Shown piece by piece: positions 1 through 32,268 of a stretch of DNA of 32,268 nt; position 1 is the stretch's first letter, and each line of letters begins with the position of its first letter. The position numbers were made by a program, and so were the translations under genes. Below the pieces are notes generated by a model that made no database searches, had not been told where the DNA came from, and saw nothing but the letters and a program-made list of their open reading frames with translations. This DNA comes from Methanothrix harundinacea (lineage in GTDB: Archaea > Halobacteriota > Methanosarcinia > Methanotrichales > Methanotrichaceae): the NCBI GenBank assembly GCA_001509375.1, contig LGFT01000031.1, forward strand, positions 1 through 32,268, read 5' to 3'.

Positions 1-127
1 CGCCAGCATAAGTACCTGCAGATCGGTACGAAGAGGGAACAACGCCGGAGACCGTACCAGCGATTCGACCCATTAGCATCAACCCGCAATCTCAAATCAC
101 AATCCTGCTATGAAGGTCATGCTCATT

Positions 128-153
128 AGAAAAATAGAAAAATATGTAAAAAG
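128..153 (-). terminator. T-rich terminator after beta-helix gene
   Basis: On the minus strand, just past the stop codon at 181, there are three separate T5 runs (152-148, 142-138 and 134-130). Archaeal RNA polymerase commonly stops at such U-tracts. No strong hairpin was seen. Function is inferred. Confidence 0.4.
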
Positions 154-180
154 TAGTGGCCGGAGATCCGAAGATCGGAC

Positions 181-1407
181 CTAGGCCACTTCCAGATCCT
201 TGGCGTTGTCTACGAATCGGTTTGGTCCGACCCTATCGATTCCGGATTTCAGGAGCCCTATGCCCTTGACGTTGTAGCTGAGGGTATTTCCCACCACGAT
301 GGCGTTCGAAGAGGTGTCCAGGAAGATCCCCACGTCGGTGTTGTTGCCGACGACGTTGCCCTCGACGCGGTTGCCGTCGGATTGGAGGATCGCAATCCCA
401 TCGTCGCCGTTGTTGCTCACCACGTTATCTCCGACGAAGTTTCCGGGGGCTCTGAATATCAGAATGCCGTCGTTCCCGTTGTTTGAGGTGATGCACTCGA
501 AGATGGTGGTGTTGGTGCAGCCCTTGAGGTAGATTCCCACCCAATCACTGTTCCAGACCCCATTTCTGGAGATCAGGTTATCATTGGAGGTTACCTCGAT
601 CCCGGCGCTGGGATAGGGTCCGGCATTGGTGATGTAGAACCCCTCAAGAACGATCCCGTCCGCTTTGAGGATCACGGTGCTGCCGTTCCCCAGGGCGTTC
701 ACCACGGGAACTCCCTCGCCAGTGTTCACACCTCGGAGGGTGATCGATTTATCCACGACGACGTTCTCGTTGTAGGTTCCACTACCAACCTCCACCACAT
801 CGCCGTCTTCAGCGGCCTCGATTGCTGCCCCGATGGTGGTGTAGTTGCAGCCGTTGAGACAGACGGTTCTGATCATCTCCACCACAGCCTCTCCGGTCTC
901 TTCGATCTCCTCGGGGACAGCCTCTTCGGTCTCTTCGATCTCCTCGGGGACAGCCTCTTCGGTCTCTTCGATCTCCTCGGGGACAGCCTCTCCGGTCTCT
1001 CCGATCTCCTCAGGGACAGCCTCTTCGGTCTCTTCGATCTCTTCGGGGACAGCCTCTTCGATGGACTCATTTGAGACGTATCCCGTTTCGTTAGCTATCT
1101 CGACGGTTTCGACGGCCGGTTCTGTCGCGAACTCCTCCACCATTTCCATCTCGGTCGGAGAGGTATCGTTCTCGGTCTCAGCGACCGAATCGGTGGAGTT
1201 CTCCGAATCTATCGTCTCCACCACTACAGCCATATCTACCGCCATATCTATGGTGGCGTTATTCTCAATAGAGACGTTATCTGCAGCCTCTTTGCTCTCA
1301 TTGAGGTCGCCGGATACGGCGTCTGCTTGGACGAGCCCGGCAGAGAGAACGAGGGCCATCAAAAGCCAGGTGCCCACTACGAGCTTATGAGTGCGATCTT
1401 GGAGCAT
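181..1407 (-). CDS. secreted parallel beta-helix (NosD/CASH-type) repeat protein
   Basis: Predicted exported protein of 408 residues. It opens with a charged stretch and a hydrophobic signal segment ending near VQA (about residue 28). A long Asn/Ser/Glu-rich acidic linker follows (about 30-115), then five copies of an 11-residue EAVPEEIEETE-like repeat (about 118-172). From about residue 180 there is a right-handed beta-helix region with a TIGAAIEAAEDGD entry motif and several N-x-x-x-x-N-x-x-G-I turns, as in NosD/periplasmic copper-binding and pectate-lyase-like folds. The acidic linker suggests a surface spacer. An in-frame TTG lies at 1413, but GAGGT at 1418-1414 is six bases from ATG 1407 and touches the TTG, so ATG 1407 is preferred. 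The helix region is short for the family and has no visible membrane anchor. Substrate is unknown. Confidence 0.82.
   Translation of the reverse strand: MLQDRTHKLVVGTWLLMALVLSAGLVQADAVSGDLNESKEAADNVSIENNATIDMAVDMAVVVETIDSENSTDSVAETENDTSPTEMEMVEEFATEPAVETVEIANETGYVSNESIEEAVPEEIEETEEAVPEEIGETGEAVPEEIEETEEAVPEEIEETEEAVPEEIEETGEAVVEMIRTVCLNGCNYTTIGAAIEAAEDGDVVEVGSGTYNENVVVDKSITLRGVNTGEGVPVVNALGNGSTVILKADGIVLEGFYITNAGPYPSAGIEVTSNDNLISRNGVWNSDWVGIYLKGCTNTTIFECITSNNGNDGILIFRAPGNFVGDNVVSNNGDDGIAILQSDGNRVEGNVVGNNTDVGIFLDTSSNAIVVGNTLSYNVKGIGLLKSGIDRVGPNRFVDNAKDLEVA
892..1056 (-). repeat. five 33-bp in-frame tandem repeats
   Basis: Five 33-bp units encode EAVPEEIEETE with E/G changes at repeat positions 8 and 11. 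A sixth decayed unit (EAVVEMI) follows. The units are nearly identical at the DNA level, so copy number may vary between strains. Confidence 0.9.
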
Positions 1408-1479
1408 ATTCAAACCTCTGATTTCAAGATAAAACTGCTCGTTATTAAAATTAACTTAACAATATCGATTCAGGTCTTT

Positions 1480-2295
1480 TCAGGATATCCCGAACGGCCT
1501 CGATCCCTCCGACTTCACGATCTCGATCCCGAATACCTTGGGCCACAGCTTTCCCGTCACCAGGAGCCGCTCGCTCTCGGGATCGTAGGCGATGCCGTTC
1601 AGGAAGTCCGAGCTTAGCCGTTCCTCTTCAGTCAAGAGGCCTGATAGGTCGATCCACGCCACCACCTCCCCCCTCTCCGGAGAGATGACGGCGATCTCAT
1701 CGGTCTTCCAAACGTTGGCGTATATGAGCCCATCAATATACTCGAGCTCATTGAGCCCTGGGAGAGGCTCGCCATTGCTCTGAACGTCGATCTTTCCCCT
1801 CAACCTGAGGGTCTCAGGATCAATAAGCAGAAGTCTCGAGGATCCATCGCTCATGATCAGGTCTCGACCGTCGCTGGTGATCCCCCACCCCTCTGTAGGG
1901 TATACGAAAGTTCCGGCTACGGTGAGGTTTTCGAGATCCCAAACGAGGCCGATCCCTGATCTCCAGGTGAGCTGAACCAAACGATCCTCCCAGAGGACTA
2001 TTCCCTCGCCAAAGAGCTGTGGCGGCAAGCTCCGCGATCTTATGACCTCTCCCGTCTCCAGGTTTGTTTCGCGAAGCTTCGACCTCCCATAACGGCCGGT
2101 CCCCTCGTAAAGAACGCCGTCCTTGTAGACCAATCCCTGTGTGAAGGCCTCTGGATCGTGGGGGTAGACCGCCACCACCCGGTAGCTATGAACTGGGATC
2201 TCCTGGGTGTTGGGTGCCTGATCCCCGATGCAGCCTGCCATGAGGGCGAAAAGGAGCAGACAAAAGATCGAGGCGATGGAAAGTCTAGCGGTCAT
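1480..2295 (-). CDS. glutaminyl-peptide cyclotransferase (glutamine cyclotransferase), lipoprotein
   Basis: Plant-type glutaminyl-peptide cyclotransferase family (Glu_cyclase_2), 271 residues. Family enzymes convert N-terminal glutamine of peptides to pyroglutamate. The N-terminus is a short signal segment ending in a lipobox-like LMAGC (Cys21), so the protein is probably lipid-anchored outside the cell. The five-bladed beta-propeller body shows family motifs: a DPEAFTQGL stretch near residue 48, LYEGTGRYG near 63, EGWGITSDG near 135, LNELEYIDG near 180, and DFLNGIAYDP near 230. Length fits the family. The gene is read alone, with its stop 72 bases before the beta-helix gene. The ATG at 2295 has a GGAAGG-like site about eight bases upstream. 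Family assignment is strong. The physiological substrate in archaea is unknown. Confidence 0.88.
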   Translation of the reverse strand: MTARLSIASIFCLLLFALMAGCIGDQAPNTQEIPVHSYRVVAVYPHDPEAFTQGLVYKDGVLYEGTGRYGRSKLRETNLETGEVIRSRSLPPQLFGEGIVLWEDRLVQLTWRSGIGLVWDLENLTVAGTFVYPTEGWGITSDGRDLIMSDGSSRLLLIDPETLRLRGKIDVQSNGEPLPGLNELEYIDGLIYANVWKTDEIAVISPERGEVVAWIDLSGLLTEEERLSSDFLNGIAYDPESERLLVTGKLWPKVFGIEIVKSEGSRPFGIS

Positions 2296-2571
2296 AGTTT
2301 CGGCCTTCCCGAGGTCCGCGATCTATTTAGAATATTCGCAGAAAATCCAGGACCGCAGCCCAAAGACCGCCCACCTCGAAGCTGAATGAAGAGGATTTTG
2401 GATGGGGCATTTTTTGGGTGCGGGATCGATAGGCAGCCTCTGCGATCTACCAACAGGTATATCTCCATTGCGGGAGCACCTATCCCAGCTTGCGCAGATG
2501 ACCTCTTCGGGGATCTCGCTAGCTTTCGTTCGGTTCTTCGGAATCGAAGACCAAAAAGGTACGTGAATATA

Positions 2572-2754
2572 ATGGACGAGAGACGTGGACGTAGAGGCGG
2601 CTTCGACAGAGGCCCCAGAGAGATGCACGACGCGGTCTGTGCGGATTGTGGAAAGGAGACTAAGGTCCCCTTCAAACCCGACGGATCGAGGCCGGTATAT
2701 TGCAGCGAATGTTATCAGAAGCACAGACCCGCAAGACCGCCTAGGCGGTATTGA
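2572..2754 (+). CDS. small CxxC-x17-CxxC zinc-ribbon protein
   Basis: Protein of 60 residues with a basic Arg/Gly-rich N-terminus (DERRGRRGGFDRG), then CADC, exactly 17 residues, CSEC, and a basic Pro/Arg tail. The spacing matches the CxxC-x17-CxxC zinc-binding domain found in many methanogen proteins and at the ends of some archaeal RNA helicases. The basic ends suggest nucleic-acid binding, but this is inference. An open frame reaches back to 2386. The start at 2572 is chosen because the conserved domain begins there and a GTGA motif lies five bases before it, while the upstream translation looks random. A T8 tract follows the stop. Confidence 0.78.
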   Translation: MDERRGRRGGFDRGPREMHDAVCADCGKETKVPFKPDGSRPVYCSECYQKHRPARPPRRY

Positions 2755-3028
2755 TCGGATCGGATCGATCTGATCCCCACCGGTCTGTTTTTTTTCCGTC
2801 AAAATGGTCTTCCGCGATGACGGCGCGGAAGAAATGCAGGGTTGTCTCCCTCCCGGAGACAACAAGCTTTAAGAAAAATTTTCCTTTCACGATGGCCGCC
2901 ACCACGCCTTCGATCTCGCTGTTTAAGAGATGGTCGAAGCGTAGCAGTGCTCTAATCCAATATTCGAACATCAGGATCAGAACGGCGATGTAATTATAAA
3001 TCTCTAACTGACTTACACCACTTATCAT
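2741..3028 (-). CDS. hypothetical small protein, uncertain
   Basis: Open frame of 95 codons from ATG 3028. Its composition looks more like a protein than a shadow: an amphipathic hydrophobic start (IAVLILMFEYWIRALL, about 14-29), then a mixed alpha/beta-like stretch rich in Ile, Val, Phe and Leu with mostly G/C third positions. A TATA-like ATAAATAATTT element lies about 26-30 bases upstream, which would suit a leaderless message. Against it, the last 20 residues run into the terminator region and overlap the 3' end of the CxxC gene by 14 bases, and I recognise no family. The two tandem hairpins at 2808-2863 lie inside it. Confidence 0.3.
   Translation of the reverse strand: MISGVSQLEIYNYIAVLILMFEYWIRALLRFDHLLNSEIEGVVAAIVKGKFFLKLVVSGRETTLHFFRAVIAEDHFDGKKTDRWGSDRSDPINTA
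2757..2796 (+). terminator. terminator of the CxxC gene
   Basis: GATC-rich self-complementary sequence just past the stop (2754) is followed by eight consecutive T residues at 2788-2795, a strong archaeal termination signal. Confidence 0.5.
2808..2863. other. two tandem perfect hairpins
   Basis: Hairpin 1 pairs TCTTCCGCG (2808-2816) with CGCGGAAGA (2824-2832) around a 7-nt loop. Hairpin 2 pairs GTTGTCTCC (2841-2849) with GGAGACAAC (2855-2863) around a 5-nt loop. Both stems are 9 bp and perfect, separated by 8 nt. They could be part of a small RNA or a regulatory RNA element. No T-run follows on either strand. Confidence 0.5.
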
Positions 3029-3112
3029 TAATGTTCTGCTCGTCGAAATAAATTATTTATATGATTAAGTTTTTGTAAGATTAAAATTAAAAAAAATCCC
3101 CCGGTGATAATG
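3029..3112. promoter_or_regulatory. AT-rich, possibly divergent promoter region
   Basis: This stretch is almost entirely A/T. TTTATATG at 3056-3063 can serve as a TATA box for the plus-strand regulator. The same sequence read on the minus strand (CATATAAATAATTT) could serve the hypothetical ORF at 3028. GGTGA at 3103-3107 is the regulator's ribosome binding site. Confidence 0.45.
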
Positions 3113-3490
3113 ATGAAGGAGAGCACAGTGAAGGTGCTGGACGATAAAGATCTCGAGTTTGCGGAGACCCTCAGAAGTCTAGGCGTACAGCGGAACGTTG
3201 CCATCCTCATAACGTACCTGGCCAACGTGGACGAAGCATCCTCGCGGGATATCGAGATGGGCTCCAACCTCCGACAGCCCGAAGTGAGCATAGCGATGCG
3301 TGCCCTGCGCGAGAATGACTGGGTGAGCGAGAAAGAGGTAAGGAGGGGCGGCAAAGGCCGGCCCATGAAAGTCTACTCACTTTTGACCCCCATCGACGAT
3401 ATAATAAAGCATTTCGAAGAAGAGAAGCAACAAGAATCAGCTCAGACGATGGAGAGCATACAGAAGCTCAAGGAGCTGATCTCTAGCTGA
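3113..3490 (+). CDS. winged-helix transcriptional regulator (COG3355-like)
   Basis: Predicted DNA-binding protein of 125 residues. A helix-turn-helix region spans about residues 15-70 (SLGVQRNVAILITYLANVDE, then RDIEMGSNLRQPEVSIAMRAL). A wing follows (VSEKEVRRGGKGRPMKVYSL), and the C-terminus is a Glu/Gln-rich helix likely to dimerise. The order resembles predicted archaeal regulators of the ArsR/TrmB-like winged-helix group. Starts are possible at GTG 3104, ATG 3110 and ATG 3113. GGTGA at 3103-3107 gives ideal spacing only for ATG 3113. The gene points at feoA and ends 28 bases from its stop, so it is not in an operon with it. Targets are unknown. Confidence 0.8.
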   Translation: MKESTVKVLDDKDLEFAETLRSLGVQRNVAILITYLANVDEASSRDIEMGSNLRQPEVSIAMRALRENDWVSEKEVRRGGKGRPMKVYSLLTPIDDIIKHFEEEKQQESAQTMESIQKLKELISS

Positions 3491-3518
3491 AATATTTTAC
3501 GAAGAGACTTCTTAGGAT

Positions 3519-3791
3519 CTATCTCACAGGGTCGGACACAGCCTCTTTTTTGGGGGGGGCCTCGGAAACCACCTCTACATCAATCTTGGAGGCGATCCCC
3601 CGTCCCATGGATACGCAGCATCCGCCTATCTCGATCACCACAGGCCCTCCGAAGGGCTGGCATGCTATCTTGCGGACCCTCTGCCCTTTTCTTATTCCCA
3701 TAGATTCCAACCTCTTCGTCCAGCCGAAGCTATCGGCGAATGATTTTATCTCCAGGATCAGGTTGCAGGGTGCTTTCGTCAGCGAGATCAA
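3519..3791 (-). CDS. FeoA-domain protein
   Basis: Stand-alone FeoA/SH3-like protein of 90 residues. The fold signature is visible: SLTKAPCNLILEI at the start, a RLESMGIRKGQRVRKI turn in the middle, and GGPVVIEIGGCCVSMGRGIASKIDVE at the end. FeoA domains assist the FeoB ferrous-iron transporter or serve as dimerisation domains of iron regulators. No feoB is present here. The start is TTG 3791, supported by GAGGTG at 3802-3797 five bases upstream and by the conserved domain beginning right there. The tail (SEAPPKKEAVSDPVR) is unstructured. Confidence 0.85.
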   Translation of the reverse strand: MISLTKAPCNLILEIKSFADSFGWTKRLESMGIRKGQRVRKIACQPFGGPVVIEIGGCCVSMGRGIASKIDVEVVSEAPPKKEAVSDPVR

Positions 3792-3830
3792 TTCGACACC
3801 TCTAATATCCCGGTAATTAGACCAATCCGC

Positions 3831-3840
3831 CGTCTATAAA
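3831..3840 (-). promoter_or_regulatory. TATA box for feoA
   Basis: TTTATAGACG on the minus strand is centred about 26 bases before an expected transcript start near 3810, upstream of the GAGGTG site and TTG start of feoA. Confidence 0.4.
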
Positions 3841-3932
3841 CCTGGCGGTGCCTCTCCGGCCTCAAGCCCTGGACTGGGAAGGGGATGGCTGGCCGGGCAC
3901 CCTCACCCCACGATCAAAAGCCCAAATAAAGC

Positions 3933-4745
3933 TCATAATCTGACGTGAATCCCCCGATCAGAGAGGTATCTTTTCACCTCGTGTACCCCCCACTCGCCGT
4001 AGTGGAATATGCTGGCTGCGAGGGCGGCCGAGGCCCCGGTCTTGGAAAAGACCTCGAATATATGCTCTGCGTTCCCGCACCCGCCCGAGGCGATAACGGG
4101 TATCCGGACCCTCTCGCAAACGGCGCCTGTGAGGGGGAGGTCAAAACCGTCGTAGGTCCCGTCCCGATCCATGCTGGTGAGGAGGATCTCGCCTGCCCCG
4201 AGCTCCTCGGCCTCCATCGCCCAGGCCACAGCATCGACGCCCGCAAACTCCCTTCCGCCGTAGAAGGAGCACTCAAACCAGGACTCTCCTTTGGGGGTGG
4301 GAACCGAGATCCTTCCATCGCCCGGCCCGTCCCTCCTCTTCGCATCTATGGCGACGACACAGGCCTGGCTTCCGTACTCCTCAGCGATCTCGGATATGAT
4401 CCCGGGTCGCTTCAGGGCCGTGGTGTTGACGGTGACCTTGTCGGCCCCGGCCTTGAAGACGGACCTCACGTCATCGAGGCTCTTGATCCCGCCGCCGACG
4501 GCCAGAGGAATGAAGACATTCTTGGCGGTGGCCCTGATGACGTTGAACATCGTCTCGCGCCTATCGGAGGAGGCGGTGATGTCCAGAAATACGATCTCGT
4601 CTGCCCCCTCCTCATAGTACCGGGTGGCGAGCTCCCAGGGAACTCCAGCATACCTGATTTGCTTGAACTCGATACCTTTCACGACCCTTCCCAGGGGGAC
4701 GGCCAGGTCGCAGTCGAGGCAGGGGATTATCCTTCTTGCTAACAT
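3933..4745 (-). CDS. hisF: imidazole glycerol phosphate synthase, cyclase subunit HisF
   Basis: (Beta/alpha)8 barrel of 270 residues. It uses ammonia from HisH to turn PRFAR into imidazole glycerol phosphate and AICAR, in histidine and purine metabolism. The catalytic aspartates are present: Asp11 in RIIPCLDCD and Asp134 in VVAIDAKR. Phosphate-binding glycine motifs are visible at AVGGGI (about 82-87) and IASGGCGN (about 217-224). Length is slightly above the bacterial norm because of a short insertion ([10 protein letters not shown]) after Asp134. Its ATG lies inside the end of hisH (7-bp overlap), so the two subunits of the enzyme are translationally coupled. Confidence 0.97.
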
Positions 4746-5341
4746 CTCGCAAACCTCACGAAGTTCTCAAGGATATTGAGCCCCTCCACCCCCGACTTCT
4801 CGGGGTGGAACTGGACTGCAAAGAGGTTATCCCTCGATACCGCCGCGGCTATTTCCAGCCCGTATTCAGTGGTCGCTGCCAGGACAGATCTATCCTCTGG
4901 AACGCAAGCATAAGAGTGGACAAAGTAGAAGAAATCCTCATCGGATATCCCCTCCAGGATCTCCGTCTCCTTTTTTATGGAGAGGGTATTCCATCCCATC
5001 TGGGGGACCAGAACCGAGTCTGGCAGGCGGATTACATCGCCAGAGATCCAGCCAAGCCCCTCCTCAGGGCTCTCCTCGCTCCCGTCGAAGAGGACTTGCA
5101 TCCCGACGCATATCCCCAAGATCGGCGTTCCCTCATCCAGGGCCCGCCGGAGGACGCCCTCAAACCGAGACAGTTGTCTCATGCACCCTCCAAAGGAGCC
5201 AACCCCGGGAACCACTACCCCCTCAAACGCCGTCAAGCTCTCCGGCTCAGTTATGAGCGTGGGCCGAGCCCCGATCCGCTCCAGGGCGTTTTTTATGCTG
5301 AAGAGGTTTCCCACCCCGTAATCCACAACTGCAATCGTCAA
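4739..5341 (-). CDS. hisH: imidazole glycerol phosphate synthase, glutaminase subunit HisH
   Basis: Class I glutamine amidotransferase subunit of 200 residues that supplies ammonia to HisF. The catalytic triad is visible: Cys78 in GICVGMQ, and His179 with Glu181 in QFHPEKSG. The oxyanion motif PGVGSFGG is at about 45-52. The start is TTG 5341. GGTGA lies seven bases before it, and the family N-terminus ([10 protein letters not shown]) follows directly. The only nearby ATG is out of frame. It overlaps hisF by 7 bp. It sits 102 bases after the end of the formate-dehydrogenase-like gene, with a palindrome in the gap, so it may have its own promoter. Confidence 0.96.
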
Positions 5342-5365
5342 ATCTCATTCACCTGAGAACTTAAA

Positions 5366-5381
5366 TTCTGATGTTTCAGAA
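5366..5381. promoter_or_regulatory. palindrome upstream of hisHF
   Basis: Perfect inverted repeat TTCTGA-TGTT-TCAGAA, ending 25 bases before the hisH start codon. It could be an operator for hisHF or a weak stem between operons. No regulator can be assigned. Confidence 0.3.
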
Positions 5382-5443
5382 TGACCGGAACTCCATGTCT
5401 CATGGCCTCGTATATACCTTTTCGGGCTTCTCGGCAGCGACTA

Positions 5444-7483
5444 TTATTCTGCTGGAAGTATATTACAGGCGGCCGACTTGTACTCCGGGATCTTGGATAT
5501 TGGGTCCCTGGCGTCAGAGGTGATCAGGTTCGCACCGTGATAGTGGAAGGGCATAAAGACCATCCCGGGTTTTACCACGTTGGTAACCCTCGCCCTTGCC
5601 CTGGTCTCTCCTCTGAGGGTCGATACCACCACCATGCCGCCGTCGACGATATTCAGGCTGGAAGCATCCTCGGGATTCACCTCGACGTAAAGCTCAGGGT
5701 CCCTCTCCATCAGGGACGGGCTCCTCCGGGTCATGGAGCCTCCATTGTAGTGAACGACTATCCTGCCCGTGGTGAGGAGGATGGGGTACTCAGGGCTCGG
5801 CTCCTCGGCAGGAGGTACATTCTCGACCGCAAAGAGACTTGCCCTGCCGTCCGGCGATGAGAACCTTCCGGTGTGGAGTATCTCCGTTCCCGGATGGTCC
5901 TCTGACGGACAAGGCCAAGCAACGCCCCCGATTCCAGATATCCTCGCCCTCGTGGCGCCTCTGTAGATCGACACCGTACGATTGATCTCCTCTAAAACCT
6001 CGGCGGCAGAGTTGTATTCGATGTCCAGCCCGAGCCTTCTGGCGATATCACAGATTATCAAAAGCCCCTCTCTCGCCTCTCCGGGGGCGGGGACGGCCCG
6101 GTCTATCCACTGAACCCTCCTCTCCATAGAGGTGTAACTGCCATCCTTCTCAGCCCAGGCAGCAGCGGGCAGAACGACGTCGGCAAGCTTGGCCGTCGGC
6201 GTCATAAATATCTCCTGGACCACCAGAAAATCGAGATTTTCCAGGGCCTCGCGGGTCTTAGAGGCATTCGGATCGCAGATCACCGGGTCTTCCCCAATGA
6301 TGTACATCGCCCTGACCTGCCCCTCCAGGGCTGCGTCCATCATCTCCGTGGAGGTCATCCCCGGTCCATCGGGAAGGCTCGGCGCGTTCCAGGCGGTCTT
6401 GAAGAAGTCGACGGACGACGGATCGGAGGCCCTCCTGTACCCGGGGTAGAACTCTGCCATGGCGCCCATATCGCAGGCTCCCTGGACGTTGTTCTGGCCT
6501 CTCATGGGCCAGATGCCGGCCCCCGGTCTTCCGATCTGGCCACAGATCAGGGCCAGGTCGGCGCAGGCCCTGACGTTATCTGTGCCGCAGATGTGCTGGG
6601 TGATTCCCATGGAGTAGAGGAGGGCCGAGGCCTCTGATCGGGAGTAGAGCCGCGCAGCCTCGACGATCTCCTCCGTGGAGACCCCCGTCAGCTCGGATGC
6701 CTTCTCTGGGGTGAACCCTTCCAGGTTCCGCAACAGATCTTCAAAACCCTTCGTCCTATCAGCTATGAACCTCTCGTCTATCGACCCCTCGTCTATCGCC
6801 ACCTTCATCATACCCCTGAGAAGGTCGATGTCGGATCCGGGCTTGAGCCTCAGGTGGAGATCTGCCATCCAAGAGGTGTGTGTGATCCGGGGGTCTGCGA
6901 CTATGATCACAGCTCCATTATCTTTGGCCTTCTGGACCCACCTGGAGACTGTGGGGTGAGCTTCGGCCAGGTTTGTCCCTATGGCCAGGACGCACCTGGC
7001 GTTGGCCAGATCCCCGATATTGTTGGTCATGGCCCCTGTGCCCAGAGATCCCCCAAGCCCCACCACTGTGGGGGAGTGGCAGAGCCGGGCGCAGTTGTCC
7101 ACGTTCGGCGAGCCCAGGAGCCGGGCCATCTTCTGCAGAGCATAGTTCTCCTCGTTATTGCACCTCGAGGATGCGAGAAATCCCAAGGATCGAGCTCCGT
7201 AATCCTTGGCGGCATTTCCCAATCCCTTTGCCACCAGATCTAGGGCCTCCTCCCAGGAGATTCTGATCCAATCGTCTCCATTCCTCTTGAGAGGATATCG
7301 CAGCCTCTCCTTGTGGTTGAGGACCTCCAGGATTGAGTTGCCCTTGGGGCAGAGGCCGCCCTCTCCCGTAGGGTGCTGGGGCATGTACTCCATTCCGATG
7401 GCCCGCCCCTTCTCCACCAAGAGGTAAAAACCGCAACCTACAGCGCAATAAGGGCAGACAGACGCAATCCGTTCTTCGGTTAT
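5444..7483 (-). CDS. fdhA: formate dehydrogenase-like molybdopterin catalytic subunit (copy 1, ATA start proposed)
   Basis: Molybdopterin/[4Fe-4S] oxidoreductase of the FdhA branch, about 680 residues. CPYCAVGC plus Cys45 (GGLCPKGN) forms the N-terminal cluster site C10-x2-C13-x3-C17-x27-C45. The active-site motif CARLCHSPT has Cys (about 135) where E. coli FdhH has selenocysteine, followed by the conserved His. The Arg region is RGQNNVQGACDMG. A molybdopterin-dinucleotide domain ends the protein (PILLTTGR, HYNGGSMTRRSP, VFMPFHYHGANLIT). The first TTG (7420) would remove three cluster cysteines. The frame stays open to a TGA at 7508-7510 with no ATG, GTG or TTG. ATA at 7483 lies five bases after GGTG and gives exactly the same distance to CPYC as ATG does in copy 2. 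It is the last gene of the glt-fdh run. A mutated or miscalled ATG is also possible. Confidence 0.9.
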   Translation of the reverse strand: MTEERIASVCPYCAVGCGFYLLVEKGRAIGMEYMPQHPTGEGGLCPKGNSILEVLNHKERLRYPLKRNGDDWIRISWEEALDLVAKGLGNAAKDYGARSLGFLASSRCNNEENYALQKMARLLGSPNVDNCARLCHSPTVVGLGGSLGTGAMTNNIGDLANARCVLAIGTNLAEAHPTVSRWVQKAKDNGAVIIVADPRITHTSWMADLHLRLKPGSDIDLLRGMMKVAIDEGSIDERFIADRTKGFEDLLRNLEGFTPEKASELTGVSTEEIVEAARLYSRSEASALLYSMGITQHICGTDNVRACADLALICGQIGRPGAGIWPMRGQNNVQGACDMGAMAEFYPGYRRASDPSSVDFFKTAWNAPSLPDGPGMTSTEMMDAALEGQVRAMYIIGEDPVICDPNASKTREALENLDFLVVQEIFMTPTAKLADVVLPAAAWAEKDGSYTSMERRVQWIDRAVPAPGEAREGLLIICDIARRLGLDIEYNSAAEVLEEINRTVSIYRGATRARISGIGGVAWPCPSEDHPGTEILHTGRFSSPDGRASLFAVENVPPAEEPSPEYPILLTTGRIVVHYNGGSMTRRSPSLMERDPELYVEVNPEDASSLNIVDGGMVVVSTLRGETRARARVTNVVKPGMVFMPFHYHGANLITSDARDPISKIPEYKSAACNILPAE

Positions 7484-7518
7484 GTCAACACCTTCTTCAA
7501 CGATTTTTCAACGCCCTC

Positions 7519-7938
7519 TTACTGCCCCCTCCTGCACCTTTCCAGCACCGTCTCCCGAGAGGCCATCTCCGCCTCCCTGCTCCGTCGGCATGTGGGGCAG
7601 ACCCGGATCCATTCGAGCCCCTCGGAGTCCCTCTCTGAGTCGGCGGCAAGGGCGGCCTCGATCCTTCTGAGCATCGGCTCTGATGCGTACCGCGATCCAC
7701 AGATCTTGCAGGCCACGAGATCAAAGGAAAGATCCGGCTCCTGAACGGTTTCGTCGAAGGGGACCAGGGTCAGAGCTCTGGCGGGGCAGAACTCCACACA
7801 AAGATCGCACTCCTCCTTGCACCTCTTCCAGTGAATGCTCCGCATCTTCTCGGTCTCAGTCCGGACGATGTTCTGGCTGGGACAGACGTTGGAGCAGGAT
7901 TTGCAGCCGATACAGAGGCTGTCATCAACTTTGATCAT
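7519..7938 (-). CDS. ferredoxin with two [4Fe-4S] motifs and a C-terminal zinc-ribbon-like tail
   Basis: Protein of 139 residues. The N-terminal half holds two cluster sites: C9-x2-C12-x2-C15-x3-C19P and C40-x3-C44-x2-C47-x3-C51P. The C-terminal half carries paired CxxC motifs (Cys77/80 and Cys114/117) flanking a charged helix, as in a zinc ribbon. This layout resembles the polyferredoxin and HycF-like electron carriers of formate and hydrogenase complexes. ATG 7938 overlaps the stop of the preceding gene (ATGA), with GGAGGT five bases upstream, so translation is coupled. Its stop is 35 bases before the proposed start of the copy 1 catalytic subunit. It likely carries electrons between the catalytic subunits and the glutamate synthase, which is inference from context. 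Confidence 0.85.
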   Translation of the reverse strand: MIKVDDSLCIGCKSCSNVCPSQNIVRTETEKMRSIHWKRCKEECDLCVEFCPARALTLVPFDETVQEPDLSFDLVACKICGSRYASEPMLRRIEAALAADSERDSEGLEWIRVCPTCRRSREAEMASRETVLERCRRGQ

Positions 7939-8372
7939 CTTCGACCTCCCTTGGCGGCGGCCCGAGCAGCCCGGGCCCGCTCCCGGCGAGAGGCCAGCTC
8001 GTAATCAGTGGTGAGAGCGTTGGCCGGACAGGTGGCGACGCAGGCCGGCTCGGCCCGTCCCTCACAGAGATCGCACTTGTGAGCTATTTTGTCTGTCCAG
8101 ACTACTCCGTAGGGGCAGGCGAGGGAGCATAAGCCGCATCCTGTGCACTTTTTCACATCGAAGGCCGTCCGCTCACCATCCTTATAGAGAGCGCCGGAGA
8201 AGCAGGCGATGGTGCAGGAGGCCTCCTCACAGTGATGGCAGAATATGGGAACCGAAGCAAAATCTCCGACGAAATGGACGTGGATGTGGCCGATTCCCCC
8301 GTGAACACGCTGGCATGCTACCTCGCAGGATCGGCAGCCGATGCATCGGTCGACGTCGACGTAAACCGGCAT
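7935..8372 (-). CDS. four-cluster [4Fe-4S] electron-transfer subunit (HycB/FdhB iron-sulfur family)
   Basis: Protein of 145 residues with sixteen cysteines arranged for four [4Fe-4S] clusters: C10-x2-C13-x2-C16-x3-C20; Cys45, 48, 53 and 57; C76-x2-C79-x2-C82-x3-C86P; and Cys100, 103, 111 and 115. This is the hallmark of the iron-sulfur subunits that pair with DMSO-reductase-family catalytic subunits (HycB, CooF, FdhB-type). ATG 8372 follows the stop of the catalytic gene by one base and has GGAGG seven bases upstream. Longer in-frame starts fall inside the previous gene and are discarded. The Ala/Arg-rich tail (RRERARAARAAAKGGRR) is unstructured. There is no Tat signal or membrane helix, so it acts in the cytoplasm. 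Confidence 0.9.
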   Translation of the reverse strand: MPVYVDVDRCIGCRSCEVACQRVHGGIGHIHVHFVGDFASVPIFCHHCEEASCTIACFSGALYKDGERTAFDVKKCTGCGLCSLACPYGVVWTDKIAHKCDLCEGRAEPACVATCPANALTTDYELASRRERARAARAAAKGGRR

Positions 8373-8373
8373 C

Positions 8374-10410
8374 TTAATCCCTCCTGGAGATCCTGCAGGC
8401 CGAGACCTTGAACTCTGGAATCCTCGCCTCGGGGTCGGTGGTCTCTTGGGTGAGCACATTTGTTCCTGGGAAGTGGAAGGGCATGAAGACAACGCCCTCT
8501 TTCACCCCCACCGAAAGGCGGGCATGTGCCTCCGTCTCTCCCCGGAGCGTGGTCACGGTGACCGGGTCGCCGTCGACCACCTTCAGCTTCGCGGCGTCGG
8601 TGGGGTTGATCTCCACGTATAGGTCTGGCTCCCGGCTTACGAGGGAGGGACTCCTCCTGGTCATTGACCCGGCGTTGTGGTGGACGGCCGCCCTTCCGGT
8701 CGTCAGGACGAAGGGGTAATCTTCGTTCGCCACCTCCACCGCCGGACGGTAGGGGACGGGCACAATGGCGGCGCGCCCCTCAGCGAGCTTGAATCCTGAT
8801 GAGTGGAGGATCGGCGTTCCCGGATGATCGTGGCTTGGGCAGGGCCAGATCAGGCCGCCAGTTTCGAGCCGATCCCGGGTTATGCCGGCGTACTGGGGCA
8901 CCGTCCTGTTGATCTCCGCCAGGACCGAGGCGGCGTCGGGATAGTCGAAATCAAGACCGAAAGAAAGGGCGACTCTGCAGATGATCTCGCGGTCGGAGAG
9001 GGCAGATCCCGGAGGATCCAAAGCTTTGGAGCTCCACTGGACCCTTCTCTCTGTATTGGTGAAGCTCCCCTCCTTCTCAGCCCAGACCGCCCCCGGCAAG
9101 ACGAGGTCTGCTGCTTGGGCCGTTGCCGTCATGAAGACGTCCTGGACCACCAGAAAGTCGAGGGCATCAAGAGCTTTCCGGACGCGGCGGCTGGAGGGAT
9201 CGGAGTTGGCGGGATCTTCGCCGACGATGTACATGGCCCCGACGTCCCCCGAGGTTGCAGCCTCGATCATCTCTGTGGCCGTGAGCCCCGGGCCCGTTGG
9301 TAGGCCATCAGCCTCCCAGGCGGAGGAGAAATACTTGATCGTCTCGGGATCGCTCGCCTTCCTGTATCCGGGATAAAACTCGGCCAGGGCCCCCATGTCA
9401 CAGGCCCCCTGGACGTTGTTCTGGCCCCGGAGTGGCATCACCCCCGTCCCCGACCTGCCGAGATGGCCGCATATCAGGGCGAGGTTGGAGACGGCCTGGA
9501 CGTTATCGGTCCCTGTGGTATGCTGGGTGATCCCCATGGAATAGAGGATCGAGGATGCGGGGGATGACGCGTAGGCCCGGGCCGCTCGGACGATCTCGTC
9601 TGCGGTAACGCCCGTAATCTCTGCCGCCTTTTCCGGGGTGAAATCTCTCACCGACTCTGCCAGGACCTCAAAGCCCTTCGTATTCCTAGCGATGTACTCT
9701 CCGTCCAAAAGACCCTCTCTGATGATGACGTGAGCCATGCCGTTTAAGAGGGCCACATCCGTCCCCGGTGCCAGCTGCAGGAAGATGTCCGCCATCCAGG
9801 AGGTGTGGGTCTCCCTCGGATCGGCGACTATCACCAAGGCTCCCGCATCCTTCGCCCGATGAACCCAGCGAGATATGACGGGATGGTTCTCCGCCAGGTT
9901 CGACCCGATGATGAATATGCATCTGGAGCTCGCCACGTCCGGGATGGGGTTTGTCATCCCGGCGGCGCCCAGGGTGCGGTTCAATCCTACCACCGAGGGG
10001 GCATGACAGAGCCTAGCGCAGTTGTCGACGTGGGGCGAGCCGAGGAGCCGGGCCAGCTTCTCGATCAGATAGTTCTCCTCGTTGGTGCATTTGGATGAAG
10101 CGAGAAATGCGATGCTGGCAGGGCCACGCCTCTTTTTGGCATCGCCTAGCCCTTTTGCAGCAAGGCCGATCGCCTCCTCCCAGGATATCTTCGCCCAGCC
10201 GTCGCCCCTCCTCTTGAGAGGAGAGGTGAGTCGCTCCTGGTGGCCGACGATCTCCAGAGCCGCATTTCCTTTAGAGCATAAAGCCCCCTCGCTGACGGGA
10301 TGATCCAGCATGTACTCTATCCCGACAGCGCGCTCCTTCTCGACTGCTATGAAGAATCCGCAGCCCGCACCGCAATATGGACAAATCGTTGGAACAAGCA
10401 CTTTTGTCAT
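8374..10410 (-). CDS. fdhA: formate dehydrogenase-like molybdopterin catalytic subunit (copy 2)
   Basis: Protein of 678 residues, collinear with copy 1. The [4Fe-4S] site is C10-x2-C13-x3-C17-x27-C45. CARLCHAPS at about 131-139 supplies Cys135 as the likely Mo/W ligand, followed by the conserved His. RGQNNVQGACDMG carries the conserved active-site Arg region. The C-terminal dinucleotide-binding domain has PFVLTTGR, HHNAGSMTRRSP and VFMPFHFPGTNVLT. No selenocysteine, Tat signal or membrane segment is seen. ATG 10410 is preceded by AGGGATTAAG. It lies 44 bases after gltB3, with two palindromes between, and one base before the four-cluster Fe-S gene, so it is probably the catalytic partner of that protein. 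Formate oxidation is the best guess, but the family also holds other oxidoreductases. Confidence 0.93.
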   Translation of the reverse strand: MTKVLVPTICPYCGAGCGFFIAVEKERAVGIEYMLDHPVSEGALCSKGNAALEIVGHQERLTSPLKRRGDGWAKISWEEAIGLAAKGLGDAKKRRGPASIAFLASSKCTNEENYLIEKLARLLGSPHVDNCARLCHAPSVVGLNRTLGAAGMTNPIPDVASSRCIFIIGSNLAENHPVISRWVHRAKDAGALVIVADPRETHTSWMADIFLQLAPGTDVALLNGMAHVIIREGLLDGEYIARNTKGFEVLAESVRDFTPEKAAEITGVTADEIVRAARAYASSPASSILYSMGITQHTTGTDNVQAVSNLALICGHLGRSGTGVMPLRGQNNVQGACDMGALAEFYPGYRKASDPETIKYFSSAWEADGLPTGPGLTATEMIEAATSGDVGAMYIVGEDPANSDPSSRRVRKALDALDFLVVQDVFMTATAQAADLVLPGAVWAEKEGSFTNTERRVQWSSKALDPPGSALSDREIICRVALSFGLDFDYPDAASVLAEINRTVPQYAGITRDRLETGGLIWPCPSHDHPGTPILHSSGFKLAEGRAAIVPVPYRPAVEVANEDYPFVLTTGRAAVHHNAGSMTRRSPSLVSREPDLYVEINPTDAAKLKVVDGDPVTVTTLRGETEAHARLSVGVKEGVVFMPFHFPGTNVLTQETTDPEARIPEFKVSACRISRRD

Positions 10411-10431
10411 CTTAATCCCTGATGGCCTTCA

Positions 10432-10463
10432 ATTCTCGAGAATCTTCTGCATATTCAGTATGC
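10432..10463. promoter_or_regulatory. two palindromes between gltB3 and the fdhA-like gene
   Basis: ATTCTCGAGAAT at 10432-10443 is a perfect 12-bp palindrome. GCATA-TTCAG-TATGC at 10449-10463 is a stem-loop that includes the gltB3 stop codon. They could be an mRNA processing or attenuation site that separates the glt and fdh parts of the run, or an internal operator. Confidence 0.35.
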
Positions 10464-11273
10464 ATAAAGATCGCTGTAAGGCCTCTTCGACCGTGGCGCG
10501 AGCTTGACGAACTGAGAGTTCAAGATCTCATATTTTCTCTTCTCGACCTCGGGGAAGCGCTCCAGGAACCTGGAGACATAATCGTCGAGAACCGTCCGAT
10601 CGGCCTCGTCGACGGGCGAGATCTCCACCTGATCTCCCACCTGGGACTGGTCCACATCGCCGCGGAGGTAGATGACGCCCCCATGCATGCCGGTGCCTAT
10701 GAAGTTGGCCTTGTGACTCTGGACCTCCATGTCCAGAATTATCACGATTCCGCCCGCCATGTACTCGCCCAGGAAGTCCTGGGAGGTGCCGCCCACCACC
10801 AGGACGGGCCTTTTACCGTCGTATTCCTTCATGTGAAGGGCCGTTCTATAGCCGCAGCCCTCTCGGACGTATATCTCGCCTCCTCGCATCGAAAATCCCA
10901 GGACGTCTCCCGCCCGTCCGTCTATGACCACCTCACCGTCGTCCATGGTGTTTCCGACGCCGTCCTGGGCGTTGCCGTGGACGGTTATCTTATGGTGACC
11001 GTAGAGGAAGGCGGCAAGATCGTTGCCGGGGGTTCCGAAGATCTCTATCTCCATCTCGAGGTGCTCGGGGGTGTAGAGGCGGGTGCCGATGTACCTCTGG
11101 CCGCAGACGTTCGTGATCTGGACCCTCTTTCCTCCCGAGAGCATCAGCTCTCTCAGCTGGTCGTTCAACTCTCTCGTCTCGAGGCCTCTTGCATCTATCG
11201 AGGGGATTTCAACGTTCTGATAATACTGCCTGGCCCCGAAGATGCCCGGTTCGGATGTTACAGCTCTCGCCAT
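10455..11273 (-). CDS. glutamate synthase, GXGXG-domain subunit (archaeal GltB3)
   Basis: Right-handed beta-helix domain equivalent to the C-terminal (GXGXG) part of bacterial glutamate synthase large subunit, 272 residues. Repeated glycine motifs are visible (GKRVQITNVCGQRYIG, GTPGNDLAAFLYGH, GNAQDGVGNTMDDGEVVIDG, GGTSQDFLGEYMAGG, GTGMHGGVIYLRG). This domain is structural and closes the ammonia tunnel between the amidotransferase and synthase parts. ATG 11273 is chosen because MARAV opens the likely domain and a GTGAG motif lies just upstream. An in-frame GTG at 11294 overlaps gltB2. It is third in the glt run. Confidence 0.92.
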   Translation of the reverse strand: MARAVTSEPGIFGARQYYQNVEIPSIDARGLETRELNDQLRELMLSGGKRVQITNVCGQRYIGTRLYTPEHLEMEIEIFGTPGNDLAAFLYGHHKITVHGNAQDGVGNTMDDGEVVIDGRAGDVLGFSMRGGEIYVREGCGYRTALHMKEYDGKRPVLVVGGTSQDFLGEYMAGGIVIILDMEVQSHKANFIGTGMHGGVIYLRGDVDQSQVGDQVEISPVDEADRTVLDDYVSRFLERFPEVEKRKYEILNSQFVKLAPRSKRPYSDLYAY

Positions 11274-11280
11274 TTTTATC

Positions 11281-12795
11281 TCACTCTCCAGCACCTTTGA
11301 TTCCCAATACGTCCAGCTCCCACTCGTAGAGCCCTATCCCCCGGAGGTGGTCCCGGTTGCCCCGGAGGCTCTCGAGAGCGTTGATCCCCATACCCCCCAG
11401 CATCTCCCGGATCTCGTGGGACCAGGCGGAGATGAGATTGGTGAGCCTCGCTGAGGCGATATCCACGTTAAGCCTCCCGGAGAGGCGGGGGTCCTGGGTG
11501 CATATCCCCCAGTTGCACTTGCCTGTGTAGCACTTCTGGCAGAGGGTGCATCCCATGGCGATCAGGGCCGCAGATCCGATGTAGACGGCGTCGGCCCCCA
11601 GGGCTATCGCCTTGACGACGTCGGCGCTGCAGCGGATCCCGCCAGCGGTGATGATGGAGCATCGGTTCCTGATCCCCTCGTCTCTCAGCCGCCGGTCCAG
11701 GGAGGATATCGCCAGCTCTGTGGGGATGCCGACGTTGTCCCTGATCGCTTTGGGGGCAGCTCCGGTTCCGCCCCGGAGACCGTCGATGGCGATGATGTCA
11801 GCGCCGGCGTGGACGATACCCGTGGCTATGGCGGCAAAGTTGTGGACGGCCGCGATCTTGACGGAGATCGGCTTCTCGTAGTTGGTCGCCTCCTTGAGGG
11901 CGCTGATGAGCATCGCCAGGTCCTCGATGGAGTAGATGTCGTGGTGGGGAGCCGGCGATATGGCGTCGGTCCCTGGGGGGATCATCCTCGTCTCGGCGAC
12001 GGAGGCCGAGACCTTCTCGCCGGGGAGGTGGCCGCCTATCCCGGGCTTGGCCCCCTGCCCCACCTTGATCTCCACCGCCTGGGCGCAGTTCAGGTACTCG
12101 GCGTCGATGCCGAAGCGGCCTGATGCCACCTGGACGATGGCGCACCTCCCGAACTCGTCCCTCATCTCCCGGGGAAGGCCCCCCTCGCCGGTGTTGAAGT
12201 AGGTCTTTGACCTGCAGGCGGCCGTCGCCAGAGATCGGAAGGCGTTGTAGCTGATGGCTCCGTAGGACATCGCCGAGAAGAGGATGGGGGTCTCAACCAC
12301 CAGATTCGGTGAGAGCTCCGTCTTGATCTCGATATCTCCATCCTCGGCTGCGATCTCCATCAGATCGGGCTTTCTCCCCAGGAAGGTCCTCAGCTCCATC
12401 GGCTCCCGGAGGGGATCGATGGAGGGGTTTGTCACCTGGGAGGCGTTGAGGACTATGTGGTCCCAATAGATCCGGAACGGCTTGTCGCTGCCGCAACCTG
12501 TGAGGAGGACCCCTCCAGTCTCGGCCTGCCGTTTTAGGTCCTCAATCTTCTCGCGGGACCAGGAGGCGTTGGGCCGATAGTAGGAGGGCGATGGCCGGAC
12601 GATTATGGCGCCCTTGGGGCAAAAGACGGCGCACCTCTGGCAGCCGGCGCACTTCCTCTCGTCGGAGACGAGCCGGTCGGCCACGGGATCGTAGGTGTGG
12701 ACGCCGAAGGAGCAATGCCTCTCGCAGGCCCGGCACTGGCCGCACTTCTCTTCGTCCCTTATGATCTGAAACTCGGGAAAGACGAATGATCTCAT
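11281..12795 (-). CDS. glutamate synthase, FMN/Fe-S catalytic subunit with ferredoxin domain (archaeal GltB2)
   Basis: Catalytic subunit of 504 residues that forms glutamate from 2-oxoglutarate and ammonia using FMN and iron-sulfur clusters. Residues about 10-62 are a 2x[4Fe-4S] ferredoxin domain (Cys18, 21, 24, 28 and Cys49, 52, 55, 59), typical of archaeal GltB and absent from bacterial large subunits. The FMN barrel follows: SAMSYGAISYNA, FNTGEGGLP, VGQGAKPGIGGHLPG, ISPAPHHDIYSIEDL, IDGLRGGTGAAP. The [3Fe-4S] motif is GCTLCQKCYTGKCNWGICTQ. Its ATG overlaps the gltB1 stop (ATGA). The built-in ferredoxin domain means it can take electrons from soluble Fe-S proteins without a separate GltD subunit, and none is present. 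Confidence 0.96.
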   Translation of the reverse strand: MRSFVFPEFQIIRDEEKCGQCRACERHCSFGVHTYDPVADRLVSDERKCAGCQRCAVFCPKGAIIVRPSPSYYRPNASWSREKIEDLKRQAETGGVLLTGCGSDKPFRIYWDHIVLNASQVTNPSIDPLREPMELRTFLGRKPDLMEIAAEDGDIEIKTELSPNLVVETPILFSAMSYGAISYNAFRSLATAACRSKTYFNTGEGGLPREMRDEFGRCAIVQVASGRFGIDAEYLNCAQAVEIKVGQGAKPGIGGHLPGEKVSASVAETRMIPPGTDAISPAPHHDIYSIEDLAMLISALKEATNYEKPISVKIAAVHNFAAIATGIVHAGADIIAIDGLRGGTGAAPKAIRDNVGIPTELAISSLDRRLRDEGIRNRCSIITAGGIRCSADVVKAIALGADAVYIGSAALIAMGCTLCQKCYTGKCNWGICTQDPRLSGRLNVDIASARLTNLISAWSHEIREMLGGMGINALESLRGNRDHLRGIGLYEWELDVLGIKGAGE

Positions 12796-13943
12796 ATCAA
12801 AACCTTTTTCGTGCTCTTCAGCTCGGCGACGACCGGTTCACCCCCGTTGGGGGTCCAGACCCGATCGAGCTCTGGTGAGATGAGTCTGATGGACGCCTCC
12901 TCTGAGGAGATGTAGAAGGTCTCCCCTCTGGTGGCGGCGGTTATGGGCCGGAGCCTGATCCTGTCGGTGAGGCCGATCATCCGGCCGGTCGTGCCGATGA
13001 TGACGGCGAAGGGCCCGTTCATGAGGAGGGGGCCGTAGACCATCCGAAGGGTGGTCAATAGCTTCCTCTCCTTCTCGGGCAATCGGTCGATGGAGTTCCA
13101 GATGGGGGGGGCCAGGATTTTTGCCACGACCTCGAGTGGAAGCTTCTGCCTCCTCATAAGCAAATCAGCGGCGTAGGCGATCACCTCGGTGTCCGTCTGG
13201 AGGGTGCAGGCGTAGCCGTACATCTCCAGGTACCAGCGGTTGGTGCCGTAGGAGGAGACCTCGCCATTGTGGACGACGGTGGTGTCCAGGAGGCTGAAGG
13301 GATGGGCTCCGCCCCACCAAGCCCGGGTGTTAGTGGGAAATCGGCCGTGTGCGGTCCAGGTGTGAGCCCGGTACATCCGATCGAGCATGAAGTACTCGCC
13401 GACCTCCTCAGGGTAGCCGACGCCCTTGAAGCAGCCCATGTTCTTTCCGGAGCTGAATACGTATGCGTTATCGATTCCGGCGTTAACCGCCATGATCTGA
13501 TCTGCGATGTAGTCCCCCTCCGAGGGGACGATGCCCGAGTCGTCCCACCCCTCTTTGGGCAGGACGAAATAGCGCCAGACCAGGGGCGGGTCTCTCAGCT
13601 TCACCTCGTCGTCGTGAGGAATCTCCTCGTCATTGACGACGTCGAACCTCGAAGAGAGGAAGTCCTCCAGCTCCAGCTTTGCTTCCTGCTTGGCCTGAGG
13701 GCTCTTTCCGGTGAACATGAGGTGGAAGGCGTAGTAGTCCTTGTAATCCGGGTATATCCCGTAGGCCGCAAACCCTCCGCCGAGACCGTTGCCTCGGACG
13801 CGCATGTTGGCTATCGCCTTCATGACGCCAGAGGCGGAAACGCGCTCCCCACCCTGGTTCATCGCCCCGAAGATGGAGCAGGCGCAGATCTCCTTGTTGT
13901 ATAGCTCTCTTCTAATCCTTGGCATGATAATCTCGAACCCCAT
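12792..13943 (-). CDS. glutamate synthase, class II glutamine amidotransferase subunit (archaeal GltB1)
   Basis: Ntn-type glutamine amidotransferase of 383 residues that releases ammonia from glutamine for GltB2. The N-terminal motif is ICACSIFGAMNQGG. By comparison with C-G-I-x-G of the class, Cys22 (or Cys20) is the likely nucleophile and a short propeptide must be removed. Other class II motifs are visible: RMYRAHTWTAHGRFPTN near 205-222, VVHNGEVSSYGTN near 241-253, and TDTEVIAYAADLL near 268-280. ATG 13943 is the longest start. ATG 13925 (MPRIRREL) is an equally good alternative. It is the first gene of the run, about 75 bases downstream of a good TATA box. Confidence 0.92.
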   Translation of the reverse strand: MGFEIIMPRIRRELYNKEICACSIFGAMNQGGERVSASGVMKAIANMRVRGNGLGGGFAAYGIYPDYKDYYAFHLMFTGKSPQAKQEAKLELEDFLSSRFDVVNDEEIPHDDEVKLRDPPLVWRYFVLPKEGWDDSGIVPSEGDYIADQIMAVNAGIDNAYVFSSGKNMGCFKGVGYPEEVGEYFMLDRMYRAHTWTAHGRFPTNTRAWWGGAHPFSLLDTTVVHNGEVSSYGTNRWYLEMYGYACTLQTDTEVIAYAADLLMRRQKLPLEVVAKILAPPIWNSIDRLPEKERKLLTTLRMVYGPLLMNGPFAVIIGTTGRMIGLTDRIRLRPITAATRGETFYISSEEASIRLISPELDRVWTPNGGEPVVAELKSTKKVLI

Positions 13944-14017
13944 CCATCGGCCTGATGATCATGAATCGATGACTTTGCAGGCAAGAAGTGGTTACAAGGG
14001 AAGGGATGGCAAGAATT

Positions 14018-14077
14018 GTTTTATAGGTATTTGAGAAATGTTGGGAAAGTTTGAGAAAAGTTCATAACAATTATGAA
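14018..14077 (-). promoter_or_regulatory. promoter and operator region of the glt-fdh run
   Basis: On the minus strand CCTATAAAAC (14027-14018) is a strong TATA box, predicting a transcript start near 13995 and a leader of about 50 bases. Directly upstream are two identical TTTCTCAAA boxes (14058-14050 and 14038-14030), spaced exactly 20 bp. Upstream of these is the perfect inverted repeat TTCATAA-CAA-TTATGAA (14061-14077). The boxes sit where archaeal activators bind. I saw no NrpR-type GGAA-N6-TTCC site. Confidence 0.5.
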
Positions 14078-14213
14078 TGCTGAGGGGCAATGCGGACGAT
14101 TTTTGGAGAGATCACGTCACAATCCTTAAAAGATCGACGATCTGGATGGCCATGATCTTTTGAAGTCTTCAAATCCTGGGATCAAAGCCCTTTCCATCTG
14201 ACCCCGGCGATCA

Positions 14214-14477
14214 TTACGATCCCGACGATCCCATCAGGTATCCCCCAAACTCGGCCGTCCAGAGGATGACGAGATAAGCCCCCACCATCCCAGCCCGCCG
14301 ATCCCGAGGACCCAAAGGAGCTATCAAGCCCCAGGGCGAAGAAGAGGGCCAGGTTCAGGAGGGCGATCCCCGAGCCCCGTCGACAGTTCCCGAAAGGGCG
14401 GGGCCCTCAGTCGGTCAGAAACCACGGCCGAGAGGCCCCCCGACGACGAAGGCCAGGATCGAGAAGACCGGGTGCAT
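14214..14477 (-). pseudogene. frameshifted relic of a small membrane protein
   Basis: No intact ORF exists here, but three short hydrophobic coding stretches follow one another in different frames on the minus strand. MHPVFSILAFVVGG starts at ATG 14477. IALLNLALFFALGL follows in the middle. GMVGAYLVILWTAEFGGYLMG ends at TAA 14214-14216. Two or three single-base indels, one in a six-G run at 14436-14441, would restore one protein of about 87 residues with three membrane helices. The family is not recognised. Sequencing errors are an alternative to decay. The rest of the 14078-14213 gap shows nothing recognisable. Confidence 0.4.
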
Positions 14478-14524
14478 CACCGGATTATTCCACGCGCAGT
14501 ATTCGATTAGCACTCAAAAACCTT

Positions 14525-14532
14525 CATATAAT
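14525..14532 (+). promoter_or_regulatory. TATA box for the DUF3160 gene
   Basis: CATATAAT is centred about 38 bases before ATG 14567, giving a predicted leader of about 13 bases that contains GGGG as a weak ribosome binding site. Confidence 0.4.
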
Positions 14533-14566
14533 TTGGAATCAAAGTTTTAAGGCAAATGGGGTTATT

Positions 14567-17176
14567 ATGCTCAATCACTTCATCAGCAGGCGAGCCTTTA
14601 AAGTCTGGTTTGCGATCGCGATCGCCCTAGTTTCGATGGCCGGGCTATTCTCGGGGGGTGGTGCGGCCCTGGCGGAAGATGCGTCCCGATATGAGCTTCC
14701 TTTATCGACGGAAGATATCGATAACTTTGAAGATTTCAACTCCAAGTTGCCCCTCAGCGAGGCTTCGCTCGAACGGCTGGAGATGAACGGGTTTGTGGTT
14801 ATGAAGGATCCTTTCTCCCCTAACCGGGAGGATATCACGGCACCCTACAAGCTCCTCAAGAGGCTTGAGGTTCCGATCTTCGTGACCTCCGACACCCTCC
14901 TCCATGTATACCACATCCAGTTCGACGAGACCTTGATGGAGATCGAGGAGGAGCACTTCTATGGCGACCTGTGGACGATCAGCGAAATGATGCTGTCGAA
15001 ATCCGAGGCCGACTACAGGGCCTCTTCGGGCGAGGCGAAGGAGGCGGCGAAGATGAACGTTGCCTTCTTCTCAGTGGCGTTGAGTCTCCTTTCGCCAACG
15101 GCAGATCAGCTCTGTCCCGGGAGTGGGCGGGAGTGCGACGAGAGAAGTTATGAGGGGGGTTACCCCTACTTCAAGCCCGAAGAGCTGGAGGAGAGGAGAT
15201 TTCTGGTCCCCGCCCTGGTGAAGGAGGAGGTAGATGCAGAGCTCGCCCTGATCGAGGGGCAGTCCGGGTTTGCCAAATCGCCGATATTCGGCTACGATGA
15301 GGACTACTCCCAGTACCGGGCCCGGGGCCACTACACCCGATCCGAGCGCCTCAAAAACTACTTCAAGGCTATGATCTGGTACGGGAGGATGGGCTTTCTT
15401 CTGAAGGGCTGCGACGGCGGATGCATCGTCTCCGAAGAGGAGGCGAAAGTCCATACCCTTGCCGCGAGCATGATCGCCAGAAATCTCCTCGGCGACCCCG
15501 AATCGAAGGAGCTTTGGGACAGGATCTATAACGTAACCTCCTTCTACGTCGGATATTCCGACGACCTCGGGCCCCGCGAGTACAGCGACACCATCGACTC
15601 CCTCTTTGATGAGGATGTCTCAGCTCGAGCCCTCTCGGATTCGGACCTCGCCCTCCTCAGGGCAGAGCTCGCTAGGAAGAGATCGCCCAAGATCTACGGC
15701 GGGACAGGGGTCGACTCCCCGGCCTGCGCCGCGGAGCCGCCCTTCTCGCCGGAAGAGGCCGATCTTTGCCTCGCGGCGACGTCGGGGTTGCGGTTCATGG
15801 GGCAGCGGTTCGTTCCCGACTCCTACATATTCCAGAACCTGGTGATCCCGAAGGTCGGCGGCTATTTCGGCGAGGGCGACGCCTTCACCCTCGGTCCGTA
15901 CGGCCGCCACTTCCCGAGGGGCCTGGATCTGATGGCGATCTTGGGCTCGGAGAGGGCTGATGAAATCTTGAAAGCATTGAACGACTCAAGCTACCAGAAC
16001 TACTCGTCCCAGAAGGCAGAACTCCGACTGGAGTTTGACATCTTCAGCGAGGAGGAATGGCAGAAGAACCTCTACTGGTCGTGGCTTTACTCCATGATGC
16101 CCCTTCTCGAGGCGCCCGATCCAAATAGCCCCGCCTTCATGGAGACGACGGCCTGGCAGGATAAGGAGCTGACCACAGCCCTCGCCTCCTGGGCAGAGCT
16201 CCGCCACGATACAATTCTCTACGCAAAGCAGAGCTACACCCTGAAAGCCATCTCCCTTCCGCCGGAGGAGCCCGAACCGGTGGCCGGCTATGTCGAGCCC
16301 GTCCCCGAGGTTTACGGAAGGCTCCTCGATCTCGCCAGGATGAACAGGGAGGGGCTCGAAGAGGCCGGACTTCTCGACGACTCGTCCCGGAGCCGCCTGG
16401 TGAGCTTCGAGACGATCCTTTCGAGGCTTGAGGAGATATCGAGGAAAGAGCTGGACGGAGAGGAGCTGACGGAGGAGGACGTCGAGTTCATCAACGACTT
16501 CGGCGAGAGGCTTAACGGGGCGGTCGAGGGGGTCGACGACGAGTCGAAGAAGACGACGATCGTCGCCGACGTCCACACCGATCCGAACACGGGCTTGGTC
16601 CTGGAGGAAGGGGTGGGCTACGTCAGGCTCGTGGCCGTCGCCTACGACCTTCCCGGCGGCAGGGTCCTTTTAGCGGCAGGGCCCGTCTTCAGCTACTACG
16701 AGTTCAAACAGCCGATGGACGACCGGCTCACCGACGAAGCCTGGCGAGAGATGCTGGCGGACTCGCCCCCGGCGGAGCCCGAGTGGGCGGCCAGCTCCGC
16801 CGAATGGCTCTCCTATTCGATCCTGGAAGCCCCGCCAGATGAGAGGGATGTTGCCGAGGCTGGGGAGGTCGAAGAGAAATTGGTAGAAGAGGAGGAGATC
16901 AAAGCCGTTTCCGGCCAGGGCGCAGAGATCCGACTTGAGGACTTCGAGGTGAGGATCGGCTGGAACCTCTTAAGGGGATGGTACGCTGACTGCACCATCA
17001 CCCTCAGAAACTCCGGGGATGCCGAAGGGACGGCCAACGTCATCCTGGAAGATGGAGACGGAAAACTCCTCAAGGAGCTGGAGATCAAGGTCCCCTCCAA
17101 TTCCGCGGTGACCGAGAAGGCTGAGGTCGACATATCAGGAGGCAGCCGAGAGGTGAACTCAAAATTGGTGGAGTGA
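14567..17176 (+). CDS. secreted DUF3160 protein
   Basis: Large exported protein of 869 residues. A signal peptide with a twin-basic start (SRRAFKVW), a hydrophobic core and an ALA cleavage site spans about 1-37. The body, about 40-760, is a DUF3160 domain recognised from LSEASLERLEMNGFVVM, FVTSDTLLHVYHIQFDETL, LMAILGSERADEIL and the closing VADVHTDPNTGLVLEEGVGYV. Function of the family is unknown. The last 50 residues form a separate beta-sandwich-like module (NWLLRGWYADCTITLRNSGD-type, CARDB-like) after an acidic linker. No C-terminal membrane anchor is visible. It converges on the S-layer gene with a hairpin between. Very acidic overall. Confidence 0.87.
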   Translation: MLNHFISRRAFKVWFAIAIALVSMAGLFSGGGAALAEDASRYELPLSTEDIDNFEDFNSKLPLSEASLERLEMNGFVVMKDPFSPNREDITAPYKLLKRLEVPIFVTSDTLLHVYHIQFDETLMEIEEEHFYGDLWTISEMMLSKSEADYRASSGEAKEAAKMNVAFFSVALSLLSPTADQLCPGSGRECDERSYEGGYPYFKPEELEERRFLVPALVKEEVDAELALIEGQSGFAKSPIFGYDEDYSQYRARGHYTRSERLKNYFKAMIWYGRMGFLLKGCDGGCIVSEEEAKVHTLAASMIARNLLGDPESKELWDRIYNVTSFYVGYSDDLGPREYSDTIDSLFDEDVSARALSDSDLALLRAELARKRSPKIYGGTGVDSPACAAEPPFSPEEADLCLAATSGLRFMGQRFVPDSYIFQNLVIPKVGGYFGEGDAFTLGPYGRHFPRGLDLMAILGSERADEILKALNDSSYQNYSSQKAELRLEFDIFSEEEWQKNLYWSWLYSMMPLLEAPDPNSPAFMETTAWQDKELTTALASWAELRHDTILYAKQSYTLKAISLPPEEPEPVAGYVEPVPEVYGRLLDLARMNREGLEEAGLLDDSSRSRLVSFETILSRLEEISRKELDGEELTEEDVEFINDFGERLNGAVEGVDDESKKTTIVADVHTDPNTGLVLEEGVGYVRLVAVAYDLPGGRVLLAAGPVFSYYEFKQPMDDRLTDEAWREMLADSPPAEPEWAASSAEWLSYSILEAPPDERDVAEAGEVEEKLVEEEEIKAVSGQGAEIRLEDFEVRIGWNLLRGWYADCTITLRNSGDAEGTANVILEDGDGKLLKELEIKVPSNSAVTEKAEVDISGGSREVNSKLVE

Positions 17177-17179
17177 AGG

Positions 17180-17201
17180 GCGGCTCGAATGAAAGAGCCG
17201 C
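17180..17201. terminator. hairpin between convergent genes
   Basis: Perfect 7-bp stem GCGGCTC (17180-17186) with GAGCCGC (17195-17201) around an 8-nt loop, placed between the convergent DUF3160 and S-layer genes. No T-run follows it on the plus strand, so a termination role is uncertain. Confidence 0.35.
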
Positions 17202-17238
17202 TCCTTCCGCAAAAAGTTACTGGGAAGAGAGATCCGAT

Positions 17239-19158
17239 TCAGATCAGGGCTATCTCCTGGGAAGGGGTATGGGCCTTTCCCTCTGCAGTCGCCTCCCTGT
17301 AGATGTAGAACCTGAGGGGCTCCTCGGCGGAGAGAACACCCTGATCAGCAGTCTTTATGCTGATCTTTCCCATCAGGGGGACGTCTGTGCCCCTGTAGAG
17401 GTTGATCTTGTTATCCTCGTTGTTCATCATGATGATCTTGGCTTCGGTGTCCACCTTCTGGATCGTCATCCTGTCGATCTTCGTATCCACCTTGATATCG
17501 AGAGGGTCGTCGGAGATCTGCCAGACGCCATCGACTGTGGCAATCCTCTCATCGCCGCTGACGTAGACGTTTTTGAAGTGGACGGCTATCGTCACGATCT
17601 TTTCGGCGTCGCCCATCTTAATATTGTAGGTGTAGGTCTTATCCTGGACCGTTGCGCCGTTCTTGGAGGGCTCCACCATCCCTGTATCAACGGACCGGCC
17701 GTCCTTCTGGAGTTCGAGGCTGACCTTGCCGCTGGGATCGACAGACTTGATCATCAGCTCGTAACCCTCGGCAAGCTTCAGAGGAGCGCTGGAGGTGATG
17801 CTCCTCTCCTCGTCGTCGTCGATCAGGACCCGGCTTAGGAGCTCGGCGGCCATCAGGTTAGGGTCGGCGGAGTCGTCGTACAGGTAAGCCCAATCTCCCT
17901 CGACGTAGGCCGCGAAGTACTCCTCAGCCAAAAAGCCGATGGTCCAGTATTTGCCCCACTCCTCGAAGTCGAAGTCTTTCATCTGGCCCGAGGTCGTATA
18001 GACGACCCCGTCGGGCTCCTCGAGGGCGTTGCCGTAGATGGTCATGATGATCTTCTCGTTGCCGAGGTTGTCGTCTATGTCGTAGTAGAAGCCAGCGAAG
18101 TTGGCGGGATCCCATACGGTCATGCCGCTGTCGACCACCTCGGAGATGCTTCCCCTGATCTCGTAGGTACCGGGATCGGTGATCTCCTTGTAGACGTAGA
18201 ACCTGAGGGGCACTTCAGCGCTGATCTCGTCCTGGTCGGCGGTCTTTATGCCGATATCTCCCATCAGAGGGATCTCCCTGTTCCTGCTCAGGATGACCCG
18301 GTTGTCTTCGTTGATCATGAAGATCAGCATCGAGTCGGGGTCCACCGTCGCAACTCTCATCTTGCCGAAGGATGCGTCCTCTTCGATGCTGACGAGCGCA
18401 TCGGAGATCTGCCAGATGCCGTCGACCACGGCGGCGTCCTGGAGGCCCGTCTCTGTGCCGTGAAAGACGGGTCCCTTGAAGTGGACGGCTATGACCGCAA
18501 CCCCACGCGAAATTCCGAGATCCTTGGTGTAGATATAGGTCTTGTCGGCGATGGTGGCGCCGTCCTTCGACGGGGCTATCAGGTTGGAGTCGACGACCTC
18601 GCCGTCCTTGCTCAGCTCAAGCCAGACGGACCCATAGGCGTCGATCCCCTTGATCGCCAGCTCGTACCCCTCGGCGAGCTGGAGGGGCGCGTCTTTTGTG
18701 ATGGTCCCCTCCTGGTCGTCGTCGATGAGGATCTTCGATAGCTGCTCGCCTGCCATCAGGTTAACGTCTTCTGATCTGTCATAAAGGTAAGGATAGTAAC
18801 CGTCATCGTACGAATCCTCGGCGTATCCTGCGAAGTGCTCCTCTCCCAAAAAGGAGATGGTCCAGTACGTGCCCCACTCCTCGAAGTCGAAATAGGCTTG
18901 CTGGGCCGTCGTTTCGTAGACGACCCCCATCGGCTCGTCGAGGGAGCCATCGGTGATCGTCAGGGTCAGCGTCTCGGTGCCGATGTTCTCGTCGGCGTCG
19001 TAGCCGAATCCTGCAAACTCTTGTGGGCCCCACGTATAAGTCGCGCCGTCCTCGACGACTGCAACGGTGCTTCGAAGCTCCACCCCTTCAGTGGCGCTGG
19101 CGACGGTCGTCATGGAAAGAAGGATCATGACGAAGTTTATGAACGTTGGAGTTCTCAT
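17239..19158 (-). CDS. S-layer protein with two duplicated domains (methanosarcinal type, DUF1608)
   Basis: Exported protein of 639 residues. A signal peptide covers about 1-22 (cleavage near ASA-TEG). Two copies of the methanosarcinal S-layer duplication domain follow, about 25-320 and 330-625. Paired motifs confirm the duplication: EFAGFGYDADENIGTETL with NFAGFYYDIDDNLGNEKI, YFDFEEWGTYWTISFLGEEHFAGY with DFDFEEWGKYWTIGFLAEEYFAAY, and PLRFYVYKE with PLRFYIYRE. Known S-layer members go on to a Thr-rich stalk and a C-terminal transmembrane helix. Here the protein stops 14 residues after the second domain, so it lacks its own anchor and is likely a secreted or accessory shell protein. TATA spacing suggests a leaderless transcript. 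Highly acidic. Confidence 0.88.
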   Translation of the reverse strand: MRTPTFINFVMILLSMTTVASATEGVELRSTVAVVEDGATYTWGPQEFAGFGYDADENIGTETLTLTITDGSLDEPMGVVYETTAQQAYFDFEEWGTYWTISFLGEEHFAGYAEDSYDDGYYPYLYDRSEDVNLMAGEQLSKILIDDDQEGTITKDAPLQLAEGYELAIKGIDAYGSVWLELSKDGEVVDSNLIAPSKDGATIADKTYIYTKDLGISRGVAVIAVHFKGPVFHGTETGLQDAAVVDGIWQISDALVSIEEDASFGKMRVATVDPDSMLIFMINEDNRVILSRNREIPLMGDIGIKTADQDEISAEVPLRFYVYKEITDPGTYEIRGSISEVVDSGMTVWDPANFAGFYYDIDDNLGNEKIIMTIYGNALEEPDGVVYTTSGQMKDFDFEEWGKYWTIGFLAEEYFAAYVEGDWAYLYDDSADPNLMAAELLSRVLIDDDEERSITSSAPLKLAEGYELMIKSVDPSGKVSLELQKDGRSVDTGMVEPSKNGATVQDKTYTYNIKMGDAEKIVTIAVHFKNVYVSGDERIATVDGVWQISDDPLDIKVDTKIDRMTIQKVDTEAKIIMMNNEDNKINLYRGTDVPLMGKISIKTADQGVLSAEEPLRFYIYREATAEGKAHTPSQEIALI

Positions 19159-19180
19159 GGTAACGTAAATTATTTACTAA

Positions 19181-19190
19181 CTATAAAGCA
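19181..19190 (-). promoter_or_regulatory. TATA box for the S-layer gene (leaderless)
   Basis: TGCTTTATAG on the minus strand is centred about 26 bases before ATG 19158, so transcription should begin at or within a few bases of the start codon. No ribosome binding site is present. Confidence 0.5.
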
Positions 19191-19281
19191 GATTTGGTGT
19201 GCTTCATGCTGGGAGAATAGTTTTAATCTCTGAGTATTATTTTTAACGAATACCCACAGCTCTGGGAAGGAACGACGCGCT

Positions 19282-20085
19282 TCAAAGAACACCGTAGCTT
19301 TGGACATGCTCCCAGGCCCTCTGGAGGGCTGAAGCCCCCTCTCCTTTAGCGTAGATCGAGGCGTCCATCCGGCCGTAGAGCTCTCGATCCTCTCCGACGG
19401 GGCAAACCTTGATGCATACTCCACAGGGCGAGATCCCCCTCCGGTTCAGCTCGGCGCTGTGGGCTGCGCAGGCCGACTTGTCGGTGAGGCCCTCAGGGTA
19501 GTCTCTTTCGTCTAAGGCGTGGGCAGGGCACATCCGGACACACCGCATGCATCGGGTGCACAGCTCTTCCTTCATCACCGGGTCTGAGGGGAGCTCTGCT
19601 GCTGTGAAGATGGAGCCGAAGCGTACCCGAGGGCCAAACTTTGTCGTCAGAAGTACGTTGTTCACCCCGAAAGACCCAAGCCCGGCTAGATAAGCAGCGT
19701 GCCGATGGCTGAAGAAGGCGACTGGGTTTTTCAGCAGAGTCTTGACATCAGCGTATCCGTCTCTGGGCACGAAGACGGATGGGTATCCCTTCTCGGAGAG
19801 TAAGTTTGAGAGCCGATAGGTGTACTGGTCGAGGAGGATGTTCACAGTCCTGTAAAGCTCCCGGTACCAGATAGACGGTGATGTCTCCAGGACAGGAAGG
19901 GAGATCGGAAGCCCGATGACTACCACCGACTTCGCCTCGGGGTATATCGACTGGGGCCAGAACTCCTCGGGAATCCAGGGCTCAAAGGGGGGATTTGCCC
20001 AACGGTCGACGCTGGCGACCCCCAACATAGGGATCTCCATCTGACGGCACCTTTCCATGAGGACTCGTTTCAGATCATCGCTCAT
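19282..20085 (-). CDS. QueG-like iron-sulfur protein (4Fe-4S double cluster)
   Basis: Soluble protein of 267 residues resembling epoxyqueuosine reductase and reductive-dehalogenase-like proteins. The N-terminal half has SVVVIGLPI (about 53-61) and HAAYLAGLGSFGVNNVLLTTKFGPRVRFGSI (about 129-159), typical of that family. The C-terminal half has cluster motifs C176-x2-C179-x2-C182-x3-C186P and C221-x2-C224-x3-C228P, with Cys206 as a possible extra ligand. Archaeal members of unknown role are common in methanogens and need not act on queuosine, because archaea use archaeosine. TATA-like CTTTTATC at 20118-20111 fits a leaderless start at ATG 20085. Read divergently from the SDR gene. Confidence 0.78.
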   Translation of the reverse strand: MSDDLKRVLMERCRQMEIPMLGVASVDRWANPPFEPWIPEEFWPQSIYPEAKSVVVIGLPISLPVLETSPSIWYRELYRTVNILLDQYTYRLSNLLSEKGYPSVFVPRDGYADVKTLLKNPVAFFSHRHAAYLAGLGSFGVNNVLLTTKFGPRVRFGSIFTAAELPSDPVMKEELCTRCMRCVRMCPAHALDERDYPEGLTDKSACAAHSAELNRRGISPCGVCIKVCPVGEDRELYGRMDASIYAKGEGASALQRAWEHVQSYGVL

Positions 20086-20227
20086 GGTAGATACTATATT
20101 CGGTGGTGGTGATAAAAGGATCTACTGCTGGGGCTCCGCCTGCCCCGTATCGCCTCTTCTACTTCTTCACAAGGGTGGCAATGAAAGGCAGCCATCTACT
20201 GCTGCAGTCTCAACTCCTCAGTATCTG

Positions 20228-20236
20228 CTATATATT
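20228..20236 (+). promoter_or_regulatory. TATA box for the SDR gene (leaderless)
   Basis: CTATATATT is centred about 28 bases before ATG 20260. No ribosome binding site lies between them, so a leaderless message is expected. Confidence 0.4.
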
Positions 20237-20259
20237 GCCAGTCGTTATAACGAAGATAG

Positions 20260-21060
20260 ATGGCGCATATGGATCTATGCAGAGAGGGCCGGTTTATCGG
20301 CAAGACCGTGATCGTCACGGGAGGCGGGACCGGAATCGGAAAGCGGGTTGCCAAAGACCTTTACGATGAAGGAGCCTCCGTTCACATCCTCGGACGGAGG
20401 CTCGAGAAGCTTCTCGAAGCCAGAAGAGACGCATCCGACCCCACCGCCTCTGACGATGGCAGGTTCTTCTGCTACGAATGCGATGTCTCCGATGACCGCC
20501 GGGTCGGGGAGGTATTCGATCAGATCAAGGACTCGACCGGGCACGCATACGGTCTTGTGAACAACGCTGCCATCAACCCCTCCCGAAACGAGATCACAGA
20601 GACGGAGCTCGAAGACTGGAGGGCGACCCTGGAGGTGAACCTCACGGGGGCCTTCAACTGCTCCAAGGCCGCGGTCGAGCAGATGCTCGAAGGCGGCGGG
20701 GGAAGCATCGTCAACATATCATCGGTCGGCGGGCTGAAGGCGTTTCGGACCCGGACCTCCTACAACGCGAGCAAGTTCGGGATGATCGGCCTCACCGAGT
20801 CTCTCGCCCTCGACTACGCCCGAGAGAATATCCGGGCGAACGCCGTCTGTCCCGGCTACGTCGCCACCGAGCTTACCGCCCCACTATTCGAGAAGATGGG
20901 CGAGGAGAAGTTCGGGGCTCTGGTGGGAGCTCACGCCATGGGTCGGCTGGGGAGGCCAGAGGAGGTATCCAGAGCTGTGCTTTTCCTCCTATCGGAGGAG
21001 GCGAGCTTCATCACCGGGGTCGCACTCCCCGTAGACGGCGGGTATCTCCTCAAGGGATGA
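20260..21060 (+). CDS. short-chain dehydrogenase/reductase (FabG-like SDR)
   Basis: Classical SDR of 266 residues. TGGGTGIG at 20-27 binds the nucleotide, GRR at about 45-47 follows strand 2 and suggests NADP preference, and NNAAIN is at 101-106. The catalytic set is Ser154/155 (NISSVGG), Tyr168 and Lys172 (YNASK). The C-terminal AVLFLLSEEASFITGVALPVDGGY is typical of 3-oxoacyl-ACP-reductase-like and sugar/alcohol dehydrogenases. Substrate cannot be told. ATG 20260 is preferred from TATA spacing; ATG 20269 is possible. It stands alone, with 166 unremarkable bases before the Ogg gene. Confidence 0.92.
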   Translation: MAHMDLCREGRFIGKTVIVTGGGTGIGKRVAKDLYDEGASVHILGRRLEKLLEARRDASDPTASDDGRFFCYECDVSDDRRVGEVFDQIKDSTGHAYGLVNNAAINPSRNEITETELEDWRATLEVNLTGAFNCSKAAVEQMLEGGGGSIVNISSVGGLKAFRTRTSYNASKFGMIGLTESLALDYARENIRANAVCPGYVATELTAPLFEKMGEEKFGALVGAHAMGRLGRPEEVSRAVLFLLSEEASFITGVALPVDGGYLLKG

Positions 21061-21226
21061 GCTGCCAAATTTCGAAGAAACTCCTGGCCCATTCATGGAT
21101 AGTTTTTACCATGAAAGCATATGCGGGCGCCCGGACGCTAGTAGTAAGCAAACCACTGATTCCAAATCCGTCAGAATTCAGCCTATTCCGACATCGTCTT
21201 ATCGCCCGACGGCCATCTCGTCTCCG

Positions 21227-21877
21227 ATGAATCCCGATAAGATCGATGAGATCCTCGCCTTCCATCGGTATCAGAAGGATAAGATCGAAGCCCGCCTCGC
21301 CGACTTCAGGCGAATCTGGGCCGAGGGCAAAGACCGCGACCTATTTGCCGAGCTCGCTTTCTGCATCCTCACCCCTCAATCCCGGGCGAGAACCTGCTGG
21401 CCCGCCATCGAGAGGCTCAGAAGATGCGGCCTCCTCTTCGAGGGCACCGCCGAGGAGATCCGGGGTGAGCTTAAAAACGTCCGCTTCAGGGAGAGGAAGG
21501 CGAGCTACATCGTCTCGGCCCGAAATCAGTTCACGAAGGAAGGTCAGCTCTCGGTCAGATCCATCCTTGGAGGGTTCTCCAACCCCTTCGCGGCCCGGGA
21601 GTGGCTCGTCGAGAACGTCCTGGGCCTCGGGTACAAGGAGGCGGGCCACTTTCTCCGAAACATCGGGCTCGGTGAGGATCTCGCCATCCTCGACCGCCAC
21701 ATCCTCAAAAACCTGGCGATCCTGGGCGTCATCGACGAGGCCCCGGCCTCCCTCACCAAAAAGAGGTACCTGGATATCGAAAAGAAGATGATCGCCTTCT
21801 CGAAGGAGGTGGGGATCCCCATGAGCCACCTGGACCTTCTCCTCTGGTCCAAGGAGACGGGCGAGATCTTCAAATGA
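21227..21877 (+). CDS. ogg: N-glycosylase/DNA lyase, archaeal Ogg2 type
   Basis: HhH-GPD DNA-repair glycosylase of 216 residues that removes 8-oxoguanine and cuts the abasic site. The helix-hairpin-helix VLGLGYKEAGHFLRNIG carries catalytic Lys137, and LAILDRHIL carries catalytic Asp156. The N-terminal helical part (ELAFCILTPQSRAR) and the C-terminal SHLDLLLWSKETGEIFK match the short Ogg2 class of methanogens (about 205-215 residues). The frame is open 44 codons further upstream, but that extension is low-complexity and lacks homology features, so ATG 21227 is chosen. Its 3' end overlaps the convergent DUF4130-like gene by 8 bp. Confidence 0.92.
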   Translation: MNPDKIDEILAFHRYQKDKIEARLADFRRIWAEGKDRDLFAELAFCILTPQSRARTCWPAIERLRRCGLLFEGTAEEIRGELKNVRFRERKASYIVSARNQFTKEGQLSVRSILGGFSNPFAAREWLVENVLGLGYKEAGHFLRNIGLGEDLAILDRHILKNLAILGVIDEAPASLTKKRYLDIEKKMIAFSKEVGIPMSHLDLLLWSKETGEIFK

Positions 21878-22505
21878 AGTCTCCGAGCCTCTTGTTCCCT
21901 CGCCCCCTCTCCGTCTCCATCCCCGCTGACCTCTCGGCACACCTGGAGATCCGCCCTCCAAAGGGCCTTCTGCCGTCTTTTCGGGGCTCGTCCTGGCTTC
22001 GATAGTAGACCTCCCAGAGGTCGGTGACGCCGCCATCGGCATCGTCTTCGTCCATTTCGTCCTCTTTCTCGCCCTTGCCCTCGCCGGCTCCGACGTCCAT
22101 GAAGCGGCCGAGCTCTTCGAGGGCGGACGCGACCCCATCGCCCCGGGAGCGGAGAAAGCCGGACTCGGTCCTGAAGGAGGACCAGGACCTCCATTCGTCT
22201 CCCAGGAGGATGATCGTCCCCGGAAACCTCTTCGCCAAGAAGTCGGCGACCTCAAACCCGATCTCGTGGTCGGGGCTCATCCGGCCCCAGAGGACCTTTT
22301 TTCCTCGGGGCTTAAGCCTCACAAACCCCCTCATCCGATGGATCTCACCCTGGACCGCGTATATCATCCCCCTGATGCGGAGAACCTCCGGGTCCGTCGA
22401 GGTCTCCACCTCCAGGGGTGTGAGGCTTCTAGCTCTCTCGATCATCTGGTCGTCGCTATCTCTGTGGGCTGAGAGAAGCTCGACGAAGTCTTCGGGGGTT
22501 CTCAT
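21870..22505 (-). CDS. DUF4130-like protein paired with the DNA-repair radical SAM gene
   Basis: Protein of 211 residues. The central region GEIHRMRGFVRLKPRGKK (about 56-73), then MSPDHEIGFEVADFLAKRFPG, matches the pattern of DUF4130/TIGR03915. In bacteria that family is encoded next to a radical SAM protein and is sometimes fused to a uracil-DNA-glycosylase-like domain. The C-terminal third is an acidic low-complexity linker (GKGEKEDEMDEDDADGG) followed by an Arg-rich tail and is not conserved-looking. ATG 22505 overlaps the radical SAM stop (ATGA), indicating coupling. An upstream ATG at 22535 is less likely. Biochemical role is unknown; a DNA-repair role is inferred from partners. Confidence 0.75.
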   Translation of the reverse strand: MRTPEDFVELLSAHRDSDDQMIERARSLTPLEVETSTDPEVLRIRGMIYAVQGEIHRMRGFVRLKPRGKKVLWGRMSPDHEIGFEVADFLAKRFPGTIILLGDEWRSWSSFRTESGFLRSRGDGVASALEELGRFMDVGAGEGKGEKEDEMDEDDADGGVTDLWEVYYRSQDEPRKDGRRPFGGRISRCAERSAGMETERGRGNKRLGDFI

Positions 22506-23668
22506 CTGATCCACCGATCCAGGGTAGTGCTGCATTTGCCGTCGATCTTGAGGAAGGGACCCGCCCGGCGTACCACGACCCCCAAAGCCGCAAGGTCCCT
22601 CATCCTCTCGATCCTCTTTTCTTTTCGGAGGAGGGAGATCCTTCGGGCGCTCTTCGGTCCGATCCCCGGCACCCTGATCAATTCACTGAAGGAGGCCGAG
22701 TTCGGGTCGATCGGCGAGTCGAAGAAGTTCACGGCTATCGCCATCTTAGGATCGCCATTTCGGAGGAAGCCGTCGTCGTCGAAGGCCACGAGGATCTCCT
22801 CTCTCTTTAGCCCGTAGACTCGATGGAGCCAGTCGACCTGATAGAGACGGTGCTCCCTCCAGCTCTGCTCCTTCTCCTTTCCCTCGAAGGTTGTCCCCGC
22901 CACGGGCCGAAAGGCCGAGAAGTATACCCTCCTCAGGTTCATCGTCTCATACTCGAAGAAGAGCCGATCGAAGATCTCCCGGTCGCTCTCCTCGGCAGCC
23001 CCAACCACCATCTGGGTGGTCTGGCCCGCGGGAAGGTCCACCCTCCCCGATAGTTCTTTCACGTACCTCTGCCTCGCCAGGATGTCCCTCTCGTAATCCT
23101 TCGACGGGCACAGATCCGCCAACCTGGACTTCGACGGCGCCTCCAGGTTCACACTAACCCTGTCCGCCAGCTCCATCGCCTCCCTCACGTGCTCCTTCGA
23201 CGAGCCGGGGAGGATCTTCAGGTGGACGTAGCCCCGGAACCGGTGGATGCCTCTCAGAAGCCTCACCGTCTCGATCATCTCCTCCATCGTCTCGTTCTCA
23301 TCTCTGCCGATCCCCGAGCTCAAAAATAGCCCCTCGATCCGATTTGATCGATAGAGTCCGACGGTGATCCTCGCCAGCTCCTCGGGCGAGTAGGAGAAAG
23401 TCCTCGCGCTGCCTCTGCTATTCCGGGAGTTGGTGCAGTACCTGCAGTCCAAGGGGCAGGCGTTGGTGTAGAGGGTTTTGAAGAGGCTGACGCACCTTCC
23501 GTTGCCGGTGAAAGAGTGGCAGAGGCCTCCTCTCAGGACGTCGCCGATCCCATGGGACCCCTCGACCTTCCTCTTCGTCGAGGTGGAAGAGCAGAGGTCG
23601 TACTTGGTTCCCCTCCCCAGGGCATCGACCTTGGCTGGATCGATCTTCAGGCCCGGGAGGGGTCCCAA
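22502..23668 (-). CDS. putative DNA modification/repair radical SAM protein with HhH domain
   Basis: About 388 residues. The radical SAM motif C71-PLD-C75-RY-C78 is preceded by the family motif KYDLCSS and CHSFTGNGRCVSLFKTLYTNA. The C-terminus carries a helix-hairpin-helix (SELIRVPGIGPKSARRISLL), indicating DNA contact. This matches the radical SAM family linked to uracil-DNA-glycosylase-type proteins (TIGR03916). The frame extends to ATG 23749, but those codons lie inside the end of the transposase gene. TTG 23668 is the first start outside it, gives a family-like N-terminus (about 20 residues before KYDLC) and has AGG nine bases upstream. The native start may have been lost to the insertion. 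Confidence 0.87.
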   Translation of the reverse strand: MGPLPGLKIDPAKVDALGRGTKYDLCSSTSTKRKVEGSHGIGDVLRGGLCHSFTGNGRCVSLFKTLYTNACPLDCRYCTNSRNSRGSARTFSYSPEELARITVGLYRSNRIEGLFLSSGIGRDENETMEEMIETVRLLRGIHRFRGYVHLKILPGSSKEHVREAMELADRVSVNLEAPSKSRLADLCPSKDYERDILARQRYVKELSGRVDLPAGQTTQMVVGAAEESDREIFDRLFFEYETMNLRRVYFSAFRPVAGTTFEGKEKEQSWREHRLYQVDWLHRVYGLKREEILVAFDDDGFLRNGDPKMAIAVNFFDSPIDPNSASFSELIRVPGIGPKSARRISLLRKEKRIERMRDLAALGVVVRRAGPFLKIDGKCSTTLDRWIR

Positions 23669-23682
23669 AGAGTCGAACCTGC

Positions 23683-25212
23683 TCAGATTATCTTTCCTCG
23701 ATCTGTGACAACCGATTGAATCACTCCCATGAACGTCTCGAATATCCATCGCATAGTCGGTCGCTGTGTAGGTTTATTTAGCTGGTTAGGCACAGTCTCT
23801 CCCGTTTCTTTGAGCTTCTCTCTAAGCTTCCATTCTGCAAAAGAGTAAATGAGAAGACTCAGAACCATGATCATGCTAAGGGATTCGATCCGTTCTTCCT
23901 TCTTGAGGTAGACTTCTGAGACGTGAAAGCTCTTGTCCTTCAGGAAGCGAAATCCGCGTTCCACCGTCTGCTGACCTTTATAATAATTGAGCATGATCTC
24001 TGGTTCCAGATCGGTTTTGTTGCTGGCCAGGACAAATCTGCCAAGATTCTTGCGTTCTTCAGTCAGAACGTCTTCATCGATCTCGATTTCAGCTTCGATT
24101 TTGAAGTTCAGGCTTAAAGGTTCGTCCTTCTTGGGACGTCCTCTCCTCTTCTCAACTTTTTCTACGCAAGATGCTATCTGGAGATTCTTGATCCGGTGAT
24201 GTGGATGCATAGAATCCCATATCTTTGCTTCATTTTCGGCATCTGGCACGCAGACGAACTTCCTGCTTTTTAGCTTTTTAAGGTCTTTCTCGGCACGATC
24301 GGTTTCCTTTTGAATCTTCTTATCAAGGGTCTTCTCGTTCCTCTTTTTCATCTCTTCGGACCAGACGACTACAGCACGTTGAGGAACATCTGCATAGTTA
24401 AAATCTGTAACATGAAATGCGTACCGAGGGTCGCTTCCTGGAGTCATATCCAGATCGGCATTGAGGAGTCTCTTGGCTTCACCTACCGTAGCTGGAACGT
24501 GAGTGATCCATTTGGTTTCAGTTCCAAGGAGCCTGATGTTCTCTTCCGTGTACAGAGCGCTATCCGCGATCCAGTAACAATCCTCATCGAATTTGATCGC
24601 TTGTTGCGTCTTTTGGATCATCTCCATGATGCTTTTCTTGTCCGACGCGTTTCCAGAGTAGGCTTTAGTAAAAAGAGGCAATCCATGCTGATTCGTAACC
24701 AAACCGAGGACGAAACGCCTCAGATCTGTTCTGCCGTCTTTGGCATGACCAAACGTAATTTTGATCGAATCTGTACCGTCTGGTGCATCGCCTTCATATT
24801 TTCCATATAAGCTGAAGTTCGTAGTATCAACATGTATCAGCTGAGTCCCCAAAGAAAATTGTTTCATAATCTCTAGTGATATCTCATTGAACAGCTCTGT
24901 TGGACCATAATCATGAATAGCATCAAGCGTCCTGCCTACTATATCATCATTCAGGTCGGAAGGAGTAATCCCTTCACCAAGCAGCTTCTCAGTAGGAATC
25001 GTCATAAAAAAGTTGGGAAATAGGTATAACCTCTGACCTGTGAAACCCAAACCGTTGAGGATCATGGCTTTGATCACAACCGATCGGGGAAGATTTCGGG
25101 AACTCTTCTTGGGAAGTGCCCGATCAATAACTTCAGCGATCTTCAATGAATCGAAAATGCCTGCAGCTAGACCAAGGTGGCCTATTAGGTGCGATTGGAC
25201 GTCCACATCCAT
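23683..25212 (-). CDS. IS1634 family DDE transposase
   Basis: Full-length transposase of 509 residues. The N-terminal helical part includes LIGHLGLAAGIFDSLKIAEVID. The DDE core has the first Asp in LIHVDTTNFSLYGKYEG, the second in YWIADSALYTEEN and the Glu in QQTVERGFRFLKD, with the family motif LPLFTKAYSGNASD. A basic linker (KRRGRPKKDE) sits between the second and third catalytic residues. The C-terminus is hydrophobic (SLSMIMVLSLLIYSFAEWKLREKL). A GTG at 25221 is in frame, but GGTGAG lies four bases before ATG 25212, so that start is chosen. No frameshift, so it may be active. AT-richer codons than the flanking genes. Confidence 0.93.
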   Translation of the reverse strand: MDVDVQSHLIGHLGLAAGIFDSLKIAEVIDRALPKKSSRNLPRSVVIKAMILNGLGFTGQRLYLFPNFFMTIPTEKLLGEGITPSDLNDDIVGRTLDAIHDYGPTELFNEISLEIMKQFSLGTQLIHVDTTNFSLYGKYEGDAPDGTDSIKITFGHAKDGRTDLRRFVLGLVTNQHGLPLFTKAYSGNASDKKSIMEMIQKTQQAIKFDEDCYWIADSALYTEENIRLLGTETKWITHVPATVGEAKRLLNADLDMTPGSDPRYAFHVTDFNYADVPQRAVVVWSEEMKKRNEKTLDKKIQKETDRAEKDLKKLKSRKFVCVPDAENEAKIWDSMHPHHRIKNLQIASCVEKVEKRRGRPKKDEPLSLNFKIEAEIEIDEDVLTEERKNLGRFVLASNKTDLEPEIMLNYYKGQQTVERGFRFLKDKSFHVSEVYLKKEERIESLSMIMVLSLLIYSFAEWKLREKLKETGETVPNQLNKPTQRPTMRWIFETFMGVIQSVVTDRGKII

Positions 25213-25285
25213 GCTACTCACCTTCGAGGTGCCTTGGATGCTATTATTAAAAAATGTTGTGGATATTTACAAAGAGAAATTCTGA
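23683..25285 (-). mobile_element. IS1634-type insertion sequence (ends tentative)
   Basis: A single full-length transposase gene with candidate imperfect terminal inverted repeats: TCAGATTATCTTTC reading inward from 23683, and TCAGAATTTCTCTT reading inward from 25285 on the other strand. A matching ACAAC occurs at the same internal offset on both sides. The left repeat would contain the transposase stop codon. No clear target duplication was seen, so the ends are provisional. Lower GC than its neighbours supports transfer. Confidence 0.5.
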
Positions 25286-25366
25286 ACTTCTAATTTCAAA
25301 ACGCGGAATGTAGGTTTAAAGAGAGAAATTCAGGAATTCTAAGTTCAAAACGCGGAAGGGTGGTAA
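25271..25366. repeat. two imperfect tandem repeats (about 47 bp) beside the IS
   Basis: Copy A (25271-25317) and copy B (25318-25366) share AAAGAG, GAAATTC, TTCTAA and TTCAAAACGCGGAA in the same order, differing by a 2-bp insertion and several substitutions. Each contains a version of the proposed IS right end, so they may be an IS terminus plus an older remnant, or paired binding sites in front of the transposase. Confidence 0.6.
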
Positions 25367-25430
25367 AACATCGTCGCACTCACGACTAACTTCGACGCAT
25401 TTACCGAAAACCACCGCCGTGAGTTGAAGG

Positions 25431-25441
25431 AAAAGAAAAAA
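25431..25441 (-). terminator. T-rich terminator of argB
   Basis: On the minus strand, 22 bases past the argB stop (25463), TTTTTTCTTTT forms a U-rich tract typical of archaeal termination. An ACTCACG/CGTGAGT stem flanks a loop just beyond it. Confidence 0.45.
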
Positions 25442-25462
25442 TGATCCGACCGAGAGGTTCCC

Positions 25463-26341
25463 TCATCCCCTCTCGATCATCGTCCCGACGCCGCCGTCGG
25501 TGAATAGCTCCAGGAGGAGGGCGTGGGGCCTCCTCCCGTCGACGATGTGGGCCGACTGAACCCCGCCCTCCACGGCCTTGACGCAGGCCTCCACCTTCGG
25601 GATCATACCGCCGGTGATCACCTTCTCGTCGACCATCCTCCTGAAGTCGGAGATCTTGAAGCTCGAGATGACGCTGTTGACATCCTCGGGCTTCAGCTTC
25701 ACCCCCTCGACATCGGTCACCGAGATCAGCTTCTTGGCGCCCAGGGAGATGGCTATAACGCCGGCGGCGGTGTCGGCGTTGACGTTCAGGTTGTTCCCCT
25801 CGCCGTCGACGGCTATGGGCGATATCACGGGGATGTATCCCTTCCCGGCGGTGATGAGGATGATCTCGGGGTTGACCCTCACGACCTCGCCGACCCAGCC
25901 GAGGTCGATGGGCAGCTCCTCTCCGGCGATGACGATCGGCTCCTTCTTCCTCGCCACGATAAGCTGGCCGTCCTTCCCGGAGAGGCCGATGCCCTTCCCC
26001 CCATGCTTTCCGATTAAAGTGACCAGGCTTGAGTTTATGTTTCCGACCAGGACCATCCTCGCGATCTCCAGAGTCTCCTCGTCGGTGACCCGAAGACCTC
26101 CGACGAAGACCGATTTTTTGCCGAACTTCGCCATCTTCTCAGAGATCTCGGGGCCGCCGCCGTGGACGACTACCGGATGTATCCCGACGTACCGGAGGAG
26201 GACGAGGTCCTGGACGAAAGTGTCCAGAACCTCCCTGTCGGACATGATCGACCCGCCTATCTTTATCACCATGATCGAGTCGTAGAACTCCCGGAGGTAC
26301 GGGAGAGCCTCGATGAGCACCTGTTCCCTTTTGACCGACAT
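25463..26341 (-). CDS. argB: acetylglutamate kinase
   Basis: Amino-acid kinase of 292 residues that phosphorylates N-acetylglutamate in arginine synthesis. Visible motifs are VIKIGGS (Lys27, Gly29-Gly30, phosphate binding), VVHGGGPEIS (about 58-67), GLSGKDGQLI, NLNVNADTAAG (about 190-200, substrate/ATP site) and ITGGMIPKVEA (about 240-250). The N-terminal helix (REQVLIEALPYLREFYDSI) is the segment used for hexamer formation in arginine-inhibited forms. It follows pycB by 55 bases on the same strand and probably shares its transcript. Confidence 0.96.
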   Translation of the reverse strand: MSVKREQVLIEALPYLREFYDSIMVIKIGGSIMSDREVLDTFVQDLVLLRYVGIHPVVVHGGGPEISEKMAKFGKKSVFVGGLRVTDEETLEIARMVLVGNINSSLVTLIGKHGGKGIGLSGKDGQLIVARKKEPIVIAGEELPIDLGWVGEVVRVNPEIILITAGKGYIPVISPIAVDGEGNNLNVNADTAAGVIAISLGAKKLISVTDVEGVKLKPEDVNSVISSFKISDFRRMVDEKVITGGMIPKVEACVKAVEGGVQSAHIVDGRRPHALLLELFTDGGVGTMIERG

Positions 26342-26396
26342 CAGCAGATCCTTCCCTGTTCCTTCGCTTTCCTTCCCTTTGGGCAGGCAGACGATC

Positions 26397-28103
26397 TCAG
26401 TCGATGGACATCAATATGTCGCCCGGAGATACCGTCTCCCCCACCTCGGCGTAGATTTCAGCGACGACGCCTTCCTTGTTGGCGCAGACGTCGTTCTCCA
26501 TCTTCATCGCCTCGAGGACGGCGACGGCGTCCCCCTTGGATACCTTGTCCCCTTTGGCCACCAGGTACCGGATGATGACCCCCTGCATTGGGACGGTGAC
26601 TCCATCCTTGGGAGCCTTCGGCTCCGCCGCCTCGATGGAAATACCTGCGGGCGCGACCTTGACGAGGTAGGCCTCCCCGTCTACTTCGACGTTGAAGGCC
26701 GCGGGCTTTCCGATGGTCACGGCGGCCTGGGCCTCTGCAGAGGCCGCCTTCTTCAGCACCTCCTCCTTGGCCTCTCCCTTCAGGAACTTCTCCGCCACCT
26801 GGGAATAGAGGGCGTATGTTAGTATGTCCTCCTCCTTTTTGACCAGGCCCTTTTCTTGCGCCTCGGCCTTCATCCTCTCGTATTCGAGGGGTATCAGGTC
26901 CGCGGGCCGGACGGTTATAGGCTCCTCGTCCTCAAGGATCTCTGCCTTGATCTTGGGGTTGATCTCCGCAGGAGATCTGCCGTAAAGCCCCTTGACGTAA
27001 TCTTTCACCTCCTTGGGGACGACCTTGTACCTCTCTCCGGTGAGGACGTTCAGCACCGCCTGGCTTCCCACTATCTGGCTGGTGGGGGTGACGAGGGGCG
27101 GGTACCCCAGATCCTCCCTCACCCTCGGGATCTCGGCCAGAACCTCGTCGTACTTGTCCAGGGCCTTCTGCTCGATCAGCTGGGATACGAGGTTTGATAG
27201 CATCCCGCCCGGGACCTGGTAGACGAGAACGTTGCTGTCCACCCGGGCGGAGATGGGGTTGAAGACGGGGGCGTATACCTCCATCAGCTTCTCGAAGTAC
27301 CTCTTGATCTCCGTCAGGAGCCTTAGGTCGAGGCCCGTATCGTAGGGGGTTCCCACCAGGGAGGCGACGATGCTCTCGGTGGGGGGATGGGAGGAGCCCC
27401 AGCCCAGAGGAGATATGGCGGTATCGACGATGTCGACCCCCGCCTCGCAGGCGAATATGAAACTCATGGGGGCCATGCCGCTGGTACAATGAGAGTGGAG
27501 ACAGATGGGGACGTCGACCGCCTCTTTCATCGACGCCACCAGGTCGTAGGCGTCGTGGGGGAGGATCAGCCCCGCCATGTCCTTGATGCAGATGGAGTCG
27601 CATCCGAGGTCGGCGAGCTCCACCGCCATCTTGGTGAACTGCTCTATGGTATGGACCGGGCTCGTGGTGTAGCAGACGCTGCCTTGGACGTGGGAGCCGG
27701 TCTTTCTGGCAGCCTTTATGGCGACCAGCATGTTTCTTATATCGTTCACGGCATCGAAAATCCTGAATATGTCAACGCCGTTTGCCGCCGCCCTCTCGAC
27801 AAACTTCTCCACCACGTCGTCGGCGTAGTGGCGGTAACCGACCAGGTTCTGGCCCCTGAGGAGCATCTGCATTGATGTATTGGGCATGGCGAGCTTCAGG
27901 GCCCGGAGCCTCTCCCAGGGGTCTTCGTTAAGGTATCGAATGCAGGAGTCGAAGGTGGCTCCTCCCCAGACTTCCATGGAGAAGAAGCCCACCTCGTCGA
28001 GCTTCTCTGCTATCGGGAGCATGTCCCGCGTTCTCATTCTGGTGGCCAAAAGTGATTGATGAGCATCTCTAAAAACCGTCTCCGTAAGCCTTACTTTACT
28101 CAT
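26397..28103 (-). CDS. pycB: pyruvate carboxylase subunit B (carboxyltransferase + biotin carrier)
   Basis: Protein of 568 residues in two parts. The carboxyltransferase barrel is about 1-450 (ETVFRDAHQSLLATRM at the start, ICIKDMAGL near 170, PICLHSHCTSGMAP near 198, then VPGGMLSNL). The biotinyl domain is about 495-568, with biotin-accepting Lys534 in EAMKME. In methanogens it pairs with a separate biotin-carboxylase subunit (PycA) to make oxaloacetate for anabolism. The same architecture serves oxaloacetate decarboxylase alpha, but no sodium-pump subunits are near. pycA is not adjacent in this window. A small winged-helix gene lies 21 bases upstream and argB 55 bases downstream, suggesting one transcript. 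Confidence 0.95.
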   Translation of the reverse strand: MSKVRLTETVFRDAHQSLLATRMRTRDMLPIAEKLDEVGFFSMEVWGGATFDSCIRYLNEDPWERLRALKLAMPNTSMQMLLRGQNLVGYRHYADDVVEKFVERAAANGVDIFRIFDAVNDIRNMLVAIKAARKTGSHVQGSVCYTTSPVHTIEQFTKMAVELADLGCDSICIKDMAGLILPHDAYDLVASMKEAVDVPICLHSHCTSGMAPMSFIFACEAGVDIVDTAISPLGWGSSHPPTESIVASLVGTPYDTGLDLRLLTEIKRYFEKLMEVYAPVFNPISARVDSNVLVYQVPGGMLSNLVSQLIEQKALDKYDEVLAEIPRVREDLGYPPLVTPTSQIVGSQAVLNVLTGERYKVVPKEVKDYVKGLYGRSPAEINPKIKAEILEDEEPITVRPADLIPLEYERMKAEAQEKGLVKKEEDILTYALYSQVAEKFLKGEAKEEVLKKAASAEAQAAVTIGKPAAFNVEVDGEAYLVKVAPAGISIEAAEPKAPKDGVTVPMQGVIIRYLVAKGDKVSKGDAVAVLEAMKMENDVCANKEGVVAEIYAEVGETVSPGDILMSID

Positions 28104-28124
28104 GAGATCAACCTTCTAAGTATC

Positions 28125-28397
28125 TCAGATCATTTCGTGTTTTTCAAGCTCTCTCAAAACGTGATGTCCTTGATCCGTGAGCATGTACTTTTTCCAGGTA
28201 TGCTTCTCAGGAGTTATGCACTCAACCAATTCCTGCTCTTCGCACTCCTTTATGGCGCGGCTTATATTCTGAATCGATCGATCTGTGATTTGAGCTACTT
28301 CTGATGCTTTGACCACCCTGGAGTTCCGGATCGTCCTCATCAAGAGAAGGCGCCGATCTGCGCTGAGGACCCACCTCTCTATCTCGCCAACGTTCAT
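28125..28397 (-). CDS. small winged-helix transcriptional regulator upstream of pycB
   Basis: Protein of 90 residues made almost only of a winged helix. Helices span about 10-55 (RLLLMRTIRNSRVVKASEVA, then DRSIQNISRAIKECEEQELV), and a wing holds HTWKKYMLTDQGHHVLREL. It fits the MarR/ArsR-like group of small archaeal regulators. ATG 28397 has AGGT seven bases upstream. The stop is 21 bases before pycB, so regulator and enzyme are probably cotranscribed. Control of pycB or of itself is inferred from this arrangement only. Confidence 0.82.
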   Translation of the reverse strand: MNVGEIERWVLSADRRLLLMRTIRNSRVVKASEVAQITDRSIQNISRAIKECEEQELVECITPEKHTWKKYMLTDQGHHVLRELEKHEMI

Positions 28398-28435
28398 AAG
28401 GATTACCTGTCTTGATCGTTACTCCCAGGAGGGAT

Positions 28436-28444
28436 TATTATAAG
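28436..28444 (-). promoter_or_regulatory. TATA box for the regulator-pycB-argB transcript
   Basis: CTTATAATA on the minus strand predicts a transcript start near 28414, leaving a short leader that contains the AGGT ribosome binding site. Confidence 0.4.
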
Positions 28445-28749
28445 TTATTTAAACTTGGTGGAGAGCGAAGATTTCGAAAAACCTGCCCATAGTAATATTT
28501 AAATAATATTTGTTGTAATTAATAGGGACGGAAACGTGCGATCGAGTCTGGGAGGAGTTCAGACGTCAATTGGATTCTAAGGGACTAAAACTCGCCGAAG
28601 CAGAGATGGCACATAGGCCAAGAAAGGTGAAGAGTTCCATTTTGGATATAAATTTCATTCTAAAGTAGATATAGAAGGGATTCGGCTTTCACAGGCACTG
28701 CGGGCGCGGAAACCTTGATATACGAGTTTCCCCCTCAGAAAGCCGTAGT
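28445..28749. other. gap between the regulator and tRNA-Arg
   Basis: Holds an AT-rich near-palindrome around 28494-28510 (AATATTTAAATAATATT). An open plus-strand frame at 28519-28668 has no ATG, GTG or TTG until ATG 28597. Its translation (CDRVWEEFRRQLDSKG, then AEAEMAHRPRKVKSS) looks partly protein-like but belongs to no family I recognise. A TATA-like TTGATATACG at 28715-28724 probably drives the tRNA. Nothing else was seen. Confidence 0.35.
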
Positions 28750-28827
28750 GGGCGTGTAGCCTAGCCAGGACAAGGCGGCAGCCTCCTAAGCTGTAGATCA
28801 AGGGTTCGAATCCCTTCACGCCCGCCA
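28750..28827 (+). tRNA. tRNA-Arg (CCU anticodon), CCA encoded
   Basis: Cloverleaf can be drawn. The acceptor GGGCGTG (28750-28756) pairs with CACGCCC (28817-28823). The D stem is GCCT/AGGC. The anticodon stem GCAGC/GCTGT encloses the loop CTCCTAA, giving anticodon CCT. The T stem AAGGG/CCCTT encloses TTCGAAT. The discriminator is G28824 and CCA is encoded at 28825-28827. No intron. It reads AGG codons. Confidence 0.95.
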
Positions 28828-28887
28828 ACCACAAGCTTTGTTTTCCGGTTGTTCTTCTCGTCTTCATTCCGCCCCGATGATTCGTCG

Positions 28888-29760
28888 TCAGGGCACGATC
28901 TTGGAGATGCTGACCTCGATGATGTCCTCGGCCCCGGCCTTCTTCAGCTGCGGGATGAGGAGGTTGATCCCTGACCGGTCGACGACAGACTGAACGGCAT
29001 AGAACCCGGAGTTGTAGAGCTTTGAGACCGTCGGCCGCTTCATGCTGGGGAGAAGAGCGATGACGTCCTCGATTCTGTCTTCGGGGACGTTGAGGGCGAT
29101 CAATACCTTACCCCTCGCTCGGGTAACGGCGAAGAGCATCGTCTCGATCGCCTGGATCTCCTCCCTTTTGTCGGGATCGGCCCAGCTCTCCTTGTTCGCT
29201 ATGAGCTCCGAGGTGGACTCCAGGATCACGTCGATGATCTTGAGGCCGTTTTTGATTAGGGTCGAGCCCGTCTCCGTCAGGTCGACGACGGCGTCTGCGA
29301 GCTCCGGAACCTTCGCCTCCGTGGCGCCGTAGGAGTACTCCACCTCCACGGGGATCCCCAACCCGTCGAAGAACTTCTTTGTGAGGTCGGGGTACTCCGT
29401 CGATATCCTGGACCCGGGGAGGACATCCTTCGCAGAATCGGCCCGCTGAGCCTCGGGGACGGCGACGACGACCTTGACCTTTCCGGGTCCCTGCTTGCCG
29501 TAGTCGAGCTCCGCCACGGTGACGACATCCGCCCCCGACTCCATCACCCAGTCAGTCCCACTGATCCCCAGGTCGAAGTACCCCTTTGCGACGTAACTTG
29601 GGATCTCCTGGGGCCGGAGGATCTTCACCTTCCCGACCCGAGGGTCGTTGATCCGAGCGTTGTACTCCCGCTCAGTCCTCCTTATCTCGAGGCCCGCCTG
29701 CTGGAAGAGCTGGAGGGTCTGGTTCTGCAAGCTCCCTTTTGGAATGGCGATATTGATCAT
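28888..29760 (-). CDS. hisG: ATP phosphoribosyltransferase, long form HisG
   Basis: First enzyme of histidine synthesis, 290 residues. The catalytic part has INIAIPKGSLQ at the start, FDLGISGTDWV near 66, the SRISTEYPDLTKKFF region near 117 and the PRPP-binding loop AVVDLTETGSTL near 159-170. The last 75 residues are the ACT-like regulatory domain of the long, self-sufficient form, which is feedback inhibited by histidine and needs no HisZ. ATG 29760 matches the usual N-terminus; TTG and GTG codons lie five and four codons upstream. It is far from hisHF and read divergently from the nitroreductase. Confidence 0.95.
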   Translation of the reverse strand: MINIAIPKGSLQNQTLQLFQQAGLEIRRTEREYNARINDPRVGKVKILRPQEIPSYVAKGYFDLGISGTDWVMESGADVVTVAELDYGKQGPGKVKVVVAVPEAQRADSAKDVLPGSRISTEYPDLTKKFFDGLGIPVEVEYSYGATEAKVPELADAVVDLTETGSTLIKNGLKIIDVILESTSELIANKESWADPDKREEIQAIETMLFAVTRARGKVLIALNVPEDRIEDVIALLPSMKRPTVSKLYNSGFYAVQSVVDRSGINLLIPQLKKAGAEDIIEVSISKIVP

Positions 29761-29844
29761 GGATGAGAACACCAACTCACTGCAGGTACTCCATTGGGCC
29801 TTTTATCTTTTGCCTTCGCCTTTTCATCCTCCGTCCATCACAAA

Positions 29845-29853
29845 TTTTAATAT
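29845..29853 (+). promoter_or_regulatory. TATA box for the nitroreductase-elp3 transcript
   Basis: TTTTAATAT is centred about 29 bases before ATG 29878. No ribosome binding site precedes the ATG, so a leaderless start is likely. Confidence 0.4.
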
Positions 29854-29877
29854 CCGATCGGCCCCAATCCTCGGCCT

Positions 29878-30396
29878 ATGAACCTCAAAGAAGCCCTGGA
29901 AGGCCGAAGGTCGGTCAGGAGGTACTCTGATCGGCCGGTGGACCGGGAGGTGATCGTCTCGCTCCTGGAGGCGGCGGAGACGGCGCCCTCGGCCGGGAAC
30001 CTGAGGGCGAGGGAGTACTACGTCGTCACCAGCCCCGAATTGAGGTCGGCTCTCTCGGTGGCCGCCTTTGGCCAGGAGCACGTAGCAAGAGCGCCGGTGG
30101 TGGTGGTGGTATGCGCCGACCCCGCTAGGTCCGGGATGCGGTACGGCGACCGAGGCCAGCTCTACTCGATCCAGGACGCCGCCGCCGCCACCACCTGCCT
30201 CCTCCTCGCGGCCCACGATCTCGGGCTTGGGAGCTGCTGGATCGGCGCCTTCGACGAGATGGTCGCAAGAGATATCCTGGACCTTCCCGGCCGCCTCCTG
30301 CCCACTGCGATGGTCTCCATCGGCTGGCCTGACGAGAGGCCGGCTCCCCCACCGAGCCGGGATATGACGGAGGCAATCCACTGGATCGAGGGCTAG
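29878..30396 (+). CDS. nitroreductase family protein
   Basis: FMN-dependent nitroreductase-fold protein of 172 residues. RRSVRRYSDRPVD (about 9-21) is the FMN phosphate-binding start, APSAGNLRAREY (about 36-47) is the family motif, and GLGSCWIGAF (about 116-125) with VSIGWPDE near the end completes the flavin site. Members reduce nitro compounds, quinones or other acceptors; the natural substrate is unknown. Its last codons contain the GAGG that can serve as the ribosome binding site for elp3, which begins directly after the stop. Confidence 0.92.
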   Translation: MNLKEALEGRRSVRRYSDRPVDREVIVSLLEAAETAPSAGNLRAREYYVVTSPELRSALSVAAFGQEHVARAPVVVVVCADPARSGMRYGDRGQLYSIQDAAAATTCLLLAAHDLGLGSCWIGAFDEMVARDILDLPGRLLPTAMVSIGWPDERPAPPPSRDMTEAIHWIEG

Positions 30397-30398
30397 GG

Positions 30399-31970
30399 CT
30401 GAAGGCCGGGCTGCGGGAGATCGTTGACGCCATCCTCTCAGGCGAGATATCCACCCAGGCGGAGCTGGAGAGGGTGAAGCGAAAAGCTGGAAGGGAGTAT
30501 GGCCTGCCCGGCCTTCCGAAGAACTCCGATATCCTGGCCGTGGCCGATGATGAAGAGCGAGACCAGCTGAAACTTCTGGTGAGAAAGCCGACCCGGACCC
30601 TCTCTGGAGTGGCGGTGGTGGCGGCGATGACCTCTCCAGCGCCGTGTCCTCACGGAGTCTGCATCCCCTGTCCCGGCGGCGTCGGCCGAAGGGACGGATG
30701 CCCCACGCCTCAGAGCTACACTGGAAGAGAGCCTGCAGCCCTCCGGGCGATCCAGCAAGAATACGACCCCTACCGCCAGGTAAAAACTCGCCTCCGCCAG
30801 CTCGCTGAGATCGGCCACCCCCTGGACAAGGTGGACCTGATAATCATGGGCGGGACGATCACCTCCAGGCCCCTCGGCTACCAATACTGGTTTGTAAAAA
30901 GGTGCCTGGAGGCGATGAACGAATATCCTCACCCTGACCGAGGATCTATTGGCTATGAGGCTGCAGCGCCTCGGAAGAGCTTCCGGGAGGTGGCCAGAGA
31001 GAACGAGTCGTCGAGGATCCGAAACGTCGGCACCACCTTCGAGACGAGGCCCGACTGGTGCAACCCCACCCACATCCGAAATATGCTCATTCTCGGAGGG
31101 ACCAAGGTGGAGTTGGGGGTCCAGTCCACCGACGACGACCTCCTCGCTCTTATGAGGCGGGGGCACACCGTCCACGACTCGATCGAGGCGAACCGGGCCC
31201 TCAGGGAGGCAGGGTTGAAGGTGGGGTTTCACATGATGCCGGGGCTTCCCGGATCCGACTTTCGGCGGGATTTGGCATCCTTCCAAGACCTCTTCGAGAG
31301 GGACGATTTCAGGCCTGACTACCTCAAGATCTATCCAGCCCTGGTGGTGGAGGGGACCGAACTCTACGACCGGTATCTCCGGGGTGAGTACTCCCCCCTG
31401 GAGGACGAGGAGGCTATAGAGCTGATATCCAGGTTGAAGGAGCTGATCCCCCCCTACACGAGGCTCCAGCGGGTCCAGAGGGATATCCCGGCCCCCGCGA
31501 TCGTGGCCGGCGTCAAGAAGAGCAACCTCCGCCAGCTGGCAAAGGAGAAGTTGGAGGGGAGGGGAGGAACTTGCCGCTGCATCAGATGCAGGGAAGCTGG
31601 CCTGCGGCGCGTTTCTGAGGACGCGGACGTCTCCTTGAAGGATCTAGCTTATCGGGCCTGTGGCGGGGAAGAGCGGTTCTTATCCCTCGAGGGCGAGGAC
31701 GGAACTCTGGCCGGCTTTCTGCGAATGAGGCTATCGGAGATAGCTCGCGTAAGGGAGCTTCACGTCTACGGCCCCATGACGCCCCTGGGAAAGAGGGGCG
31801 GCTGGCAGCACCGGGGGCATGGATCGGGGCTTCTCGCAGAGGCCGAAGAGATCGCCCGAGATGCAGGATACGATTACCTCGAGGTCACCAGCGGCATCGG
31901 AGCCAGGCCCTACTATCGAAGGCACGGCTACGATCTGATTGAGCCTTACATGGTCAAACACCTATGCTGA
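30399..31970 (+). CDS. elp3: archaeal Elp3, tRNA wobble-uridine modifying radical SAM/acetyltransferase (CTG start proposed)
   Basis: Makes the carboxymethyl group on uridine 34 of tRNAs, using radical SAM and acetyl-CoA chemistry in one chain. Cys83, 88 and 91 (CPHGVCIPC) bind the cluster, followed by PGGVGRRDGCPTPQSYTG, IIMGGT, and GLPGSDFRRDL. The C-terminal GNAT domain has QHRGHGSGL for acetyl-CoA and ARPYYRRHGY. The first canonical start is GTG 30474, but the family N-terminal helix (LREIVDAILSGEISTQAELE) is encoded before it in the same frame. There is no ATG, GTG or TTG back to a stop inside the nitroreductase gene. CTG 30399, seven bases after GAGG and two bases after the nitroreductase stop, fits best. 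CTG 30411 is an alternative. Confidence 0.92.
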   Translation: MKAGLREIVDAILSGEISTQAELERVKRKAGREYGLPGLPKNSDILAVADDEERDQLKLLVRKPTRTLSGVAVVAAMTSPAPCPHGVCIPCPGGVGRRDGCPTPQSYTGREPAALRAIQQEYDPYRQVKTRLRQLAEIGHPLDKVDLIIMGGTITSRPLGYQYWFVKRCLEAMNEYPHPDRGSIGYEAAAPRKSFREVARENESSRIRNVGTTFETRPDWCNPTHIRNMLILGGTKVELGVQSTDDDLLALMRRGHTVHDSIEANRALREAGLKVGFHMMPGLPGSDFRRDLASFQDLFERDDFRPDYLKIYPALVVEGTELYDRYLRGEYSPLEDEEAIELISRLKELIPPYTRLQRVQRDIPAPAIVAGVKKSNLRQLAKEKLEGRGGTCRCIRCREAGLRRVSEDADVSLKDLAYRACGGEERFLSLEGEDGTLAGFLRMRLSEIARVRELHVYGPMTPLGKRGGWQHRGHGSGLLAEAEEIARDAGYDYLEVTSGIGARPYYRRHGYDLIEPYMVKHLC

Positions 31971-32081
31971 CCCGATCACCAGATCCGGCTTTTCCCATGA
32001 ACAGCGGTTTCAAGTCCAAATCCTGGTCCAGACCTGAATTTTGCGTTCTCCCGGAGAAGGGGATTTAGAGCGGAGAGCATC

Positions 32082-32225
32082 TCAGCGTGGTGGGCATTCG
32101 GGGATGCAGTAAATCGCCAGAAGAAGCAAAACTGCCGCTGCGATCAAGATCAGATGGTTTCGAAACTTCCTCCATCCAAACTCAGCCGTAAGGGTCCCGA
32201 AACTGGAAGTTGATAGATAAACCAT
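32082..32225 (-). CDS. small single-span membrane protein
   Basis: ORF of 47 residues near the window edge. A polar N-terminal third (YLSTSSFGTLTAEFGWRKFRN) is followed by a clear membrane segment (LILIAAAVLLLLAIYC, about 25-40) and a short IPECPPR tail. The basic KFRN before the helix suggests an N-in orientation. An earlier in-frame ATG lies at 32234. An AT-rich stretch with AATAAATAAT upstream could be the promoter. No family recognised. The flanking 31971-32081 shows nothing. Confidence 0.45.
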   Translation of the reverse strand: MVYLSTSSFGTLTAEFGWRKFRNHLILIAAAVLLLLAIYCIPECPPR

Positions 32226-32268
32226 CAAAATCATCTCATCATTATTTATTGTTCTGACTTGCCTTAAT

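Follow-up and report, generated by a model that had tools for sequence, protein, structure and literature searches.

The locus described here raises the question of whether a radical SAM/HhH protein and its DUF4130 partner, encoded beside an 8-oxoguanine glycosylase in Methanothrix harundinacea, work together with base-excision enzymes or on their own. The window (the whole stretch of DNA that was analyzed, 32,268 nucleotides) corresponds to contig 66 in a draft genome of 2.38 Mb. The three open reading frames lie where a first-pass annotation had placed them: an Ogg2-type 8-oxoguanine DNA glycosylase/AP lyase (21227-21877, plus strand), a DUF4130 protein of the short archaeal form with 211 aa (21870-22505, minus strand), and a radical SAM/HhH protein resembling TIGR03916 (22502-23687, minus strand). 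We propose, with a probability of about one half, that the last two form a dedicated two-protein radical enzyme for DNA damage, in which DUF4130 would be the obligate partner, which would be SOS-induced in bacteria, and from which Ogg2 would be separate.

The first-pass annotation described two gene overlaps, and both can be read in the DNA. The stop of the radical SAM gene and the start of the DUF4130 gene share an ATGA (22502-22505, minus strand; 4-bp overlap). Relatives show the same geometry: the stop/start offset was -3 in 59 of 108 radical SAM-DUF4130 pairs, when using the nearest start codon and with some loci being the same gene twice. The ends of the DUF4130 and Ogg2 genes converge with an 8-bp overlap (21870-21877), seen again in all seven genus members that have the trio. 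Given these two recurrences, we consider the geometry of the locus to be beyond chance.

By family membership, the protein at 21227-21877 is a predicted Ogg2. It matched PF22175 (5.9e-60) and NF002305 (220.8 bits, above the cut-off of 183), and its longest open reading frame begins at 21095. It contains the motifs GLGYKEA...ILDR and a C-terminal ...KETGEIFK; we take GLGYKEA and ILDR, both present, to hold the catalytic Lys and Asp of Ogg2.

To place this neighbor, one set of 237 genomes from the class was searched for each of the three families, and the positions were compared by hand. A DUF4130 match occurred in 98 genomes, of which 33 belong to the window's family (f1), one to f4, and 64 to a Methanosarcinaceae-like family (f7). 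Ogg2 was present in 28 of these 98, of which eight belong to the window's genus and 20 do not, and the other 70 had no detectable Ogg2; none of the 64 Methanosarcinaceae-like genomes with DUF4130 gave a match. In the hand count, Ogg2 adjoined DUF4130 in convergent orientation in seven of the eight window-genus genomes having both. The 20 other class genomes with both gave no such case; ten of them were fetched as longer stretches and ten judged by contig positions in drafts. No flank of the ten longer stretches contained Ogg2, and in a two-contig genome from outside the genus (G202) Ogg2 and DUF4130 are approximately 2.3 Mb apart. We further inspected 80 named loci from a genome-wide scan (four archaeal and 76 bacterial, the best 80 of at least 592 candidates), and Ogg2 was within the fetched flank of none of them. 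A phmmer search of all loci with the window genome's two other HhH-GPD proteins, a single-sequence search of limited reach, gave one match, located 3.5 kb from a DUF4130-less copy.

The Ogg2 adjacency is a habit of one genus and no general part of the system. The first-pass annotation had suggested that the pair acts with base-excision enzymes more generally; what stands is the Ogg2 gene beside the pair in most genomes of one genus that have both, but a general role alongside base-excision glycosylases is rejected beyond it on the basis of the 20 class genomes, the 80 named loci, and the lone phmmer match. Among archaea, as far as the class was sampled, the survey of neighbors found no glycosylase association outside the genus. 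The tempting general tie of the pair to oxidized-guanine repair is thus unsupported and should be corrected.

Within the genus, the genes flanking the trio differ among the window, L038, L044/L045, and L039-L041 (the last three have flanks in common), and none of the real window neighbors at 14.5-32 kb recurs in other genus loci. Since the trio is constant while its flanks differ, it represents a genus-level arrangement that outlived the change around it, which leaves room for local selection on the trio. The 8-bp overlap kept amid such differing flanks would also fit the trio working as a base-excision module in this genus, with Ogg2 excising the product of the pair or a related oxidized purine. 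We give little credence to this explanation: genes on opposite strands share no promoter, overlapping convergent ends are hard to separate by rearrangement, and Ogg2 is either apart from the pair or undetected in the DUF4130 genomes outside the genus and in most DUF4130 genomes overall. Moreover, one member of the same genus (G199) kept the pair with about 5 kb of other genes after DUF4130 and Ogg2 on another contig.

In the named loci, DUF4130 lies after the radical SAM gene and on the same strand in 77 of 80. Among the other three, L078 stops 114 bases past the gene, and L087 and L091 show no DUF4130. The first-pass annotation tied the bacterial pair to a uracil-DNA glycosylase (UDG)-like domain, which applies to some bacteria but not to the majority: a UDG domain and DUF4130 share one open reading frame in only 16 of the 80 loci (according to their record titles, Alphaproteobacteria in 13 cases, myxobacteria in two, and a Pseudomonadota MAG in one), 61 of the 77 DUF4130 loci have no UDG, and DUF4130 stands alone in most bacteria of this set. 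The GEQPG motif and the K..R[IL]H loop were found in 16 of 16 fused proteins and also in a Paracoccus plasmid copy. According to published work, these are marks of UdgX, a glycosylase that cross-links itself to DNA (PMC10359453), so the fused glycosylase, where present, bears the sequence marks of UdgX. The window and the alphaproteobacterial fusions (e.g., L035) both have a DUF4130 domain encoded immediately behind the radical SAM gene, whereas the cross-linking-type glycosylase is absent from the window.

Because the same source links these motifs of UdgX to cross-linking (PMC10359453), their retention in every fused protein could point to an ancestral role of the pair in resolving or exploiting a covalent UdgX-DNA adduct. 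We find that role very hard to credit when most DUF4130 loci are without UDG and the only UDG match of the window genome has GEAPG instead and sits on another contig.

Other lineages keep different company. In 62 of the 64 Methanosarcinaceae-like DUF4130 genomes, the next gene encodes an HhH/MutS_V ATPase-like protein of approximately 700 aa, with an N-terminal HhH and MutS domain V; in the remaining two, the gene lies at a contig end (G123) or its position is not listed (G184). Since this protein is widespread (202 of 237 class genomes) and occurs also without the pair, we regard its role as an operon partner as limited to that family. No ortholog was found in the window genome, where the best single-sequence match had 26% identity at 4e-6 and the alignment search gave none at 1e-30. 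That alignment search did give a match in each of the eight other members of the genus, and the absence may be a draft gap.

The pair itself belongs to the known uncharacterized family TIGR03916/TIGR03915. The window radical SAM protein reached 341.0 bits against TIGR03916 (E 1.1e-101), just below the curated cut-off of 343.5, which only three of the 237 class genomes passed. It contains the CPLDCRYC motif, PF04055, and a C-terminal HHH_3, and the cysteines C61, C65, and C68 of the CxxxCxxC SAM-cluster motif are invariant in the alignment. Its closest relative is the L038 gene, with 82% identity. The best structural matches of its model (pLDDT 88, with low confidence at residues 17-32) were lipoyl synthase 2 and HydE (Z 18.5), and RlmN ranked lower.

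The window shares with the TIGR03916/TIGR03915 pair its gene order, overlap, radical SAM motif, HhH, and DUF4130 domain. However, the window partner is without the N-terminal part and far below the TIGR03915 cut-off (values below), and it has Ogg2 as a convergent neighbor. The first-pass annotation called the chemistry of the pair undescribed, and this agrees with our search of mostly non-subscription literature: it found no biochemistry of the radical SAM-DUF4130 pair, and no paper with UdgX and radical SAM together. Among the described systems that come close is spore photoproduct lyase (SplB), also a radical SAM enzyme linked to DNA damage. A 2013 study described DUF4130 as a predicted mutagenesis-related enzyme that associates with SplB-like radical SAM enzymes and with uracil glycosylases (PMC3765255). 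By description, the TIGR03916 match, the C-terminal HhH, and the partner protein set the window protein apart from SplB.

A further tie between both proteins comes from residues that follow the partner. Ahead of the SAM-cluster motif, C-H-x-[FYW]-x-x-[DNS]-G-R-C was present in 126 of 126 loci beside DUF4130 (a few being the same gene twice), with the C-H...S-G-R-C form in nine DUF4130 loci (two being repeats of the same genes). Among 26 loci with no DUF4130 close by, it was missing in 21. The five exceptions comprise two loci cut off by the contig end, one with a flank of 1.5 kb, and two from Oscillospiraceae in which no partner is visible. As the named loci were picked partly by the CH..DGRC pattern itself, the fair test of the motif lies in the archaeal rows found by profile. 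In a tree of 71 rows, with the motif columns excluded and 11 bacterial and other named rows added, motif and DUF4130 coincided in 71 of 71 (50 with both and 21 with neither), with five switches each. All five independent pairs changed together and in the same direction (sign test 0.0625, the lowest value possible with five). The 11 added rows all have motif and DUF4130, ten having been drawn from the loci picked by the pattern or selected together with the pair, and two switches depend on archaeal rows of such picked kind (L060-L062). Two other switches lie inside the window's family (genera g9 and g11), where the tree genomes have no DUF4130 match at all.

At the residue level, C16, C40, H41, C49, and E262 were conserved in 121 of 121 DUF4130-linked proteins. 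In 20 DUF4130-less proteins, the SAM-cluster cysteines were all kept, and the others dropped to 12 (C16), 3 (C40), 8 (C49), and 5 (E262). This count left out L002, L030, L037, L056, L078, and L091 for their short flanks; L030 and L056 were used in the tree, their whole genomes having no DUF4130 match. Duplicates were dropped from the column count (L007, L040, L046, L052, and L053) and from the tree (also L015 and L020). Because partner loss goes with residue loss, we argue that these residues serve a joint function with DUF4130, and our proposal is that C16, C40, H41, and C49 could build a second metal site.

Regarding the partner, profile search agreed with the first-pass assignment of 21870-22505 (minus strand) to DUF4130 (PF13566 1.7e-13, 51.3 bits against a cut-off of 27). 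Against TIGR03915, it reached 45.9 bits, far below the cut-off of 112.25, over profile positions 102-216 of 243; in the alignment, the N-terminal ~80 aa of the bacterial TIGR03915 proteins are missing, and the window protein has an acidic insert that is poorly predicted. DUF4130 is its sole domain above cut-off, and no UDG domain was found in it. Near-invariant residues are few, with R63 and R93 invariant in the alignment. The model had a pLDDT of 79, and the blocks that make up residues 1-130 reached at least 75. Mainly DHHA1-type domains head its list of structural matches (RecJ, GdpP, NrnA, Cdc45, and AlaRS, where the matched stretches are presumably the DHHA1 domains). RecJ2 aligned with Z 7.8 and rmsd 3.0 over 123 residues, and Z below 8 is middling according to the note of the tool.

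This likeness to DHHA1 domains such as those of RecJ, GdpP, and AlaRS (C-Ala) concerns the overall arrangement, but no sequence relation was found and DUF4130 is without the DHH catalytic domain. Foldseek gave no match at E <= 0.001 for the model, and profile comparison with archaeal DHHA1 domains by hhalign gave a probability of 0.2%; thus, it may be a mere common arrangement, and we treat it as a lead suggested by the model. Among solved structures, no sequence relative of DUF4130 was found by phmmer, and the best profile value (0.11) was taken as chance.

The one-to-one pairing and the co-variation of the motif would also suit a protein-modifying role, in which the radical SAM protein matures DUF4130 and the latter is the true nucleic-acid enzyme or binder. 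It would also explain why UdgX is fused to DUF4130 and not to the radical SAM protein. We consider this rather improbable, as the HhH domain is on the radical SAM protein itself, the few near-invariant residues of DUF4130 include no obvious modifiable one, and solved structures hold no sequence relative of it.

The control of the pair in bacteria bears on its substrate. LexA-like boxes were counted in the 350 bp preceding the radical SAM gene at 79 loci (L060 was too short), taking GAACN4GTTC and GAACN7GAAC/GTTCN7GTTC as the LexA consensus sequences; the expectation came from plain composition shuffles, and 2281 control windows were counted. GAACN4GTTC was found in 14 of 79 loci (0.28 expected; controls 5/2281), and GAACN7GAAC or GTTCN7GTTC in 16 of 79 (0.71 expected; controls 32/2281). 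Every one of the 14 alphaproteobacterial loci is among the latter 16, as is the Pseudomonadota MAG, with positions from -42 to -67; a box at -300 in L138 is probably chance. From these boxes, the pair is apparently SOS-controlled in bacteria. The boxes come from bacterial relatives, whereas the window is archaeal and LexA is, to our knowledge, absent from archaea.

COG4277 we take to be the radical SAM/HhH protein of the window type. The SOS tie is not new because LexA networks with the pair were published before; the extent seen from sequence is what we add. LexA control was proposed for CAC3343-CAC3344 (PMC3828012), and a COG1573-COG4277 operon, apparently with the same radical SAM/HhH protein and its partner, is placed in LexA networks of Bacteroidetes, following earlier accounts from Verrucomicrobia and Alphaproteobacteria (PMC8565304). 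Unlike that operon, the window partner has no UDG domain. Besides, an Acinetobacter copy is reported to be upregulated on desiccation (PMC13130816).

These data also weigh on whether the pair acts on RNA (e.g., in tRNA modification), with the DNA-repair label being an annotation echo. The radical SAM core does resemble metabolic and cofactor enzymes best, with RlmN lower down, and DHHA1 domains occur in alanyl-tRNA synthetase as well. However, the LexA-like boxes and the published LexA networks (PMC3828012, PMC8565304), together with the fusion to a DNA glycosylase and the operon with the HhH/MutS_V protein, make an RNA substrate improbable.

In the two-protein radical enzyme that we favor, the radical SAM subunit would hold a [4Fe-4S] cluster and SAM at C61-C65-C68, as its motif suggests, and its C-terminal HhH would grip DNA. 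The 5'-deoxyadenosyl radical would then repair or convert a damaged DNA base directly. DUF4130, whose model resembles the substrate-binding DHHA1 domain of RecJ-type proteins, would be the obligate partner that recognizes or presents the damaged nucleotide, and the N-terminal C16/C40/H41/C49 would be a second metal center or the docking site for DUF4130. Bacteria would induce the pair via the SOS response. Its company would be lineage-specific: the UdgX-type glycosylase of Alphaproteobacteria and myxobacteria as an add-on, HhH-MutS in f7, and in the window's genus Ogg2, probably an ordinary separate base-excision enzyme turned convergent neighbor.

A bolder form of this proposal, which we hold as tentative and unlikely as a whole, is one ancient glycosylase-independent DNA-repair holoenzyme of bacteria and archaea. 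Its second metal site (C16, C40, H41, and C49) would work only with a DHHA1-like DUF4130 that flips or threads the damaged nucleotide. This would amount to a new way of repairing bases directly, set apart from photolyases, SplB, AlkB, and glycosylases.

Either way, this is a common pair to which no reaction is assigned and which appears to be under SOS control in bacteria. The search for its lesion, and tests of whether it is an unrecognized direct DNA repair, can start from the residues C16, C40, H41, C49, and E262, from the glycosylase of UdgX type in the fusions, and from the HhH/MutS_V gene.

Finally, the window copy of the radical SAM gene is truncated at its 5' end. An IS1634-family transposase is encoded at 23683-25221 on the minus strand (NF033559, 379.2 bits), and the end of this element, a single copy in the genome, stands in place of the first ~12 radical SAM codons: homology to L038 begins no earlier than about 23687, the point at which the IS1634-type sequence stops. 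No terminal inverted repeats of 10 exact bases were found, nor the native first codons anywhere in the window, including beyond the other side of the element. The true start is uncertain because the bases before ~23687 belong to the insertion; possible starts are an ATG at 23749 within the IS sequence, with which the reading frame is still open, or an internal one. This copy may thus still yield a chimeric protein, or it may be in the process of being lost.

For the radical SAM-DUF4130 pair, a third operon gene was found in a Methanosarcinaceae-like family (f7; family name inferred). At L022, a locus from this family, the third gene of the operon (5235-7349) encodes an HhH plus MutS domain V ATPase of ~700 aa, and the same gene holds this position in 61 further f7 genomes. 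Elsewhere, DUF4130 is itself fused to a uracil-DNA glycosylase (UDG) of the UdgX type, a glycosylase that cross-links itself to DNA. The fusion was found at locus L035 (5206-6645) and at 16 loci within the range L075-L134, and its UDG bears the UdgX marks GEQPG and K..R[IL]H. Among the papers searched, none treats UdgX together with radical SAM.

Two genera of the window's family (loci L030, L031, L056, and L057) have lost DUF4130 and retained the radical SAM gene. At these loci, the C-H...C motif, the partner-tracking site, is gone along with DUF4130.

Among the members of the window's genus, we found several variations around Ogg2. In G199 (L042 and L043), its usual place beside DUF4130 is taken by ~5 kb of unrelated genes, among them a MerR/GyrI-like regulator, and Ogg2 lies on a different contig. 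Two members encode a small Cdd1 (PF11731) protein directly upstream of Ogg2 (L044, 7664-8011; L045, 8630-8959). At L041, a short ORF partly similar to Ogg2 (6014-6460) lies upstream of an intact Ogg2 and is perhaps a decayed second copy.

In the window itself, the radical SAM gene is interrupted near its start by an IS1634-family element (23683-25221, junction at about 23687), which has replaced ~12 native codons. A search beyond the far end of the element did not recover the native start. The trio is flanked on its left by a two-domain S-layer protein (PF07752; 17239-19158, minus strand) and by a DUF3160 protein (14567-17176, plus strand).

The labels of two records look doubtful. The radical SAM protein of L059 is 56% identical to that of the window, by far the closest among the best 80 of at least 592 candidates; its contig (DUKX01000101.1), assigned to Methanofastidiosum, is possibly mis-binned. 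The 240-kb record of L036 (CAKLQH020000003.1), where the pair adjoins glyQ/glyS and aidB, looks like bacterial chromosomal DNA despite its Acinetobacter phage label.
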